Below, piece after piece: positions 1-64,000 of a DNA stretch of 64,000 nucleotides (the first letter of the stretch is position 1; each line of letters starts with the position of its first letter). Made by a program: the position numbers and the translations under genes. This DNA is from Pelosinus fermentans JBW45 (lineage in GTDB: Bacteria > Bacillota > Negativicutes > DSM-13327): the NCBI RefSeq assembly GCF_000271665.2, contig NZ_CP010978.1:3688501-3752500 (forward strand), given 5' to 3'. A model generated the notes under the pieces. It worked only from the letters and a program-made list of their open reading frames with translations, made no database searches and was not told the origin of the DNA.

Positions 1-90
1 ACCATCCAACACTTTTTTTCCTAAGTAAACAGTTCCATCTAAATCAAGAATAAAGCACTTTATCTGTTTTAATACCTGTAAGTTATCCAC
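1..90 (-). CDS. HAD-family sugar phosphatase (NagD-like), N-terminal part only
   Basis: Only the first 30 codons lie in the window; the gene runs off the left edge. The start is GTG at 90, preceded by an AGGAG ribosome-binding site. The peptide contains DLDGTVYLG, the HAD motif I with the nucleophilic aspartate, in the form typical of the NagD/HAD-IIA branch (cytosolic phosphatases of sugar phosphates and similar metabolites). It follows the PTS IIC gene by 27 bases on the same strand, so it is probably the next gene of operon 1. A role in removing phosphate from a PTS-imported sugar is inference. Confidence 0.7.
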   Translation of the reverse strand, partial: MDNLQVLKQIKCFILDLDGTVYLGKKVLDG

Positions 91-117
91 CCTGTATCTC
101 CTCTCTGCCTTTATGTA

Positions 118-1539
118 TTATGCAGTTATTTCTGATTTTGCCTCTTCTGCCGTATTTTTCAGGGCATTTTGATCCAAATAATCATACACAGCTTCTTTGT
201 TCTTTCTGAACAAGACGTACAAGACCAGATAGACTGCTACTGCAATACCAATCAATATTGGGGATTGACTGAGGAAAGCTAAAAAGACTAAGCCCATCAA
301 AGGTTTTCCTAAGATATTAAAGCTAGTAATCAATAAAGCACCTACTGGTAAATGAACGCCTACGGATGCACAAATATCAGTGAACATGGGCGCTGTATAG
401 GTACACATATACAAACCAGCACTAAACCATATGGTACCAGTAATCAGTACTTTAAAGATATTGCCGTTTACCAGGGGCACAATCCCTTGTACCATGAAAG
501 GCAATGCTAACAAATCAACGACGGGCAGTACCTGATTTCCTGGTAAGGCAAGAGCCATGAAGACCATAATGGGAATGAGAATGATACCGGAAATTAACGT
601 CGCAGGTTCACCATAACCAGTAGCATCATTTACGCCAAGATACCATTTACGTGACTTACTGCCATTCTTAACGGACTTTTTAGCAGCATCGGTTATTGGC
701 AGAAAGGCTTGGGCAAATAAGCCTGCAACACGAGGAAAGATCGCCATGATCGCACTTGTAGCAATCCCCATTGTCGCAACTTGCCCCCATGCAGCTAATG
801 TACCTAAGGCTTTGAAATTCCCCATAATGCCGATAAAGATGCCCAGCAATAAACCTAGGGAAACAGGCTCACCAAAAAAACCTAATTTTTTTTGCAGCTC
901 CTCAGGACTCAATTTAATTTTATTCAAACCAAACGCGTTTAATATCGGATCAAAGGCTACTGTAAACAGTGCCGCCTCAATATTATGCATAGCAATAATT
1001 GTACAATTGGGGTATTTATAATAGGTTGACCAGCGTTTGGCGATGAGCTCTGCGATGAGCAGACTATACATATTCAATAAAATCATACATCCTAATGATA
1101 GGATCATATTTTTAGTTACCATATAAATCATCGAACCCCATACCATATAGGAGTAGTTATTCCATAAGTCACCAGGTTGAAATACATCGGTCCATCTGGT
1201 GAGAAACAGTACCGTCTGTACTAATAATCCAACTCCTAAGAAAATCATGCCCGCTTCGGTAGAGTAAGCTACCAATGCGGTAGCCTGCCAGCCTACATCA
1301 AATACAGGAAGTTGAATCCCCGTATTTTCTACCATGCTTTTGACTACGGGTGTAATAATCGGTGTAAATGCATTCAGCAGAAGTGTAAACCCTTCTAACC
1401 CAACTCCAGCATATAAGGCAGAGAAGAAAGCTTTTTTATTATTCACTTTTAATATTTTGGAAATAATAAAAATGATAACTGGAACAAATACAGGCGATCC
1501 AAAGGTCTGGAAAACTTCTTTTAAGGTTTCAAAAAACAC
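118..1539 (-). CDS. PTS system galactitol-type IIC component (GatC-like)
   Basis: A 473-residue, highly hydrophobic protein with about ten or more membrane segments, the usual length for EIIC of the galactitol family. GatC-like features include the early FGSPVFVP segment, the YAGVGLEGFT region, the FGEPVSLGLLLG loop (about residue 220) and the GYGEPATLISG segment near 310. It is the membrane channel of a PTS transporter; phosphate comes from IIB. The start codon at 1539 has a GGGGG ribosome-binding site. It lies 29 bases after the IIB gene in an operon led by a LevR regulator. The substrate is not readable from sequence; galactitol-family IICs also carry pentitols. Confidence 0.88.
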   Translation of the reverse strand: MFFETLKEVFQTFGSPVFVPVIIFIISKILKVNNKKAFFSALYAGVGLEGFTLLLNAFTPIITPVVKSMVENTGIQLPVFDVGWQATALVAYSTEAGMIFLGVGLLVQTVLFLTRWTDVFQPGDLWNNYSYMVWGSMIYMVTKNMILSLGCMILLNMYSLLIAELIAKRWSTYYKYPNCTIIAMHNIEAALFTVAFDPILNAFGLNKIKLSPEELQKKLGFFGEPVSLGLLLGIFIGIMGNFKALGTLAAWGQVATMGIATSAIMAIFPRVAGLFAQAFLPITDAAKKSVKNGSKSRKWYLGVNDATGYGEPATLISGIILIPIMVFMALALPGNQVLPVVDLLALPFMVQGIVPLVNGNIFKVLITGTIWFSAGLYMCTYTAPMFTDICASVGVHLPVGALLITSFNILGKPLMGLVFLAFLSQSPILIGIAVAVYLVLYVLFRKNKEAVYDYLDQNALKNTAEEAKSEITA

Positions 1540-1568
1540 ATTGATTTCCCCCTTTTACTTTATTTATT

Positions 1569-1877
1569 TTATGATTTACTTTCTATTTCTTTGATGACAC
1601 GCATAACCTCATCCAAAAATTCATCTTCACCAAAGCCAGTCAAAAAACCGACTGCATCAATGGTAGGAACAGGATAGTTGCCCTTTGGCAGCGGACTTGT
1701 GTGGGTAATAAAATCATAATTACCACCTTCGGATAATTGCAGTGCTTCCGTTGGCTTTGCCTCTGTCGCCGTAATTTTGATCCCTTGTTCCTCCATTGCT
1801 TCCTTTAGCTTCTCAGCGATCATTGATGAAGTAACTGTACCAGAACCGCACACTGATAGTACATTAAACTTTCTCAT
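1569..1877 (-). CDS. PTS system galactitol-type IIB component
   Basis: A 102-residue cytosolic protein of the GatB-type (lactose/cellobiose-like fold) IIB family. The N-terminal strand is followed by VCGSGTVTSSM, in which Cys10 is the expected phosphorylated residue. It accepts phosphate from the IIA protein encoded just upstream and passes it to the sugar at IIC. The start is ATG with a GGGAG site. Its length and motif are normal, and nothing suggests decay. Confidence 0.9.
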   Translation of the reverse strand: MRKFNVLSVCGSGTVTSSMIAEKLKEAMEEQGIKITATEAKPTEALQLSEGGNYDFITHTSPLPKGNYPVPTIDAVGFLTGFGEDEFLDEVMRVIKEIESKS

Positions 1878-1921
1878 TTCATTACTCCCTTCTAACTCTT
1901 ACTTTATTTCATTGCCTTGGC

Positions 1922-2371
1922 CTATTGGTCCAGGCAACTTAATAACTCTGAAATCTCTTCTTTGGAGCTGGCATCCCGAACTTTGATCAGCAGCTCTTTA
2001 TTCTGAAAAACAGACATTAGATTCTTTAATAATTGAATTTGTAAGTTGGGATCTTTCACAGCTAATAAAAATACGACTTCTACATTTAATTCTTCTTCTG
2101 GATTAACCATCGAATGAAATACAGATGGTTTTTTTAGCGTTGTTATGGCAATATTCGATTGATTCACATGACCCGAATCCGTATGAGGAATCGCTACACA
2201 AAAATCACCTATGGGTAGCCCTGTAGGAAGATTTCTTTCCCTTTCCAGTACCGCTTCAATATAACTATCCTTCACATAGCCTTTCGATAACATCAAGGCT
2301 CCTAAGTTTTGAATAATCTCATTTGAAGTTTCTGCTTCCATATGTAATACAACTAAATCCAAATCCAGCAT
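1922..2371 (-). CDS. PTS system IIA component, fructose/mannitol (EIIA-2) family
   Basis: A 149-residue EIIA of the PTS_EIIA_2 fold. The motif AIPHTDSGH holds His63, the expected phospho-acceptor from HPr. The sequence from GYVKDSYIEAVLERE to the active site is typical of the family. It follows LevR1 by 73 bases and precedes IIB, so the operon codes for a complete IIA-IIB-IIC transporter. The start ATG at 2371 has an AAGGAG site. LevR1 carries a similar IIA domain at its own C-terminus. Confidence 0.9.
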   Translation of the reverse strand: MLDLDLVVLHMEAETSNEIIQNLGALMLSKGYVKDSYIEAVLERERNLPTGLPIGDFCVAIPHTDSGHVNQSNIAITTLKKPSVFHSMVNPEEELNVEVVFLLAVKDPNLQIQLLKNLMSVFQNKELLIKVRDASSKEEISELLSCLDQ

Positions 2372-2444
2372 AATGTATAACCACTCCTTAAATTAAATAT
2401 CTATATGTTTTTACAAAAATCAGAAAGCATACCACTTTTTCCTT

Positions 2445-5324
2445 TTATTCTTTCATTTTTTCATAAAGCATTTCTTTAAATTGATTCATATCCCTTATCT
2501 CTTTCCAGTTCTCTATAAAATCCAGATTCAAAAAAGGTTTTAAAAGACTCTTCACAATTTTTTTATCATTAATTTTAAACGCAGGTAAGCATACAACATT
2601 TACATAACCTCTTCCCCACTGAATGGGATCTTTTAATTTAGCAACCACAATCGCCGATTTCATAACGCTATGGGAGTCACCATGAGGAACAGCAATTCCC
2701 CCTTTTAAAAAAGTAGGTGACATCTCTTCACGCTGCACGACAGATTCCAAAAATTCTTTTTTTACATAGCCTTTATTAATCAGTAATAAGCACATCACTT
2801 CAATTAACTCTTTTTGGGAACTCATATCAGATTCAAAAACAAGTAAATCTTCTTTCGGAAAATCCACCCATGCATTTGTTTTTTCGGCATTTAAAAATAC
2901 ATCAAACTCTCTAATACCACTATCGAACAAGTAGGGTTCATATACAACAAAGTTGATTCCTTCAATCTCCGGATTAATGGTCCCGATAATCGCCAGTACT
3001 TTATATTTCTCTTGAAGCTCTCTTATTTTCTCTTTTAAATGCTCATCCATAATGCCCATTTGGAACACGGTAACATTGGCATATTTTTTTTCAATCGCCT
3101 GTCTAATGTGCTGAGCTGTCCCTTCACCAGTAAGACACAAGGCAATTAACGCCATTGGTTTGCTGGTTTCTTCTATGCTCAATAAAGGATAGTTATAGCG
3201 TGTCTTCACTAAGCTAGAATAGATTTGGGTCAAATTATTTTCAGGGATAGATGCCTTGCGCACCGCTTCTATTACCGTAAGCAAATCTACCCGGTCTAGA
3301 GTCTTGGTCGGTATCGCCAGCTTATCGGTAACCATCTTACCGATGTCGACAAGGGAACCCATGTCCACTAAAAACAAGATCCCTCTTCCCTCATCCACAA
3401 TTCTTGAAATCCCAATAATTTTTTCATAGATTACAGACGGACTTTCATCTAGAGGCATATCAATAGCGATGGGAAAATTCACATTCAGCAATGCTCTAAC
3501 TACGTTGATAATTTCCGTCGCAATACGTCCATGTGATACTACGATAACGCCTACTCTATTTTGAGGCAGTTTATTTTGAAGAGCTGCTTTAATATACATG
3601 GCAATAAAGCCAATTTCATCTTCTGGTATTTCTACCTTCTTCAATTCCTGCAGCCAGGCAGCAACTTGAATGGCGATTTCATATTCTTTAATAAAATCTT
3701 TTTTTATTTTTGCTAAATTGATGTTTATAATTTGCTGTTTCAATCGGACTCTTTTGATGGTTTCATTCAGATGAATGGCTAAGTAAATAAAGATATTTTC
3801 ATTAATGTCATTATGCATATGGTCATTTAGTAATAGCAGCCTTACTTTTTTCACCAAATCAATAATGTCTTTGTCCACTATATTTACTAATTCATTTAGG
3901 GAGAAATATTTATGATTGCTCGCAGATTTGGGCTCAAGGTTGCTAAATTTATTGATAATAAAAGTCCATAATATTTCCTCTACTTCCGAAAAATCGATAT
4001 GCAGTTTGGTCAATTCATAATACTTCTTCTCAATCTGCCGATAGAAATCTTCCGGAAGCAAGCTTTCGCCATCTTGATTTCGTTTCATTAGATTCACATG
4101 ATTCTTGACGAAGGGGATAAACAACATATCCTGTATATAATTTCTGATTTCTAAAATATTGATATCTTCTAAAACAAAATCATGCTGAATACTGTTGGTT
4201 TCCAATATATCCTCATACCCGATGCTGATAATGTCTTGATCCTTTCCTATATTTTTCATAAAGGCTCTAGCGCAAACCACTTGGATTGTACTTTTTAATT
4301 GACCGATGTTACCGCTAAATCGCTTTAATGTTAAAATTTCGATTACTTTCGACTGCACAAAGATTTTTACATTAATTCGATTGCATTCCTGTTGGAGAAA
4401 TTCATAGATAATCTCAACTTTTTCAACGAAGACGCGTTCATGCAGGGACGGAATGGAAATAATCATGGGTATACGTCTTCTGAAACTTAACAGTAGGCTT
4501 GATTCCAAATTTTCTGTAGTAGCACCTATAAACATGATTTTTACTTTTCTTTCGTCTCTGGTTTCACCTAATCTTCTGAATTGCCCCCGGTCTAATATTG
4601 AGAAAAGAATTTCTTGACCTTTCGGCGGCAGCCTATGTATTTCATCTAAAAATAAAATACCGTTATTGGCATGCTCCACCAGTCCCTCCGTATCATTATC
4701 AGCACCAGTAAAAGCACCCTTTTTGTAACCATATAATAGCGACAATAAAAGCTGGGGATTATCGCTGTAATCGGCACAGTTAAAAACGATAAAAGGTACA
4801 TTATCGGCTATGATTTGTTTCTGCTTTGCAAAATGGTACATACATTCAGCAAATTGTGTTTTCCCAACGCCGCTTTCCCCGATAATTAGCGTAGACAGTC
4901 CAAAGGGAGGATATAAGATTGCCGATTTTGATTGTGTAATACTTTGTTCCAAGCTGCCATCATGACCCACCAAATTTGAAAAAGGATCTTGCAATACGTG
5001 GGTCTCCTCTACTTGAAACTCACCGCTATTTACTTCACTGAAGAAGTCTTCTACTACATGTCTGGATATATCAAAACCAGCCTCCATTAGCCTCTTCGTA
5101 AGTTCAGCAATGTTTAACTTCCCATTTTCCGCTATGATTCTTTCCATCGCTTTTTTCAAATGAGGTCGACGCCGTTCTCTTGAATTGCCAATCCCTAACT
5201 CTTTGCGCAAAATAGTAATTTGTTCCCTTGTAGTAGATAGCATTTTCCCTAATTTTGCATCTGTAAATGGTTCCTTTCCATTTTCCGTTTTTATAATACT
5301 TAACATCTTATCCTTTACATCCAT
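2445..5324 (-). CDS. LevR-family sigma-54-dependent PTS-regulated transcriptional activator (LevR1)
   Basis: A 959-residue regulator with a recognisable domain series: N-terminal helix-turn-helix region (1-115), AAA+ sigma-54 activation domain with Walker A GESGVGKT (149-156), GAFTGA loop (203-208) and Walker B ILFLDE (about 223-228), a PRD around His518, an EIIA-Man-like domain with VSHGR (His598), an EIIB-Gat-like domain with CLTGEG (Cys730), and a C-terminal EIIA-2 domain with AVPHGDS (His881). Classical LevR ends with a second PRD instead. I chose ATG 5324, which has a GAGGGG site; an in-frame extension to 5399 crosses the sigma-54 promoter and has no ribosome-binding site. It is first in its operon, so it probably activates its own transcription. 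Confidence 0.9.
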   Translation of the reverse strand: MDVKDKMLSIIKTENGKEPFTDAKLGKMLSTTREQITILRKELGIGNSRERRRPHLKKAMERIIAENGKLNIAELTKRLMEAGFDISRHVVEDFFSEVNSGEFQVEETHVLQDPFSNLVGHDGSLEQSITQSKSAILYPPFGLSTLIIGESGVGKTQFAECMYHFAKQKQIIADNVPFIVFNCADYSDNPQLLLSLLYGYKKGAFTGADNDTEGLVEHANNGILFLDEIHRLPPKGQEILFSILDRGQFRRLGETRDERKVKIMFIGATTENLESSLLLSFRRRIPMIISIPSLHERVFVEKVEIIYEFLQQECNRINVKIFVQSKVIEILTLKRFSGNIGQLKSTIQVVCARAFMKNIGKDQDIISIGYEDILETNSIQHDFVLEDINILEIRNYIQDMLFIPFVKNHVNLMKRNQDGESLLPEDFYRQIEKKYYELTKLHIDFSEVEEILWTFIINKFSNLEPKSASNHKYFSLNELVNIVDKDIIDLVKKVRLLLLNDHMHNDINENIFIYLAIHLNETIKRVRLKQQIININLAKIKKDFIKEYEIAIQVAAWLQELKKVEIPEDEIGFIAMYIKAALQNKLPQNRVGVIVVSHGRIATEIINVVRALLNVNFPIAIDMPLDESPSVIYEKIIGISRIVDEGRGILFLVDMGSLVDIGKMVTDKLAIPTKTLDRVDLLTVIEAVRKASIPENNLTQIYSSLVKTRYNYPLLSIEETSKPMALIALCLTGEGTAQHIRQAIEKKYANVTVFQMGIMDEHLKEKIRELQEKYKVLAIIGTINPEIEGINFVVYEPYLFDSGIREFDVFLNAEKTNAWVDFPKEDLLVFESDMSSQKELIEVMCLLLINKGYVKKEFLESVVQREEMSPTFLKGGIAVPHGDSHSVMKSAIVVAKLKDPIQWGRGYVNVVCLPAFKINDKKIVKSLLKPFLNLDFIENWKEIRDMNQFKEMLYEKMKE

Positions 5325-5354
5325 TACAAAACCCCTCTTCTGCTTATATAATAC

Positions 5355-5369
5355 GCAAGTCCCGTGCCA
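5355..5369 (-). promoter_or_regulatory. Sigma-54 (-24/-12) promoter of PTS operon 1
   Basis: The minus strand reads TGGCACG, four bases, then TTGC, an essentially perfect RpoN promoter with the required GG-N10-GC spacing. It lies about 30 bases upstream of the LevR1 start codon. LevR proteins activate sigma-54 promoters, so LevR1 is the expected activator and the regulator would be transcribed with its transporter. Confidence 0.85.
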
Positions 5370-5734
5370 TACAAAAAATAATTTTTCACATCCCCGCAAT
5401 CAGCATTTTCCCTGAACTGAAATGATTTTTCACCTTTTTCTGAAAATTTCATACATAGTATCATAGTAAAATCAGTAAATGTATACGAAAAGGGTGTACA
5501 TTCTTAAATTTTTCTCTGTGCTCTCGGTGCACCTCTAGATTATTAATGAAATCGATATAAATCCCCATATAATGGTTAATCAACTATCCCAACCACATTA
5601 TATAACGATTCCCATGAGTCAAAAAGATTGTATGAACGAAATAAAAAAAATACTTCTCCGCGTTCTCTGTGGATCTCTGTGCCCTCTGTATAGATGTTGT
5701 ACTGATGATACATCGAATTAAACGCAACAATAAA
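5370..5734. other. Intergenic region upstream of LevR1
   Basis: No gene is seen here. The motif GTGAAAAAT occurs twice on the minus strand (about 5381-5389 and 5425-5433), 44 bases apart, and TGAAA/TTTCA inverted pairs occur near 5418-5452. These are possible upstream activator sites for LevR1, but weakly supported. At about 5512-5540 and 5655-5690 there are degenerate pieces related to the dispersed TTCTCTGTG/CTCTGTG repeat family. Confidence 0.35.
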
Positions 5735-5781
5735 GGGACTGCCTTGCCACGATTTTTTAAAAATCGCGGCGAAGCAGCCCC
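5735..5781 (-). terminator. Rho-independent terminator of the polyol operon (operon 2)
   Basis: A long hairpin with 23-base arms (GGGGCTGCTTCGCC against GGCAAGGCAGTCCC, with a GATTTTT/AAAAATC inner stem) and a following TTTATT on the minus strand, 33 bases past the pfkA stop. It marks the end of operon 2. Confidence 0.8.
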
Positions 5782-5813
5782 TAGGTTCTTATTGCATTTT
5801 ATGAAAAGAATTT

Positions 5814-6773
5814 TTATATTGACAAGATTTGAGATAAGTTATACATTTCGTGATCAAATGCTTTTGTTTTGCTAAGTGCCTTCATCATATCAATATCAAT
5901 CAAATGATTGTCTTTTATGCCAATTGCACGATTTGATTTTCCTTCCATTAATAATTTAACAGCATTAGCGCCCATTTTACTTGCGAGAATTCGGTCAAAA
6001 GCTGTTGGAACTCCGCCCCGCTGTAAATATCCGAGTACCGTTACCCGCGATTCAATACCCGTAATGGCAAATATCTCTTGTTGCAGCTCTACAGCGGATT
6101 CCCTGCCTTCAGCCAAAATAATAATATTGTGAGCTTTCCCCCGTTTTTTGCCCTGCAACATTTTTTCGCAGATTTTAGTTACTTCATATTTTTCCTCTGG
6201 AACTAAGATGCTTTCTGCTCCTCCAGCAAGACCTGCATAAAGAGCGATATCCCCGCAGCACCTTCCCATCACTTCTATAATGGTTACTTTCTCATGAGAC
6301 ATAGATGTATCTCTTATTTTGCTGATGGAATCAAGAACCGTATTGACTGCCGTATCAAAACCAATTGTATAATCGGTGTATGCTAAATCATTATCAATCG
6401 TACCTGGAACTCCCACAACTTTTATACCAGTTTGGCTAATTTTATTGGCTCCCTGAAAAGAGCCATCTCCACCAATTACAATCAATCCATCAATTTCATT
6501 TTTTTCTAATATACCAATTGCTTCGTTGATACCAGCTTCCGTTCTCATTTTCTCGCATCTTGAGGTTTTAAGAACGGTTCCGCCCCTGTGAATAATATCT
6601 CCCACAGATGAGATATGCATTTCTTTTATCTCACCATCTAAGAGTCCCGTATAACCTCTTTGGATTCCAATGACCTTGAGATCGTTATATATGGCGGTTC
6701 TCACAATGGCTCGAATAGCGGCATTCATGCCTGGGGCATCCCCTCCACTGGTTAATACTCCTATTTTCTTCAC
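5814..6773 (-). CDS. pfkA: ATP-dependent 6-phosphofructokinase (operon 2 copy)
   Basis: A 319-residue PfkA-type enzyme, the standard bacterial length, phosphorylating fructose 6-phosphate to fructose 1,6-bisphosphate in glycolysis. Visible motifs are [15 protein letters not shown] (ATP site, from residue 8), IGGDGS near 100, PGTIDNDL with the catalytic aspartate near 125, [10 protein letters not shown] and LGYLQRGG. It is last in operon 2 after split transketolase, so it would carry fructose 6-phosphate made by transketolase into glycolysis. A second pfkA lies at 22011-22973. Confidence 0.93.
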
Positions 6774-6868
6774 GGATCAGATCTCCTTTTCATCTATGCT
6801 CCAAATCGATACTTCATTCTTAGCAAGCTAATAATCGGTATTGAAGCTTTATAATGTAAGAAATTTAT

Positions 6869-6953
6869 GAACCACAAAGGCGCAATGCCGCTGATGCGGC
6901 ACACAAAGGAGTACACAAAAATAATAAATAACCCCTTTGCGTCTTTGTGGTTC
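6869..6953. repeat. Dispersed palindromic repeat, copy B
   Basis: GAACCACAAAGGCGC at the left and GCGTCTTTGTGGTTC at the right form an imperfect hairpin with a variable interior. It is the same family as the copies near 18.4, 21.7, 26.3, 33.6, 54.3, 56.7 and 63.0 kb. It lies between pfkA and the transketolase C-terminal gene within operon 2. Confidence 0.85.
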
Positions 6954-6995
6954 AATTCATTTTATTACTTGAAAGGATGCGCAGTGTTTTTCTAT

Positions 6996-7928
6996 TTACT
7001 TTCTGCTATTCACTGTCTTTTGTGCTGTATGATAAATATTTTCAACGGTTAATCCATATTTGGTTAATAACTCTTCTGGTTTCCCTGATTCACCAAAGGT
7101 ATCATTCATACCGATTTTCACGACTTGTACCGGATAATGCGTCGATAGTACATCACAGACCGCGCTGCCCAGACCACCAATAACAGAATGCTCTTCTACG
7201 GTTAGAATTCTCTTTGTTTCTTTTGCTGCTTGAATAATCAGTTCCTCATCAATGGGTTTAATCGTTGATATATTAATTACCCTAGCAGAAATCCCCTCTT
7301 GTTTTAAAAGTTCTGCTGCTTTTAAACATTTACTAATCATTAGCCCCATACCGATAATGGTAATGTCCTTACCATCCTTTAGGACATTTCCTTTACCGAA
7401 GGTAAAAGTATGATTTTCATCAAAAATCGACGGCACTCCCAAGCGCCCTAAACGTAGATAGACTGGACCATCAATATGAGCTGCTGCTCTAACTGCCTGC
7501 CTTGTTTCCACATCATCTGCAGGTACTATGATCTTCATGTTGGGTAAGGATCTCATAATGGCAATATCCTCAATGGACTGATGAGAACCCCCATCTTCTC
7601 CCACTGTAATTCCTGCATGAGTTGCAGCAATTTTCACATTCAGCTTTGGGTAACAAATGGAATTTCTAATGATTTCAAAAGCTCTGCCTGTAGCAAAAAC
7701 AGCAAAGGTACTGGCAAAAGAAATTTTTCCTGTAGTGGCGAGTCCTGCTGCCATTCCCATCAAGTTTTGCTCGGCGATGCCTGCATTAATAAAGCGTTTT
7801 GGAAAGTGCTTTGCAAATCCTGCTGTCTTAGTGGATTTGGATAAATCCGCATCCAAAACTACAATATCTTTATTTTCTTTTCCCAGTTCAATTAAAATAT
7901 TTCCATAGGATTCTCTTGTAGCAATCAT
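6996..7928 (-). CDS. Transketolase, C-terminal subunit
   Basis: A 310-residue protein with the pyrimidine-binding and C-terminal domains of transketolase. The motif FINAGIAEQNLMGMAAGLA (from about residue 46) holds the glutamate that activates thiamine diphosphate. It pairs with the N-terminal subunit encoded 28 bases upstream; split transketolases are common in Firmicutes and archaea. It transfers two-carbon units between pentose phosphates, linking the operon's epimerase and isomerase products to fructose 6-phosphate and glyceraldehyde 3-phosphate. A dispersed repeat separates it from pfkA. Confidence 0.92.
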   Translation of the reverse strand: MIATRESYGNILIELGKENKDIVVLDADLSKSTKTAGFAKHFPKRFINAGIAEQNLMGMAAGLATTGKISFASTFAVFATGRAFEIIRNSICYPKLNVKIAATHAGITVGEDGGSHQSIEDIAIMRSLPNMKIIVPADDVETRQAVRAAAHIDGPVYLRLGRLGVPSIFDENHTFTFGKGNVLKDGKDITIIGMGLMISKCLKAAELLKQEGISARVINISTIKPIDEELIIQAAKETKRILTVEEHSVIGGLGSAVCDVLSTHYPVQVVKIGMNDTFGESGKPEELLTKYGLTVENIYHTAQKTVNSRK

Positions 7929-7956
7929 TTTGTTTCCTCCTAGGTATTATTATCGA

Positions 7957-8772
7957 CTATCGAATATTTTGTTCCAATTCTTCAATGGCTTTAGCTCGTT
8001 CTGCCTCTGACGGGGCCACCCCATGCCAGCCTACTTGATTCTCCATGAAGGAAACACCTTTTCCCTTACTGGTTTTCGCAATAATTGCCGTTGGCTTCCC
8101 TTTGACTTCTTTTGCCTGTTTGAATGATTTTTCAATATCTGTAAAGCAATGACCATCAATCTCTATCACATTCCAGCCAAAGCTTTCCCATTTTTCTTTT
8201 AATGGATTGACTTTCATAACCTCATCATTCGTACCATCAATTTGTAAGCCATTATGATCAATGATCGCCACTAGATTATCCAATTTATAATGAGAAGCCG
8301 CCATGGCAGCTTCCCAAACGATTCCTTCTTGAAGCTCTCCATCACCTAACAAGGTATAAATCCGATATGATTTTTCATCGATTTTACCTCCTAATGCGAC
8401 ACCCACTGATGCGGAAAAACCTTGACCCAATGATCCTGTTGACATTTCTACGCCAGGAACTTTCAGCATATCAGGATGCCCCTGCAGAAAACTTCCCAGC
8501 TTTCTCAAGTTGGTCAATTCACTAGTATTAAAAAAGCCTTTCATAGCAAGAGTTCCATATAGTACTGGGGCTGCATGGCCTTTACTCAAAATAAACCGAT
8601 CTCGATCTGGATTGTCTTTGTCTTCACTATCGATTTTCATTTCTTTAAAATATAGGTAGATTAAAAGATCGGCTGCCGATAAGGCTCCTCCCGGATGCCC
8701 AGATCCCGCTGCGGCTAACATATTGATAATATGGATTCGTAATTGATTTGCATATATTTTCATTGGCTCCAT
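7957..8772 (-). CDS. Transketolase, N-terminal subunit
   Basis: A 271-residue thiamine-diphosphate-binding half of transketolase. GHPGGALSAADLL at the N-terminus, the GDGELQEG segment with the downstream asparagine of the ThDP/metal motif (about 140-175) and DRFILSKGHAAPVLY are all present. It works with the C-terminal subunit encoded next. The start ATG 8772 follows a GGGAGG site. It belongs to operon 2. Confidence 0.92.
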   Translation of the reverse strand: MEPMKIYANQLRIHIINMLAAAGSGHPGGALSAADLLIYLYFKEMKIDSEDKDNPDRDRFILSKGHAAPVLYGTLAMKGFFNTSELTNLRKLGSFLQGHPDMLKVPGVEMSTGSLGQGFSASVGVALGGKIDEKSYRIYTLLGDGELQEGIVWEAAMAASHYKLDNLVAIIDHNGLQIDGTNDEVMKVNPLKEKWESFGWNVIEIDGHCFTDIEKSFKQAKEVKGKPTAIIAKTSKGKGVSFMENQVGWHGVAPSEAERAKAIEELEQNIR

Positions 8773-8796
8773 AAAAAAACCTCCCTACATATTTAC

Positions 8797-9255
8797 TTAC
8801 TCCTGCTTTCCAAGTTCATAATCAAGAATAAACTGTATCCGCTGCGCATGTTTACCTGCATCAAAGGATGCTGCAAGCCATTCCTTCGTAATCTCCAGTG
8901 CCAAGCCACTGCCGATTACTCTTTCCCCCATACATAATATATTAGAATCATTATGTGCTCTTGTGGCTTTAGCGGAAAAAGTATCGTGCACGACGGCAGC
9001 CCGGATCCCTTTTACCTTATTAGCCATAATTGACATTCCTATGCCAGTACCACAAATTAGAATCCCTCTCCAATCATCATTACTGGCTACTTTCTCAGCT
9101 ACGCGTTTTGCAATCGGTCCGTAATTAACACTGTCTGCAGAATAAGCACCCACATCTTCCACTTCGATTTTTAATTCTTTTAACAGATTAATAACCTTTT
9201 CTTTGAGTGTAAAACCCGCATGATCACTGCCAATTATAATTTTTGTATTTTCCAT
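8797..9255 (-). CDS. rpiB: Ribose-5-phosphate isomerase B family protein
   Basis: A 152-residue RpiB/LacAB-fold isomerase. GSDHAGFTLKE at the N-terminus, ICGTGIGMSI with Cys68, and TRAHND with His101 match the catalytic Cys and His of E. coli RpiB in spacing. It would interconvert ribulose 5-phosphate and ribose 5-phosphate in the cytosol. It lies between the GatD-like dehydrogenase and transketolase, as expected for pentitol catabolism. Some family members act on other aldose/ketose phosphates, so exact specificity is inferred. Confidence 0.9.
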   Translation of the reverse strand: MENTKIIIGSDHAGFTLKEKVINLLKELKIEVEDVGAYSADSVNYGPIAKRVAEKVASNDDWRGILICGTGIGMSIMANKVKGIRAAVVHDTFSAKATRAHNDSNILCMGERVIGSGLALEITKEWLAASFDAGKHAQRIQFILDYELGKQE

Positions 9256-9301
9256 TTCATCCTCGTCCCTTCTTTTTAAAGAAGTATCACTTATACCTCA
9301 C

Positions 9302-10360
9302 TTAACACTCTTTCCCCTCGGGAAAGACGATGACTTTACCAAAAAAGCTATCACGTTTATATATTTTTTCAAACGTTTCGGGGATTTGATCAAGAGAGAT
9401 ACGATGAGTTACCATGGGCTTAACCTTTATCTTACCTTCTTTCATGAAATGCAGTGTAGTTGGCCATTCTTTCCCGGGAAATGGACCAGAAACGGCATTC
9501 CAGGAACCTAATACTGTCAGTTCATTCCGCACTATTTTTTCAAAGTGTTCCCGGGAAATCGCCACATCACCATAAGGAATCCCCATGAATACAACAGTAC
9601 CACCCTTCTTAGGCAACGATAAAACCTGTGCACTAGTAAATGGATTTCCTGCAGATTCTACAGCAATATCAACACCACTGCCTCCCGTCATCTCTTTTAC
9701 AACCTGTATTGGATCAATGTCTTTTGCATTAATGCACAAATCGGCACCTAGCTCTTTAGCAATCTCTAACTTTTCATCAAAGACATCAATGGCAATTACT
9801 TTTGTGGCACCAAATATTTTGGCACATTGCACGGCAAATAACCCAATAGGACCTACACCCAAAACAGCTACCGTATCACCGGCTTGAATCTTCGTACGAT
9901 AAAAACCATGCATTACCACACAAGCTGGTTCCATACCGCAAGCCGTCTCAAAGTCTAGACCTTCAGGCATTTTTAGTACACTTCTGGAATGCAGCCTTAC
10001 ATATTCGGCAAAGCCCCCATCTTCTTTTGCTCCGATTACCTGTAGGGATTCACATTTGGAATATTTCCCCAACTGACAATATTCGCAGTGAAAGCATGGT
10101 GTTGTTGGGCAGACAACAACACCATCGCCTAGTTTTACATTGGTTACCTGTTCGCCAATTTCAACGATCTCACCTGAAAGTTCATGGCCAAATATGGCTC
10201 CCACTGTATGTGGTCCTAATTTCCCATATCTTGATATATCGGAGCCGCAAAATCCTACAGCCTTTACTTTAACAATTATATCTTCTGGAGACTTAATTTC
10301 TGGAATAGGGCACTCTTCTACTCTTATATCTCGAATTCCATATATTTTTGCACCTTTCAC
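9302..10360 (-). CDS. Zinc-dependent polyol-phosphate dehydrogenase, GatD-like
   Basis: A 352-residue medium-chain dehydrogenase. Catalytic zinc ligands are Cys38 (GFCGSD) and His59-Glu60 (GHE); the structural zinc lobe has the CxxCxxC...C pattern near 90-104. The GVGPIGL nucleotide motif is near 170. The segment LGSWNAVSGPFPGKEW resembles the one in galactitol-1-phosphate 5-dehydrogenase. The start is GTG 10360, overlapping the rpe stop as GTGA, so the two are translationally coupled. A likely role is oxidising the PTS-imported polyol phosphate to a ketose phosphate; the substrate cannot be fixed from sequence. Confidence 0.85.
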   Translation of the reverse strand: MKGAKIYGIRDIRVEECPIPEIKSPEDIIVKVKAVGFCGSDISRYGKLGPHTVGAIFGHELSGEIVEIGEQVTNVKLGDGVVVCPTTPCFHCEYCQLGKYSKCESLQVIGAKEDGGFAEYVRLHSRSVLKMPEGLDFETACGMEPACVVMHGFYRTKIQAGDTVAVLGVGPIGLFAVQCAKIFGATKVIAIDVFDEKLEIAKELGADLCINAKDIDPIQVVKEMTGGSGVDIAVESAGNPFTSAQVLSLPKKGGTVVFMGIPYGDVAISREHFEKIVRNELTVLGSWNAVSGPFPGKEWPTTLHFMKEGKIKVKPMVTHRISLDQIPETFEKIYKRDSFFGKVIVFPEGKEC

Positions 10361-11025
10361 AGTGTCACCTCATTTACTATTTTTAGAAAGTCTTCTATAT
10401 TTTGCTTCGTTTTGTTTTTTTGAAAGGCAGCAGAGCCAATGACAATATTCGTTGCTCCTGCACGTATTACATCGCGAATCGTAGACAAGTTAATTCCACC
10501 ATCTACTTGAATTTCAAAAGAATAACCACCCGCTCGTTTTATGTCAGCAAGTTCTTTTATTTTCTGATTCATTGCTGCAATATTCTTTTGACCGCCGTAA
10601 CCTGGATTTACGGTCATAATGAGTACTAAATCCAGCATCTCATAGACATGAGAAAGAACACCAATAGGGGTAGCAGGATTTAATGCCACGCCAGCCTTCA
10701 TGCCAAAGCTTTTGATCACTTGTATGGATCTGTGCAAATGAGTACAAGCTTCGGCATGAACAGTAATACAATCAGCCCCTGCATCCACAAAAGAAGAGAT
10801 AAAACGGTCTGGATTTTGAACCATCATATGAACGTCAAAATGCATGTTACTTATGGGCCGGAGCATACTCACCTGATCTGGGCCAAAAGCTATATTAGGA
10901 ACAAAAGTTCCATCCATCACGTCAATATGCAGTGAATCAATACCACACGATTCTACCGTTTTCAACTCTTGTTCCAAATTACCCATGTCCGCTGCTAGTA
11001 AAGAGGGAGAAATGATAATATCCAT
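10357..11025 (-). CDS. rpe: Ribulose-phosphate 3-epimerase
   Basis: A 222-residue TIM-barrel epimerase interconverting ribulose 5-phosphate and xylulose 5-phosphate. The family motifs are clear: IISPSLLAADMGNL, LHIDVMDGTFVPN, FDVHMMV, MTVNPGYGGQ and VDGGIN. ATG 11025 is chosen because it follows GGAGG; the ATG at 11049 has no ribosome-binding site. Its presence with RpiB and transketolase shows that operon 2 feeds the non-oxidative pentose-phosphate pathway. Confidence 0.94.
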   Translation of the reverse strand: MDIIISPSLLAADMGNLEQELKTVESCGIDSLHIDVMDGTFVPNIAFGPDQVSMLRPISNMHFDVHMMVQNPDRFISSFVDAGADCITVHAEACTHLHRSIQVIKSFGMKAGVALNPATPIGVLSHVYEMLDLVLIMTVNPGYGGQKNIAAMNQKIKELADIKRAGGYSFEIQVDGGINLSTIRDVIRAGATNIVIGSAAFQKNKTKQNIEDFLKIVNEVTL

Positions 11026-11081
11026 AAGACCTCCAATCTCAGCTATCATTACTGTTTGTTATAAAATCAGTTCTTTTTTGC

Positions 11082-11774
11082 TTAATATCCGTCTTTATTA
11101 GAATCAGAGCCGGTCTTGCCTGATATAATCGCTATTGCATTGCTTGTTCCAATCCGATTTGCACCAGCTTGTACAATCTTAATCGCATCATCGTAAGTTC
11201 TGATTCCTCCAGCCGCTTTTACGCCAAAGTCTTTACCAACTACAGATCGTAATAATACAACATCCTCTACCGTTGCTCCACCGCCATTAAACCCAGTAGC
11301 GGTTTTAACAAAGTCAGCACCGGCTTCCCTGATTAAGTTGCAGGCAATTTTTTTCTCTTCCTGAGTCAAAAGTGCCGTTTCTATAATAACCTTGGTGACT
11401 AAACCCTGAGAAGCTTTGACAACTTCTGCTATATCGTGTTTTACAATATTATATTCCTTGGACTTTAAAGCCCCTAAATTAATCAGCATATCGATTTCTT
11501 TTGCACCATTATCAATGGCATCTACGGTTTCTGCCACTTTCACTTTCGTAGTAGCACCTCCCAGAGAAAAACCAATGGGTACACCTACTTTAATATTATG
11601 ATCTTTCAGCAACTGATTGGCGAAGGAGACATAATACGGATTAACAAATACCGTTTTAAAACCATGTGTAATCGTCTCTTGACAAAATATCTGAATATGC
11701 TCTTTGGTCGCAATGGGATTCAATAAGGTATAGTCAATCATCTCGATCAGAGCTTCTTGAATCATTACAAACAC
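11082..11774 (-). CDS. deoC: Deoxyribose-phosphate aldolase family protein
   Basis: A 230-residue class I aldolase of the DeoC family. IDYTLLNPIAT at the N-terminus and DFVKTATGF, with the Schiff-base lysine, are clear, as is the second conserved lysine segment VKAAGGIRT. The known reaction cleaves 2-deoxyribose 5-phosphate to acetaldehyde and glyceraldehyde 3-phosphate. That does not fit a pentitol route, so it may cleave another sugar phosphate here. The start is uncertain: GTG 11774 or ATG 11765, both with weak ribosome-binding sites. It sits between the first dehydrogenase and rpe in operon 2. Confidence 0.85.
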   Translation of the reverse strand: MFVMIQEALIEMIDYTLLNPIATKEHIQIFCQETITHGFKTVFVNPYYVSFANQLLKDHNIKVGVPIGFSLGGATTKVKVAETVDAIDNGAKEIDMLINLGALKSKEYNIVKHDIAEVVKASQGLVTKVIIETALLTQEEKKIACNLIREAGADFVKTATGFNGGGATVEDVVLLRSVVGKDFGVKAAGGIRTYDDAIKIVQAGANRIGTSNAIAIISGKTGSDSNKDGY

Positions 11775-11933
11775 CCACTTATCATTTTTTCGTAATTAAA
11801 AACTTTTTTGCATATTTCTATATAAGATCCAACCCGCACTATGCATACTGAAGGATCATTTCTTTCAAAATTAAATGGTTTAAAATCAAAAATTGCTATT
11901 GAGCTCAGTAACAGATTTTTTCTTTATTCTGAA

Positions 11934-11949
11934 CAGTTAGGCCTAACTG
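11934..11949. promoter_or_regulatory. Perfect 16-bp palindrome in an operon 2 gap
   Basis: CAGTTAGGCCTAACTG is a perfect palindrome in the 215-base gap between the zinc dehydrogenase and deoC. It could be an operator or an RNA processing hairpin. Nothing else is recognised in the gap. Confidence 0.35.
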
Positions 11950-11989
11950 AATCAGCTTATTTAGTCAAACTATGATACTTGGATACTTC

Positions 11990-13018
11990 TTATTCAACAG
12001 TTAACACGACTTTAATGGCGTCCCCTTTTTTGATGGTCTCATATGCTTTATCCCATTCTGTAATATTGAATTGATGTGAAACTAATGCTTTGGCATTCAC
12101 CAGGTTTTGATCCATAAGCTTTAAGGATGGTTCCCAATCACTTGGTTTCTGGCTTCTGCAGCCCATTACTTTAAGTTCTTTTTGAATGATTTTTTCAAAA
12201 TCAGTCAGAATTTCCGTTGTTGGGAAAATCCCAACCTGCACATATTCACCTTGTTTAGTGAGAATATCCAAACCTAAATTTACGGATGGCGGAGCTCCTG
12301 TACATTCAAATACAATATCAGCACCATACCCGTCGGTAAGATCCTCCACTGTCTGCTTAATATCTTCATTCTGAATATCAACGGCTACGTCAATTCCCAA
12401 TTCTTTTGCTTTATCTAATCTACTTCTGTCTTTCGCTAACCCTGTAATAATGACTTTCGTATCAAAAGTCTTGGCAATTTGTGCCACAAGCAAACCAATT
12501 GGGCCAGGTCCTAATACTACTACGACATCATTCTTTTTGATGCTGCTCTTTGCCACCGCATGATGTGCACAAGCCAATGCTTCGGTTATAGAAGCAGATA
12601 AATAATCAACATTTTCAGGCAGTTTATGAATACTGTTTTTATTTGCTATGATGTATTTAGTAAAAGCACCATCCTGCTGTGTTCCCAAACCTTTACGTTC
12701 TTTACATAAATTATAATTTTTCGATTTACAATATTTACATTTGCCACATATATAAAATGTAGTTTCTGAAGTGACGCGCTCCCCCACATGGATGTCGGTT
12801 ACATTTTCTCCTACTTCTACTACTTCACCAGCAAATTCATGACCTAATGTTACAGGAACCTTAACTCTATATTTTCCTTCATAGGTGTGCAAATCAGAGC
12901 CGCATATCCCTGCATATTTGACTAAAATTTTCACTTCATCCTTACCAGCTTTTGGTTCTTCTTTGTCAACAATAACTAAATTCCCATGACCTAATGCTGT
13001 TTTAACTAATGCTCGCAT
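11990..13018 (-). CDS. Zinc-dependent alcohol/polyol dehydrogenase
   Basis: A 342-residue medium-chain dehydrogenase, second of two in operon 2. Catalytic zinc ligands are Cys39 (GICGSD) and His60-Glu61; the structural zinc lobe is CGKCKYCKSKNYNLC. A GPGPIGLLVAQIAK Rossmann motif follows. The start is ATG 13018 with AGGAGG; the upstream in-frame start at 13039 is unlikely because the ribosome-binding site would lie inside the gene. It follows the IIC gene directly, so it probably oxidises the imported polyol phosphate or a related epimer. Two such enzymes suggest two polyols or two oxidation positions. Confidence 0.85.
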   Translation of the reverse strand: MRALVKTALGHGNLVIVDKEEPKAGKDEVKILVKYAGICGSDLHTYEGKYRVKVPVTLGHEFAGEVVEVGENVTDIHVGERVTSETTFYICGKCKYCKSKNYNLCKERKGLGTQQDGAFTKYIIANKNSIHKLPENVDYLSASITEALACAHHAVAKSSIKKNDVVVVLGPGPIGLLVAQIAKTFDTKVIITGLAKDRSRLDKAKELGIDVAVDIQNEDIKQTVEDLTDGYGADIVFECTGAPPSVNLGLDILTKQGEYVQVGIFPTTEILTDFEKIIQKELKVMGCRSQKPSDWEPSLKLMDQNLVNAKALVSHQFNITEWDKAYETIKKGDAIKVVLTVE

Positions 13019-13135
13019 TCTTATTCCTCCTCGTTTCAAAAATTTATGCTAGATGACATCTTGAGCTAACATTTCTTATCATCAAACATAATTATGTTAG
13101 CTCAAGACAAGAATCACTTTGTAATCATGTCTATA

Positions 13136-14392
13136 TTAATTAAATAGTGTGAAAATTTTGTATATCACATAGTGAATTACGTTACCACCTTGGTCAATAC
13201 TAGAAATCGTCGTTGCACCCGCTGGCATTTTAAAATGAGCATCTACCGCCATTTGCGTATGGAATGTTGCAACATCAGTTGCCATGTACAATGACATCGC
13301 AATTACAACAGCTCCAACAAGAACCGAATGAACGATATTACCTCGAGCCGCTCCTACGATAAAGCAGACGATAAAGGGAATGGTTGCTAAATCACCAAAG
13401 GGTAAAACGTTATTTCCTGGTAATACAACTGCTAAGAGGATCGTAATCGGAACTAAGATTAGGGCTGTTGCGATTACGGAAGGATGCCCAATTGCAACGG
13501 CAGCATCTAGTCCGATATAAATATCTCTATCGCCAAATCTTTTGCTTAAGAACTCCCGGGCAGATTCAGCAAGTGGGATAAGACCTTCCATTAATATCTT
13601 AACCATTCGAGGCATTAACACCATAACGCCACCCATTGCTATACCAACTTTTATGGTCTGCCCTGCTGGATATCCGGCTAGTGCACCTAGTCCAACTCCT
13701 AGAAATACTCCCATGAAAAGCGGTTCGCCAAATACCCCAAATCTTTTTTGAATGGTTTCAGGATCTGCATGTAAATCTTTAATAATCGGGATTTTCTGTA
13801 CCAATTTTACAAGGGGAATTCCAATTGCATAGGACACAGTACTACCAGTTGGAACAGAAATACCAGGCAGATCAAAATATTTTTCCAGCATTGGTGCTGT
13901 CCAATCAGCAATTTTTAAAACAATAATTTCAAAAATAACTGCTGCCACTAAGCCTTGTACAAGGCTTCCAGTTGCTGAATATACAAAGGCTCCCATAAAA
14001 GTGAAATGCCAATAATTCCAAAGATCGATATCCATTGTTTTTGTGGTTTTGGTAACTAACATAATGACATTAACCAATAAACCTAATGGAAGAACAAATG
14101 CTGCAATGGGAGAAGCCCATGCTATACTTGCAGCTCCTGGCCAACCAATATCAATGATATTTAGCTGAACGCCAAATCTTGCTACCATACCTTGTGCTGC
14201 TGGCGCAAGATTGGAGACTAGTAAATCAACTACTAAAAAGATACCTGTAAAACCTACGCCAATCGTCAAACCAGAACGAAAGGCTTTACTTGCCGGCTGC
14301 CCAAATGCTACTCCCAGCAAAAAAACTGCAACTGGCAGAATGACCGTTGGTCCTAGCCCTAGAAAGGCTTGGAAAATCTGAACTACATCCAT
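13136..14392 (-). CDS. PTS system galactitol-type IIC component (operon 2)
   Basis: A 418-residue integral membrane PTS permease of the galactitol family. FLGLGPTVILPVAVFLLG at the start, FTGIFLVVDLL, the FGVFGEPLFMGVFLG loop near 210 and AIGHPSVIATALIL near 300 match GatC-type proteins. It is shorter and clearly diverged from the IIC at 118-1539, so the two operons probably import different polyols. The start ATG 14392 follows a GAGG site. It is preceded by the IIB gene and followed by a dehydrogenase. Confidence 0.88.
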   Translation of the reverse strand: MDVVQIFQAFLGLGPTVILPVAVFLLGVAFGQPASKAFRSGLTIGVGFTGIFLVVDLLVSNLAPAAQGMVARFGVQLNIIDIGWPGAASIAWASPIAAFVLPLGLLVNVIMLVTKTTKTMDIDLWNYWHFTFMGAFVYSATGSLVQGLVAAVIFEIIVLKIADWTAPMLEKYFDLPGISVPTGSTVSYAIGIPLVKLVQKIPIIKDLHADPETIQKRFGVFGEPLFMGVFLGVGLGALAGYPAGQTIKVGIAMGGVMVLMPRMVKILMEGLIPLAESAREFLSKRFGDRDIYIGLDAAVAIGHPSVIATALILVPITILLAVVLPGNNVLPFGDLATIPFIVCFIVGAARGNIVHSVLVGAVVIAMSLYMATDVATFHTQMAVDAHFKMPAGATTISSIDQGGNVIHYVIYKIFTLFN

Positions 14393-14415
14393 AATAATAC
14401 CTCCTCAGCTTTTTA

Positions 14416-14715
14416 TTATTTCTTAAGTTCTTCTAAGATCTGCTCTTTCAATTTATCTAATCCTATTCCAGTTAAGAAAGCTCTTGCATTAATGATTGGG
14501 AAGGGATATTCTTTGGAAACAATCGTAGTGGTAACAAGCAAACTTGCCCGTGATTCATATGCAGGAACTTCTGTCACTTTACATTGAACAATTTCAACTT
14601 GAATATTATTTTCTTTAGCCATTTTCTCAATGGCATCAGATACAACAGTAGATGTTGCAATTCCAGTTCCACAAGCTACTAATATAGTTTTTTTCCCTTT
14701 TCTTACTTCACTCAC
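14416..14715 (-). CDS. PTS system galactitol-type IIB component (operon 2)
   Basis: A 99-residue GatB-type IIB with VACGTGIATSTVV; Cys15 (from the chosen start) is the phosphorylation site. GTG 14715 is chosen because GGGAGG, lying in the end of the IIA gene, is correctly spaced for it; the in-frame GTG at 14724 overlaps that site. Start and IIA stop are one base apart, so translation is probably coupled. It passes phosphate from IIA to the sugar at IIC. Confidence 0.9.
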   Translation of the reverse strand: MSEVRKGKKTILVACGTGIATSTVVSDAIEKMAKENNIQVEIVQCKVTEVPAYESRASLLVTTTIVSKEYPFPIINARAFLTGIGLDKLKEQILEELKK

Positions 14716-14716
14716 T

Positions 14717-15202
14717 TTATTCACCTCCCTTCACATTGTTTAAATTAAGTCGTTTACTTACTTCTTCTTTGATTTTCACTTCGCTTTCTTCGTTTGCTAA
14801 ATATAGCAGAATCTCTTCGTCTTGAAAGACTCCCATTAAACTTTGCAGCATTTTCAGCTGAGAGTGACTATCATGCATCGCCAACATAAAAATTAATTTC
14901 ACAGGAGTTTTTTCTGTCTCCTCACCCATAATGCCAAAATCTACAGGTTCCTTCAAAACTCCAACACTAATGGCAGACTGATTCACATGTTCAATATCTG
15001 TATGTGGTATGGCAACACCACAGCCCTTGGTCGGCAAGCCTGTTGCAAATTTTTTCTCTCTTGCAATAACGGCCTCGGCATAACTTTCTTTTACAAAACC
15101 TTTCTGATATAAGTTGGCTGCCATGTGCTTTAAAATATCTGAACTATTTTCACCTTCTACATTTCTTATCACTAATGTTTCATCAAATTTAACATGATTC
15201 AT
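14717..15202 (-). CDS. PTS system IIA component, fructose/mannitol (EIIA-2) family (operon 2)
   Basis: A 161-residue EIIA-2 protein with AIPHTDIEHVNQS; His67 is the expected phosphorylation site. I chose ATG 15202, which has a GGGAGG site and overlaps the end of LevR2 by 14 bases; an in-frame extension to 15310 would be buried in LevR2. It is a paralogue of the IIA at 1922-2371 and of the C-terminal domains of LevR1 and LevR2. Role: phosphate carrier from HPr to IIB. Confidence 0.9.
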   Translation of the reverse strand: MNHVKFDETLVIRNVEGENSSDILKHMAANLYQKGFVKESYAEAVIAREKKFATGLPTKGCGVAIPHTDIEHVNQSAISVGVLKEPVDFGIMGEETEKTPVKLIFMLAMHDSHSQLKMLQSLMGVFQDEEILLYLANEESEVKIKEEVSKRLNLNNVKGGE

Positions 15203-18125
15203 GTAATAGAGCCTCCCTAATTTCGTCTTCTGATTTTGCTTGCTGCATTTGCGCAATAAATTTTTCACTTTTAAATTTGTTATATAAAAACCGTACTCCA
15301 TCTTTACCATCGATATCTAAGGCCAACAAACAAATCAATGATACAGTGTTCTCATGATCCCAAGCAATCGGCACTGCCGCTTTGGCAATTACAATTACGG
15401 GATGATTCACATAGCTGCTGTCAGCATGGGGCAAAGCAACTTCTTGATTAATCACATAGCTTCCCATATTTTCCCGCTCCATAACAGCCTCATAATATCC
15501 TTCTTTGACATATCCTTCTGCTAACAGGCTGTTACAAATACGCTGCAGCACTTCTTCTTTCCCGCCTACTTCTGGCAGCATAATAAATTTTGCTTCTCGT
15601 ACGACATGAGGAATCAGGCCGCTGTAACTTTTTATACGATAATGATTGTTACATTCAATTAAATTCATAATTTGATTTTTTCCTGTTTCGTTAAATAAAG
15701 CCTCTAACGATAAGAAAGGAATACCGTGATATTTAGGATCAATACTGCCTATGATCGCAATGATTTCATAGGTATTGATCGTATCTTGTATTTGCTTATG
15801 AAGATCACGTTTTCCGATAACCCCCATATGGATTAATTCTATGTCATTTAGTTTTTCACCAAATATTTTCTTCAGATGACTTCCGCACTGAAGAGCTACC
15901 CCTTCTCCAGTCAAGCAAACCGTAATAATTGCTTTTTTCCTTTTTAAAACGTTATGATCCACTCGCGTTTTCTTAAAGGTATAATTTAAATTTTCTACCG
16001 CATACACCACATCTTTAATATGGGATCCAGGTAAAATACTTCTGCGAATGGCTTCAATTACCATTACTGTATCCACACGGTCAATCGTCTCGATCTGGAT
16101 ACCTGTCCTTTCTGAAATGATTTCTCCGAAGGTCAGTAAAGACCCCATATCCACCAGCATTAATACGCCTTTACCTTCATCAGTTGCCTCTATGATCGTA
16201 GCCAAACGTTCTAACACTTCACTAGGATTCTCATCTAAAGTCATGACTACCGCTTTGCCATGATTCATATTTAGCAGCTTATTCGCAATTTCCAGCATAC
16301 CAACACTTACATTGCCATGAGTAACAACCAGAATACCAACTTTACCTTCTTTTTCTTGTTTATTGCCTCTAAGATAAAGTGCAATAAAACCAACTTCGTC
16401 CTCTGGTAAATGAATTCGATAGTATTTTTCAATATGTGCGATCATTTCTTGGGCTACAGCATATTCAATGCTGTATTTTCTTTTGATTTCTTCTAAGTTG
16501 GGATTAATAATTTCCCGTCCTTGCTTAATACGCTGAAAAGTAGCATTCAAATGAATGGCTAAACAATAAAATATGGAATGATCCATCTTTCCTAATGTCA
16601 TTTCAGCTATTTTAAGAAGTTCTTCCACAAGGGAAATAATCTCAACTCCCACGACTTTAGCAATCTCATCAGGAGATAAAGGATGCAAATTGTCTTTAAC
16701 GTGTTTGATAACATTCTGTAATTTGCGTTCAATCTCAATCCCGATAATACGATTAATTTCCTCTGTATTTAATCCTTGCTTTACATATTCGGTATAAGTT
16801 TTTTCGATATCGCTATAAAACTCTTTTGGGAAACTATAAATATCGTTTTCAAGCTCAGCGACTTTTTTATACTTTTTAGGACTAAATCTAAAATCTTGCC
16901 AGACGAGGCTTTCAATTTCATCCCGCATACTTTTTATTTTCAAAAGTCCCTTTTTAACGTGAAGATTTAAATCTCTTACATCAATTTTCACACAGTCTTC
17001 TTTATCCATAACATAGGTTAAAAAGCTCTTGGCGCAAGCAACTTGAATATCACTTTTTAGCTGTCCAATATTCCCATAACACTCATACAGCAGGTACGAT
17101 TTCATGACATCTAAGGCTACATGAATTGGTGCATTCATTCTCGTTGATTCATAACCAAAGAAATTTTTAATTAATTTCAATCTTTCATTTAAGGGCCGTT
17201 TGCTTAAAGGCGGGACCTCAATAATCATGGGAATTCGCCTTTTAAAGGTTGCCAATAATGTAGTCTCAATATTTTCTGTGGTGGCGGCAATGAGCTGCAC
17301 AACCGCTTTTCTAGTAAAATCAGACTCTCCTAACCTGCGAAAGCACCCCTTATCGATGAGTTGAAACAGCATTTCTTGTCCTTCTGATGTAAGGCGATGC
17401 ACTTCATCTAAAAATAAAATTCCACCGTCTGCCTGCTCGATTAACCCTCTCTTATCTTGCGCAGCTCCTGTATAAGCACCTTTTACGCTCCCAAACAGAT
17501 GAGATATTAACAATTGGGAATTTTCAGCGTAATCAGCGCAGTTAAAAACAATAAAGGGAGATTCTTTGGCTAGCCTGCCGCTTTCGATGGAAAACTTGTA
17601 CATAGACTCTGCCAACTCGCTTTTGCCTACACCTGTTTCCCCTAAAATCAAGCAATGCAACCCATTTGGCGGATACAATACTGCAGCTTTAGCCTGCTGT
17701 ATTTGTATTTCTAAACTTCCCTTTCCACCGATTAAATTTTGAAAGGCTTGAATTTCTCGACTCTCTTCTTGCTTTTTACTGCCGTCTTTCAGCTGCGAAA
17801 CTTCATCTATGATCTGTTTATTAGCTTGCGAGCCTTTGATTTCTTCCAAATATTTGACTACTAAGTAGCGCGATAATTTATATCCGCTATTTTGCAGCAT
17901 CTTAGTCAATTCACGGTAGGAGATATTCTCATTTTTCTGTAATATCTGGGATATTTCCTCGCAAATATAGATCTTCTTTCGTTCTCGAGAGTCTGCAATT
18001 TTTAGTTCCTTGCGCAGTAACGTCATATATTCTCTGCTTACTAATAAACTTTCACCTAATTGCAGATCCGTTAGGGGTTCTTTTTTATTTTCTTTTAAAA
18101 GGATACTGCGGAGTTTATTTTTCAC
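15189..18125 (-). CDS. LevR-family sigma-54-dependent PTS-regulated activator (LevR2)
   Basis: A 978-residue paralogue of LevR1 with the same layout: helix-turn-helix region, AAA+ domain with Walker A GETGVGKS (162-169), GAYTGA loop (216-221, Tyr in place of the usual Phe), LFLDE Walker B, PRD with His525, EIIA-Man-like domain with VTHGN (His603), EIIB-Gat-like domain with CLTGEG (Cys737), and a C-terminal EIIA-2 domain with ALPHADS (His900). The start is GTG 18125 after AGGAGGG. It leads operon 2 behind a sigma-54 promoter and should control polyol use in response to phosphorylation by HPr and the cognate IIB. Confidence 0.9.
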   Translation of the reverse strand: MKNKLRSILLKENKKEPLTDLQLGESLLVSREYMTLLRKELKIADSRERKKIYICEEISQILQKNENISYRELTKMLQNSGYKLSRYLVVKYLEEIKGSQANKQIIDEVSQLKDGSKKQEESREIQAFQNLIGGKGSLEIQIQQAKAAVLYPPNGLHCLILGETGVGKSELAESMYKFSIESGRLAKESPFIVFNCADYAENSQLLISHLFGSVKGAYTGAAQDKRGLIEQADGGILFLDEVHRLTSEGQEMLFQLIDKGCFRRLGESDFTRKAVVQLIAATTENIETTLLATFKRRIPMIIEVPPLSKRPLNERLKLIKNFFGYESTRMNAPIHVALDVMKSYLLYECYGNIGQLKSDIQVACAKSFLTYVMDKEDCVKIDVRDLNLHVKKGLLKIKSMRDEIESLVWQDFRFSPKKYKKVAELENDIYSFPKEFYSDIEKTYTEYVKQGLNTEEINRIIGIEIERKLQNVIKHVKDNLHPLSPDEIAKVVGVEIISLVEELLKIAEMTLGKMDHSIFYCLAIHLNATFQRIKQGREIINPNLEEIKRKYSIEYAVAQEMIAHIEKYYRIHLPEDEVGFIALYLRGNKQEKEGKVGILVVTHGNVSVGMLEIANKLLNMNHGKAVVMTLDENPSEVLERLATIIEATDEGKGVLMLVDMGSLLTFGEIISERTGIQIETIDRVDTVMVIEAIRRSILPGSHIKDVVYAVENLNYTFKKTRVDHNVLKRKKAIITVCLTGEGVALQCGSHLKKIFGEKLNDIELIHMGVIGKRDLHKQIQDTINTYEIIAIIGSIDPKYHGIPFLSLEALFNETGKNQIMNLIECNNHYRIKSYSGLIPHVVREAKFIMLPEVGGKEEVLQRICNSLLAEGYVKEGYYEAVMERENMGSYVINQEVALPHADSSYVNHPVIVIAKAAVPIAWDHENTVSLICLLALDIDGKDGVRFLYNKFKSEKFIAQMQQAKSEDEIREALLHESC

Positions 18126-18151
18126 ATCTAACCCTCCTGTCTTTTATTATT

Positions 18152-18166
18152 GCAAGACTCGTGCCA
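18152..18166 (-). promoter_or_regulatory. Sigma-54 (-24/-12) promoter of polyol operon 2
   Basis: The minus strand reads TTGGCACG-AGTC-TTGCAA, a consensus RpoN promoter with correct GG-N10-GC spacing, about 27 bases before the GTG of LevR2. LevR2 is the probable activator. Confidence 0.87.
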
Positions 18167-18418
18167 ACTAGTGGTCAATTATGTTAGTGATAAGAGAAAG
18201 GCTTGGATAATATTGAACTAAATATATTTTCCAAAGTTGAATCTAGTCACACTTTTTGTGTTTATTTACTTTTTTTATAAAATCACTTACGTTTTTTTAT
18301 TGTCCCCCTTACACTTTTGCACATTTTTAAAATACGTAAAAATAACTGAATTTTATATTTATATAGTCTCAAAAAATAAAAAAATGTTACGCATCCTATA
18401 AAACAGAGAAAACGAATT
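18167..18418. promoter_or_regulatory. Possible upstream activator sites for LevR2
   Basis: No gene is present. ACACTTTTTGTGT (18249-18261) and ACACTTTTGCACA (18311-18323) are similar short partial palindromes at about 85 and 145 bases upstream of the -24 element, the usual distance for sigma-54 enhancer sites. Assignment to LevR2 is inference. Confidence 0.35.
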
Positions 18419-18476
18419 GAACCACAAAGGCGCAAAGTACACAAAGGGTTATCTATACATTGTGCGTTTGTGGTTC
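18419..18476. repeat. Dispersed palindromic repeat, copy C
   Basis: GAACCACAAAGGCGCAAAG at the left pairs with GTGCGTTTGTGGTTC at the right, with a short interior. A GCATCCTATAAAAC flank at the left resembles the GCGTCCTTTAAAA flank of other copies. Confidence 0.85.
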
Positions 18477-18520
18477 ATAATTTTTTTATTTTTCCACCTA
18501 CAAAACCTATAGGCACTACT

Positions 18521-18570
18521 ATAACAAGGAAAGAGGCTTTTGTTATTAAAAAGCCTCTTTCCTTGTTATC
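18521..18570 (-). terminator. Rho-independent terminator after LevR3
   Basis: A near-perfect hairpin with about 21-base arms (ATAACAAGGAAAGAGGCTTTT and its complement) and a short loop, five bases beyond the LevR3 stop codon. It is symmetrical and has only a weak T-run. It ends operon 3. Confidence 0.7.
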
Positions 18571-18574
18571 AGCC

Positions 18575-21523
18575 TTACCCTTCTTCTACATTATTATTCT
18601 TTCGCCGCTCCATTTTGATAATCTCAATTAAATGGCAAATTTCTTCATCATTTACATTCACAGTGAATTGTTCTTCTAGAGCATTACTTACTTTTTTTAA
18701 CACTGAATATTCAAGAGGATGCTCAGCAATAAATGCAGCTGTTTCTGGATAACTGATTCCTGCATGAGTAAGCAAGCGTTCTACCATACAGGCAGAATGT
18801 ACTAACATGCGTACCAGTCCAGAAGAAGAAAACTCCACTTGCAATTCATCTTCTAGCTTTCTAATGCAGATCATAAGAGTATCCATCACTTTACGCGGAT
18901 TCACAAAAGTCAGAAATTCATCCAACATACCTGCAACCATACCACGCATCACTTCCCAATCCATGCCTCTATCTGTATAACGATCTGCAATATCAGAGGC
19001 CTTTAACCCTTCCGTAAGCAGACGGCGCAGTTCACTGCCAGCACCACCCTGCATGAGCTCTTCGATGGCAATATGAGGTCTATCCTCCATTTGAGGATCA
19101 ATACTGCCTACACTAGCTACGATATCATAGGAATGCTGCAAAGACATCAGGCGAGTTTGCAACATTTCCTGATTGCCAGCCTCTACAGCAATTACACGAA
19201 TATTAAATAACTGCCACTGATTTAGCAATTTTTCTAATAAGCCCTTAATTTTAGCGGCTGCTCCCTGCCCTGTAAGGCAAGTAGTCAAAATAGCCTTATC
19301 TTTACCATTCATAAAATCAGTCGGGTTATTTGCCTGTACTACCGTTTGAACCATACTACGCGCTGTCCAAGCAGATCGATAGACAATATTGATATCATTT
19401 TTCGGTAATATGGCTTTATGTAATACATGCAGTACCATTAATGTACTTACCATTTCTACACTTTTTACCATGATACCCGTTCGATTCGTAAGAGCTTTCG
19501 CTACACCTGATAGCGAGCCCATATCAACCAGCAGAATTATGCCTTTTCCTTGGTCAATTTCTTTTGCCACCTGAACTGCTTTTTCAATTGCCCAATCTAC
19601 ATTGGCTTCTAGAGGCATATCAATTGCTTTGGCATGAGTAACTCCTAGCAGCTTATTCGCAAAATCTACCATACTGGTAGCAGTCGAGTTACCGTGTGTA
19701 ATCACCAAAACACCAACTTTTCGCTCTTCCCTGCCTTGGCGATCGTCAAAGGTTGCCAGCATTAAAGCAATAAATCCGATTTCATCCAACGGGATCAAGA
19801 TGCCCATCTGTTCACCAATGCACTGCGCCATTTTTTCTGCTACAATATATTCCTTAGGATGCTGCTCAGCCACGGATCTAACATTAGGATTTACAATAGG
19901 CAGGCCGCTGCGAATTCTTTCTACCGTAGCAGCAATATGAATGGCTAAGGCATAATATAATCTACGGCTCAGGGTTTTCCCCATTTTTTCAGCCAGGCTG
20001 CAGGCTAGGTCAAAAACACTGAGAAAATCTTGTGGCAAAACACTTTGTAAATATTCCTGGGATATTTCCAGTTGTTCAGGACCTAATCGCTGAAAATAGT
20101 TTTCAAAATCCATCTCAATGCATTGAACGATCTCTGCCTGTCCAATTCCTTGGGACTTAAGAAACTGCATGCGCTCACTAATAGTCTGATAGAAATTCTT
20201 TGGTAAGCTCCGATCTGCCTCTTCATCCGCCGCTACTCCATTTGGCTGAATGAATAATTCACTGCCTAAAGTACATAAAATTTTACTAGTTTCCAGGCGG
20301 GCTTGAGGATCATAGACAATGGCTTGTTTGATCTTAGGCGGCAGCTCTTCGTAAACCAGGCGAACAGGTGCCGCCTTATCTCCTCGATGCAAGAAAGCTT
20401 TTGCACATATTAGTTGCAAGTCATTGCGCAGCTGCCCAATATTGCCCTGACAGCGGTATAACAATAATGCCCACAAGGCTTCTTGGCTAACAATTAGCTT
20501 CGACTGAATATGTACGGCTTCACGTGCCAGTAAAAATTTAATTAGTTCAAATCGTTCGTGTAATGGTCTCATGGCTAAATCGGGCAGCGATATGACCACA
20601 GGTATACGTCGCAAGAATGTTTTTAATAAAGCAGAATCTGGATTTTCGGTAGTAGCTGCGACTAACCTTATGGTAACATGGCGAATTTTATCAGTATCAC
20701 CCATGCGGCGAAAATCTCCACGGTCTAGTAGATAAAACAGCATTTCCTGCCCTTCTGGCGGCAAGCGATGTACTTCATCTAAGAATAACATGCCGCCATC
20801 CGCTTTTTCCACTAAGCCGGCTTTATCTTTATCAGCCCCAGTAAAAGCGCCTCGTACATGACCAAAAAGCTGAGACATCAAAAGCTGAGGATTATTTGCA
20901 TAGTCAGCACAGTTAAATACAATAAACTGTCCACCATGAGCAATTTTTCCCTGGCTGCAAGCAAATCTATACATATATTCAGCAAATAAGGTTTTTCCCA
21001 CACCTGTAGAACCAACTAATAGCGTATCTAAACCTTTTGGGGGATATAGAGCTGAAGCCTTTGCTTGCTCGACTGCGACTTTTAAACTATCTTGGGAACC
21101 AATTAAACCATCAAAAGAATCATAATTCTGAGCATTGTCATATAAGGCATTATCATTTTTCAGGCGCGTGGTATCAGATACCTCCACCGCCCTTCCTGAT
21201 TGGGAAAATTCATTCGCAGCTAACTCTTCAATTTGCCGCTGGTGCCGTACCATTTCGGGAACCTTTCCCTTCAGTTCGGGATAAATACTTTCTACCCATT
21301 TCACTGTGACATAATAGGTGGATCGACTCACTACTTTTACTACCAACTTCTCCCTATGTAAGGCATTTAAATCACTGCTGACATTACTACGAGAAAACCC
21401 TGTTAAAACTGCCACTTCTTCTGCTGTAAAACCTAATGGTTTATGCTGCTGCATCATATTCTTATCTAGTTTTTTCGTGCATAATTCATCTAAGATTTCT
21501 AAAATTTTTAATTGACGTTTCAT
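18575..21523 (-). CDS. LevR-family sigma-54-dependent activator with two PRDs (LevR3)
   Basis: A 982-residue regulator of the classical LevR layout: N-terminal winged helix (about 10-75), AAA+ domain with Walker A GSTGVGKT (171-178), GAFTGA (225-230) and LFLDEVH, PRD1 with His529, EIIA-Man domain with ITHGN (His610), EIIB-Gat-like domain with CLTGQG (Cys749), and a C-terminal PRD2 with His909. Unlike LevR1 and LevR2 it has no C-terminal EIIA-2 domain. The start ATG 21523 follows AAGGAG. It is last behind mannose-type IIA/IIB, HPr, enzyme I and pfkA, and probably controls that operon's sigma-54 promoter at 26050. Confidence 0.9.
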   Translation of the reverse strand: MKRQLKILEILDELCTKKLDKNMMQQHKPLGFTAEEVAVLTGFSRSNVSSDLNALHREKLVVKVVSRSTYYVTVKWVESIYPELKGKVPEMVRHQRQIEELAANEFSQSGRAVEVSDTTRLKNDNALYDNAQNYDSFDGLIGSQDSLKVAVEQAKASALYPPKGLDTLLVGSTGVGKTLFAEYMYRFACSQGKIAHGGQFIVFNCADYANNPQLLMSQLFGHVRGAFTGADKDKAGLVEKADGGMLFLDEVHRLPPEGQEMLFYLLDRGDFRRMGDTDKIRHVTIRLVAATTENPDSALLKTFLRRIPVVISLPDLAMRPLHERFELIKFLLAREAVHIQSKLIVSQEALWALLLYRCQGNIGQLRNDLQLICAKAFLHRGDKAAPVRLVYEELPPKIKQAIVYDPQARLETSKILCTLGSELFIQPNGVAADEEADRSLPKNFYQTISERMQFLKSQGIGQAEIVQCIEMDFENYFQRLGPEQLEISQEYLQSVLPQDFLSVFDLACSLAEKMGKTLSRRLYYALAIHIAATVERIRSGLPIVNPNVRSVAEQHPKEYIVAEKMAQCIGEQMGILIPLDEIGFIALMLATFDDRQGREERKVGVLVITHGNSTATSMVDFANKLLGVTHAKAIDMPLEANVDWAIEKAVQVAKEIDQGKGIILLVDMGSLSGVAKALTNRTGIMVKSVEMVSTLMVLHVLHKAILPKNDINIVYRSAWTARSMVQTVVQANNPTDFMNGKDKAILTTCLTGQGAAAKIKGLLEKLLNQWQLFNIRVIAVEAGNQEMLQTRLMSLQHSYDIVASVGSIDPQMEDRPHIAIEELMQGGAGSELRRLLTEGLKASDIADRYTDRGMDWEVMRGMVAGMLDEFLTFVNPRKVMDTLMICIRKLEDELQVEFSSSGLVRMLVHSACMVERLLTHAGISYPETAAFIAEHPLEYSVLKKVSNALEEQFTVNVNDEEICHLIEIIKMERRKNNNVEEG

Positions 21524-21551
21524 TTTTCGCTCTCCTTTAAGACAGCATAAG

Positions 21552-21630
21552 CTAGTAGTTCGCCAAGACTAAAGCTATGGGATGAATTGCGCGAGATTTC
21601 ACCATGGATTTAGGCTTGGTGGACTACTAG
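21552..21630. repeat. 29-bp inverted repeat upstream of LevR3
   Basis: Arms 21552-21580 and 21602-21630 match in 23 of 29 positions when inverted (CTAGTAGT..CCAAG..CTAAA..ATGG), separated by 21 bases. In RNA it would form a long hairpin 30 bases before the LevR3 start. It could be an operator pair, a leader structure or a small mobile-element remnant. Confidence 0.6.
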
Positions 21631-21730
21631 TCATTTATAGTACATTATAAAACGTTATAATCTGTAATACAATTTTTTTATGCTTTGCTAATTCCAAAAG
21701 CGCTTTGCGTCCTTTAAAAACATATAAAGC

Positions 21731-21821
21731 GAACCAAACCGCAGAGGCGCAGAGAACGCAGAGAAAAACTATGATTAGAGTTAGAATATCCCCCTCAGTG
21801 CACTCTGCGTCTCTGCGGTTC
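21731..21821. repeat. Dispersed palindromic repeat, copy D
   Basis: AACCGCAGAGGCGCAGAG at the left and CTCTGCGTCTCTGCGGTTC at the right. The preceding GCGTCCTTTAAAAACATATAAA flank is shared with copies E and F, so the repeat unit is larger than the palindrome. Confidence 0.85.
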
Positions 21822-21901
21822 AATCATTCTTTCCTTGCTCTCTTTCACACCAAGCATCCTAATTATATTTTTTCACCTACAAAACTTATAAACTCTGATA
21901 C

Positions 21902-21945
21902 TAAAAAAAATAAAAGCATGGTTTTTATATACCGATGCTTTTATC
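21902..21945 (-). terminator. Terminator after the second pfkA
   Basis: The minus strand reads ATAAAAGCATCGG, a short loop, then CATGCTTTTATTTTTTTT: a hairpin followed by a T-run, about 65 bases past the pfkA stop. It may partly insulate LevR3 from operon 3. Confidence 0.7.
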
Positions 21946-22010
21946 GCTTTATCAGACGATCAAATTATGTTATTAGGTCTCTAACTCTAACCCGCAGTTT
22001 CTTGTCTTTG

Positions 22011-22973
22011 TTACTTGGACAGTAATGTTGCCAGCCGAAATGTAGAGGTATCAATTGTCCGTTTATGCCCAATGGCATCGGCTAAATCAATTGCAACGAC
22101 TGCGCCGTTCTTCGAACCGAATAATACATTGGATATACCGGAAATCAGAGCCATCACTGCATGTTCCGCTAGTGTACTGGCTAAAATACGATCAAATACA
22201 CTCGGAGATCCTCCCCGCTGTATATGCCCCAGTACAGATACCCGGGTATCAAGACCAGTATCCTTAGCAATCTTCTCACCAATGGTTACAGCACTGCCTA
22301 CACCTTCTGCTACAACCACAATACTATATTTCTTTCCTGTATCCCGCGACTTGCTTAGCTTGGCGCACAGCTCATCTAAATTAACAGTCATTTCTGGAAT
22401 CAGTATCTGCTCTGCACCACCAGCAAGCCCAGCCGTCATAGCAATCCATCCTGAGTTTCGTCCCATTACTTCAAGAACCATTACCCGTCCATGTGAAGAG
22501 GCCGTATCCCGCAGCTTATTAATCGCTTCTACGACTGTATTGATAGCAGTATCAAAGCCAATGGTATAATCCGTCCCCCAAATATCATTGTCGATCGTAC
22601 CAGGTAAACCAACTACAGCAATTCCTAATTCAGATAACAATTGAGCACCTGTAAGAGATCCATCGCCACCAATAATAACTACACCTTCGATTCCTCGGCG
22701 TTTAAGATTTTCAGCAGCTTTTTGTCGGCCTTCTAACGTTTTAAAAACTTCACAACGCGCAGTTCCTAAAAAAGTTCCTCCCCGATGCAGAATGTCTCCT
22801 ACTGAACGAGATTCCAATTTTATCATTTTATCTTCATACATGCCTGCATAGCCATTGTAAATTCCCCACACTTCTACCCCTTCATGGATAGCTACACGAA
22901 CAACAGCACGAATAGCTGCATTCATACCAGGAGAATCGCCACCACTAGTCATGACAGCAATACGCTTTAACAT
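22011..22973 (-). CDS. pfkA: ATP-dependent 6-phosphofructokinase (operon 3 copy)
   Basis: A 320-residue PfkA with [45 protein letters not shown] and LGHIQRGGSP; catalytic and ATP-binding residues are all present. ATG 22973 is chosen with the GAGGTGG site eight bases away; GTG 22985 would overlap that site. It follows enzyme I in an operon with general PTS proteins, so this is probably the housekeeping glycolytic copy. It is clearly diverged from the copy at 5814. Confidence 0.93.
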   Translation of the reverse strand: MLKRIAVMTSGGDSPGMNAAIRAVVRVAIHEGVEVWGIYNGYAGMYEDKMIKLESRSVGDILHRGGTFLGTARCEVFKTLEGRQKAAENLKRRGIEGVVIIGGDGSLTGAQLLSELGIAVVGLPGTIDNDIWGTDYTIGFDTAINTVVEAINKLRDTASSHGRVMVLEVMGRNSGWIAMTAGLAGGAEQILIPEMTVNLDELCAKLSKSRDTGKKYSIVVVAEGVGSAVTIGEKIAKDTGLDTRVSVLGHIQRGGSPSVFDRILASTLAEHAVMALISGISNVLFGSKNGAVVAIDLADAIGHKRTIDTSTFRLATLLSK

Positions 22974-23059
22974 CACACATTCCACCTCATTTTTGCTACT
23001 TCTCCAGAAAGGGCGAAGACTACTCTCCGCCCCACCTTCCTTAGAATGTATTACAACTA

Positions 23060-24775
23060 TTATATTTCAAATTCTAAGGCTATTTCTTCTAACCTTTTCT
23101 TAATATCAGATGCAGTACGCAGACTTAATATCTCATCAGCCCATTTTTGCGTCTGCTTTACGTCAAGCTGGCGTATACGATGCTTCACTATAGGAACCGC
23201 ACGCCCATTCATAGATAATTCCGTTAAACCAAGTCCCACTAATAAAGGAGTCGCTAGAGGATCCCCTGCCATCTCACCACACATACCTACCCATTTACCA
23301 GCTTTTTGTGCAGCTTTTGCAACATTGCCAATTAAGCGAACGACTGGCGGCTGAAAATAATCACTTAGATACGCCACATGTTCATTCATGCGATCTGCTG
23401 CCATTGTATATTGAACAAGATCATTAGTGCCAATACTAAAAAAGTCCACTTCTTCTGCCAAGATATCTGCAATCGCAGCTGCTGCCGGAACCTCAACCAT
23501 AATCCCTACTGCCACATCGCTCTTATAAGGGATTCCTTCTTGCGTTAATTCTTTAGCAGCTTCTTGTAATAAGGCTTTTGCACTTAACAGTTCATCAACG
23601 GTAGCAATCATTGGAAACATAATATGCAAGTTTCCTGCTACACTTGCGCGTAATAAAGCACGCAATTGCGTTTTAAATACATCCTGGTACACCATACACA
23701 AGCGGATGGCTCGTAACCCAAGGGCCGGATTCGCTTCTGGCAATCCGCCAATAAAGGGCAGCTGTTTATCACCACCAGCATCCAGCGTACGAATTACAAT
23801 CTTTTTATCAGGCATTGCCGCAAGTACGGCTTTATAAGATTCTACCTGTTCTTCTTCAGTTGGCACACTGGTTTTATCTAGGAACAAAAATTCCGTACGG
23901 AATAAGCCAACACCCTCAGCACCTGCAGCAATTACTTTTTCCATATCCCCAGGCGTACCAATATTACAAGCCAATTCGATATGATGACCATCTAATGTCT
24001 CGCTGGGTAAGTGACCAACCGATGCTAAAAGTGCAGCTCTTTCCTGTTCTTTCTTAATACGCAAGCGATAATCAGCTATTACATCCTCTTCAGGATCCAC
24101 TAGGACTTCTCCCACATGTCCATCAACAATCACTGTATCTCCGTTAGTTAATTTCTCTAACTCACTGCCAATCCCTACAACTGCAGGGATGCCTGCTGCC
24201 CTAGCCAAAATAGAGCTATGAGAAGTCTTTCCTCCAAGAGCAGTGATAAATCCTGATACACAATTCAAATCAAGTGCCGCCGTATCAGAAGGCAATAAAT
24301 CCTGAGCTGCTAAAATACCAGTATAGTTGACCTCGGCCGTACCACCCAGTAATATGCGTACTAAGCGTTTACCAATATCTTTGATATCAGCTGCCCGCTC
24401 CTGCATATATTCACTATCAAGACCAGCAAACATCGCAGCAATTTCATTGGCTGCATCTTCTACTGCCGCTTCAGCACTAGCTTGGTGATTATCAATATGA
24501 TTTAAAACAACCTCAACAAAAGAAGGATCTGTGACCATTAGCTTATGAGCAGCAAAAACTTCTGCCTGTTGTTCACCCATATTGGCTGCTGTACGTTCTT
24601 GCAGTATCTCTAACTCTTTTTCAGCAGCCTGCTGTGCTGTATAAAAACGTTCTTTTTCAGCAGGGGCTTGTGATGCATCTACCAGGCGACAGAAATCATG
24701 TACCGCCTCTTGCATATGCATAATTTTTCCAATAGCTATTCCTGCTGAAGCTGCGATTCCTTTTATTTTCCACAT
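23060..24775 (-). CDS. ptsI: PTS enzyme I (phosphoenolpyruvate-protein phosphotransferase)
   Basis: A 571-residue cytosolic enzyme that takes phosphate from PEP and gives it to HPr. GGKTSHSSILARAAG holds the phosphorylated His186; the PEP-binding barrel shows LFRTEFLF, ANPALGLRAIR, FFSIGTNDLVQYT and the catalytic-cysteine segment GMCGEMAGD. Length is normal. ATG 24775 lies just past the HPr stop and uses a GGGGAAGAG site inside the HPr gene. It is the general component that feeds all three PTS systems in the window. Confidence 0.95.
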   Translation of the reverse strand: MWKIKGIAASAGIAIGKIMHMQEAVHDFCRLVDASQAPAEKERFYTAQQAAEKELEILQERTAANMGEQQAEVFAAHKLMVTDPSFVEVVLNHIDNHQASAEAAVEDAANEIAAMFAGLDSEYMQERAADIKDIGKRLVRILLGGTAEVNYTGILAAQDLLPSDTAALDLNCVSGFITALGGKTSHSSILARAAGIPAVVGIGSELEKLTNGDTVIVDGHVGEVLVDPEEDVIADYRLRIKKEQERAALLASVGHLPSETLDGHHIELACNIGTPGDMEKVIAAGAEGVGLFRTEFLFLDKTSVPTEEEQVESYKAVLAAMPDKKIVIRTLDAGGDKQLPFIGGLPEANPALGLRAIRLCMVYQDVFKTQLRALLRASVAGNLHIMFPMIATVDELLSAKALLQEAAKELTQEGIPYKSDVAVGIMVEVPAAAAIADILAEEVDFFSIGTNDLVQYTMAADRMNEHVAYLSDYFQPPVVRLIGNVAKAAQKAGKWVGMCGEMAGDPLATPLLVGLGLTELSMNGRAVPIVKHRIRQLDVKQTQKWADEILSLRTASDIKKRLEEIALEFEI

Positions 24776-24779
24776 AGTA

Positions 24780-25043
24780 TCACTCTTCCCCAAATTTGTC
24801 ATCCACTAGTTTTTTCAGGGCTGCACCTGCATCAGCAGCATCGGGACCATCAATTTTAACAAGTAAAGTATCACCTTTTTTTACCCCTAATCCCATAATA
24901 CTAATGATACTTTTTGCATTGCCATTTTTTCCATCTTTAAATATTAAAATGTTGGATTTAAAGGAAGAAGCTTTTTGTGCGAACATAGCCGCTGGTCTAG
25001 CGTGTAACCCCGCCTGATTTTTAATTTGTAAATTCAATTCCAT
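24780..25043 (-). CDS. ptsH: PTS phosphocarrier protein HPr
   Basis: An 87-residue HPr. AGLHARPAA holds His14, phosphorylated by enzyme I. KSIISIMGLG holds Ser45, equivalent to the regulatory Ser46 of Firmicutes HPr, so it could also take part in carbon catabolite control if HPr kinase is present elsewhere. It is encoded immediately before enzyme I. Confidence 0.95.
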   Translation of the reverse strand: MELNLQIKNQAGLHARPAAMFAQKASSFKSNILIFKDGKNGNAKSIISIMGLGVKKGDTLLVKIDGPDAADAGAALKKLVDDKFGEE

Positions 25044-25107
25044 GTTTTTTACACAACCTTTCTTTTTGTTAAATATATTATTACACTACAATAGCAGTGG
25101 ATACCCC

Positions 25108-25584
25108 TTAATTTATCTCGGGCATAAGGTCTAGCGGCGTATCATGAGGCAATATTTGAATTTGCAAATCAATGCCATGTTCATGAAGCTCTTTAAAAGC
25201 ACGTTTATCAGTATCAGATATCGATACAGCTTTTGTCACCGGGGTCTTTCCTTGACCGAAACTCATCCCGCCAATATTGACCTTACTAATCTCTAAGCCA
25301 TTTTCTACTAAATTCAATATAGTAGTAGGGTTAGTAACTAATAAAAGCAGCTTTTCTTCTGCAAAAATATCCGTTTTCAAGCTTTCTACCCCTTGAGTCA
25401 CATTTAAGATCGTAACGTTGATACCAGGAGGTGCTACGGTTTCGAGAAGCATCTTGCGAATGAAGTCTAGCGCAACTTCATCATCAATCACGACAATGCG
25501 TTCGATTGGCATGGTCTTACACCACGCCATAACAATTTGTCCATGAATGAGACGATCATCAATTCTTACTAATTCAATTCCCAC
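25108..25584 (-). CDS. PTS system mannose-family IIB component
   Basis: A 158-residue IIB of the mannose/fructose/sorbose family. RIDDRLIHGQIVMAW contains His14, the expected phosphorylation site, and NIGGMSFG is typical of the family. It normally works with IIC and IID membrane proteins, but none are encoded in this operon or elsewhere in the window. It therefore either serves a distant IIC/IID or acts as a phosphorylation sensor for LevR3. Confidence 0.9.
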   Translation of the reverse strand: MGIELVRIDDRLIHGQIVMAWCKTMPIERIVVIDDEVALDFIRKMLLETVAPPGINVTILNVTQGVESLKTDIFAEEKLLLLVTNPTTILNLVENGLEISKVNIGGMSFGQGKTPVTKAVSISDTDKRAFKELHEHGIDLQIQILPHDTPLDLMPEIN

Positions 25585-25608
25585 CTAATCTCTTCCTTCT
25601 TACTATAG

Positions 25609-26001
25609 TTACTTCATGATATCGAAATTACGAATGCCATCATGGCCTCCGTTTAGAGCGGCACTTGTTACATTCATCAATTTATCATTTCTGGCAGGTA
25701 ATATTTCTAACAGCATGGGCATATTTACACCTGCAACCATCTCAATCCCTGGCTGCTGCATAGCCACTATAGCCGCTGCTTGATAGGGGCTCCCTCCTAG
25801 TAAATCAACGATTATGATAGTACCTTGACCAGTGTCTACACCTCTTACGGCTTCTCTAATGCGTAACTGCAAATCAGCTGTATTTTCTCCCATTGTAAAA
25901 TCAAGAGATACAACCTGTTCCTGTTTCCCTGCAATCTGTTCTGCGGTAGTAAGCAAGGCACTTGCGAAACTTCCATGTGCAACAATTACTACACCAACCA
26001 T
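25609..26001 (-). CDS. PTS system mannose-family IIA component
   Basis: A 130-residue EIIA-Man domain protein. VGVVIVAHGSFA contains His9, the phosphorylation site, and DLLGGSPYQAA is conserved. ATG 26001 is chosen because GCGAGGG is well spaced for it. It is the first gene of operon 3 and closely resembles the EIIA-Man domain inside the LevR regulators. It is also related to the DhaM IIA domain, but no dihydroxyacetone kinase lies nearby. Confidence 0.9.
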   Translation of the reverse strand: MVGVVIVAHGSFASALLTTAEQIAGKQEQVVSLDFTMGENTADLQLRIREAVRGVDTGQGTIIIVDLLGGSPYQAAAIVAMQQPGIEMVAGVNMPMLLEILPARNDKLMNVTSAALNGGHDGIRNFDIMK

Positions 26002-26049
26002 TTTGTGCCCTCGCATATATTTTTATATTTTTATCTTCTTAATATTCTT

Positions 26050-26065
26050 GCAATAACCATGCCAA
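26050..26065 (-). promoter_or_regulatory. Sigma-54 (-24/-12) promoter of operon 3
   Basis: The minus strand reads TTGGCATGGTTATTGCAA, with GG-N10-GC spacing and a match to the RpoN consensus, about 50 bases before the IIA start. LevR3, encoded at the other end of the operon, is the expected activator. Confidence 0.82.
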
Positions 26066-26178
26066 AACCTGTCTTATTCAAAATAGAAGTTGTACTACAG
26101 CGATTTGACAGACAATTCCTAGCTTTTCCTGATAGATTAGATTGCTTCTGTTGTTATACCAAACAATACAATTGAACT

Positions 26179-26222
26179 TGTTTTAATTGTGTTTTAATCG
26201 TGTTGTAATTATGTGTTTATTT
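26179..26222. promoter_or_regulatory. Four tandem 11-bp repeats, candidate enhancer for LevR3
   Basis: TGTTTTAATTG, TGTTTTAATCG, TGTTGTAATTA and TGTGTTTATTT follow one another with an exact 11-base period. They lie about 115-160 bases upstream of the operon 3 sigma-54 promoter, a normal enhancer distance, and would place one site per helical turn on one DNA face. Binding by LevR3 is inference. Confidence 0.6.
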
Positions 26223-26300
26223 TGATTAATATAATAATTCATACTATTTCCATATATATCCACAAGAAAAACGCTGCGCGTCCTTTAAAATAGATAAAGT

Positions 26301-26333
26301 AAACCAAACCGCAGAGGCGCAGAGAACACTGAG
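26301..26333. repeat. Dispersed repeat, copy E (left half only)
   Basis: AACCGCAGAGGCGCAGAG with the GCGTCCTTTAAAATAGATAAA flank on its left, nearly identical to copy D, but the right arm is missing and a terminator hairpin follows directly. Confidence 0.75.
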
Positions 26334-26363
26334 AAAAAAGCCTTATCTTGCAGATAAAGCCTT
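26334..26363 (-). terminator. Terminator after the small hypothetical gene
   Basis: The minus strand reads AAGGCTTTATC, TGCAA loop, GATAAGGCTTTTTT: an 11-base stem with two G-U pairs and a T-run, 18 bases past the stop at 26381. Confidence 0.7.
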
Positions 26364-26380
26364 TTACAGATTAAGGTATG

Positions 26381-26662
26381 CTATTTTTTATAAACTTCCC
26401 AAGCTTCTGAAACTCTCTTACGATAGGATTCCAAACGATTAGCCAGTACCTTTTCTTCTCTACGCCCAGCTTCTATGGATAAATCATATAAGCTATTATT
26501 CATAGCATATATAACTGTTTTCATCAAATCGAATGTAGGATCTGGATTTATCTCACTACTTTCCGTCTTTTCCTGTAATTCCTTGATTAGAGTAATAGCA
26601 ATGGCAACTTTTTCTTCTGGCAATTGCTGAATGAGTTCAATTAACTCAGCTTTAGAATTCAT
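26381..26662 (-). CDS. Hypothetical small protein
   Basis: A 93-residue, soluble, mostly helical and charged protein that I do not recognise. Its first 35 residues (AELIELIQQLPEEKVAIAITLIKELQE) look like the short amphipathic helices seen in many small Firmicutes proteins of unknown role. It lies 26 bases after the NA37-like gene and before a terminator, so it is probably cotranscribed with it. The ribosome-binding site is weak (GGAGAG). Confidence 0.7.
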   Translation of the reverse strand: MNSKAELIELIQQLPEEKVAIAITLIKELQEKTESSEINPDPTFDLMKTVIYAMNNSLYDLSIEAGRREEKVLANRLESYRKRVSEAWEVYKK

Positions 26663-26688
26663 TTTATATTCTCTCCATTTCCCTTAGC

Positions 26689-27756
26689 TTATTCTTCTTC
26701 ATTAAAAAAAACTTTATAAAAGTGCATACCTTTTTCATCATCAAAGCCTCGTTCAATAAACTGCATATTGCCAGTTTCTGTCGTGGGGCTTTTTACTTTA
26801 ATCTCAATTTCAGTATCCAGTTTGATCATGTTTCTAAATTTCTTTTTCACACTCTTTACGGCTGGAGTGGAAATCGTAAACCCTTCTGCAGGGACAAAGC
26901 CTTGATTACTCTCATAATTTTGTTTATGCTCAATAAACTGCTCAATTAATTCCGGCTCTTTCACAACGGTTTGTACAAATTCTTCTAAATGAAATTGGTT
27001 ATGTTTGTCGAAATATGCCACAGCTTCATTGACAAATACTACCTGATCTTTTTTATCGGCTTGATATATTTCACCATAAATATTTTCTGCAAAATCTCTG
27101 CACACCTGCAAACAATTTTCCGTATGAAAATATTCATCTTGTACATTGGTCAAGCGTAAGAATTCATCCTTCCAATATAAAGCTTGATTGTCACCTTTAT
27201 TTACTGCATCCACAATGGCAACTCGATAACCATCAGCTGAATTGGCGTTAAAAATAATACATCCCTTATCCAGCTTTTTAACGTTAATCCCTTTATCGCT
27301 GCCAATCATAAACTCATCTGCATATTTGGTAACTTTTAAGTAGGTCTCCTTTTTTTCTGTTTTAAAAATACCAATTCCATCAGCTTTTTGATCATTGATT
27401 ATACAATCTTTAAAATACGCCATATAGAATTCTCCGCCTTTAATTTGCGGATGAGAAGATTTCTCATATAGATGTTTTAAGATGCTAATGGATTGTTCAT
27501 AAAAAGTTTCCGGTTCTATAAATATACTGCTCACATACATGTATAATTCGTTCAAATGAATATCTGTTTCATGAAAAAATTTATACAATACTTTTTCTTT
27601 AAAGGATGATAAAAAATATTTTAGCAACAGTTCCTCTACATTGCCATCTTTCATATCATAAGAACTTGGTGAAAGAAAAACACCTTCATCCCGCAGCTTA
27701 TTCCCTACTTTATGTATTACTAACTGCTCTAAACTCATACTCGAAAAATCAAACAA
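26689..27756 (-). CDS. Nucleoid-associated protein NA37/YejK family
   Basis: A 355-residue protein resembling the 37-kDa nucleoid-associated family (YejK/NdpA). The opening LEQLVIHKVGNKLRDEGV, the early segment on the length and fate of the C-terminal substrate helices, and the late EGFTISTPAVKSVKKKFRNMIKLDTEIEI segment fit the family. Members bind the nucleoid; their function is poorly known. The start is TTG 27756 with GGAAGGA upstream; this start is less certain than most. Confidence 0.75.
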   Translation of the reverse strand: MFDFSSMSLEQLVIHKVGNKLRDEGVFLSPSSYDMKDGNVEELLLKYFLSSFKEKVLYKFFHETDIHLNELYMYVSSIFIEPETFYEQSISILKHLYEKSSHPQIKGGEFYMAYFKDCIINDQKADGIGIFKTEKKETYLKVTKYADEFMIGSDKGINVKKLDKGCIIFNANSADGYRVAIVDAVNKGDNQALYWKDEFLRLTNVQDEYFHTENCLQVCRDFAENIYGEIYQADKKDQVVFVNEAVAYFDKHNQFHLEEFVQTVVKEPELIEQFIEHKQNYESNQGFVPAEGFTISTPAVKSVKKKFRNMIKLDTEIEIKVKSPTTETGNMQFIERGFDDEKGMHFYKVFFNEEE

Positions 27757-27837
27757 CCTATTTCATCCTTCCTGCTACTGACAAACTTAATATTTTATTA
27801 TTGTATCATACTTTTATACATTTTTAAATCTAACAAG

Positions 27838-27878
27838 AAAACAGCCTAAATCTCGGGATAAGAGACTTAGACTGCTTT
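27838..27878 (-). terminator. Terminator of the etfB-etfA-lactate dehydrogenase operon
   Basis: AAGCAGTCTAAGTCTC and GAGATTTAGGCTGTTTTC form a hairpin on the minus strand just past the dehydrogenase stop at 27882. Confidence 0.75.
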
Positions 27879-27881
27879 TGC

Positions 27882-29309
27882 TTATGATTCGGCAATTGTA
27901 CCAAGTAGTACGACTTTTCCAGGATTCATAATGTTATTTGGATCAAAAGCTTCTTTCACTGTCTTTAGGACTTTCTTTTGTCCTTCGGTCATGTGCTTAT
28001 ACATAGCTGATATTCGTTTTGCACCAATACCATGCTCTCCGGATAAGTTACCTTCAAGAGCATATACAGCATCATAGATTTCAGCTAAAACGGCATCTTT
28101 CAAATCATGCCAAGCATGTTCATCACGAGCTTCACGCAAAATGGTAGCATGAATGTTTCCATCGCCAGCATGACCAGCACTGGGGATTTTGCACTCAAAT
28201 TTTGCTGCAATTTTTTCAATCGCATCCAGTGCTGCAGGAATGTTTGCAATTGGCACTACAATATCTTCCATGCAATATACTGGGCTCAGCATACGAAGTG
28301 CTTCCGCATAGGCTTTACGTGATTTCCAAATGCGATCTTGTGTAGAAATATTATCTGCTACGAATACTTCTAGCGCGCCATTTTCTTTACATAGCTTTCC
28401 AATGGTTTCATAATCTTCTTGTACTTGCAGTTCTGTATTGCCATCCACCTCACAGATAATATATGCGCCTGCATCACTAAATGGCAGCTTTTTATTCAAA
28501 TACAATTCCGCTGCTTTAATTGACAAACTATCCATAAATTCAACAGCAGTCGGGATAATACCAGCAGTCATAATCTTGGGTACCACTTTAATAGCAGATT
28601 GCATGTCTGGGAAAGGAACCAATAAATCTGCAACATATTGAGGCAATGGCATTAATTTTAGCCAAATTTTTGTAATAATCCCTAGCGTACCTTCTGAGCC
28701 AACCATTAAATGTACCATATCATAGAAAGTAACATCTTTTACGTTCTTACCACCATAAACAACGATTTCCCCGTCAGGCATAACCACTTCTAAACCATAT
28801 ACATGACGTCCTGTTACACCGTATTTAATTGCTTTGTTGCCACCGGCATTTGTTGCAACATTGCCCCCAATGAAGGAAGATTCTGCAGAACAAGGATCAC
28901 CAGCATAAAAGAGATTTAACTCTTTGGCTTCTTTTTGCACTTCTCCTGTCGTTACACCAGGCTCTAAGACCATGAATAAATTTTCTTTGTCGATTTCTAG
29001 AATTTTATTCATTTTTTCTAATGATAATACCATACCACCATGGAGTGGAACAGCACCTGCTGCAAGTCCAGAGCCGCCGCCTCTAGGCGTAATGGGAACC
29101 AATTCACGATTTGCCAGCTTCACAACTTCAGCAATCTGCTGGGCATTTTCCGGTTTTATAACAACTTCAGGCATTTTCTCCCAAAGTTTATCAGATGTTT
29201 CATCACGAGAGTACATTTCCATTTTTTCTTCATCTACAACTACGTTGGCTTTACCTAGAATTGCTTCTAATTGTTTAATAATGTTCTCTGTTACTTTGTT
29301 AAATTGCAT
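27882..29309 (-). CDS. FAD-linked lactate/glycolate dehydrogenase (LctD/GlcD-like)
   Basis: A 475-residue FAD-binding oxidase. The VAO-type FAD domain shows TPRGGGSGLAAGAVP, GGNVATNAGGNKAIKYG and VGSEGTLGIITK; the C-terminal part has AGHAGDGNIHATIL and LSGEHGIGAKR. Directly preceded by EtfB and EtfA, it matches the LctBCD arrangement of Acetobacterium woodii, where the complex oxidises lactate with NAD+ by electron confurcation from reduced ferredoxin. ATG 29309 is chosen; a GTG 24 bases upstream lies before the GGAGG site. 2-hydroxyacids other than lactate are possible. Confidence 0.85.
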   Translation of the reverse strand: MQFNKVTENIIKQLEAILGKANVVVDEEKMEMYSRDETSDKLWEKMPEVVIKPENAQQIAEVVKLANRELVPITPRGGGSGLAAGAVPLHGGMVLSLEKMNKILEIDKENLFMVLEPGVTTGEVQKEAKELNLFYAGDPCSAESSFIGGNVATNAGGNKAIKYGVTGRHVYGLEVVMPDGEIVVYGGKNVKDVTFYDMVHLMVGSEGTLGIITKIWLKLMPLPQYVADLLVPFPDMQSAIKVVPKIMTAGIIPTAVEFMDSLSIKAAELYLNKKLPFSDAGAYIICEVDGNTELQVQEDYETIGKLCKENGALEVFVADNISTQDRIWKSRKAYAEALRMLSPVYCMEDIVVPIANIPAALDAIEKIAAKFECKIPSAGHAGDGNIHATILREARDEHAWHDLKDAVLAEIYDAVYALEGNLSGEHGIGAKRISAMYKHMTEGQKKVLKTVKEAFDPNNIMNPGKVVLLGTIAES

Positions 29310-29325
29310 TACTACCCCTACCTCC

Positions 29326-30369
29326 TTATGCACTCGCTTTTATTTTTTTGACTGTTTCAATCAGCATAGGCATCACTTCAAACACATCGCCTACAATACC
29401 GAAGTCGGCCACTTTGAAGATTTGTGCTTCAGGGTCTTTATTGATTGCCACAATAACATCCGAGGTCTGCATACCTGCTAAAAATTGAATTTTACCTGCT
29501 ATACCCGCAGCAATAATTAGTTTAGGAGACACGGTCTTACCAGATAGACCAACCTGATGGGGATACGTAGACCAGCCAAGCTCAACTGCATCACGAGTAG
29601 CACCCACGGCAGCTCCCATTAACTCTGCTAATTCTTCTATTAATTTGAAACCTGCGGCATTCTTCATTCCCTTGCCACCGGCAATAATGATATCTGCTTC
29701 TTCAATACTTACTGCTTGCGTAGTATCGATTATGAACTCCAGGAACTTTTCAACTGTCATTGTTGTTGCACCTGCATAATTCTTAACAATGATTTGACCA
29801 GTTCTAGAAGTATCCACAGGAGATTGTTTGGCAGATCTTGGACGTACGGTTGCCATTTGTGGACGTGTATCAGGCGTCTTAATGGTAGCCATAATATTGC
29901 CGCCAATCGCTGGACGAGTTTGTAATAACAGTTTTGTATCAGGATCGACAGTAAGTTCTGTGCAGTCAGCTGTTAAACCAGTATTGGTTTTAGCTGCAAC
30001 TAAAGGCATTACCGTACGGCCCGTAGTTGTTGCACCAGCGATGATAACTTCTGGTTTTTCTTCATTCACTAAACGAGTAATTGCATTGCTGTAAGGCTGG
30101 GTTAAGAAGTTCTTGAAAATAGGATCTTGGATGAAAAAGACTTTATCAGCACCGCGAAGAATGACTTCGTCCAAATTCTCAATTTCATCACCTAGTAGTA
30201 CACAGGCAAGTTCACAGCCAAGGTCATCGGCAATGCCACGTCCCCAAGTTAAGAGTTCAAAAGTAACGGCTTGAATTTTACCATCCCGTTGTTCACCTAG
30301 TATAAATACACCTTTAAACTCGGAAAGATTCTTAGCTTCCGCTATGCTGCAATTTACATACATTGACAT
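29326..30369 (-). CDS. etfA: Electron transfer flavoprotein alpha subunit
   Basis: A 347-residue EtfA with the C-terminal FAD-binding signature (LSGKTVSPKLIIAAGIAGKIQFLAG split by the usual positions, then VAINKDP and ADFGIVGD). No N-terminal ferredoxin-like cysteine cluster is present, unlike some bifurcating EtfA proteins. It forms a heterodimer with EtfB and carries electrons to or from the adjacent dehydrogenase. The start ATG 30369 follows AGGAGG at 11 bases. Confidence 0.92.
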   Translation of the reverse strand: MSMYVNCSIAEAKNLSEFKGVFILGEQRDGKIQAVTFELLTWGRGIADDLGCELACVLLGDEIENLDEVILRGADKVFFIQDPIFKNFLTQPYSNAITRLVNEEKPEVIIAGATTTGRTVMPLVAAKTNTGLTADCTELTVDPDTKLLLQTRPAIGGNIMATIKTPDTRPQMATVRPRSAKQSPVDTSRTGQIIVKNYAGATTMTVEKFLEFIIDTTQAVSIEEADIIIAGGKGMKNAAGFKLIEELAELMGAAVGATRDAVELGWSTYPHQVGLSGKTVSPKLIIAAGIAGKIQFLAGMQTSDVIVAINKDPEAQIFKVADFGIVGDVFEVMPMLIETVKKIKASA

Positions 30370-30387
30370 CTTTATTATTACCTCCTT

Positions 30388-31176
30388 TTATAAAACATCC
30401 TTTTGAACTAAGAACGACATCAATTCATCAATTGGCTGCATTGTCGCATTGGCTTTGACCATAATCGTATCCCGAGATAGTTTAGGGCTAAAAATTTTAA
30501 CCACGCGAGTTGGTGATCCAGTTAGACCAAGCTCACTTTTATCAAAACCAAGTTCTGCATTCCCAAGCATTGGAACTTCAACTTTCTTTGCTTTTAACTT
30601 ACCGTCTAACGTAGGGAATCCTGTATCACTAATATCCTTATTTACAGAAACTAATACTGGGAAAGTAACTTGAACTCTTTCAAAACCACTCTCAACAGTA
30701 CGTTTAACAATAACACCATCTTCTAACACTTCTAAGGCAGAGACATAGGTTTGGGCTGGGACCCCTAGGTAGTGAGCAATCATGGCGGCGGTCTGACCAG
30801 TCTCGCCATCAGTAGCCCGCTCTCCACAGAGAATCATATCAAAATCACCGGTTTTCTTGATAGCTGCAGCAATAACTTTAGCTGTTGCAATGGTATCGGA
30901 ACCAGCAAACTCTCTGCCTGATACTAAAACCCCATCATCAGCCCCCATTGCAATTGCCTCTTTGATTGCTTTCATTGCTGAGATTGGCCCCATGCTAACA
31001 GCAGTGATTTTGACATCAGGATAGGTATTCTTAATTCGAATTGCCTCAGCCAATGCATTTTCATCTAATGGGTTAATAATCGTATCTTTACCAGTACGCA
31101 CCATGACACCGGTTACAGGATCTAATTTTACCGAATCAGTTCCGGGAACCTGTTTGACAAGAACTATAATTTTCAA
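30388..31176 (-). CDS. etfB: Electron transfer flavoprotein beta subunit
   Basis: A 262-residue EtfB. KIIVLVKQVPGT at the start, NPLDENALAEAIR, GADDGVLVSGREFAGSDTIATA and GERATDGETGQTAAMIAH are family motifs; the last region binds NAD or AMP. I chose TTG 31176, nine bases after AGGAGG, because the longer frame to 31245 has no ribosome-binding site and adds a sequence foreign to the family. First gene of the lactate operon. Confidence 0.92.
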   Translation of the reverse strand: MKIIVLVKQVPGTDSVKLDPVTGVMVRTGKDTIINPLDENALAEAIRIKNTYPDVKITAVSMGPISAMKAIKEAIAMGADDGVLVSGREFAGSDTIATAKVIAAAIKKTGDFDMILCGERATDGETGQTAAMIAHYLGVPAQTYVSALEVLEDGVIVKRTVESGFERVQVTFPVLVSVNKDISDTGFPTLDGKLKAKKVEVPMLGNAELGFDKSELGLTGSPTRVVKIFSPKLSRDTIMVKANATMQPIDELMSFLVQKDVL

Positions 31177-31242
31177 ATAAATACACCTCCTATTATATTC
31201 TGCGAGATTACGGGGAATTTTACACTTACATATATATTTCCA

Positions 31243-31261
31243 CAATATTGTTTAAATATTG
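31243..31261. promoter_or_regulatory. Palindrome upstream of etfB
   Basis: CAATATT-GTTTA-AATATTG is a perfect 7+7 inverted repeat about 67 bases before the etfB start, a reasonable place for an operator. No lactate regulator gene is nearby. The rest of 31177-31524 holds no gene; short ATTTAGT direct repeats occur near 31285-31305. Confidence 0.35.
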
Positions 31262-31524
31262 CAAAAAGCCAAAATAAACTGTATTTAGTGAATTTAGTAT
31301 TTAATCGGACAATTCTTGTTTTTTATTTTACAACAGAAAATACAGGAGGTAAAATCTTTTATAGTAATCGAACCCATGCGTTTTAGCTATATGTAATTGT
31401 GAAGTAATTCTCATATAGAATGTTACTTTTTTAACTTACTTAATTCTAACTCGTTACCATTGCCGGAGCCTGATCCTTACTCACTTTCCAGTAAAATCAA
31501 CTTTGTTCGGTGATTTCACAATCT

Positions 31525-31566
31525 AAAAATGGTTGTTTTCTGTTTTCCAGAAAACAACCATTTTTT
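31525..31566 (-). terminator. Terminator after the FliK-like gene
   Basis: AAAATGGTTGTTTTCTG and its complement form a near-perfect hairpin with AT-rich ends, 18 bases beyond the stop at 31584. It would work on either strand. Confidence 0.75.
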
Positions 31567-31583
31567 GACACATTACGTGAAAA

Positions 31584-33455
31584 TTAAATTTTGTTTATCA
31601 TAATATTTGTGAGTGTAAGAGTCGTATCCTCAATACTTTTTCGAATGTCTGGCAAGCTTTGCTTAAATTCACTAATTGCTTCCGTATCGGGAAAGAGGAC
31701 TCGCAAGTCTAATTTATTTTCTTCATATAACCGAAATACGCTATCCACAATACCAATATTTTGTGTATCCACACTTACTCTCATCCATGTTTCAAATTGT
31801 CGTTTTGTACCCTGACTATTATTTTCTTTTTCTTGATGATAAATATGAATATGGGTAGGATAAGATGTTCCATCAGCAAAATAGAGTGGTACAGAAAAGG
31901 ACAATGTTTTATGATCGACTTGTCTTTCCGTCTCACCGGCGATTGATTTATACAGAGAATGAGCTAATTCTTTTATGGTGCTTGCCGATCTTTGCAAATT
32001 CTGTGAATCCGCATTTCGCCATGGCTCAGCTCCTGCGGCTTTTAATAGCACCCACATTTTCGATAATTCAGGCAGTTTACTTTTAGCTGCCATATCCTGC
32101 AATGCTTGGGGTATATTTTGCTCCACGGCCTTTGTCAGTTGTTCTAATCCAGACTGGGCCTTCTCCAATAGTTTGGCTTGATTTAAAGACATTTGTTGAT
32201 TGAGCTTTTTCATAAGTGTTGTTAATTGCTCAATCGTTGTAGTGGTCCCTGCTAATTGCTTTGCAACTTGCGCCAATAAATCTGCTGCTGGAGCTGCCAA
32301 AGATTTCGCCGTCATATTTTCGGCCAAATTTGTCACAAGGTTTTTGACTTGTTCCGATATTTTTCCGTTTAATAGCGCTGCATTTTCAAGAGTTTTGCCT
32401 AAGGTCACTAGACTTTGTTCTGTTATACCTTGCTTAATGAGCTGCTGCATCATTTTACCAATTTCCGGCGGCAAACTTTGCCCAAAAGCTTCTAGCTTTG
32501 CAGCCACTGCACTTTTGTCAGGTGATGCTTTCATCTCCTGTAGAAGATGCTCTAATGTATTTGCAGCCTGCTGGAGAACCTTCGGTGCAATATCTTTAAA
32601 TTGCTGGGCCTCCACCGCTTTTGCTACTGACCAGATCTCAGGTAAATCGGGTAAGCCAATTTCCGTTGCTTGCTGCTGCGTCAGCGGTATCTTACTTTCC
32701 AACAATTTCATCAATTGGACAACAGCCTTCTGGTCATTTTCCGTAAGCAGAGTCATATTTTCTGGCATAATCTGCTGCAATAATTGTTTTGCAATCTGTT
32801 TTACATCACCTTGGGATAAACTGCTGCTCCCAGTTAACTGTTTGGCTAGCTGCAGTATTGTATTTTCTTGGCTATCACTATCGAATTGCTGCAGATTTTC
32901 TGGAGAGAGCTGCTGCAAAAATTGTTCTACAGCCTGCCTAAGATTACTTTGAACCAAAACTGTCCCTTCTTTTGCTAGTAGCAGCAATTGATTGGCCAAT
33001 TGATCAGGGGACATTCCACCTTGTCCTTTTAGAAATTCTGCTACTTTATTTAAAAAAAGTTTTACATCTTGATACTTATCCTGCTGCAAGGTTAGAGCTA
33101 ATTCTAAGATATTTCCTAAGTTGTGGAGCTGCTCTGCGATATTTTTTTGTGTTTTTAATAAGTGATCCATCCCTTGGGATACATCTTTTGTTGACGACAT
33201 TTGCTGCAGAAGCTGCTGGACGATTTTCTTTATATCCTCTGGCAATGATTGCAGTAATTTTTCCCGATTTTGCAGTGATTTGGCTAAGTCCGCCAGCTTT
33301 GTTTTTATACTATCTTCTAAGTTAACTTGAAAATCCTTTTGTACCAATTGATTGCTACTCGATAATTCACTCACTTCATGAGATTGTTGAGCATTCCCTA
33401 TTTGAGCAGTTTCTGTAACCTTTCCAGGCGTCTGAGGAGTCTTCCCGATTTCCAT
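31584..33455 (-). CDS. FliK-like glutamine-rich protein
   Basis: A 623-residue protein rich in Gln, Leu and Ala, with long helical stretches up to about residue 500. The last 110 residues (FSVPLYFADG, WMRVSVDTQNIGIVDSVFRL, LDLRVLFP, LPDIRKSIE) resemble the C-terminal domain of flagellar hook-length control protein FliK. No other flagellar genes lie nearby, so it may be a detached FliK paralogue or a protein of another role. It has no signal peptide. Confidence 0.6.
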   Translation of the reverse strand: MEIGKTPQTPGKVTETAQIGNAQQSHEVSELSSSNQLVQKDFQVNLEDSIKTKLADLAKSLQNREKLLQSLPEDIKKIVQQLLQQMSSTKDVSQGMDHLLKTQKNIAEQLHNLGNILELALTLQQDKYQDVKLFLNKVAEFLKGQGGMSPDQLANQLLLLAKEGTVLVQSNLRQAVEQFLQQLSPENLQQFDSDSQENTILQLAKQLTGSSSLSQGDVKQIAKQLLQQIMPENMTLLTENDQKAVVQLMKLLESKIPLTQQQATEIGLPDLPEIWSVAKAVEAQQFKDIAPKVLQQAANTLEHLLQEMKASPDKSAVAAKLEAFGQSLPPEIGKMMQQLIKQGITEQSLVTLGKTLENAALLNGKISEQVKNLVTNLAENMTAKSLAAPAADLLAQVAKQLAGTTTTIEQLTTLMKKLNQQMSLNQAKLLEKAQSGLEQLTKAVEQNIPQALQDMAAKSKLPELSKMWVLLKAAGAEPWRNADSQNLQRSASTIKELAHSLYKSIAGETERQVDHKTLSFSVPLYFADGTSYPTHIHIYHQEKENNSQGTKRQFETWMRVSVDTQNIGIVDSVFRLYEENKLDLRVLFPDTEAISEFKQSLPDIRKSIEDTTLTLTNIMINKI

Positions 33456-33571
33456 ATATCCACCTCTATTTCAGCATCCATTATAATACCAGTATACGGT
33501 AAACGATTGTAGAATCCTAGTCTAAAATTGCGAAAACCCTAAAGCGTCCTTAAAAACATATAAAACAAATT

Positions 33572-33670
33572 GAACCACAAAGACGCAAAGGACACAAAGG
33601 GGCTATTAACAACTTCTTTTTTGTGCTCTCCTTTGTGTGCCGCAGCGGCGGCATTGTGCCTTTGTGGTTC
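33572..33670. repeat. Dispersed palindromic repeat, copy F
   Basis: GAACCACAAAGACGCAAAG at the left and GTGCCTTTGTGGTTC at the right, with inner segments CACAAAGG and CCTTTGTGTG also complementary. The GCGTCCTTAAAAACATATAAA flank precedes it. Confidence 0.87.
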
Positions 33671-33695
33671 AAAACCTATGCTTTCTTTATTTATA

Positions 33696-33735
33696 AAAAA
33701 ACCAGCCCGCAGGATGAATGCAGGCTGGTTTTTAA
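33696..33735 (-). terminator. Terminator after the DedA-family gene
   Basis: AAAAACCAGCCTGCA and TGCGGGCTGGTTTTT on the minus strand form a strong hairpin with a T-run, 12 bases past the stop at 33747. Confidence 0.82.
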
Positions 33736-33746
33736 CTACAAATTGA

Positions 33747-34322
33747 TTAGCTTAATTTTCTTTGAGGAACTTTTCTCATCACGGCAATTGCCACAGCAAG
33801 AAGAACGATAAAAATGGTTACGCCAATCATAAAAGCATTGGAGTAAGTCTTAATTAGTTCAATCGCTTGTGGGCCATAATAAAAGATCAAGATTCCTTCC
33901 AAGAGAAATCTTTTTCCTCTTCCAAAAACAGAAGCGATTAAAAAGACTACCATGTTAATGCGAAAGACACCGGAACTAATGCTGACAAATTTATAAGGAA
34001 TTGGTGCAAGGGCAGCAAGAAAAATGGCCCATCCCCCATATTGTTCCAGCCAACCGCTAATTTTCTCCACGTATTTATTGGGAACATATTTTTTTACAGC
34101 AATAATCCCATATTTATTACCAATAAAGTATCCAATAATTCCACCTAATACTGAACCGACAGTCGCAATAATCGAATAATAAATCGCTTTTTCAGGAACT
34201 GACAAAGCCATAGGGATTAATAGCAAGTCAGGTAAAATCGGCGAGAAAATCGATTCGATAAAGGATATGATAAAGAGTCCCACTACCCCAAAATTCTGAA
34301 AAAATACTATTAATTGTTCCAC
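33747..34322 (-). CDS. DedA/YqaA-family membrane protein
   Basis: A 191-residue polytopic membrane protein of the DedA/SNARE-associated superfamily (the YqaA branch). FIESIFSPILPDLLLIP, GSVLGGIIGYFIGNKYG and LAALAPIPYKFVSISSGVFRI are typical. DedA relatives move phospholipids or undecaprenyl phosphate across the membrane; the role of this branch is unclear. The start is GTG 34322 with a GAGGTG site. Confidence 0.82.
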   Translation of the reverse strand: MEQLIVFFQNFGVVGLFIISFIESIFSPILPDLLLIPMALSVPEKAIYYSIIATVGSVLGGIIGYFIGNKYGIIAVKKYVPNKYVEKISGWLEQYGGWAIFLAALAPIPYKFVSISSGVFRINMVVFLIASVFGRGKRFLLEGILIFYYGPQAIELIKTYSNAFMIGVTIFIVLLAVAIAVMRKVPQRKLS

Positions 34323-34490
34323 AACTACACCTCAATAAAAAATATACGTTATAGAAGTATTATATACTAATTTCAATTAGAATGTATATAATAAGCATTA
34401 TTTTCCTAAATTCTATTACTCATTTTTCTGATTTACGTTATACTATAGACTTAAACTACTTGTACATCATACATGAAGAGGTGATACTGA

Positions 34491-34868
34491 TTGCAGAACC
34501 TACTAAAGACAGTCGGACAAATATTCTTATTATGGCTGATTTATTTTATCAGTACGTGGACCGTAGAGTTCTTTCACTTGCCAATACCAGGCAGTGTGCT
34601 GGGCATGCTTCTTTTGTTTGCGCTACTTTCTGGGGGAATCATTAAAGAACAATGGCTTGCTCTCGGCGCAAATCCATTACTTAAACATTTATCTTTTTTC
34701 TTCATTCCCATTGCCGTCGGACTTATGGAGTGGGGAGAGTTATTTACACAAAAAGGACATCTTCTCTTTTTGCCTTTAGTCATCAGCGCTTTAGTTGCCT
34801 TGATTGCAACCGGAATCGTTGTTCAACTTCTAACTAAATCTTGCAAAAAAGAGGGAGGAGCGAACTAA
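34491..34868 (+). CDS. lrgA: LrgA/CidA family holin-like protein
   Basis: A 125-residue membrane protein with four segments. FHLPIPGSVLGMLLLFALL and FFFIPIAVGLMEWGELF are the LrgA/CidA signatures. The start is TTG 34491 after GAGGTG. It is encoded with LrgB and is likely involved in pyruvate or small-metabolite movement or control of murein hydrolase activity, as proposed for the family. Confidence 0.88.
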   Translation: MQNLLKTVGQIFLLWLIYFISTWTVEFFHLPIPGSVLGMLLLFALLSGGIIKEQWLALGANPLLKHLSFFFIPIAVGLMEWGELFTQKGHLLFLPLVISALVALIATGIVVQLLTKSCKKEGGAN

Positions 34869-34869
34869 T

Positions 34870-35565
34870 TTGCCTGCTGCAATGTTGATCTTCCTTACGA
34901 TTCTTCTTACTGTTATATTATATCTCATGAGTCGAAAAATATTTTTACACACTAAAAATCCCATATTCAACCCAGTATTATTAAGTACTACGGTCATTAT
35001 AATTGTTTTTCATTATACGGGCATTACCTTTGACCAATACAAACCAGGTAAAGATATTATGACCTTTCTGCTGGGCCCTGCTACCGTAGCCTTAGCTTTG
35101 CCTCTTTATTTAAATCGCGGGGTACTGCTTCAAGCCTTGTTTCCAATATTATTTGGCATATGCTTTGGCGCTCTAGCAACCCTGACAACAGCTGTTTTGC
35201 TGGCCAAATTAAGTGGGCTTGATGCTCTTATCGTTGCATCCATCGCTCCTAAATCCATAACAGCTCCTATTGCTATTGAGATTTCCCGTCTAACCGGCGG
35301 AGATCCAGCTATTGCTGTTGCCTTCGTAGTTTTTACAGGTACCTTAGGTTCTATCATTGGACCTAGTCTTCTTTCCTCTTGTAAAATAACAAATCCAATC
35401 GCCAGAGGATTAGCCATGGGAGTTACTTCTCATGGACAAGGTACAGCTACCATTCTCCAAGAAGGGGCACTTCAAGGTGCTATGGCAGGAGTAGCCATGG
35501 CTGTAGCCGCTATTTTCATTTCCTTTATCGCCCCTTTGTATATTCCTTGGCTAGTGAACTTATAA
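34870..35565 (+). CDS. lrgB: LrgB/CidB family membrane protein
   Basis: A 231-residue polytopic protein. LLGPATVALALPLY, SIAPKSITAPIAIEIS, GGDPAIAVAFVVFTG and MGVTSHGQGTA are the LrgB signatures. The start is TTG 34870, one base after the LrgA stop; GGAGG lies 11 bases upstream. The ATG at 34882 is an alternative. It forms a two-gene operon with LrgA, the only such plus-strand pair in this half of the window. Confidence 0.9.
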   Translation: MPAAMLIFLTILLTVILYLMSRKIFLHTKNPIFNPVLLSTTVIIIVFHYTGITFDQYKPGKDIMTFLLGPATVALALPLYLNRGVLLQALFPILFGICFGALATLTTAVLLAKLSGLDALIVASIAPKSITAPIAIEISRLTGGDPAIAVAFVVFTGTLGSIIGPSLLSSCKITNPIARGLAMGVTSHGQGTATILQEGALQGAMAGVAMAVAAIFISFIAPLYIPWLVNL

Positions 35566-35593
35566 TTGCACGTCATTCATTCTTATATACAAA

Positions 35594-35635
35594 AAGGCCC
35601 TCATTCAAAGGAATCTTCCTTTTTGAATGAGGGCT
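35594..35635. terminator. Bidirectional terminator between lrgB and the siroheme reductase gene
   Basis: AAGGCCCTCATTCAAA and TTTGAATGAGGGCT form a strong hairpin; the T-run is better on the minus strand. It serves converging genes. Confidence 0.8.
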
Positions 35636-35685
35636 GACTTATGTCATTTATGATTGCCTATTTTCCAGAATTCTGTTACCAATCC

Positions 35686-37257
35686 TTATAAAGAGTAATT
35701 AGCAACTAATGCTTTTACTTCTGTTTCTTTCTCTTTTATAAATTCATCAAAACATATACACTTTGAATTTACTTTTAGGTTAGCTAAGTCCAGCAGAAGG
35801 TTTGCTATTTTTTCAGCAGGGATATCTCCATATACATCTCCAAAACTTGCCACACCAGGACCGACTTTTCCGTTAAAAGACATCGCATAAGTTGGAATTA
35901 CTCCATTTTCCGTACGGCCTCTTTTTCCAGTAAATCCAATTAACCCCTTTTGATGCTGTCCACAGGAATTATGACAGCCCGAGATAAATGCCCTTGGTAA
36001 TGCAGCCTTAATATCCTCTGGTGCATCCTTAAAAGTTTCCAGAATGCTGTCTAATAACTCATGAGAATTATTAAGTCCAAAATTACAAATCGTAGGTCCT
36101 ACGCATGCAACTGTATTTTCTATATTAAATATAGATGAAAATTCAGACGTTATCGCAAGTAATTTTTGCACGTCTTTTTCTTTTACATCTCTCACAAAAA
36201 GTCCTTGCGTTAAGGTTACACGTATTGATGTCTCATAATCTAAGTTTGTTAAAAAAGTCAATAATTCATTTAGATCATGGGTAGTAATTGTCGCTTTTCT
36301 AGGGTGAATATATACAGAATAATATCCTGCTTGTTGTTGTGGAAATATTACATTTTTATATTGCTTATCCCATGGAGATTGTATCTCCTGGGTAATTTGC
36401 AAGTTTTCTTCTGCAGAGTCAATATGAAGTGCTAAGTCCTGCCCGGATTTTTTTAATTCATCCAATTCATTTTTAAACATCTTAATAAACTCTTCTTCTC
36501 CTAATCTTAGAAGAACAAATCGCAATCTAGCCTTGTGCCTGTTCGTTCTATCGCCTTCTCTTGCGAAAACTTTTTTCATTGCTTCTACATAATATAATGC
36601 TTCTGTATCCACAATAAAATCTTCAAGCTTTAAGCCTACTTTAGCATTGCCACCAAGTCCACCAGCCCCATATACTTCAAAGCCTCTTTTGCCATCAACT
36701 ATTTTAGCAATAAACCCTATATCAGCTATGGTTGCATTCGCTGTATCTTCTAAACTATTTGAAAATGCTATTTTATATTTTCTTGGTAAATTAAGATTAA
36801 CAGGATCTGTCATCATGAAATTCGTAACAGCCTTAACATATGGAGTGACATCAAAAATCTCATCTTGTGCGACTCCGGAAAGAGGTGAACAGGCAACATT
36901 TCTTACACCATCACCACCCGCTCCTCGTGTAATGAGTCCGCATTTTAACAAGTCATCTAACACATTGCCTAAATCTCCAACTTTTACGGAATGAAGTTGA
37001 ATGTCCTGCCTTGTTGTAAAACGCATATCAACACCGTATTTCTCAGCGATCTTACTTAATCCCTGCAACTGATTTGCAGTTGTTACTCCACCAGCAATTC
37101 TGGGTCTTACCATATATGTGTCCTTAGGTCCTTCTTTATAAATTCCCATAATAGAACTAAAGGCTTTCAAATTTTCTAATTTGCCTTCGTGATATTGCTG
37201 TAGCTTTTCTTTAAAATTATCCACACTTTTTAAAATATCTTCTGTAATTGTTATCAT
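35686..37257 (-). CDS. Nitrite/sulfite reductase-type siroheme [4Fe-4S] protein
   Basis: A 523-residue protein with two ferredoxin-like half-domains and two siroheme domains. The cluster/siroheme cysteines are Cys385 and Cys391 (CVGPTIC, C-x5-C) and Cys428 and Cys432 (CHNSC, C-x3-C), the expected spacing. RGAGGDGVRNVACSPLSG and the early RPRIAGGVTTANQL segment match ferredoxin-dependent nitrite or sulfite reductases. It lacks an N-terminal ferredoxin. Sequence alone does not separate nitrite from sulfite as substrate. It is a single-gene unit with its own promoter and operator. Confidence 0.85.
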   Translation of the reverse strand: MITITEDILKSVDNFKEKLQQYHEGKLENLKAFSSIMGIYKEGPKDTYMVRPRIAGGVTTANQLQGLSKIAEKYGVDMRFTTRQDIQLHSVKVGDLGNVLDDLLKCGLITRGAGGDGVRNVACSPLSGVAQDEIFDVTPYVKAVTNFMMTDPVNLNLPRKYKIAFSNSLEDTANATIADIGFIAKIVDGKRGFEVYGAGGLGGNAKVGLKLEDFIVDTEALYYVEAMKKVFAREGDRTNRHKARLRFVLLRLGEEEFIKMFKNELDELKKSGQDLALHIDSAEENLQITQEIQSPWDKQYKNVIFPQQQAGYYSVYIHPRKATITTHDLNELLTFLTNLDYETSIRVTLTQGLFVRDVKEKDVQKLLAITSEFSSIFNIENTVACVGPTICNFGLNNSHELLDSILETFKDAPEDIKAALPRAFISGCHNSCGQHQKGLIGFTGKRGRTENGVIPTYAMSFNGKVGPGVASFGDVYGDIPAEKIANLLLDLANLKVNSKCICFDEFIKEKETEVKALVANYSL

Positions 37258-37336
37258 ATCTGATTACCTCTTTCCTAATAATAAATTCAGTCCTTCAGGT
37301 TGTATTGATCTCCCATACCGAATGTCACATGAGATG

Positions 37337-37365
37337 ATTATAACAACATCATATTGACAATTCAA
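37337..37365 (-). promoter_or_regulatory. Sigma-70-type promoter of the siroheme reductase gene
   Basis: The minus strand has TTGAAT, 17 bases, TATAAT, about 80 bases before the start codon. Confidence 0.6.
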
Positions 37366-37371
37366 GTTAAT

Positions 37372-37406
37372 TTGAGCTATGGTATATTTGGAGTACCATA
37401 ACTCAA
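37372..37406. promoter_or_regulatory. Inverted repeat next to the siroheme reductase promoter
   Basis: TTGAGCTATGGTA and TACCATAACTCAA are 13-base arms with one mismatch, nine bases apart, directly upstream of the -35 element. The position suits an activator binding site (LysR- or CRP-like). The regulator is not in the window. Confidence 0.6.
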
Positions 37407-37474
37407 AATTGACATAATTGACTACCCATTTAAAAAGAATACATACAAAAAATAATAAAATAGATCTTCATTAT

Positions 37475-37786
37475 TTATATCACGCAATACTTGCTTGCAG
37501 TACGATTAACCATATAGAGATGAAAAATCCGCAGAATAATGCATTCTGCGGATTTTTTCATCTCTATACTACCCTTGCTTGCCTCAGCAACCTTATTCCG
37601 CCAAGCGCGCTGGGCAGTAAAAGCACCAAAGGCCCAGCGCAGCAGCAGAGCCGCCAACACGCTGGAGGTAAGCGCATAGCCGCCGAAAACGGCGGCTAGA
37701 ATGCGCAATATGGTTTGGGTTGTTTTATCGGTGCCGGCTAAAAGTTCTCTTAGCCGTTTAAAAGCCTCAAGTGTTGTGGTATTCAT
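37475..37786 (-). pseudogene. DUF3649-like small membrane protein, probably decayed at its 3' end
   Basis: A 103-codon frame directly downstream of the TonB receptor. Residues 20-62 form a membrane segment with WAFGAFTAQRAW, reminiscent of DUF3649 proteins encoded beside siderophore receptors in Proteobacteria. The last 30 codons read through a perfect terminator-like hairpin (37517-37564), which real genes rarely do, so the natural C-terminus is probably lost. Local GC is much higher than in flanking genes, consistent with transfer. Family assignment is tentative. Confidence 0.5.
37517..37564 (-). terminator. Terminator of the TonB receptor transcript
   Basis: GAGATGAAAAATCCGCAGAA and its complement flank TAATGCA in a near-perfect hairpin with T-rich ends. 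It lies inside the 3' part of the frame at 37475-37786. Confidence 0.75.
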
Positions 37787-37801
37787 AGTTAAATACCTCG
37801 T

Positions 37802-40054
37802 TTATATCTGGAAGGTTGCCGATAATTTAAAGGTACGAGGGCCGCCCAAGGTGGCATAATTCTCGCTACTAAAACTACCTGCCCAGTAGTGTTTATCAAA
37901 TAAGTTTTCAACGCTGGCACGGTACGTGACCGGGACATTGTTGATGGTGGTTTTATAACGCGCGCTCAAATCATAGCGTACCCAGCTTGGGATTTTTGTG
38001 GTGTTTGCATTATTAATATATTGGGAACCGGTGTATACCGTCAGGAGAGACAGTGTTAAATCTTTTTTCCACGGCGTGTCCCATTCGACACCGACATTCA
38101 TTGTCCATTTGGGTACGCCAAATGGTGTATTGCCGTTATTTGCGGTTGTGCGTGAACGAACCAGTTCGCCATGTGTATAGGCAATTCCTCCTAAAAGACG
38201 AAGGTTTTTCGCTACGCTGCCGAAGGTATTCCATTCAATGCCGCGGTTTTTCTGTTTGCCGTCATAGGAATAAATATTATCAGTAGTCATATAGCTTGGC
38301 ATTTTGATTTGAAAAAAGGCCAGCGTATTGGCGAAATTTCCTTTGTCCCACTTGACGCCGATTTCTTGTTGTTTGGTTTTATACGGCGCCAGTACTTCAT
38401 TGGCGTTGTCATACGTTGTAGCAACCACAGTTCCAGGGGAAAGTGCTTCAATATAATTGGCGTAGAGTGAAACCGATTCTCCCCACGGTTTGACTATGAG
38501 GCCAACCATTGGTGTAGTGGCGTCGGCATCGTAAGTGGTGGTTGAGGTCGGTGTTCCGGTGGCGGCAGTATTGGAGTATTTATAGCTTGTCTGGTTCACA
38601 TTTTGCCGCCGTGCCCCCAACGTTAGCTGAACTTTATCTTCGTCAAAGGAAAGCGTGTCGGACAGAAGATAACTGGAAAGTTCAGTAACGAGTGTCTTAT
38701 TACCCTTAGCTGGCTGCGCCAGGCTATTATAGTAATCGGCAAGTGAGATTGGGTTATAAATATTCGTTGGATAATTACCGCTGCCTTGGTTATAAGCATT
38801 GGAATAATCCGTATCCTGGAAGCTTGCACCTAAAACAAGCTGATGCTTTACCGAACCTGTCTGGTAAGTACCGCGCAGTCCAAAATCGGATGAAGTGGTA
38901 TCGGTCCAGAAGTATTGCTTAAAGACATTCCGGGCGGTTGCCGTTCCGTCAGACTTGAGATTTAGAACATGATTGCCGTTGATGTAGCCGGTTGCGTTGG
39001 CTGATAATATACCGATATCGGCATAAGCGGTTAAATTGTCCTGGATGTCATATTCCCCCTTAAACAGGACACCATTATTCCGCGTCGTGCCTGACGTTCC
39101 CTTGTACACATTGGTTGATCCGTCCGGAGCTTTCACGTACCCATTGGCTAGAGAATACATGGAGGTAGCTCCATTGTCATGACTTTCCTGCGAACCGTAT
39201 GCATCCAAGGACAGTCGCCATTTGTCTTTTTGATAATCCACACCCAAAGCGCCCAGCACCCGTTCTTTGGACTGACCGTCGACTTCGGTGTCACCGTCTG
39301 CATAGACGCCGTTGAAACGAATGCCCCATTCTTTATTTTCGCCAAACCGGCGCCCAATATCAATATGGCCGCCCAATTTGGATGAGGAAGTATAGTCAGT
39401 GGTAAAAGTAGTGATGTCCTCCTCGCCGGCGCGTTTAGGCACCAGGTTGATGGCACCGCCCACCGAAGTGCTTACACCGCCGTAAAGAAAGGAACTGGGA
39501 CCCTTAAGTACTTCCACCCGTTCCAGAAATTCAACTGGAACATGGTATTGCGGCGCTAAACCCTGCAGACCATTAAAATAGAGATGCTGAAAATTTACTT
39601 CTAAACCGCGGATCATATAGTTTTCATTGCTATGACCGGTAGAGGTGGCGAAGCGGACGGACGGATCGTTGATGAGCACATCGTACAGCGTGTCGGCTTG
39701 CTTATCTTCGATAGTCTGGGCGGTATAGCTGGTAACGTTAAAGGGAGTGTCCATAAAATCCTTGTTGCCCAGTACGCCCAGGTTAGCCCCGCGGGCCACC
39801 TGACCTCCGGCGTAGGCAGGGGGAAGGGCCTGACTGCGATTGGCAGTAACTTCAACTCCTTCCAGTGTAAATTCACGCTGTCCGACGGTTGTTTCACTAG
39901 AAGCAGCTTGTTCTTCGGCGGCTTGTCCGGTAGCAGGAGCGGGTTCCTGTGTTTCTTCCGCCGCATAGGAAACTATCGGTGCATGCCAGACTAGACTACT
40001 GCCGATTAAGGCATATAGCAGGCTTTTTCTGGTACGGGACATTTTTTTTTTCAT
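37802..40054 (-). CDS. TonB-dependent siderophore receptor
   Basis: A 750-residue outer-membrane receptor. A signal peptide (to about residue 32, ending VSYAAEE), a plug domain (TPFNVTSYTAQTIEDKQADTL split near 100-120; VEVLKGPSSFLYG near 180, GGAINLVPKRA) and a 22-strand barrel ending in the expected aromatic-type terminus ATFQI are visible; ENLFDKHYW is typical of ferrichrome/pyoverdine-class receptors. The start ATG 40054 has AAGGAG. It shows the organism has an outer membrane. No TonB, ExbB or ABC genes accompany it, so it relies on components elsewhere. GC-richer codon use suggests horizontal origin. Confidence 0.92.
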   Translation of the reverse strand: MKKKMSRTRKSLLYALIGSSLVWHAPIVSYAAEETQEPAPATGQAAEEQAASSETTVGQREFTLEGVEVTANRSQALPPAYAGGQVARGANLGVLGNKDFMDTPFNVTSYTAQTIEDKQADTLYDVLINDPSVRFATSTGHSNENYMIRGLEVNFQHLYFNGLQGLAPQYHVPVEFLERVEVLKGPSSFLYGGVSTSVGGAINLVPKRAGEEDITTFTTDYTSSSKLGGHIDIGRRFGENKEWGIRFNGVYADGDTEVDGQSKERVLGALGVDYQKDKWRLSLDAYGSQESHDNGATSMYSLANGYVKAPDGSTNVYKGTSGTTRNNGVLFKGEYDIQDNLTAYADIGILSANATGYINGNHVLNLKSDGTATARNVFKQYFWTDTTSSDFGLRGTYQTGSVKHQLVLGASFQDTDYSNAYNQGSGNYPTNIYNPISLADYYNSLAQPAKGNKTLVTELSSYLLSDTLSFDEDKVQLTLGARRQNVNQTSYKYSNTAATGTPTSTTTYDADATTPMVGLIVKPWGESVSLYANYIEALSPGTVVATTYDNANEVLAPYKTKQQEIGVKWDKGNFANTLAFFQIKMPSYMTTDNIYSYDGKQKNRGIEWNTFGSVAKNLRLLGGIAYTHGELVRSRTTANNGNTPFGVPKWTMNVGVEWDTPWKKDLTLSLLTVYTGSQYINNANTTKIPSWVRYDLSARYKTTINNVPVTYRASVENLFDKHYWAGSFSSENYATLGGPRTFKLSATFQI

Positions 40055-40105
40055 ATTCTTCGACTCCTTTACGTGCACTTTACTCTAGGTGGACATGGTA
40101 TGTTA

Positions 40106-40151
40106 ATTATAATTGCTAAGCATCTAATCTAAATGAGGATTAATCTCAATG
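40106..40151 (-). promoter_or_regulatory. Candidate promoter and AraC-type operator of the TonB receptor
   Basis: A -10 TATAAT (40106-40111) on the minus strand has no good -35. Instead, direct repeats TAATCTAAATG and TAATCTCAATG (40125-40135 and 40141-40151, 16-base period) cover the -35 region. That is the arrangement expected for activation by a PchR/YbtA-like AraC regulator, which is encoded divergently next to it. Confidence 0.5.
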
Positions 40152-40289
40152 CTTATTAAACAGAATAACAAGTACAAGTGCAGGAGTAAATGGATATATT
40201 TCCAAGAAATCCTGGATTTTTTCCAAATAAATTAAATAATGCCCCATTCTCCTGATAAAATTTCTCTAATTAATAGGTTAGATAAATCA

Positions 40290-40335
40290 TTGACAATCGC
40301 TGGATGAAAAAGTTATAATTGATAATCGATATCAA
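40290..40335 (+). promoter_or_regulatory. Promoter with overlapping Fur-type box before the AraC regulator
   Basis: TTGACA (40290), 18 bases, TATAAT (40314) form a good promoter. TTGATAATCGATATCAA (40319-40335) is a palindrome resembling the Fur box and overlaps the -10/start region, so iron would repress the regulator. The remainder of 40055-40383 holds no gene. Confidence 0.65.
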
Positions 40336-40383
40336 TTATAACACAGAACTAATTATCTTTCTAGGAAAAAGGGAGGCAACTAA

Positions 40384-41217
40384 ATGAATGTAAATATTAA
40401 TGAACTGGCCCATTATTATGCCACAATCAATATTAGTATTATTGATGTCGCCAGAACTGTCGTGCCTCCTGGCGGAAGATGTTTTGGCCGATATACTCCC
40501 CCGTTTTCAGGAATTGTTTTTCCATTACGCGGGCGGGCGCGGATGTTCTTTAACGGTGTTCCTTATGAAATGGAATACGGAAAAGTCTTTCATGCCGGTC
40601 CAAATATGTCATTAGATAAAGAGGTGCAGGGACGATCCGAATGGGCTTTTATGGTCATACATTATCAGACTGATGATAATGCAGCTGATTCCTTTCCTTA
40701 TGCGTTGGCCCATTTTGAACTGGAGGCTGGTTATAATACGCGTATCAATGACTTGCTGCATCGACTGTATAATAGCTGCACAACTCCAGGCAAACTGCCG
40801 GGATTGCGAGCTAAATCATTATTTTTCAGTATTATGGATGAGATTCTAACCAGTGCTGGCAACCGGCACAACGAAGGCGGACAGGAAATCGTAGAACAGG
40901 CCATGGAATACATCCATAGCCATTATATGGAATCTCTTAGTGTGCCAATGCTGGCTGGGTAATATGCTCTGAACAGCAAACAACTTGCCTATTTATTTCA
41001 AAAACATACAGGCATGGGACCAAATGAATATTTGATTGAATACCGGGTACGCCGCGCCAAAGAACTATTATGTACTACAGCTTGCTCAATAGCAGAAATT
41101 TCAGCTTGCGTAGGCTATTCTGATCCTTACTATTTCAGTAAGCTTTTTAAGAAACGTACAGGTTTCTGCCCCAGTATGCTGCCAAAGTTGTCTAACAAAA
41201 AAAACAGATTAATATAA
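40384..41217 (+). pseudogene. AraC-family siderophore-uptake regulator (PchR-like), interrupted by an in-frame stop
   Basis: Codons 1-192 encode the N-terminal ligand part; TAA at 40960-40962 then interrupts helix one of the DNA-binding domain (LAG-stop-YALNSKQLAYLFQKHTG). The same frame continues to 41217 with the rest of the HTH region (VRRAKELL, SIAEISACVGYSDPYYFSKLFKKRTG). A single base change would restore a 277-residue PchR-type regulator. The truncated product lacks DNA-binding ability; a restart at ATG 41014 would give only 67 residues. Divergent from the TonB receptor, it was presumably its activator. Confidence 0.8.
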
Positions 41218-41253
41218 GATGTTGTATCTCTTTTTCCATATTCTTTCTAAAAA

Positions 41254-41291
41254 AATGGCATCACTAGACAAAGTTGTCTAGTGATGCCATT
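41254..41291 (-). terminator. Terminator of the chemoreceptor gene
   Basis: AATGGCATCACTAGACAA and its perfect complement form a hairpin followed by T's on the minus strand. Confidence 0.82.
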
Positions 41292-41307
41292 ACGCACTTT
41301 CATTTAG

Positions 41308-42996
41308 TTATAACTTAAACTTACTGATAATCTCATTGAGTTCTTCTGCCATTTTTGCTAAAGATTCAGCATTATGATTGATCTCATGCATACTGGCACT
41401 TTGTTCTTCAGATGCAGCGGCTACCGTTTGTGCACTTGCTGCAGTTTCTTCTGCAACACCGCTGATATTTTGGACATTCCCTACCATTGTTTGGGTTCCC
41501 TTTGCTGTTTCTTCAATTGTATGCGTTATTTGAGCAACTACAATTTTCACCTTATCAAGCTTATCAATAATAACTTCAAACCCTTTTTGAGTATTGAATG
41601 TTACTTGTTTTCCTGCTTCCACCTCATGGTTTCCTTGACTTACATGTAGGACAGCATAGTCAATGTCCTCCGTCATTTTATTAATAATTTCAGCGATATG
41701 GCGTGTTGCCTCAGCACTTTGTTCCGCCAGCTTCCGAACCTCTTCTGCGACTACTGCAAAACCTCTTCCTGCTTCACCAGCGCGAGCAGCTTCAATAGCA
41801 GCATTCAACGCTAATAGGTTGGTTTGACCTGCAATGCTTTGAATGACTGTAACGATTTCTCGAATGTTTTCAGACCCTTTTGCCAAGGAATTTGCCGCCT
41901 CTGTAATACTGATCATTGATTTTGCAACAGTTTCATTCTGCGTAACGATCTGAGTCAGTAAATTCATCCCTTGGCTTGCCTCTTCAACAGCATTTTGAGT
42001 ATTTGCATTCACTTCATAGGCATTCGAGTTCATTTCCTCAGTACTTGCAGAAAGTTCCTGAATCGTAGCTGACATCTCTGTTATATTCGTAGTATTCTGG
42101 GCTGACCCACTCGCAACTTCCGCTATCGTATTGGAAACAATTTCTGCTGCACGTAACTGTTCTTCTACTGTTGCACTTAATTCTTGACTAGATGCTGCCA
42201 AGGATTCAGAGTTTTGGCGTATTTGTCCCACTAGCGAACGCAGAGCATTCTTCATTTGAGACATTGCAGTAACCATATCACCTATCTCATCATTAACAGC
42301 AGCGTGTTGCTCAGCAGTTGTTAAATCGAAATGACTGATTGCGTCCATTTCATTCCGAACACGACGCAAGCGTTTCGCCATATACCTACTGTACCAGTAT
42401 GCTAAACTACAAACGAAGAGTATAATAAGCATACTTAAAATTCCAACCAAACTCTTGGTATCTTTTTGTTCCTGCATAAGTTTAACCGTTGATTGCGTTA
42501 AATATTTTTCTTCTAAATCAAAGGTTTTATCAAATTGCAGGTCTATCTGCTGTGATAAATTTCTCCCTTCCGCAAGCAACGTATTGAAGGAAGGGCTGTT
42601 AGCTTTTTTTGCATCCATAAGCTGTCCCATTTTAAGACTATAGTCATCCATCATCTTTTCTAGTTTAACAGCTTCTGTTTTCACTTCTGGATTTTCCACA
42701 CCAGATACAAATACCTTTAAATCTTTTGCGCTATTCTCAAATTCTTTTCTGGAATTTTGTTCATAACTGCTAATCGAGTAGGCCATAAAGCCTCGCAATT
42801 CAGCAATACCAGTATGCATTCCATCCTGTGCCTTGGTGAGTAAGAGCATATTTGCGGAAGTATGTGTAATTAAATTTTCATATGTATCACTTGCTGTCGA
42901 ATACTGATATGCTGTATATCCAAGCAGTATAAGCAGAAAGAAAATAGAAGTGAGAAACATACCTCCTAATTGTGCAACAATAGGTATTCTACGCAT
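41308..42996 (-). CDS. Methyl-accepting chemotaxis protein
   Basis: A 562-residue transmembrane chemoreceptor. A first membrane segment (about 11-32), a roughly 150-residue periplasmic four-helix-bundle domain, a second membrane segment (about 183-203), HAMP (205-258) and a cytoplasmic signalling domain follow in order; the hairpin tip [32 protein letters not shown] is split by the usual residues near 395-425. The ligand is unknown. It is a single gene with no chemotaxis genes beside it. Confidence 0.92.
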
Positions 42997-43062
42997 AAAA
43001 TAACTCCTTTACATTTTAATTGTTAAGACGGCTGCATAAACTCGTTTATCGCATCTCCTTCC

Positions 43063-43112
43063 ATAAAAAAAACCAGATTGTTACATGAATTGTAATTCAT
43101 ATAGCAACCTGG
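43063..43112 (-). terminator. Terminator in the gap between FRG and chemoreceptor genes
   Basis: CCAGGTTGCTATATGAAT and ATTCATGTAACAATCTGG form a long imperfect hairpin followed by eight T's on the minus strand. It would end transcription from the FRG gene about 245 bases past its stop. The rest of 42997-43354 holds no supported gene; GCGTCCTTA near 43150 recalls the flank of the dispersed repeats. Confidence 0.65.
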
Positions 43113-43354
43113 CAGACATAGATATAAAATCGTTAGTCCCATAGCTTTGCGTCCTTAACTTTCGCTAAGTTTGCCGAACATTAAATGGTATTAAATTTAT
43201 GTATTAATAATTCTCCTTAAACTTCCAAAATCCTCTAAATTAAGACAAATATTTCGCCTTGTTATTACACTCAAAATCGAGTAGAGGAAGGCCATGTGCC
43301 TGTTCTTGTATTCGATAAAATCGATTAACAGCGAGAATCCACTTAAGAAGTTCA

Positions 43355-44236
43355 TTATTCGCTTTTTGGATGCAGATTTAAATATCTGCATTTGTTAATC
43401 CAATCCTTAACAGCTTTTGCTGCTCCATCAAATCCAGAGAATAAGGTCGAGGCTGAAACTCCATATAGTTCGCACAAATCAAGAACTTTTGCAGCATATT
43501 TTACAGGTAATGTTATCTTCCATAAAGGTGTATTGGGGAAGGATGCAAACTCATCTTCAAGAGGTTTTTGGGGAAATGGCTGTCCTCTGCCTATTGGTTG
43601 CTTTAACACCGTAAACAAGCCCGATTGAGCCGCAAGATTGCTGCTAGTAGACCCTGGAACTTTAATTATATTTATATTTTTGTATGAATGAATCTTTTCT
43701 ACATTCAATGCCCATACTGCAATTTTAGTATTATTCTCCTCAATATCACGCTTTGCTAACGCGGTGGATGCGGCAAAATATGCTGCAACATAAGAACGTT
43801 TAGACCAATCGAGAAGATGAGTAGGCACACCATGATGCTGAGCTAAAGCCATTAGCTCTATTAATTCTTCATTTGGCCACTCAGATGGATTAATATAATA
43901 TTTATCTGCTGGATAGGTTCGTGGATCCAAATTTTCACGAAGTTCAGCAGAGTCATTAACAATTTTAAGACCAAGTAAATCACATTGTGTTACAAATTGT
44001 TCTAAGATAGCTCTTTCAGAGAAAATTTGTTCATCTGCAGTCATTTCTCTTTGTCCAAATATTATTTTAGAGGGACTATTTTTTCGTAGTATGGAGGGTA
44101 TGAGATGCCAACTCGCATCCCTCTGTCCACGATAAATAAATTGGCTCGGCTTATCTCCTAGAGTTTTTTGAGGCGATAATATATCCCAAAATTCATCAAC
44201 AGTATTAGCTTCTATAAGATTAAATTTGTTAAACAT
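43355..44236 (-). CDS. FRG-domain protein
   Basis: A 293-residue soluble protein. FIYRGQRDASWHLIPSILR (from about residue 33) and LMALAQHHGVPTHLLDWS, with YVAAYFA, are the hallmarks of the FRG domain, named for its conserved F/Y-R-G. The domain's biochemical role is not established to my knowledge; proteins with it often sit in accessory or defence-related DNA. The start ATG 44236 follows AGGAGG. Neighbours are a chemoreceptor and decayed sequence, which gives no functional link. Confidence 0.82.
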   Translation of the reverse strand: MFNKFNLIEANTVDEFWDILSPQKTLGDKPSQFIYRGQRDASWHLIPSILRKNSPSKIIFGQREMTADEQIFSERAILEQFVTQCDLLGLKIVNDSAELRENLDPRTYPADKYYINPSEWPNEELIELMALAQHHGVPTHLLDWSKRSYVAAYFAASTALAKRDIEENNTKIAVWALNVEKIHSYKNINIIKVPGSTSSNLAAQSGLFTVLKQPIGRGQPFPQKPLEDEFASFPNTPLWKITLPVKYAAKVLDLCELYGVSASTLFSGFDGAAKAVKDWINKCRYLNLHPKSE

Positions 44237-44500
44237 AAATCCTCCTATTGTAGAACGAATACCTACTTTACACGCTGCTTAACAATAATACTCATTTAAC
44301 ATTCTGCTCAATTTTAATCCATTACTATTCATTTCCTGTTTTTTGTTAGTTCCGCCTTTTTATAAAAAGACAGACCTACTCCACTACTTAATGGATAGAC
44401 TGTCTCTTACATGAAAAGCATATAATTCATAAATATGTATCACTAGGCAACACTCTCCAGAAAAAGCGAGGTCAATTATACAGTTATTAATATTCTCGTT

Positions 44501-44650
44501 TTAAATACCAAATTGATCAGTCTCAATCCACTCCATACTTAGAAGAGACCAGAAATCAGTTGCGAGTTTATTCAAAACGTAATCATATGGCAGCCAACCA
44601 TAACCTTGATCCCCCCAAGTGATTCCCCAAGAATTACGAATTTTTAACAT
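44501..44650 (-). pseudogene. C-terminal remnant of a papain-family (C1) cysteine peptidase
   Basis: A 49-codon frame reads IRNSWGITWGDQGYGWLPY, then DFWSLLSMEW. NSWG-x-x-WG-x-x-GY is the C-terminal signature of C1 peptidases, containing the catalytic asparagine. A stop codon directly precedes the ATG, and no catalytic Cys or His region is found upstream, so only the last part survives. No ribosome-binding site is evident. Confidence 0.75.
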
Positions 44651-44826
44651 TTAAAAAATAATTAATCCAATATATTTAGAAGAAATGAAGAATTCCTCAA
44701 CCAACAAGAAATTAGCTGATTGAGCATTTTACCTTTTTAAAAAAGCCGCTAGTGGCATATTGCAAATCATAGGCACATTCACCGCGATTTCCTTCTTCCT
44801 GGGCAATTTTGTGCGTAGATACTCTC
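44651..44826. other. Gene-free stretch before the collagen-like gene
   Basis: With the area from 44237 this gap contains only the peptidase remnant and hairpins. An imperfect hairpin lies near 44368-44412. On the minus strand, 44715-44815 reads as coding-like (AQEEGNRGECAYDLQYATSG) without a usable start, possibly another gene remnant. Nothing more is recognised. Confidence 0.4.
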
Positions 44827-46637
<1,811 letters not shown>

Positions 46638-46697
46638 AATAGTTTAGTAGTGTAATCAATACAACTATCTAGATAATATGCAACTGATTATCATAGG

Positions 46698-46736
46698 AAA
46701 TCAGGCTCCTGACTCCGGTCGGGGGCCTATTTCCCT
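46698..46736 (+). terminator. Probable terminator of the collagen-like gene
   Basis: GGAAATCAGGCTCCTGAC and GTCGGGGGCCTATTTCC form an imperfect GC-rich hairpin 60 bases past the stop. The T-run is weak. Confidence 0.5.
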
Positions 46737-46828
46737 TCCAGAAAAGCAAAGGCATAAGCCGCTAAACTGCAAGTAAGTAACTAACTGTCCTAACGTCACC
46801 GCTGCGGCTACAATAAAACTGTTACAAA

Positions 46829-46849
46829 TACCCTACAGGGTAGACTTTT
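46829..46849. repeat. 21-bp direct repeat, left copy
   Basis: TACCCTACAGGGTAGACTTT plus a final T here is identical to 47894-47914, which is part of the DUF4127 terminator. The two copies flank the RAYT element. ACAATAAAA precedes both, with a 10-base insert here. Confidence 0.8.
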
Positions 46850-46850
46850 A

Positions 46851-47705
46851 AACTCAAAGGGACGGTTCTATCGAGTTACGCTTTAGAAATTACAGTTTGA
46901 CAGATACCTGTCACTCTTGCTATCTGTCGCGTTGATATACCCTCTACTCCCTTTATTCTCCTTATTATCTCATCTCGTTTTATTCTCTCCATACTTTGCA
47001 ACTCGGTAGCCATCTTAACATTTGCATACTTTTGTATCATTTTCTTGGTATCTTCATCTGTTATTCTTTTTGCGTCCTTAATTTCAATACAATTATCATC
47101 AGCTTGTTCATTCATATATTTTTTAAAACTGGCGATAGATCTTTCGTGTTCTTCAGCAAAAATAGCTAATATGAAACCAGTCTCGACGATTTTATTCTGA
47201 CCTATGTATTCAACATAACTGCTCCACTTATAATTAACTACACTTTTCTCTTTTCCAGCTTTTATTGGATTTTGATGAATATATCGTAATACTGTCAGTA
47301 AATATGCATCCGTTTCCACAACTTCACTTTTAAATCGATCTTGAAATAAGTGACCAACTCGATCATATTTACGATTGTACCACGCCACATAGCTTACTCC
47401 AATTCTCTTCATAGAGTGTCCGATTGGCTCTTTACCTTCCTTAATCAGCAAGTGGATATGATTATCCATTAAACAATATCCATATAGAATATACCTAGCA
47501 ATTTCTTTATAATATTGTAAATTTCCTATAAACTTTTCTCGATCTTCATCATCCTCAAATATGACTTGCTTATTGATTCCCCGTATAATTATGTGATAGA
47601 TTCCACTTTCGCTCCTTTGACGCGCTTGTCTGGACATTTCTTATCACCTCATTGATATTCTATCACTTATTTCTTTTAAACTCAATGGAACCGTCCCTTT
47701 GAGTT
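46851..47705. mobile_element. RAYT transposase element with 27-bp terminal inverted repeats
   Basis: The left end 46851-46877 and right end 47679-47705 match in 25 of 27 positions when inverted. Each end reads AACTCAAAGGGACGGTTC at the outside and GAGTT at the inside, so each end is itself a small foldback, as REP-type sequences are. The left repeat overlaps the transposase stop codon. The unit resembles a REP-associated tyrosine transposase locus of the IS200/IS605 superfamily. Confidence 0.8.
46876..47637 (-). CDS. REP-associated tyrosine transposase (RAYT), Y1 HUH family
   Basis: A 253-residue single-strand DNA transposase. YHIIIRGINKQ at the start, the HUH motif NHIHLLI (about 58-64) and a downstream tyrosine (SYVAWYNRKY, about 82-91) are the expected catalytic elements; FQDRFKSE and the RYIHQNPIKAG segment are family hallmarks. 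A C-terminal helix-turn-helix (STRQIARVTGICQTVI) follows, as in Firmicutes members. It seems intact and is bounded by matching inverted repeats. Confidence 0.9.
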   Translation of the reverse strand: MSRQARQRSESGIYHIIIRGINKQVIFEDDEDREKFIGNLQYYKEIARYILYGYCLMDNHIHLLIKEGKEPIGHSMKRIGVSYVAWYNRKYDRVGHLFQDRFKSEVVETDAYLLTVLRYIHQNPIKAGKEKSVVNYKWSSYVEYIGQNKIVETGFILAIFAEEHERSIASFKKYMNEQADDNCIEIKDAKRITDEDTKKMIQKYANVKMATELQSMERIKRDEIIRRIKGVEGISTRQIARVTGICQTVISKA

Positions 47706-47888
47706 TTTCTTGATGGACTTTTTAGTGACTTTCCCGATCGCTGGTCATAAATCCCGCTCTAGTAAGCAGACCACTGGCCTGTTTCTTTAGCAAAAATGTG
47801 AAAATTGCCTCTTACCGGTGTCACAAATACTGTCTGGCCAAGTTGCGGCAGTATTTTAATAAAAAATGGTTTACACTTTTAATACAAT
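47706..47888. other. Gene-free stretch between RAYT and DUF4127 genes
   Basis: No complete gene. On the minus strand, about 47764-47880 reads PQLGQTVFVTPVRGNFHIF and ends at a stop without any start codon, so it may be the tail of a lost gene. Confidence 0.35.
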
Positions 47889-47941
47889 AAAAGTACCCTA
47901 CAGGGTAGACTTTTTTAGTGTCTACTTTGCAGGGTACTTTT
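47889..47941 (-). terminator. Terminator of the surface-glycan cluster
   Basis: AAAAGTACCCT...GTCTAC and their complements (47889-47910 and 47919-47941) form a long imperfect hairpin 35 bases past the DUF4127 stop. Part of its arm is duplicated at 46829-46849. Confidence 0.75.
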
Positions 47942-47975
47942 CATTGTGTTTTTTCAATTCATGGATTCTACAGCA

Positions 47976-49532
47976 TTACTGCGCTTTCACATCTACTTCA
48001 AACATGCGATTCCAAGGGAAGGATACTTCTACTTTTTCCAACGGAAACTCACTCAAATTTTGCTGAGCAAAATTCTGTATGCGTTTGGTAGCATCTTGGG
48101 TAAGGGTGGGGCGCATTTCATTTAATTGTACATTGTTGATTCCTTGAGGGATTAACACTTCATTCATTAGATCACTGCGCACATTGGCTTGATACGCCCA
48201 ATCATCTAAGAGACGAACAGCAATGAGATTATTTTTGTCGGAGGCTGCCATGCGCTGAGCAAAAGCAGCTTGTCCAATGGTATAACCAATGGTGTTGCTG
48301 GCTGTATTCCAGCCAGAATAAGATTCTAACTGAGACGCCAGTTTGCTATCGGTCATTTCTTTCATAAAGGCATTGTCGGAACCATTGGCAAAAGAAATAT
48401 CTGCCACCGCTACTTTTCGCCCAGCATTTAAGTAGCTTTCGATCTGTTTTACAAAGGCAACGGTTTCTTTGCTGGCTTTTGTTTTATTTGATTCCATGCC
48501 TGCTTCTCTGGTCCAGCCATCTACTGGTGTATTGACTGCCAAAATCATATCAGCTACTTTATCCGATAATAAAGGTACAAAACCTGCAGCAAACAAATGA
48601 TCTCTTACATTTTTGCCAACCGGAGTATCTTCATAAGAAGGAATCGTCTTATTACCAGCACCCTGGGTATAGATCACAGAGACGGTAGGTATGGTGAAGG
48701 TCAAATCATTCACGGCTCTTGTCAGCATGAGCATTCCTAACTGATCTGCACCGGGAAAAGAAGAGTATTTGCTGGCAGATAAATCGGCTGTTTCTTTTCC
48801 TAGCCATCTGGATTCCTGATGAGATCTTGACAGCGGGGAGCAATCATCACGACCGATTAGCAAGTAATTAAAGATATTTTGTTTTGCTGCGGAAACAAGC
48901 TGTAAATTTGCTTTAAAGTTCTTTTCACGCCTGTTTACCCAATCTTCCATAATATCTTTCGGAACTTGCGCATTTAATGTCTCTAATTCTTTCTTTTCTT
49001 TTTTACTTAACTTCTCCATTTCACTTTTATCTTGGAGAGCGTGAATGCGAAAAATCGCTGGTCCATAGGTTTCGTAATACGCTGGTTCTACCCCACCGCT
49101 GGAAGCATGGGGACTACGCATAATCGTACTAAATACATATAGGCGTACAGAAGGATTCAATTCCTTTAATTTTTGAAAATTTGCCACTCTTTCCAGCAGC
49201 ACTTCCTCACTGATTTCATGAGTTCTAGAAGCAACCAATCCGCCATAGATCAGTGCATCGGCTGACACTACGACTCCGTCTGCTTCTTTCGCATGAGCAA
49301 AGACCCATTCCCATAGTTGGTCGGGATTCGCACTTCTCGTTCTGGCTGCAAGAGAGTCTTCCGGTGGAACCAGAATATCAAATCCACCTTTTTTTACGGT
49401 ATCGACTACGTATTCATAACTTACAGGGCGATTGTCAAAGGGGACATACATAAGGGTTTGGGCATATCCTGGTGCATGGATAAAGAATAGCAGGAGAAAA
49501 ATTGCTGTTAAAATACCTTTTTTATTATTCAT
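47976..49532 (-). CDS. Exported DUF4127-family protein
   Basis: A 518-residue protein with an N-terminal signal peptide (MNNKKGILTAIFLLLFFIHAPGYAQ, split at the hydrophobic core, cleavage likely after YAQ) followed by TLMYVPFDNRPVSYEYV, typical of DUF4127. The family has no proven function; it may be an extracytoplasmic enzyme. The start could be ATG 49532 or 49538; both overlap the end of the preceding membrane protein gene, so the two are coupled. It is last in the cluster with UbiA, PAP2-like and GT-C genes, suggesting a role in building or modifying a surface glycan. Confidence 0.82.
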   Translation of the reverse strand: MNNKKGILTAIFLLLFFIHAPGYAQTLMYVPFDNRPVSYEYVVDTVKKGGFDILVPPEDSLAARTRSANPDQLWEWVFAHAKEADGVVVSADALIYGGLVASRTHEISEEVLLERVANFQKLKELNPSVRLYVFSTIMRSPHASSGGVEPAYYETYGPAIFRIHALQDKSEMEKLSKKEKKELETLNAQVPKDIMEDWVNRREKNFKANLQLVSAAKQNIFNYLLIGRDDCSPLSRSHQESRWLGKETADLSASKYSSFPGADQLGMLMLTRAVNDLTFTIPTVSVIYTQGAGNKTIPSYEDTPVGKNVRDHLFAAGFVPLLSDKVADMILAVNTPVDGWTREAGMESNKTKASKETVAFVKQIESYLNAGRKVAVADISFANGSDNAFMKEMTDSKLASQLESYSGWNTASNTIGYTIGQAAFAQRMAASDKNNLIAVRLLDDWAYQANVRSDLMNEVLIPQGINNVQLNEMRPTLTQDATKRIQNFAQQNLSEFPLEKVEVSFPWNRMFEVDVKAQ

Positions 49533-51219
49533 GTTCATCCATCCTTTCTTTTGCAAAAATAGCTGCTAATGATTGTTCTTTCGCTGGAGCAGTTAAATAG
49601 TTGTACCTCATGACCTCAATATTCATATCAGCAATATCTGCTGGCGCATCCACAAAGGAAATATTGTTTTGGGCAAACCGCACATAGTTCGAGGTAAACT
49701 CGCCAAAACACACATTGATGGGATTATGATATGCAGCAATCTCTTTTAATTCTTGTCTTAGCGCCTGGGTACAGTAATAATTACCAAGAATATAGGGATA
49801 GGAAATCAAGGCCAGATTGATCACAGCCGCTCCTGCTAGAATCCTTCCGAGATAACGAATTGCTTTTTTCTGATTGGACCAAGCAATGAGTGCAAGACAA
49901 ATGCAGGCGAACCAAATTTGCGGCACATATCGTGCCCACCAAGATTCCGGATTTATGAATGCCGATATCATAATACTCACGACCAAACCTACCCCATAAA
50001 ATGTATCCTTCTTAGGAGACCAGAATAAGAATAGCAAGATAAAACCACTAATCACCAGCATACCGCTAAACCAAGGACCAAATCCTCCAATTCGAATATC
50101 CGCGCCATAAATGAAAGGTCTAAGCTCTTGTGCATTGACACGAAAAGGAGGCTTTACCACGGGTTCTTCCATATCAAACTGATTCGTAGCCATAGAGAAA
50201 TTAGCAACGTATAGTTTCTTTATTCCACTCATTTGTAAAAAACCCTTTGGGGAATTACTGGTCATAATATCCATCGACTTTGATCCTGCACCATATAAGG
50301 GATAAAAAGGATGCCCATAAAAAAGGCTGTTGGTTATATACGGATTATAACCAAGTATGCAAATCCCCGCAATAAAAGCGATGATTGCCGCTTTCCCAAG
50401 GTTCCAATAACTTTCTCGTTTCTTTAGCAGCCATAGCCACCCGCCCAGTAACCCTATACAGGCAACGGCATATACGATACCGGTAAATTTTACATTCACC
50501 AACAAACCAATGCTCATGATAAAACCAGCTAAAACAAATCTATCATACTGCCTGATCATTTGATAAGACAAAGCCAATAAACACAATAATAGAGATGCCA
50601 ATTGTCCATCGATGTAAAAGCTTAGGGATTGATAAATGCTTACCGGATTAAAAGCCAATAGCAAACTAAAAAATATGGCTTGGTTTACACTACATCTCTG
50701 ACTATTCTGTAACGCAGAAAACGTTAATAGAAAAGATGCTGTGATCAATAGCAAATTGAAGGCTTTGCTCTGTTCGATTTGTCCTGTTACCGTATATAAA
50801 ACCGCTTCATAGATCCATGGCCCTTTTGCATAGTGATTTAGCAGCACAGCAGATTGGGACTGTTCTTTTGTCAAATACTGCTGAAAAGGATTCCAGTGAT
50901 TAACCAATTGTATGACTGCTTCTTGATGATACACCTGCCCATCATAGGAAATATCATAAAACATACCACTTAGCAGCATAAAAAAGTACATTAGCAGTAT
51001 GGACAGACTCCCTATACTAAAAAGCCATTTCCAGTTATTTTCTTTTTTATAAAAAATTCCACTAATAAAAACAAAGATAAGACTACCAGCGGCTGACAGC
51101 CATAAATGAATGGGCAGCAAGAATATGCCCATTCCAAATCCAATAGCTGATAGCGCTAAAATAAAAAACATAAAGGACAATAAGGTTAGCCCTAATATAA
51201 AAGAAAAGCTTCCTATCAT
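49525..51219 (-). CDS. GT-C-like multispanning membrane glycosyltransferase
   Basis: A 564-residue protein with about twelve membrane segments and large loops. After the second or third segment the sequence FYDISYDGQVYHQEAV carries an acidic motif in the first external loop, the place where GT-C enzymes keep their catalytic aspartate. Such enzymes use polyprenyl-phosphate sugars as donors outside the membrane. Specific family not recognised. The start ATG 51219 has a GGGAGG site. Neighbours (UbiA, PAP2-like phosphatase, SMR carrier) would supply such a donor. Confidence 0.65.
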   Translation of the reverse strand: MIGSFSFILGLTLLSFMFFILALSAIGFGMGIFLLPIHLWLSAAGSLIFVFISGIFYKKENNWKWLFSIGSLSILLMYFFMLLSGMFYDISYDGQVYHQEAVIQLVNHWNPFQQYLTKEQSQSAVLLNHYAKGPWIYEAVLYTVTGQIEQSKAFNLLLITASFLLTFSALQNSQRCSVNQAIFFSLLLAFNPVSIYQSLSFYIDGQLASLLLCLLALSYQMIRQYDRFVLAGFIMSIGLLVNVKFTGIVYAVACIGLLGGWLWLLKKRESYWNLGKAAIIAFIAGICILGYNPYITNSLFYGHPFYPLYGAGSKSMDIMTSNSPKGFLQMSGIKKLYVANFSMATNQFDMEEPVVKPPFRVNAQELRPFIYGADIRIGGFGPWFSGMLVISGFILLFLFWSPKKDTFYGVGLVVSIMISAFINPESWWARYVPQIWFACICLALIAWSNQKKAIRYLGRILAGAAVINLALISYPYILGNYYCTQALRQELKEIAAYHNPINVCFGEFTSNYVRFAQNNISFVDAPADIADMNIEVMRYNYLTAPAKEQSLAAIFAKERMDEHE

Positions 51220-51242
51220 ATATTTCCTCCCAACTGAATCTG

Positions 51243-51653
51243 TTACATACGATAAAAAACAAAAGCCAATAAGAATCCTACTATAAGCCCCCCCAATACT
51301 TCAACGGGAGTATGCCCCTGCCGCTCTCTTAATGGTTTTGTAATTTGATGAGGTCCTATATGTTGATTGATCATCGCAGCCTGTTTTCCTAATGCCCGCC
51401 TGATCCCCATTGCATCAAACATGGTAATCATAAGTACTGCTACGCCCAAGCTAAATATTGGCTGATTGATTCCTTCTGATAAACCAATAAAAAAGACTGT
51501 ACTGCTAATGACAGTAGTATGAGTGCTTGGAAATCCCCCATTACCAATTAAAGTAACAGCCTCTTGGCGAAAACGAATATAATTTATGATAAATTTGACT
51601 GTACCTGCTGCGAACCAAGCAATAACAGGTATTACGGCATATTTATAATCCAA
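51243..51653 (-). CDS. Divergent PAP2-family phosphatase-like membrane protein (DUF212)
   Basis: A 136-residue membrane protein with GNGGFPSTHTTVIS, FDAMGIRRALGKQA and GHTPVEVLGG, the signature of the divergent PAP2 (DUF212) family. PAP2 enzymes remove phosphate from lipid phosphates. Beside a UbiA-type phosphoribosyltransferase it may dephosphorylate polyprenyl-phosphoribosyl phosphate, as proposed for Rv3807c in mycobacteria; that analogy is inference. Confidence 0.85.
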   Translation of the reverse strand: MDYKYAVIPVIAWFAAGTVKFIINYIRFRQEAVTLIGNGGFPSTHTTVISSTVFFIGLSEGINQPIFSLGVAVLMITMFDAMGIRRALGKQAAMINQHIGPHQITKPLRERQGHTPVEVLGGLIVGFLLAFVFYRM

Positions 51654-51665
51654 TATAACATCCTC

Positions 51666-52010
51666 CTAGGATCTGGCTACTAAGGTAATACCTGCTATAA
51701 TAAAGAGCATTCCACCCATCCTTAACCAGTTTATGGGTTCATGAAAAATAAAATAGGAGGCAATAAACACTAGAATATAGCCTAAACTTACCATAGGATA
51801 GGCATAGCTAAGTTCTACTTTTTTCAAAGCCATAATCCATAAAATTGTGCTAATACCATACAAAAATAATCCTAGCACTATCGGCCATTTGATTTTTTCT
51901 ATTATCGTAACACCAGGATTTTGAACCATTTGCATGGCCCCTAATTTAAAGGCAATTTGACCTACTGCACCAATGGTTACCGAGATGATAATTAATAGTA
52001 AATCTTTCAT
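51666..52010 (-). CDS. SMR/EamA-like four-helix membrane carrier
   Basis: A 114-residue protein with four membrane helices. GAVGQIAFKLGA in helix one, WIMALKKVELSYAYP and the ending GITLVARS match the small multidrug resistance/ArnE-ArnF group. Members export drugs or flip undecaprenyl-phosphate sugars. The context of lipid-linked sugar genes favours a flippase. The ribosome-binding site is weak (GAGGTAAC). Confidence 0.75.
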   Translation of the reverse strand: MKDLLLIIISVTIGAVGQIAFKLGAMQMVQNPGVTIIEKIKWPIVLGLFLYGISTILWIMALKKVELSYAYPMVSLGYILVFIASYFIFHEPINWLRMGGMLFIIAGITLVARS

Positions 52011-52170
52011 TTACATGTTACCTCTAAATTTCATTAGGATTTTTATTCGATGACCAAGTCGCTCTAAGACTCCCATCTTATCAAATTAGGAGTTAAGAGC
52101 GACTAAGTCCCTGGATAAGTGCGACTAAAGATTCAGGCGGAGTTAAAATTCCATCTGAATCAAGTCATCT

Positions 52171-53079
52171 TTATTCAAAGTAATATAAAATAGTCACAAC
52201 CATAGCAGCGAACAATAAAACAGTACCTAAAATATGACGATCTTCTACCAGTACTTTTTCAGGCCTTCCCCCTTGCCCTTCTATATGAATTAAATACAGA
52301 TAACGAAAAATCCCATACATGACGAGAGGAATGGTCCACATTAGATGAATGGTATGGCCTGATGTAAAGGTAAATAGAGAATAGCTCATAATCGCCGCTG
52401 TAGTAACAATACTATTTAATTGATCCAATAATTCAGGAGAATATTGTTCTAATACCTTGCGGTGCTCACCTTTATGATGACTGAGCAAATATAGTTCATG
52501 TCTGCGTTTGCTGATGGCTAAAAACAAAGCCAATAGCATGGTACAAATTAAAAACCAAGGAGTAAAAGAAACATTAATAGCTAGTCCTCCCCCTATGGCC
52601 CGCAAAACAAAACCAAAGGCAATGACCATAATGTCAATAATCACAATCTGTTTTAACTTCACAGAATATGCTACATTCACCATAAAATATCCGAAAAGTA
52701 ATAGGCAAAACCAAGGCTCCACTATAAATGCTGCTGCAAGTGAACTGCATAATAAAACACTCCCAAACAATAAGGCACCCAAAGGATGTAATCTGCCAGA
52801 AGCAATAGGCCGATAGCATTTCTCCGGATGTTTGCCATCGGCTTCTCGATCAATATAATCATTTACAATGTAAACACAGCCTGATGTTGTACAAAACAAA
52901 ATGAAAGCAACTGCCGATTGTACCAACATATCCACAGATACGGTTTTAATGGAAAAAATCAACGCAGCAAACACTAACAAATTTTTTGTCCACTGTTTCG
53001 GACGCAATACCATTAGATAGGGCAAAACCTTGTCTCCATCTTTATCTTTTTTTATAATCGTCTGCTCCAAAAAGCTCAT
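52171..53079 (-). CDS. UbiA-family prenyltransferase, decaprenyl-phosphate phosphoribosyltransferase-like
   Basis: A 302-residue membrane enzyme with eight or nine helices. NDYIDREAD (73-81) is the NDxxDxxxD motif for substrate and Mg2+; YRPIASGRL follows and AYSVKLK gives the second conserved motif. The RPKQWTKNLLVF opening and KHPEKCYRPIASG are typical of decaprenyl-phosphate phosphoribosyltransferases (Rv3806c-like), which join PRPP to polyprenyl phosphate. The start ATG 53079 overlaps the Fe-ADH stop by four bases. The gap to the SMR gene is 160 bases with short inverted repeats. Confidence 0.83.
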   Translation of the reverse strand: MSFLEQTIIKKDKDGDKVLPYLMVLRPKQWTKNLLVFAALIFSIKTVSVDMLVQSAVAFILFCTTSGCVYIVNDYIDREADGKHPEKCYRPIASGRLHPLGALLFGSVLLCSSLAAAFIVEPWFCLLLFGYFMVNVAYSVKLKQIVIIDIMVIAFGFVLRAIGGGLAINVSFTPWFLICTMLLALFLAISKRRHELYLLSHHKGEHRKVLEQYSPELLDQLNSIVTTAAIMSYSLFTFTSGHTIHLMWTIPLVMYGIFRYLYLIHIEGQGGRPEKVLVEDRHILGTVLLFAAMVVTILYYFE

Positions 53080-54215
53080 TTATAAAACGCCCCATCATAT
53101 ATCTTCTCTACAATACCCGGAATCTCCCCCGCCGGATCATTGGACAAGTTACCTGTTACTTTACTTGCCAAATAACTCACATCCGCTTTTGTCAAAGAAA
53201 AATCCGTCAAACTAGGATTTATATTTATACTTTGCCTAAATTGGCGATAAACATGCATAAATTCCCTCTTATTAGAGCATCTCGTGCCATGTAATGCTTC
53301 TGCAATATGATTGAATTTCTCATTGGAAATCTCATAGGTCAAATCCAGCCAGCTTTCAAAGAGAGCCATTAATCCGCTGCCGTGACTACTATTGGTTTTT
53401 ACACCAATTGGATACTGTAAACGGTGAGGCAGACAAGTGCTGGAGTTAGCTAAATTGAAACCCATTAGCATACTGGCATACATCATATAGGTACGTGCAG
53501 TACTATTTTGACCATCTGCTAAGACCTGAGGCAAATATTGCCCTACCAATTGTATCGCTTTTAAAGAATTGCTGCCAACCAAAGGACTTAGCCCGCTTTT
53601 TGATATATAGGTCTCTACCCCATGAGCAAAGACATCAAAACCGGTCTCTACTGTAGTTTCAGGTGATAAAGACATTGTCATTTGTGGATCAACGATAGCA
53701 ATGGCAGGAAAAAAACCTTTATGACGAAAACTAGTCTTCGTACCAGTGCTCTCGTCGGTTAAAATTGCCGCCCAATTGGTTTCAGATCCTGTACCTGCCG
53801 TAGTAGGAATCGCTACAAGAGGAATATCAACATGAGTAATCGGTAACTGACCTAATAAATAAGGCTCCACTTTTTCTCCTGTGGACAAACCAAGAAGAAT
53901 ACCTTTCCCAGCATCAATGGCACTGCCACCGCCCAGGGCCACTACAACCTCAGGCTTCCAGCTAGAAAATTTCTCAACACAAGCGTTGACCTCACTAGCA
54001 AGAGGGTTAGCACTAATTCCTTCAAATACCATGGATTCAATGCCTAAACCAGCAAGACCATCTACTAACCTCCTGGTGAAACCATATTTATTCATCGCAT
54101 ATTTTCCTGTAACAATCAGTACCTTTTTGCCAAGGGTTTTAATATAAGCGGGAGCCTTTCCAAACTCACCACAGCCAAAGAATATTTTAGTTGGCATATA
54201 ATAAGTAAAATGCAT
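53076..54215 (-). CDS. Iron-containing alcohol dehydrogenase
   Basis: A 379-residue group III dehydrogenase. GGGSAIDAGK binds the nucleotide; metal ligands are expected in the FDVFAHGVE, CLPHRLQYP and NSSHGSGL segments. ATG 54215 has GGAG nine bases away; TTG 54224 would overlap that site. It is the first gene of the cluster and is coupled to UbiA by an ATGA overlap, which suggests a dedicated role, perhaps making or reducing a sugar precursor, rather than general alcohol metabolism. Substrate unknown. Confidence 0.85.
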   Translation of the reverse strand: MHFTYYMPTKIFFGCGEFGKAPAYIKTLGKKVLIVTGKYAMNKYGFTRRLVDGLAGLGIESMVFEGISANPLASEVNACVEKFSSWKPEVVVALGGGSAIDAGKGILLGLSTGEKVEPYLLGQLPITHVDIPLVAIPTTAGTGSETNWAAILTDESTGTKTSFRHKGFFPAIAIVDPQMTMSLSPETTVETGFDVFAHGVETYISKSGLSPLVGSNSLKAIQLVGQYLPQVLADGQNSTARTYMMYASMLMGFNLANSSTCLPHRLQYPIGVKTNSSHGSGLMALFESWLDLTYEISNEKFNHIAEALHGTRCSNKREFMHVYRQFRQSININPSLTDFSLTKADVSYLASKVTGNLSNDPAGEIPGIVEKIYDGAFYK

Positions 54216-54334
54216 GGCATTCAACTCCTATTTATTTATTAACTCATTCATTACTATACTAAAAATATCGTATAGTGAAAAGTAAAAGTTTCAATTGCAT
54301 ATAAGAAAAATGCTGACTCGGCCTTAAAACGAAT

Positions 54335-54389
54335 CGAATCACAAAGACGCAAAGGGGTTATGAGCAGCGGCATTGTGCCTTTGTGGTTC
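54335..54389. repeat. Dispersed palindromic repeat, copy G
   Basis: GAATCACAAAGACGCAAAG at the left and GTGCCTTTGTGGTTC at the right; short interior. One base of the left arm differs from the family. Confidence 0.8.
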
Positions 54390-54404
54390 ATTACTTTTTT
54401 GCAT

Positions 54405-54449
54405 AAAAAAACTCTGGTAGAATAGCATACACTATTTTACCAGAGTTTT
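54405..54449 (-). terminator. Terminator after the lipoprotein gene
   Basis: AAAACTCTGGTAAAATAG and CTATTCTACCAGAGTTTTTTT on the minus strand form a strong hairpin with a T-run, just beyond the stop at 54457. Confidence 0.82.
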
Positions 54450-54456
54450 AGGTGTA

Positions 54457-54924
54457 TTATATATTGGCAAGTAGCTGTTGTAATACTTTGTATTTGGCAC
54501 CATTATAGATTTGATCAAAATCTACAATATACCATTCACCATTTATTTTTTCCAGGCCCACTGGTTTAATACTCATTTTGACAGTGTTTTGCTCCTGAAT
54601 TGTTACAACAACAGCTGCATAATTACTTTGTTGTGCAACTTGCTTAATGGATACAATATTTGCATTCTTAATTTCTTGAATTCCCGATTGTCCCTTCATG
54701 AACTTTAACACGGTTTTAGGATCATTCTTAGAAGCGCTCGATACATATAAACCAGCTTCTGACATGCGGTCATTCTTAGCTGCGTCAAAAAAAGTGGTTA
54801 CCGTTTCTATCGTACTCAATCCAGCTACTCGTTTAACTCCTGAAGAACCGCCACAACCTGCCACTAGTATCACCAGGATTAACATACTCACAGTCAATAG
54901 TACTCTTACATTTTTCTTAAGCAT
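54457..54924 (-). CDS. DUF4878-like lipoprotein
   Basis: A 155-residue secreted lipoprotein. A hydrophobic leader ends in LVAGC, the lipobox, with Cys24 lipidated. The mature part (TVTTFFDAAKNDRMSEAGLYVS, then a KINGEWYIVDF ending) resembles the small SnoaL/NTF2-like DUF4878 domain. Function unknown; located on a membrane facing outward. Single-gene unit. Confidence 0.75.
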   Translation of the reverse strand: MLKKNVRVLLTVSMLILVILVAGCGGSSGVKRVAGLSTIETVTTFFDAAKNDRMSEAGLYVSSASKNDPKTVLKFMKGQSGIQEIKNANIVSIKQVAQQSNYAAVVVTIQEQNTVKMSIKPVGLEKINGEWYIVDFDQIYNGAKYKVLQQLLANI

Positions 54925-55102
54925 TCCTTATTCCCCTTCTGCATAAACTAACATAAACTAGTTATGTACACTTGCATCTTATCATAAAAATCGATTTTCG
55001 TCAGCCATATTACAGCTTCCTTTTTATGGCTTTTCCAAAAGAGTATGGAAATCATTTACTGTCAAGAACAAGGATATCCGTGAAAATTACCAGACTTTGG
55101 GC

Positions 55103-55438
55103 TTATCGGTGCCTATGCTCCCTGATGTTGCGCAATTCTCTTTCATGACGCTCGATTTCATGTTTCTGCCGTTCACGCCATTGCTTTCTCGTCTCATGCG
55201 GACGACGCTTCATTTCTCGTTCGTGCCGTTCATTCTCAAAACGTTCTTGTCTCTGTCTTTCTCTGTCCCAGCGTTCACGATCATGTCTATCACGACCTTG
55301 ATCATGTCTGTCATATCCTCGTTGCATAGGAGTAGGATTATTTTGTAATGGCGAAGCCTCTATTATCGATGCACCAAAACCAACTTGCATGATACCAACC
55401 ATAGAATATATGGCTATTTTTTTAACAATTCCGTTCAT
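55103..55438 (-). CDS. Exported Arg/Glu/His-rich protein, paralogue 1
   Basis: A 111-residue protein with a signal peptide (KKIAIYSMVGIMQVGFGASIIEA) and a mature part made almost only of Arg, Glu, His, Asp and Gln in RHDRER-like steps, predicted to form a long charged helix. No domain recognised. It lies 27 bases after a paralogue with an almost identical leader. Such a protein might bind metal, nucleic acid or envelope polymers; function is not known. Confidence 0.75.
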   Translation of the reverse strand: MNGIVKKIAIYSMVGIMQVGFGASIIEASPLQNNPTPMQRGYDRHDQGRDRHDRERWDRERQRQERFENERHEREMKRRPHETRKQWRERQKHEIERHERELRNIREHRHR

Positions 55439-55465
55439 AAGCTCCCCTCCTTACTATACCCCTAA

Positions 55466-55774
55466 TTATTGTGTTAAAATATAAAGTAATGCAATTCCTC
55501 CAAGCGTCCTCATGACTTCTTCATGATGTTCTTTTTCCCTTTCCTGACGTTCTTTCCATTGCCATTCTTCTTCATGATCACGCCGCTCCATTTCTCTTTC
55601 ATGACGAGCCCTTTCTTCTTGAATCTCATGATCCCGATGATCCCGATTATCCCAATGCTGCTTATGGTGTCTATTCTCATGTCTTGGTGATGCTTCTATT
55701 ACTGACGCCCCTATACCAAGTTGTATGATCCCAATTAGCGAGTAAATGATTCCCTTTTTAACAAATCCTTTCAT
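55466..55774 (-). CDS. Exported Arg/Glu/His-rich protein, paralogue 2
   Basis: A 102-residue relative of the previous protein. The leader (KKGIIYSLIGIIQLGIGASVIEASP) matches it closely; the mature part is charged and helical (ERARHEREMERRDHEEEW) and ends in a hydrophobic GGIALLYILTQ tail that the other lacks. First of the two-gene unit, with AAGGAGG before ATG 55774 and an operator-like palindrome upstream. Confidence 0.75.
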   Translation of the reverse strand: MKGFVKKGIIYSLIGIIQLGIGASVIEASPRHENRHHKQHWDNRDHRDHEIQEERARHEREMERRDHEEEWQWKERQEREKEHHEEVMRTLGGIALLYILTQ

Positions 55775-55824
55775 GAAAAACCCTCCTTAATTTGATAATA
55801 TCATTATAATCTGGAAATGTGACA

Positions 55825-55850
55825 AAATTATGACTGCTTAGTCATAATTT
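55825..55850. promoter_or_regulatory. Perfect 11+11 palindrome over the promoter of the charged-protein pair
   Basis: AAATTATGACT-GCTT-AGTCATAATTT is a perfect inverted repeat. On the minus strand a TATAAT (55803-55808) lies so that the palindrome covers the -35 position, as for a repressor or a strong activator. Confidence 0.6.
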
Positions 55851-55913
55851 ACATTTTTTTAATCTTGAAATTATGCCTTATTACTGCACATTTCCCATTG
55901 CTTTCAATTTGAC

Positions 55914-55941
55914 ACCTCCTATGTATAGTTAGCATACAATA
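55914..55941 (+). promoter_or_regulatory. Candidate sigma-K-type promoter of the YjcZ-like gene
   Basis: AC (55914), 17 bases, CATACAATA (55933-55941): a full match to AC-N17-CATANNNTA, 39 bases before the start codon. Confidence 0.5.
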
Positions 55942-55979
55942 TAGTAATCAACAACATTATCATAATGGGAGGAATCGTC

Positions 55980-56084
55980 ATGGGCTTTGGATTCAATGGC
56001 AATAATGGCTGGGGTGGCAGCTGGTTTATTATTATCATCATCATCATCCTTTTGTTGTTTTGGTGCTCATTTGATAATTTTTAA
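55980..56084 (+). CDS. YjcZ-like small sporulation membrane peptide
   Basis: A 34-residue peptide, MGFGFNGNNGWGGSW, then seven isoleucines, LLLFWCSFDNF. A Gly/Asn/Trp-rich head and a single hydrophobic tail match the YjcZ/SscA group of spore-associated peptides in Bacilli. GGGAGG is well placed before ATG 55980, and a hairpin terminator follows. Assignment to the group is by composition, so moderate. Confidence 0.7.
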   Translation: MGFGFNGNNGWGGSWFIIIIIIILLLFWCSFDNF

Positions 56085-56122
56085 CCCTTGCTAAGCCAAT
56101 AGCCAAACTATGTCTTTTGCAG

Positions 56123-56150
56123 CCACGTTTCACCAAGGCGTGGTTTATTT
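56123..56150 (+). terminator. Terminator of the YjcZ-like gene
   Basis: CCACG, a 10-base loop, CGTGG, then TTTATTTTTTTT on the plus strand. Confidence 0.7.
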
Positions 56151-56162
56151 TTTTTGTAAAAA

Positions 56163-56200
56163 AAGCCATGCCCAGGATTTTCCTTTCCTAGACACGGCTT
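56163..56200 (-). terminator. Terminator of the 56241-56552 gene
   Basis: AAGCCGTGTCTAGGA and TCCTGGGCATGGCTT followed by seven T's on the minus strand. Confidence 0.75.
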
Positions 56201-56240
56201 AGATGCGATTGCTTACCATTCTCAATATGAAATAATTAAA

Positions 56241-56552
56241 TTAACTAAGTTTAATCTGCATTTCAGAATAATCGTCAAACTGATCTCCAAGACCCTCAAG
56301 GGCTTTTTCAACGTTTGCAAGAGTTACTGTCAAAGGGTTCTTTGGATTGCCCAGATGAATATCGAATCCAAATATCTGTTTCCCATCAACATGGTAAACT
56401 TTATTATTATTGATATTAATATTTGATATTACTTTATTTTGAAACAATCTGTGAGCTATTTCTTTAAATAATTCCATATTGGTACTAACAGGATCTTTCG
56501 TGACAAGTTCAATAGTAAATATTTTGTATGTTTCATCACATGCGGTACACAT
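56241..56552 (-). CDS. Hypothetical protein
   Basis: A 103-residue soluble protein that I do not recognise. It begins MCTACDE, a CxxC that could bind metal or be redox active, and has alternating strands and helices (FTIELVTKDP, ELFKEIAHRLFQ, KQIFGFDIHLG). AAGGATG before ATG 56552 and a terminator after the stop support it as a real single gene. Confidence 0.65.
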   Translation of the reverse strand: MCTACDETYKIFTIELVTKDPVSTNMELFKEIAHRLFQNKVISNININNNKVYHVDGKQIFGFDIHLGNPKNPLTVTLANVEKALEGLGDQFDDYSEMQIKLS

Positions 56553-56668
56553 TTATTAACACATCCTTACATTCTTTCCTGTATACTTCGCTAAAATACT
56601 ACGTAAATCCTTTAAATTTCCTATCCATTTCAAACATACGAAAAACACGTCCTAAAACATAGCCGTTG

Positions 56669-56708
56669 GAACCACAAAAACACGAAGCCGCTTACGCGGA
56701 CACAAAGT
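56669..56708. repeat. Dispersed repeat, copy H (left half only)
   Basis: GGAACCACAAAAACACGAAG, then CACAAAG, with a CGTCCTAAAACATA flank on its left. The right arm is missing. It lies in the 240-base gap between two unrelated genes. Confidence 0.65.
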
Positions 56709-56765
56709 GGGGAGAATATAAGAAAATACAGATAAACAAGATACATCCTGTCATCTAAATGAATC

Positions 56766-56793
56766 ACTCTTATGTATCAGGAATCATATTATG
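56766..56793 (+). promoter_or_regulatory. Candidate sigma-K-type promoter of the CWP-repeat gene
   Basis: AC (56766), 17 bases, CATATTATG (56785-56793), one mismatch to AC-N17-CATANNNTA, 49 bases before the start codon. Confidence 0.4.
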
Positions 56794-56841
56794 TATAAGA
56801 TACATTTCCATGCTACTCATGTAAGGCAGGAGGCGATACTT

Positions 56842-57204
56842 ATGGATTATCGGGATTGGAAAGACCCTGAAATTGAGGATTGGGAAGAAGACCCTGAATC
56901 TCGCGCAAAATCTTATCATTCAACTATTGGAGTTGGGTTTGGTATAGGCTGCCATCCTCGTCATACTTGTTCTCCCAGACCTTGCTGGCCTAGACACAGT
57001 TGCTGGCCGCAACAAGACTGTTGGCCGCAACAAGGCTGTTGGCCGCAACAAGGCTGTTGGCCGCAACAAGACTGTTGGCCACGACAAGACTGCTGGCCAC
57101 GACAAGACTGCTGGCCACAGCAAGGCTGCTGGCCACGACAAGGCTGCTGGCCACGGCAAGGCTGCTGGCCACGAGAAGGCTGCTGGCCACGAGAGGACTG
57201 TTAG
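56842..57204 (+). CDS. Cys-Trp-Pro hexapeptide-repeat protein, probable spore-coat protein
   Basis: A 120-residue protein. The first 45 residues are acidic (DYRDWKDPEIEDWEEDPE); from about residue 46 to the end come twelve perfect-length hexads CW-P-[RQ]-[QEH]-[DGS] and a final Cys. Cysteine every six residues suggests dense disulfide or metal cross-linking, as in insoluble coat layers. ATG 56842 has GGAGG eight bases upstream. I know no named family for this repeat. The 18-base DNA unit makes copy number variable. Confidence 0.8.
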   Translation: MDYRDWKDPEIEDWEEDPESRAKSYHSTIGVGFGIGCHPRHTCSPRPCWPRHSCWPQQDCWPQQGCWPQQGCWPQQDCWPRQDCWPRQDCWPQQGCWPRQGCWPRQGCWPREGCWPREDC

Positions 57205-57218
57205 TGGCATGACAAACT

Positions 57219-57268
57219 AACAAGAGCTAGGAAAATTCGTAACCTTACGAACCCCTAGCTCTTGTTTT
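57219..57268. terminator. Terminator after the CWP-repeat gene
   Basis: AACAAGAGCTAGG and CCTAGCTCTTGTT with TACGAA/TTCGTA inner pairing; a T-run follows on the plus strand. Confidence 0.8.
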
Positions 57269-57337
57269 GCAATGATGAAAACTTTAGAATGCTAACATAA
57301 CAGCACTCATGCCCTTATGTTTTCCACTACCAGTATG

Positions 57338-59182
57338 CTATACCAATTGCACCTTGTATTCTCTCAGCCAAGTGTCCACTTGAATCAGATAAGCAAATAA
57401 CTGGACGTTGGTCATAAGCTGCCCAAACCAAGGTATATTTGATATTTCCGCATTAGGCTGAGCCATTGCACGAACTTTATCCACATCCACGATCCTTCGC
57501 AATGGCGAAGAAGTATCATCTAAAATCTGTAGGACCCATTGACGCACAGCATTCAAATAAGAAGGATTATGGGTTTTCGGATAAGGACTCTTGCGTCTCC
57601 ATAAAACATCTTCAGGTAAGATACCTACCAATGCCTGCCTTAAAAGACCTTTTTCTCTGCCATGGAAATTTTTCATATGCCATGGAACGTTCCATACATA
57701 TTCAACGAGTCTATGATCGCAATATGGCACTCGAACTTCCAATCCTGAGGCCATACTCATACGATCTTTACGATCAAGTAATGTAGGCATCCAACGTGTT
57801 AGACTTAAGTAAAAAATTTCTCGCATACGTGCATCTTTCGCATCCTCACCAGGCAGCCGCGGCACTTCAGCTAATGCTTCCTGATAGCGTTCCTGTAAAT
57901 AATCATGAGCCCTTGTTACTGATTGCATTTCAGGAGACAGCCACTGCATACGTACATCTAAATTAGGCGACCATGGGAAGCAGGAGGCCTTAATCATATC
58001 TTCCCGATAAAACCAAGGATAGCCGCCAAATACTTCATCAGCACATTCACCAGATAAGGCAACCGTGGCACCTTTTTTTATTTCACGGCAAAATAGATAT
58101 AAAGAGGTATCTACATCAGCCATACCCGGTAAATCCCTTGAAATCGTAGCCTGGAGCAGACTCCCTGCTAATTCAGGCGTATCCAATATAATATTATGAT
58201 GGCGAGTATCAAAGAATTCAGAAACACGCTGTACCCAAGGAGCATCCGCATTAGGCTGGAAACTATTCGCTTTAAAATATTGTGCATTATCAAGATAGTC
58301 AACAGAATAGGTATGAAGATCCCCTAGTCCTTTCTGACGATATGTATCGCATGCCAACGCTGTTAATGCACTCGAGTCAAGTCCTCCTGACAGTAAGGTA
58401 CAAACGGGAACATCAGCAACTAATTGACGTTTTACAATATCCTGCAACAACTCTCGTATAGTGCCCACAGTGGTATCAAAATCATCTGGATGAGGCATAC
58501 TTTCCAGCGCCCAGTATTGACAAAGATACATGCCTTTTTCACTATACAGCATGCTATGTCCTGGTCGCAGTTCTGCTATATTACGAAATACACCATGCCC
58601 CGGTGTTCGGCCTGGTCCAATAATAAGTACTTCTGCCAAGCCTTCGCTATCAATTTCTGGCTTAACCTCTGGATGGGCCAACAATGCCTTTAGCTCCGAA
58701 CCAAAAATAAATTTACTACCTTGTCTCGTATAAAATAAAGGTTTGACACCGATGCGATCGCGAGCAAGAAATAAAGTCTGCTCCGCTTCATCCCAGATAC
58801 CAAAAGCAAAGATACCATTAAATTTTTCTACACAAGAAGGACCCCATTCTATATATGCCGTTAACAAGACTTCCGTATCACAATTGGTACGAAAGGTATA
58901 TCCTAGGGATTCTAAAGCTTGCCTTAATTCAGGCGTATTATACAATTCTCCATTATATGTTATTGCATAGCGTCGTTGCCCTCTATCTCGAATCATGGGC
59001 TGTGCTCCATTCTCTAGATCGACTACACTAAGTCGCCGATGCCCCAATGCTGCATTTTTTGTTAAATACATACCTGATGCATCAGGTCCACGAGCTGCTA
59101 ACGTTTCCATCATGTTGGCCATAATATGACCCTCATTTTCAAGGTTTCTTTCCCAATCTATCCATCCTACAATTCCACACAT
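57338..59182 (-). CDS. asnB: Asparagine synthetase, glutamine-hydrolysing
   Basis: A 614-residue cytosolic enzyme making asparagine from aspartate, glutamine and ATP. The start MCGIVGW exposes the Cys2 nucleophile of the glutaminase domain; RGPDASG, YNGELYN and NCDTEVLL follow. The synthetase domain has the ATP loop LLSGGLDSSAL near 260 and SGECADEVFGGYPWFY near 370. Length is normal for the AsnB type. It is a single gene. Confidence 0.95.
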   Translation of the reverse strand: MCGIVGWIDWERNLENEGHIMANMMETLAARGPDASGMYLTKNAALGHRRLSVVDLENGAQPMIRDRGQRRYAITYNGELYNTPELRQALESLGYTFRTNCDTEVLLTAYIEWGPSCVEKFNGIFAFGIWDEAEQTLFLARDRIGVKPLFYTRQGSKFIFGSELKALLAHPEVKPEIDSEGLAEVLIIGPGRTPGHGVFRNIAELRPGHSMLYSEKGMYLCQYWALESMPHPDDFDTTVGTIRELLQDIVKRQLVADVPVCTLLSGGLDSSALTALACDTYRQKGLGDLHTYSVDYLDNAQYFKANSFQPNADAPWVQRVSEFFDTRHHNIILDTPELAGSLLQATISRDLPGMADVDTSLYLFCREIKKGATVALSGECADEVFGGYPWFYREDMIKASCFPWSPNLDVRMQWLSPEMQSVTRAHDYLQERYQEALAEVPRLPGEDAKDARMREIFYLSLTRWMPTLLDRKDRMSMASGLEVRVPYCDHRLVEYVWNVPWHMKNFHGREKGLLRQALVGILPEDVLWRRKSPYPKTHNPSYLNAVRQWVLQILDDTSSPLRRIVDVDKVRAMAQPNAEISNIPWFGQLMTNVQLFAYLIQVDTWLREYKVQLV

Positions 59183-59285
59183 ACGTTATCCATCTCCTTT
59201 GAGAAAATAAAGCACCTTCGCTATATGTCGACCACAAGATAATATATGAATCAAAATAGAAATATGACACGGAAAAAATAATAAT

Positions 59286-59301
59286 TGTGATAGTTATCAC
59301 A
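59286..59301. promoter_or_regulatory. CRP/Rex-like palindrome upstream of the cupin gene
   Basis: TGTGATAGTTATCACA: perfect TGTGA-N6-TCACA half-sites. It fits a CRP/FNR-family site; with the preceding T it also approaches the Rex site TTGTGA...TCACA. It lies 68 bases before the cupin start and 104 bases before asnB, which is divergent. Confidence 0.55.
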
Positions 59302-59368
59302 GAAATAGGATAAATTAACCTGTAGAATGAAGTTAAGGAATAACAAATGAAGTGGAGGATTACACATT

Positions 59369-59707
59369 ATGGAAAAGAAATTCATCAAAAATATTGAGTT
59401 CAGCAAGGCATTAGAAATGGTGAAACTAGTAGAATATCAAGATGGCCGCGTCGTCAGCCTTACTCTTGTACAAAATGATACGCTAACCTTAACATTGTTT
59501 GCCTTTGCAAAAGGCGAGGCGGTGAGCACCCATTCTGCACCTGGAGATGCTATGGTATACATTTTGGACGGCGAAGCCTCCATCACCGTTGGAGAAAACA
59601 AGTTCATTGCGACTAAGGGCCAAACTCTGGTCATGCCTTCTAATATTCCCCATGGTTTAGACGCTACAGAAAATTTTAAAATGATGCTTATTTTAGTAAA
59701 AGGGTAA
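59369..59707 (+). CDS. Small cupin-domain protein
   Basis: A 112-residue single-domain beta-barrel. GEAVSTHSAPGDAMVYILDGEASITVG carries the first cupin motif (one His, Asp and Glu in usual places) and PSNIPHGLDA the second. Metal binding is likely. Such stand-alone cupins have varied or unknown roles. GGAGG precedes ATG 59369, and a CRP/Rex-like site lies upstream, hinting at redox- or stress-linked control. Confidence 0.82.
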   Translation: MEKKFIKNIEFSKALEMVKLVEYQDGRVVSLTLVQNDTLTLTLFAFAKGEAVSTHSAPGDAMVYILDGEASITVGENKFIATKGQTLVMPSNIPHGLDATENFKMMLILVKG

Positions 59708-59732
59708 TAACTACTTCTTTGTATTCTTTTGC

Positions 59733-59791
59733 CATTGCGAACAGAGTGAAGCAATCTCCGGGCAAGCAGGGGATTGCTTCGCTAGGCGCGC
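59733..59791. repeat. Palindromic repeat of a second family
   Basis: GAAGCAATCTCC and GGGGATTGCTTC form a 12-base hairpin with one mismatch inside ATTGCGAACAGAGT / GCTAGGCGCGC flanks. It resembles the widespread ATTGCGA..GAAGCAATC bacterial intergenic repeat and differs from the GAACCACAAAG family. Only one copy is seen here. Confidence 0.7.
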
Positions 59792-59883
59792 TTGTATTTT
59801 TCTTTTTATTGCCTTTTTATCATCAATTGATTACACTTGTTATATTAGAGTTCATACCTTCAGTCTTTTATAAGGAGATTCTT

Positions 59884-60576
59884 ATGTTCCCTGATCCTAT
59901 TATTAAAAGCCGTCTTGAAGAGTTGGATTTTGCTCGCGGTTTGGCAATACTACTAATGATACTCTTTCATCTTATCGTAGATCTAAAAGATTTGTATGCT
60001 TATAATCTAGATTATCTGGGAGGATTTTGGTACTGGGAGGGAAAACTATCGGCTATCTTATTTATCTTCCTTTGCGGTTTAAGCAGTACCCTCAGCCGTA
60101 ACAGTATGCGTCATGGCATCAACATTTTTATCTGGGCAATCCTACTAACGTCTATTACCTATTTTTACAATCCAGATTTTTATATTCGTTTTGGTATCTT
60201 GCATTTTCTTGGGATCAGTTTACTTTCGTCACATCTTATCGGTTCTTTACAAATTAGATGGTTATTACTGTTAACCATTGCTTCATTTATCATAGGTCTG
60301 GTTGTTGCGGCAAGCTTCACAGCTTCTCCATATCTTTTCCCTTTGGGTTTGCAGACTCGTACTTTTACATCGTTGGATTATTATCCTGTATTTCCTTGGT
60401 ATGGAATTTTTGTCATTGGAATTCTAATCGGCAAGTTATTTTATAGATCCAGACAGCCTTATGTTTCTATACCTCTTCCCAAAGTAATTACTTGGCTAGG
60501 CCGACATTCTTTAGCCGTCTATTTGATCCATCAGCCAATCCTATTGGCGATTTTATATCTATTACATAAAAAATAA
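59884..60576 (+). CDS. DUF1624/HGSNAT-type acyltransferase-like membrane protein
   Basis: A 230-residue protein with six or seven membrane helices. RLEELDFARGLAILLMILFHLIVDL (split at its middle), LFIFLCGLSSTLSRNSMRHG and FGILHFLGISLL match the heparan-alpha-glucosaminide N-acetyltransferase catalytic (DUF1624) family. It probably moves acyl groups to an extracytoplasmic acceptor. ATG 59884 is chosen with AAGGAG six bases away; the in-frame region back to 59719 covers a repeat and lacks a site. Confidence 0.8.
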   Translation: MFPDPIIKSRLEELDFARGLAILLMILFHLIVDLKDLYAYNLDYLGGFWYWEGKLSAILFIFLCGLSSTLSRNSMRHGINIFIWAILLTSITYFYNPDFYIRFGILHFLGISLLSSHLIGSLQIRWLLLLTIASFIIGLVVAASFTASPYLFPLGLQTRTFTSLDYYPVFPWYGIFVIGILIGKLFYRSRQPYVSIPLPKVITWLGRHSLAVYLIHQPILLAILYLLHKK

Positions 60577-60620
60577 GAGATGAAGATTTGCTTATCATGC
60601 AACTCTTCATCTCTTTATTT
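60571..60620. terminator. Bidirectional terminator between converging genes
   Basis: AAATAAGAGATGAAGA and TCTTCATCTCTTTATTT form a perfect 16-base stem, serving the DUF1624 gene and the zinc-binding protein gene. Confidence 0.82.
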
Positions 60621-61590
60621 ACTTAAGCGCTTTTTGTAAGTTTACTAAATTCTCACCCATGATGGTTAAATAGTTTTTTCCATCTTTCATTTCTTGCTCT
60701 GTTAGGCTTTCAATCGGATTTAACACGAGTAATTCCGCCCCTGTTTCTTTCGCAAGGGTCTGCGCTAATTTAGGACTCGTTAAGGTTTCAAAGAATATAT
60801 ATTTCACTTTATGTTCACGGCAAAACTCAGTGATCTTTGCCATTCGATCTGGTGTAGGTTCTGCATCAGGAGAAAGCCCCATAATACCTAACTGTTCAAA
60901 TCCATAACGATTTGCCAGATAACCAAAAGCTCTATGGCTCGTAACAATTTCTTTACGAGTAATTCCAGTTAAAGCCTTTTTATATTGTTCATCAAGTTCA
61001 GCTAATTTTTTATTGTATGTTTCTGCATTTTGTTTGTAGTAGTCGGCATTTTTTTCATCAACGGCAACCAATGCTTGCTCGATGGTTTTAATCTCTTGCT
61101 GAGCTGCTATTGGATCCAGCCATGCATGAGGATCAAATTTATGCTCATCATGGGAATCTCCATGCTCATGACCGTGTTCTTCCTCTTCCTCCTCTTCTTC
61201 TGCATGTTTTGCTTCCAGTTTCTTAACATCTTTACTTACTTCTACAGGAAGAGCATCACCTAATACATCTTTCTTTAGTAATTTTTCAACTGGCTCAAAA
61301 TCGGCTCCATGATAAGCGAAAATTTTCGCACTCTTAATTTGAATGATATCTTTCGCTGTCGGTTCCCAGTCATGTGGTTCTGCCCCTGGAGGTATGAGCA
61401 TAACCACATCTACCTTATCGCCGCCCACTTGTTTTACAAATTCATATACAGGATACATAGTAGTAACCACTTTTATTTTCTTAACTTCTGGCTCTGCTGG
61501 CTTTGCAGCATTACTACCACATCCCACTACTAAAAGTAAAACCAAAAGACACATGCTAACATTTACAAGACTTCTCCAATTCTTTATCAT
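60619..61590 (-). CDS. Zinc ABC transporter substrate-binding lipoprotein (ZnuA/TroA family)
   Basis: A 323-residue lipoprotein; leader ends LVVGC (Cys24). VVTTMYPVYEFVKQVGG, PPGAEPHDWEPT (metal His), a His/Glu-rich loop (EEEEEEEEHGHEHGDSHDEH, about 131-150), FDPHAWLDP, TSHRAFGYLANRYG and the late FFETLTSPKLA match zinc-binding cluster A-I receptors. The acidic His loop is typical of zinc-specific members. No permease or ATPase gene is adjacent, so it depends on partners elsewhere. GGGGAG precedes ATG 61590. Confidence 0.92.
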   Translation of the reverse strand: MIKNWRSLVNVSMCLLVLLLVVGCGSNAAKPAEPEVKKIKVVTTMYPVYEFVKQVGGDKVDVVMLIPPGAEPHDWEPTAKDIIQIKSAKIFAYHGADFEPVEKLLKKDVLGDALPVEVSKDVKKLEAKHAEEEEEEEEHGHEHGDSHDEHKFDPHAWLDPIAAQQEIKTIEQALVAVDEKNADYYKQNAETYNKKLAELDEQYKKALTGITRKEIVTSHRAFGYLANRYGFEQLGIMGLSPDAEPTPDRMAKITEFCREHKVKYIFFETLTSPKLAQTLAKETGAELLVLNPIESLTEQEMKDGKNYLTIMGENLVNLQKALK

Positions 61591-61807
61591 CTACGACTCC
61601 CCTTAATAGTAATATTCTTATTTAATAAATAATACCATATAATAACATCCTTGTCTATCTTTGTTAAGCAATATTTCTTATGCATTTAGAATCATAATCT
61701 ATTTTTCATCTTTTATTTTACGCTTCACAAGTATATAATGATAGATATTGTAACATCATATCTTTTCATTACAGATACTTGTATCCTACGAATAGGAGGA
61801 TTTCATT

Positions 61808-62995
61808 TTGCAAATTATTAAAAATCTCGTTGAAAAACATTATGATTCTATTGTTTCCTTACGACGTCATTTTCACACATACCCTGAACTCAGTACCCAG
61901 GAATTTAATACACAGCAAAGGATTCTGGAGGAATTATCAGCCTTAGGACTTACGCCGCGCAAAATGGCAGGAACAGGAGTAATTGCTAAGCTGCAAGGGG
62001 CTCTTCCTGGCAAGACCATTGCAATCCGAGCTGATATCGATGCACTAGAACTGCAAGATGAGTGCGGCAAGCCCTATCAATCGCAAAACCCTGGAGTATG
62101 TCATGCTTGCGGTCACGATGGTCATACGGCCATGCTGATTGGCGTAGCCAAGACATTAGTAGAATTAAAGGATCGTTTAGCTGGTACAATCATTTTCTTA
62201 TTTCAGCCTAGTGAAGAATGTTTTCCCGGGGGTGCAGCCCTCATGGTGGAAGAAGGCGCTCTTGCAGATGTTGATGCTATTATTGGAACTCATCTTTGGC
62301 AAAGCCTTTCTGCCGGAACCAGCGGCATTAGCTATAACCGCATGATGGCTTCTCCTGATTCGTTTACCATTACTATAAAAGGCAGAGGCGGTCATGGGTC
62401 GATGCCCCATCAAACCGTAGATGCTCTCTTAGTAGGCGCGCAAGTCGTAACAGCGTTACATACCATTATAAGCCGCAATATTGATCCCTTGGAGCAAGCA
62501 GTCTTATCGATCGGTTCCTTTAAGTCAGGCGATACCTTTAACATCATTCCTGATACAGCTACTCTGATTGGCACCGTACGTTCCTTTACAATGGATATCA
62601 AGAAAATCGTTTTTGACCGTATGGAGCAAATTGTCAGCGGTATCTGCCTAGCAGCAGGCGCTACCTTCCAGATTGACAAAAACCTGGGCTTCCCCCCTGT
62701 CATCAATAATCCCCAAATTGCAGAAGTATTTGCAAATGCCAGCGTCGAAACTCTTGGCGCAGAAAATACCTTAACTATCGATCCTGTAATGGGTGGTGAA
62801 GATTTCTCCGTTTATCTGGAGAAGGTCCCCGGGGCCTTTATCTTTATTGGTACAGGTAATAAAGATAAAGGTATTATCTATCCTCAGCATCATCCTAAAT
62901 TTGATATCGATGAGAAAGCATTAGCTTACGGAACAGAGACAATGGTACGTGCTGCCCTGAAACTTTCTTCCTCCAAAGAAAATTTTAAAAGATAA
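61808..62995 (+). CDS. M20-family amidohydrolase (N-acyl amino acid/hippurate hydrolase-like)
   Basis: A 395-residue metallopeptidase of the M20D group. RRHFHTYPELS, IRADIDAL, CHACGHDGHTAML, LFQPSEE and MGGEDFSVYLE hold the metal ligands and the catalytic Glu. It removes acyl groups from amino acids or related amides in the cytosol. The start is TTG 61808 with AGGAGG at eight bases. A TATAAT at 61734-61739 may be its -10 box. Confidence 0.92.
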   Translation: MQIIKNLVEKHYDSIVSLRRHFHTYPELSTQEFNTQQRILEELSALGLTPRKMAGTGVIAKLQGALPGKTIAIRADIDALELQDECGKPYQSQNPGVCHACGHDGHTAMLIGVAKTLVELKDRLAGTIIFLFQPSEECFPGGAALMVEEGALADVDAIIGTHLWQSLSAGTSGISYNRMMASPDSFTITIKGRGGHGSMPHQTVDALLVGAQVVTALHTIISRNIDPLEQAVLSIGSFKSGDTFNIIPDTATLIGTVRSFTMDIKKIVFDRMEQIVSGICLAAGATFQIDKNLGFPPVINNPQIAEVFANASVETLGAENTLTIDPVMGGEDFSVYLEKVPGAFIFIGTGNKDKGIIYPQHHPKFDIDEKALAYGTETMVRAALKLSSSKENFKR

Positions 62996-63000
62996 AAAAT

Positions 63001-63078
63001 GAACCGCAGAGGCGCAGAGAACACAATAGAGAGGTATTTGTAATACTTTTCTATTGTGTTCTCTGCGCCTCTGCGGTT
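63001..63078. repeat. Dispersed palindromic repeat, copy I (near-perfect)
   Basis: GAACCGCAGAGGCGCAGAG and its complement, extended by AACACAATAG/CTATTGTGTT, give arms of about 30 bases around GAGGTATTTGTAATACTTTT. It is the most perfect member in the window and lies between converging genes, where it may act as a terminator. Confidence 0.9.
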
Positions 63079-63105
63079 TAAAAAGTCTCGACTTTTATTC
63101 AACAT

Positions 63106-63846
63106 CTACTCCCGTACTTTTTCCATCAGCCATACGCCGATTCCACAAAAAGCAGCAATGTATGCTGCCATGATGAGCAGGGATAAAACAGGAGTCTCCC
63201 CGCCAGAAACAATCGCCCGTAAGGCATGACTGGCATGGGTCAGTGGTAGAAATTCAATCAGCCAGCGTAACAGTGTCGGCAGATGGTCCGGTATAAAAAA
63301 CGTAGCACATAAGAAAGACATAGGCAATAATACATAGGTATTAAAATTAGCCATATCTTCATGAGTATTCATCACCATCGCAGCCACGAGTCCCATAGAA
63401 GCAAAGACCAGACAGTTTAGCACCAATGCAATTGCAAACCAAATAGTAATCAGGGCGTGTGCCCCAAAGGCAAATGCTAACAGGATAATAATTAAAGATG
63501 ATAATAAGCCGCGTAACGCACCTGACGCGACTTTACCAATCACAAAAGATATAGAAGATATGGGAGCAATTAGATATTCTTCCAATGTTTTATGATATAC
63601 CCTACTCATATTAAGAGGACTTCCCACTGAATTAAAACTGATATTCATCGAATTCAAGGCAATAATGCCAGGTACAATAAAATCTAAATAACTGCCTTGA
63701 TTGACCTGAATGCTCCGTCCTAATCCCCAGCCAAAGGCTACCAGATATAATATAGGTGAGACCATTCGAGATAAAATAAAGCGGCCAATGCGTCTTTTTA
63801 GCACTAGCCAATCTCGCCAAAAGACTGTCCAAATATCATATAACAT
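63106..63846 (-). CDS. ABC-2 type transporter permease
   Basis: A 246-residue protein with six membrane helices. RDWLVLKRRIGRFILSRMVSPILYLVAFGWGLG (in its two halves), FIVPGIIALNSMNISF and the late FLPLTHASHALR segment are typical of NodJ/DrrB-type ABC-2 permeases exporting drugs, lipids or polysaccharide. Its ATG overlaps the stop of the ATPase gene (TAATG), so the two are coupled. Cargo unknown. Confidence 0.88.
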   Translation of the reverse strand: MLYDIWTVFWRDWLVLKRRIGRFILSRMVSPILYLVAFGWGLGRSIQVNQGSYLDFIVPGIIALNSMNISFNSVGSPLNMSRVYHKTLEEYLIAPISSISFVIGKVASGALRGLLSSLIIILLAFAFGAHALITIWFAIALVLNCLVFASMGLVAAMVMNTHEDMANFNTYVLLPMSFLCATFFIPDHLPTLLRWLIEFLPLTHASHALRAIVSGGETPVLSLLIMAAYIAAFCGIGVWLMEKVRE

Positions 63847-64000
63847 TATCCTGCCACCTTCCGCCCAGTCAATTCTACAAATGCATCTTCTAAGTTTGTC
63901 TGACGCAGGGTAGTCGTTGTTACTAATGTAGCAGCAAAGGCGGAAGCCTCATTGCGGTCAGCGAAGAATTTTGTTTTTGTGCCTTCTTCATCTGCCCATT
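63846..64000 (-). CDS. ABC transporter ATP-binding protein, C-terminal end
   Basis: Only the last 51 codons are in the window. The tail (FFADRNEASAFAA, then TNLEDAFVELTGRKV and stop) is the C-terminal pattern of DrrA/NodI-type ATPases, where NLEDVFLxLTG is conserved. It partners the ABC-2 permease encoded directly downstream. Confidence 0.75.
   Translation of the reverse strand, partial: WADEEGTKTKFFADRNEASAFAATLVTTTTLRQTNLEDAFVELTGRKVAG

Follow-up and report, generated by a model that had tools for sequence, protein, structure and literature searches.

A conserved four-gene core with a predicted role in lipid-linked pentose glycosylation in Pelosinus fermentans JBW45

Does the row of genes considered here encode a route by which a pentose is attached to a polyprenyl lipid, carried across the membrane and transferred outside the cell, and if so, which of its six genes belong to that route? 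The row lies in the window, by which we mean the whole 64,000-nucleotide stretch of DNA that was analysed, and a preliminary description had read it as six minus-strand genes, several of them overlapping, that supply such a pathway step by step in a diderm Firmicute. All six open reading frames were found at the positions and in the order then given; overlaps occur at two of the five junctions, between Fe-ADH and UbiA and between GT-C and DUF4127.

The gene row and its conserved core

The minus-strand row begins with a gene for an iron-containing alcohol dehydrogenase (Fe-ADH; 53076-54215), the stop of which overlaps by 4 nt the start of a gene for a UbiA-superfamily protein (52171-53079). A spacer of 160 nt (52011-52170) separates the latter from the gene for a small SMR protein (51666-52010), which is followed after 12 nt by a DUF212 gene (51243-51653) and after a further 23 nt by the gene for a GT-C-like membrane protein (49525-51219). 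This in turn overlaps the DUF4127 gene (47976-49532), whose start at 49532 was read from the sequence, the listed reading frame beginning at a TTG further up. The UbiA-SMR spacer contains a hairpin-forming dispersed repeat (DNA fold z -4.31) with 37 matches in its own genome, itself included and many of them partial. Measured between tblastn matches, the spacer spans 163 nt in locus L064 against 28-86 nt in loci L035-L044 and, judging by spacer length, the repeat is absent from relatives. Promoter-like sites (26, against 21.9 in shuffled sequence) and terminator-like sites (6, against 5.8) are near the shuffled level.

Comparison of neighbourhoods indicates four linked genes and not six. UbiA, SMR, DUF212 and GT-C occur in this order in 21 of 106 loci, a set that still contains near relatives, and nine of the 21 are from the monoderm genera Aneurinibacillus and Paenibacillus. 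The genes around it vary, but the order itself is constant in both Negativicutes and Paenibacillaceae; in family f16 and in Paenibacillaceae the core stands without an adjacent Fe-ADH. Among the compared loci, the complete set of six is confined to one family, where nine loci (L035-L043) share it with the window; in L037 and L043 the contig ends before DUF4127 does, L039 has a split GT-C frame, and a tenth locus (L034) has five genes on a contig that ends inside GT-C. The conserved unit is the four genes UbiA, SMR, DUF212 and GT-C, and we have rejected the six as a conserved module: the co-occurrence of six families proposed earlier holds within one family and fails outside it. LpxC, encoded in the same genome, supports the label 'diderm', but the cluster is found outside diderms too, and a diderm-specific role is rejected because the core is present in Aneurinibacillus and Paenibacillus. 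The 106-locus counts leave out the regions of the genome's UbiA paralogues (L062 and L063) and three loci whose contigs are already represented, L065 by L042, L103 by L046 and L120 by L051; the UbiA tree also leaves out L034, L036, L037, L038 and L046, and a second tree L058 and both UbiA paralogues.

Of the flanking genes, Fe-ADH (PF00465, 157.4 bits, over cut-off) is a lineage-specific addition: in the loci fetched, genera g1 and g2 of family f1 are alone in having it next to UbiA, and there it lies directly upstream in 11 of 11 loci. It has a GGGS motif at 94 and carries D193, H197, H263 and H277 (378-residue numbering), which we take to be ligand positions; among solved chains it comes closest to methanol and other Fe-ADHs, the best solved relatives being small-alcohol dehydrogenases. 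The DUF4127 protein (PF13552, 531.8 bits, likewise over cut-off) has a single hydrophobic, signal-like segment at its N-terminus and is probably an exported accessory protein. Within the UbiA loci fetched it is confined to genera g1 and g2 and one locus of another family; it occurs in 31 of 199 Bacillota genomes, and the DUF4127-bearing genomes G003, G029, G039, G305 and G306 give no UbiA match at E 1e-20. A profile search of solved structures returned no relative of DUF4127 (one chance-like match, E 0.16), none of 64 pattern matches in viral contigs is a relative, and a literature search for the family found nothing.

Enzyme families of the core

Sequence, structure models and neighbourhoods show to which families the enzymes belong, that UbiA has a PRPP site, that GT-C and PAP2-like folds are present, and that the core is conserved. 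The UbiA protein (302 residues) exceeds the cut-offs of Pfam UbiA (86.1 bits) and of NCBIfam PRK12324.1-2 (275.7 bits; cut-off 234) and PRK12324.1-4 (224.8; cut-off 207), and falls below that of PRK12324.1-1 (177 against 474 bits). Its best solved relatives are two chains of Rv3806c (PDB 8j8j, E 2.7e-40, 141.6 bits), where K28 and Y70 bind the 5'-phosphate of PRPP, N73 and D77 the Mg, and R22, K87, R90 and K143 the pyrophosphate (PMC10994848). The window protein is identical at all eight positions. Residues R22, K28, Y70, N73, D77, D81, R90, Y138 and K143 (Rv3806c numbering) are conserved in 101 of 101 family rows and K87 in 100; Q135 and Y157 are N and F in the window protein. Two UbiA paralogues from the same genome still have N73, D77, D81 and Y138, but deviate at K28 (R, A), Y70 (M, N) and K87 (F, G). 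A grouping with quinone or haem prenyltransferases, which had been named as the outcome that would speak against a likeness to decaprenyl-phosphate phosphoribosyltransferase, did not occur: scores against the haem model (48.9 of 210.3 bits) and the quinone model (28.7 of 275.45) are far below cut-off, and with the PRPP-site residues they led us to reject that assignment. As judged by curated models, closest solved structure and PRPP-binding residues, the protein belongs to the polyprenyl-phosphate phosphoribosyltransferases (PPPRS or DPPR synthase type), whose reaction it is predicted to catalyse. A literature search for decaprenylphosphoryl, phosphoribosyltransferase or UbiA in Firmicutes found nothing.

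The SMR protein has four hydrophobic segments and is over the cut-offs of both EamA (PF00892, 38.8 bits) and SMR (PF00893, 25.9 bits). Its best-scoring NCBIfam models are ArnF and ArnE, at 56.9 of 99 and 44.1 of 92 bits; no flippase-specific model was passed, and a search of solved structures gave none at 0.01. The ArnF and ArnE models are equivalogs. We regard the protein as ArnE/ArnF-like and as a candidate flippase of the lipid-linked sugar.

The DUF212 protein passes PF02681 (111.8 bits) and stays under the PAP2 model PF01569 (24.7 of 27.2 bits). It carries a PAP2-like motif consisting of K20, PSxH and R109-x4-H114-x3-E118, the glutamate replacing the aspartate of the canonical PAP2 motif; K20, P42, S43, H45, H114 and E118 are present in 33 of 33 members and R109 in 32. 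When its structure model (pLDDT 91.4) is compared by VIA, all but one of the first 24 rows are PAP2-fold enzymes, Aur1/IPC synthase included (Z 10.0 to 6.7, later rows reaching at most 5.4), among them G6PC1 (10.0) and Bacillus subtilis PgpB (9.2); a designed helical protein matches at Z 8.1, and Foldseek alone is weak (best E 0.76). The motif-bearing loops average 3.8 and 7.5 K+R, against 0.2 for the opposite loop (17 sequences, loop limits set by us), and are predicted to face the cytoplasm. By model, motif and fold the protein models as a PAP2-type phosphatase of predicted activity, which agrees with its earlier description as a divergent PAP2 protein. A literature search for 'divergent PAP2' with phosphatase found nothing.

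Neither Pfam nor NCBIfam offers a match to the 564-residue membrane protein at E 0.01, and its profile matches no solved structure up to E 1. Its structure model (pLDDT 72.6, pTM 0.83) matches ArnT (VIA Z 16.6), AftD (14.8), AglB (14.5) and AftA (12.7), and among the best 50 VIA rows all are, by their titles, GT-C-class enzymes or GPI-transamidase subunits; Foldseek gives PglB (E 1.8e-4) and AftA (7.1e-4). An FYDxSYDGQxYHQ-like loop contains D89, S91, D93, G94, Q95, Y97, H98 and Q99, invariant in 13 sequences, and this acidic motif would sit in an early outer loop. The protein models as a GT-C-fold glycosyltransferase, again of predicted activity and in keeping with the earlier reading. The closest match by Z is ArnT, a 4-amino-arabinose transferase; the sugar therefore cannot be read from the fold.

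Beside UbiA, DUF212 is found in 39 of the 106 loci and a HAD phosphatase in 28, never both (0 of 106); the two replace each other. This exclusion is partly descent: it entails four changes on the UbiA tree, where an independent-pairs test, itself without power, has a median p of 1. A wider Bacillota sample (40 loci fetched from 62 UbiA-positive genomes, at least two repeating loci of the first set, L178 = L114 and L185 = L122) has DUF212 near UbiA in three loci, HAD in two and neither in 35; instead of or alongside them, DUF362 occurs in 12 and LPG_synthase_TM in ten, which implies that relatives of this UbiA function with different partners. DUF212 is found together with UbiA, DprE1-like and DprE2-like genes in loci of Metabacillus and Peribacillus. 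Genome-level co-occurrence of UbiA and DUF212 was rejected as proof, since DUF212 is present in 91 of 300 genomes of the class, often as a separate, higher-scoring copy.

A proposed route and its rivals

We consider it probable that the four-gene core makes and uses a lipid-linked pentose, in the order UbiA, DUF212, SMR and GT-C. For the reactions, lipid, sugar and acceptor, and for the roles of SMR, DUF4127 and Fe-ADH, we infer the following. At the membrane's inner face, UbiA would use PRPP to place ribose-5-phosphate on a polyprenyl phosphate (presumably undecaprenyl phosphate), and DUF212, with its active site in the cytoplasm, would act as 5'-phosphatase on the resulting polyprenyl-phospho-ribose-5-phosphate to leave polyprenyl-phosphoryl-ribofuranose. 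The SMR protein could then move this to the outer face, and the GT-C protein would attach the pentofuranose to an acceptor outside the cytoplasm, for which a glycoprotein or polysaccharide of the surface is most likely. DUF4127 may act outside the membrane on acceptor or product, while Fe-ADH may provide an optional redox step or be merely co-transcribed. More tentatively, and with slightly less than even credence, we propose that the UbiA-linked DUF212 is a dedicated, cytoplasm-facing PAP2-type branch that finishes polyprenyl-phosphoribose inside the cell, as the unrelated HAD enzyme does elsewhere, and that the exported DUF4127 enzyme is a new product-side accessory in Negativicutes; if so, a large unstudied DUF212 family gains its first reaction and the pathway a further type of phosphatase.

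The sugar is most likely ribofuranose, as there is no clear DprE1 in the genome: PF04030 has no match there, where Corynebacterium glutamicum gives one in the same search, and the only matches to a DprE1-like query are two partial ones, in FAD domains, at 26-27% identity, which supports for the whole genome the earlier remark that no DprE1 is seen. This lack would also suit a route in which Fe-ADH replaces DprE1/DprE2, oxidising and re-reducing C2 or C3 of the lipid-linked ribose before export to give arabino- or xylofuranose. The 4-nt overlap and invariable position upstream of UbiA in g1 and g2 favour this, and systems of this kind can include auxiliary epimerases (PMC11127046). Set against it are the cores that lack an adjacent Fe-ADH and the small-alcohol preference of the nearest solved enzymes, and we judge it unlikely. 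We know of no Fe-ADH that acts on a lipid-linked sugar.

In a second alternative the donor is made as proposed while SMR and GT-C serve a different lipid-linked sugar in the ArnE/ArnF-ArnT manner, the genes being neighbours for regulatory reasons. This would accord with ArnT as the best VIA match and with the ArnF/ArnE scores; it seems quite unlikely given a gene order that stays constant despite differing flanks, and within the cluster we recognised no glycosyltransferase that would serve a different lipid-linked sugar. Very unlikely, in our estimate, is a use of the phosphoribosyl lipid outside glycosylation, for instance for a cofactor or a membrane lipid, in which case DUF212 would dephosphorylate lipids in general. 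Related Bacillota UbiA genes do adjoin DUF362, ABC1 kinase and LPG_synthase_TM, and the membrane proteins examined in their vicinity mostly match no GT-C Pfam family (of ten, three match GT87 or PMT_2, one of these exactly at cut-off, one matches DUF6080 under cut-off and six nothing better). However, the window's type of UbiA is tied to a GT-C-fold protein, and L051, L052 and L104 lie, by eye from their sequences, among RmlA/B/C/D-like and GT2-like genes.

Comparison with known systems

The type of pathway proposed for the four-gene core is already in the literature: three-component pentofuranose glycosylation systems have been published as widespread, and one pathway built on the same principle has been proven biochemically (Kelly et al. 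2024, PMC11127046). What survives of the pathway first proposed from gene order is the enzyme families, the folds and the four-gene linkage, without the six-gene unit or the diderm restriction. The combination of PPPRS, flippase and GT-C in one locus, as in the system of Kelly et al., is found here, with SMR as the putative flippase. Our results would add a compact four-gene version, shared by diderm Negativicutes and monoderm Paenibacillaceae, to the known range of lipid-linked pentofuranose glycosylation, propose functions for the DUF212 branch and an unclassified GT-C family, and offer small non-pathogen systems for assaying the Rv3806c-type reaction and the phosphatase step.

The Citrobacter youngae O1/O2 system (PMC11127046) likewise employs a UbiA-type phosphoribosyltransferase acting on PRPP, dephosphorylation, a flippase and an outside-acting GT-C, but there a HAD phosphatase is fused to UbiA, the flippase is a MATE protein and the transferase is a GT136 enzyme with a CBM. 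By Pfam, the HAD phosphoribose phosphatase (PRP) domain is absent from the window's UbiA and a MATE gene from the six-gene cluster, which instead has a separate DUF212 PAP2-like protein, SMR and an unclassified GT-C, plus DUF4127 and Fe-ADH. The mycobacterial decaprenylphosphoryl-arabinose pathway (Rv3806c, Rv3807c, DprE1/DprE2, Rv3789 and EmbA-C/Aft) shares the UbiA type, the separate phosphatase gene and GT-C transferases; the window genome differs in having no clear DprE1, DUF212 in place of PF01569 and an SMR/EamA carrier candidate. Rv3789 is given as an SMR exporter in PMC11127046; PMC5964476 presents it as a GtrA protein and possible AftA anchor.

The Paenibacillus UbiA-HAD-SMR-SMR-DUF6080 cluster found in this analysis has the same UbiA family, SMR carriers and a membrane protein ending the row, but HAD replaces DUF212, there are two SMR genes, and DUF6080 replaces GT-C. 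The ArnE/ArnF-ArnT system pairs an SMR-type carrier with a GT-C transferase that uses a lipid-phosphate sugar, and monoderms lack lipid A. The window's core resembles it in carrier and transferase, ArnT being the best structural match, and differs in a donor step that would be carried out by UbiA on PRPP and not by a nucleotide-sugar enzyme, in having one SMR gene where the Arn system has two, and in its occurrence in monoderms as well.

Layout and surroundings of the cluster

The preliminary description proposed a six-gene polyprenyl-phosphoryl-pentose cluster in a diderm host, and its outline is borne out by the locus itself. All six minus-strand reading frames were found, encoding a DUF4127 protein (47976-49532), a GT-C-like membrane protein (49525-51219), a DUF212 protein (51243-51653), an SMR carrier (51666-52010), a UbiA protein (52171-53079) and an Fe-ADH (53076-54215); two junctions overlap and the remaining ones are 12-160 nt apart. 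The Fe-ADH, UbiA, EamA/SMR, DUF212 and DUF4127 assignments all exceed the Pfam cut-off, and the 5.38 Mb genome, a single contig with the window at 3688501-3752500, encodes LpxC, fitting a diderm with lipopolysaccharide.

Several neighbouring features deserve mention. The UbiA-SMR spacer (52011-52170), which is shorter in relatives, holds a hairpin-forming and possibly REP-like element (37 genome matches including itself; single-strand fold z -4.31). This dispersed repeat might be linked with an IS200-like/REP-associated tyrosine transposase-like gene downstream of the cluster (46876-47637; PF01797 over cut-off, NF047646 62.1 against a cut-off of 80 bits). Upstream of Fe-ADH, a small lipoprotein-like gene (54457-54924) that matched no Pfam family is retained, where the contig extends, across g1 and g2, the two genera carrying all six genes. 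On the plus strand, about 1.3 kb beyond DUF4127, lies a Thr-rich, collagen-like GATGATG repeat protein (44937-46637), conceivably a glycosylation acceptor; its ORF cluster was not found beside the gene cluster in the relatives compared.

UbiA and the candidate phosphatase

The strongest single result concerns UbiA, in which the 5'-phosphate pocket that separates phosphoribosyltransferases from prenyltransferases is, judging by aligned residues, intact. Among the PRPP contacts given in the Rv3806c structure paper (PMC10994848), R22, K28, Y70, N73, D77, R90, Y138 and K143 are identical in 101/101 family rows, K87 is kept in 100 and K208 in 74, while Q135 is replaced by N in 82 and Y157 by F in 96. 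The genome's two UbiA paralogues, which align only roughly, have none of K28, Y70 and K87; at N73, D77 and Y138 they agree with the family, and one paralogue also keeps R22, R90 or K143. The suggested resemblance to decaprenyl-phosphate phosphoribosyltransferase also stands, since two curated models are passed (a third is missed, 177 against 474 bits) and the top solved relatives are two Rv3806c chains. Quinone or haem prenyltransferase, the grouping that would have undone this reading, was rejected, scores lying far under those models' cut-offs. UbiA is, by homology, highly likely to be a polyprenyl-phosphate phosphoribosyltransferase. Seven of seven further relatives in other neighbourhoods (L045, L051, L052, L068, L069, L100, L113) passed at least one phosphoribosyltransferase model.

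The DUF212 protein had been described as a divergent PAP2 protein, which agrees with what we found. It passes PF02681 and narrowly misses PF01569; K20, P42, S43, H45, D80, R85, H114 and E118 are invariant in 33 neighbourhood members (R109 in 32), an arrangement that, against the canonical motif, we take to be PAP2-like. Foldseek searches with a confident structure model (17 sequences, pLDDT 91.4, pTM 0.82) gave weak E-values (best 0.76), but VIA re-alignment of the candidates placed PAP2-fold enzymes, Aur1/IPC synthase included, in 23 of the top 24 rows (Z 10.0-6.7; later rows at most 5.4). The remaining row, a designed protein at Z 8.1, urges caution over such scores for a small helical model. 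As the motif-bearing loops are rich in K+R (means 3.8 and 7.5, against 0.2 in the opposite loop; 17 sequences), the positive-inside rule would place the active site on the cytoplasmic side, on which polyprenyl-phospho-ribose-5-phosphate is also formed. DUF212 is present in 91/300 Negativicutes genomes; besides the cluster copy (111 bits), this genome has a higher-scoring one elsewhere (168 bits). We consider it probable that the cluster copy is the phosphatase for the UbiA product.

Whether DUF212 and HAD proteins do one job bears on this assignment. Within 5.5 kb of UbiA in 106 loci (Negativicutes plus the best 80 of 577 relatives), DUF212 occurs alone in 39, HAD alone in 28, both in none and neither in 39. 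Metabacillus and Peribacillus loci, moreover, unite UbiA, DprE1-like, DprE2-like, LPG_synthase_TM and DUF212 in an apparent arabinose-donor set where DUF212 is the sole phosphatase candidate recognised. Mutual exclusion and this set together fit a shared job. Against it count the make-up of the 106-locus set, the mere four changes of state on the UbiA tree, and a wider sample (UbiA in 62/398 Bacillota genomes, 40 loci taken) with DUF212 in 3, HAD in 2 and neither in 35. The HAD profile, built from two neighbourhood clusters only, will miss other HADs. In those 40 loci DUF362 lies near UbiA in 12 and LPG_synthase_TM in 10, so much of the family works in other company.

Such company is recurrent. 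Phosphoribosyltransferase-type UbiA adjoins DUF362, LPG_synthase_TM and sometimes an ABC1 kinase at many further loci of Bacillota, and also in Sporomusa (L177, L179-L181, L188, L192, L200, L205, L206 and others). Loci with UbiA, DprE1-like, DprE2-like and LPG_synthase_TM genes (L100, L113, L114, L118, L212, L213) probably form arabinofuranose-donor clusters in bacteria other than Actinobacteria; LPG_synthase_TM would be their candidate flippase. A UbiA-HAD-SMR-SMR-DUF6080 row, in which DUF6080 would be the putative transferase, occurs at 24 loci (L068, L070-L072, L076 and 19 more; 23 Paenibacillus, 1 Saccharibacillus).

Putative transferase, flippase and sugar

The 564-residue membrane protein had no match in either Pfam or NCBIfam at E 0.01, yet its proposed GT-C character is corroborated by a structure model (13 sequences, pLDDT 72.6, pTM 0.83) whose VIA matches are GT-C enzymes throughout: ArnT (Z 16.6, 363 aligned, 5.9 A), AftD (14.8, 341 aligned, 4.7 A), archaeal AglB (14.5), AftA (12.7), AftB (8.9) and EmbB (8.2). 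Foldseek returned three chains at E 0.001, PglB (1.8e-4) and AftA (7.1e-4) among them, and a loop after the first helices carries invariant D89 and D93. It is very probably a GT-C transferase, and the modelled fold points to lipid-phosphate-sugar as donor without fixing the sugar. Ten membrane proteins near other UbiA genes include three with GT-C-type Pfam matches (one GT87, two PMT_2; one exactly at cut-off) and seven with none, a test that is weak either way because the window's own protein also matches none. The SMR protein is a reasonable candidate flippase.

The reported absence of a DprE1-like epimerase extends to the whole genome: PF04030 found nothing (the C. glutamicum control was positive) and a Bacillaceae DprE1-like query gave only two partial matches at 26-27% identity. 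DprE2 is an ordinary short-chain dehydrogenase. Since no clear DprE1 was found in the genome, the sugar is, on balance, most likely ribofuranose. Fe-ADH keeps its dehydrogenase motifs, and its nearest solved relatives are small-alcohol dehydrogenases. DUF4127, found in 31/199 Bacillota genomes and twice in this one, has 22 invariant residues over 20 members; a structure profile search returned no solved relative and a literature search no paper. Its residue 265, after invariant D264, is Q in the cluster copy and in L042, L044 and L150 (the last from a genome, G003, lacking a UbiA match), and E in 27/31 compared rows.

Distribution and relation to known systems

UbiA relatives occur in 27/300 Negativicutes genomes and 11/97 genera (E 1e-10). 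Co-occurrence of the six families holds within one family, where g1 and g2 supply all ten complete loci of 106 (L035-L043 and the window); outside it, among the loci compared, the four-gene core recurs, and G016 from a different family has five genes without Fe-ADH. At L034 five genes precede a contig end. The order UbiA-SMR-DUF212-GT-C is identical at 21/106 loci (Negativicutes plus the best 80 of 577), nine of them Aneurinibacillus or Paenibacillus, and two further loci have the core in another order. The wider scan covered 84,980 genomes, one per species, and 43 of its best 80 of 577 relatives are Paenibacillus by title; apart from L065, a repeat of L042, none of those 80 loci showed relatives of the window's Fe-ADH or DUF4127 proteins. 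UbiA identity to the window is 73% in G016, 66-68% in the best Bacilli (among the best 80 of 577), 55-62% in five other Negativicutes genomes (families f9, f12, f23, f32) and 33-48% in families f11, f15 and f19 (hits weaker than 1e-30 excluded). Transfer between Negativicutes and Bacilli is likely, its direction not being given by the tree.

Lipid-linked pentose glycosylation is, in our judgement, the predicted pathway type with good probability. By title or abstract we found no paper tying DUF212 to such a pathway. The kind of pathway is itself already published: Kelly et al. 2024 (PMC11127046) describe in Citrobacter a UbiA-type synthase with fused HAD phosphatase, a predicted MATE flippase and a GT136 transferase, and mention gram-positive candidates including Bacillus in the supplement. 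Compared with that account, the pathway logic is the same, but here DUF212 stands alone, the carrier is SMR, the GT-C protein is unclassified, and DUF4127 and Fe-ADH are extras; the cluster is therefore a variant of the published kind.
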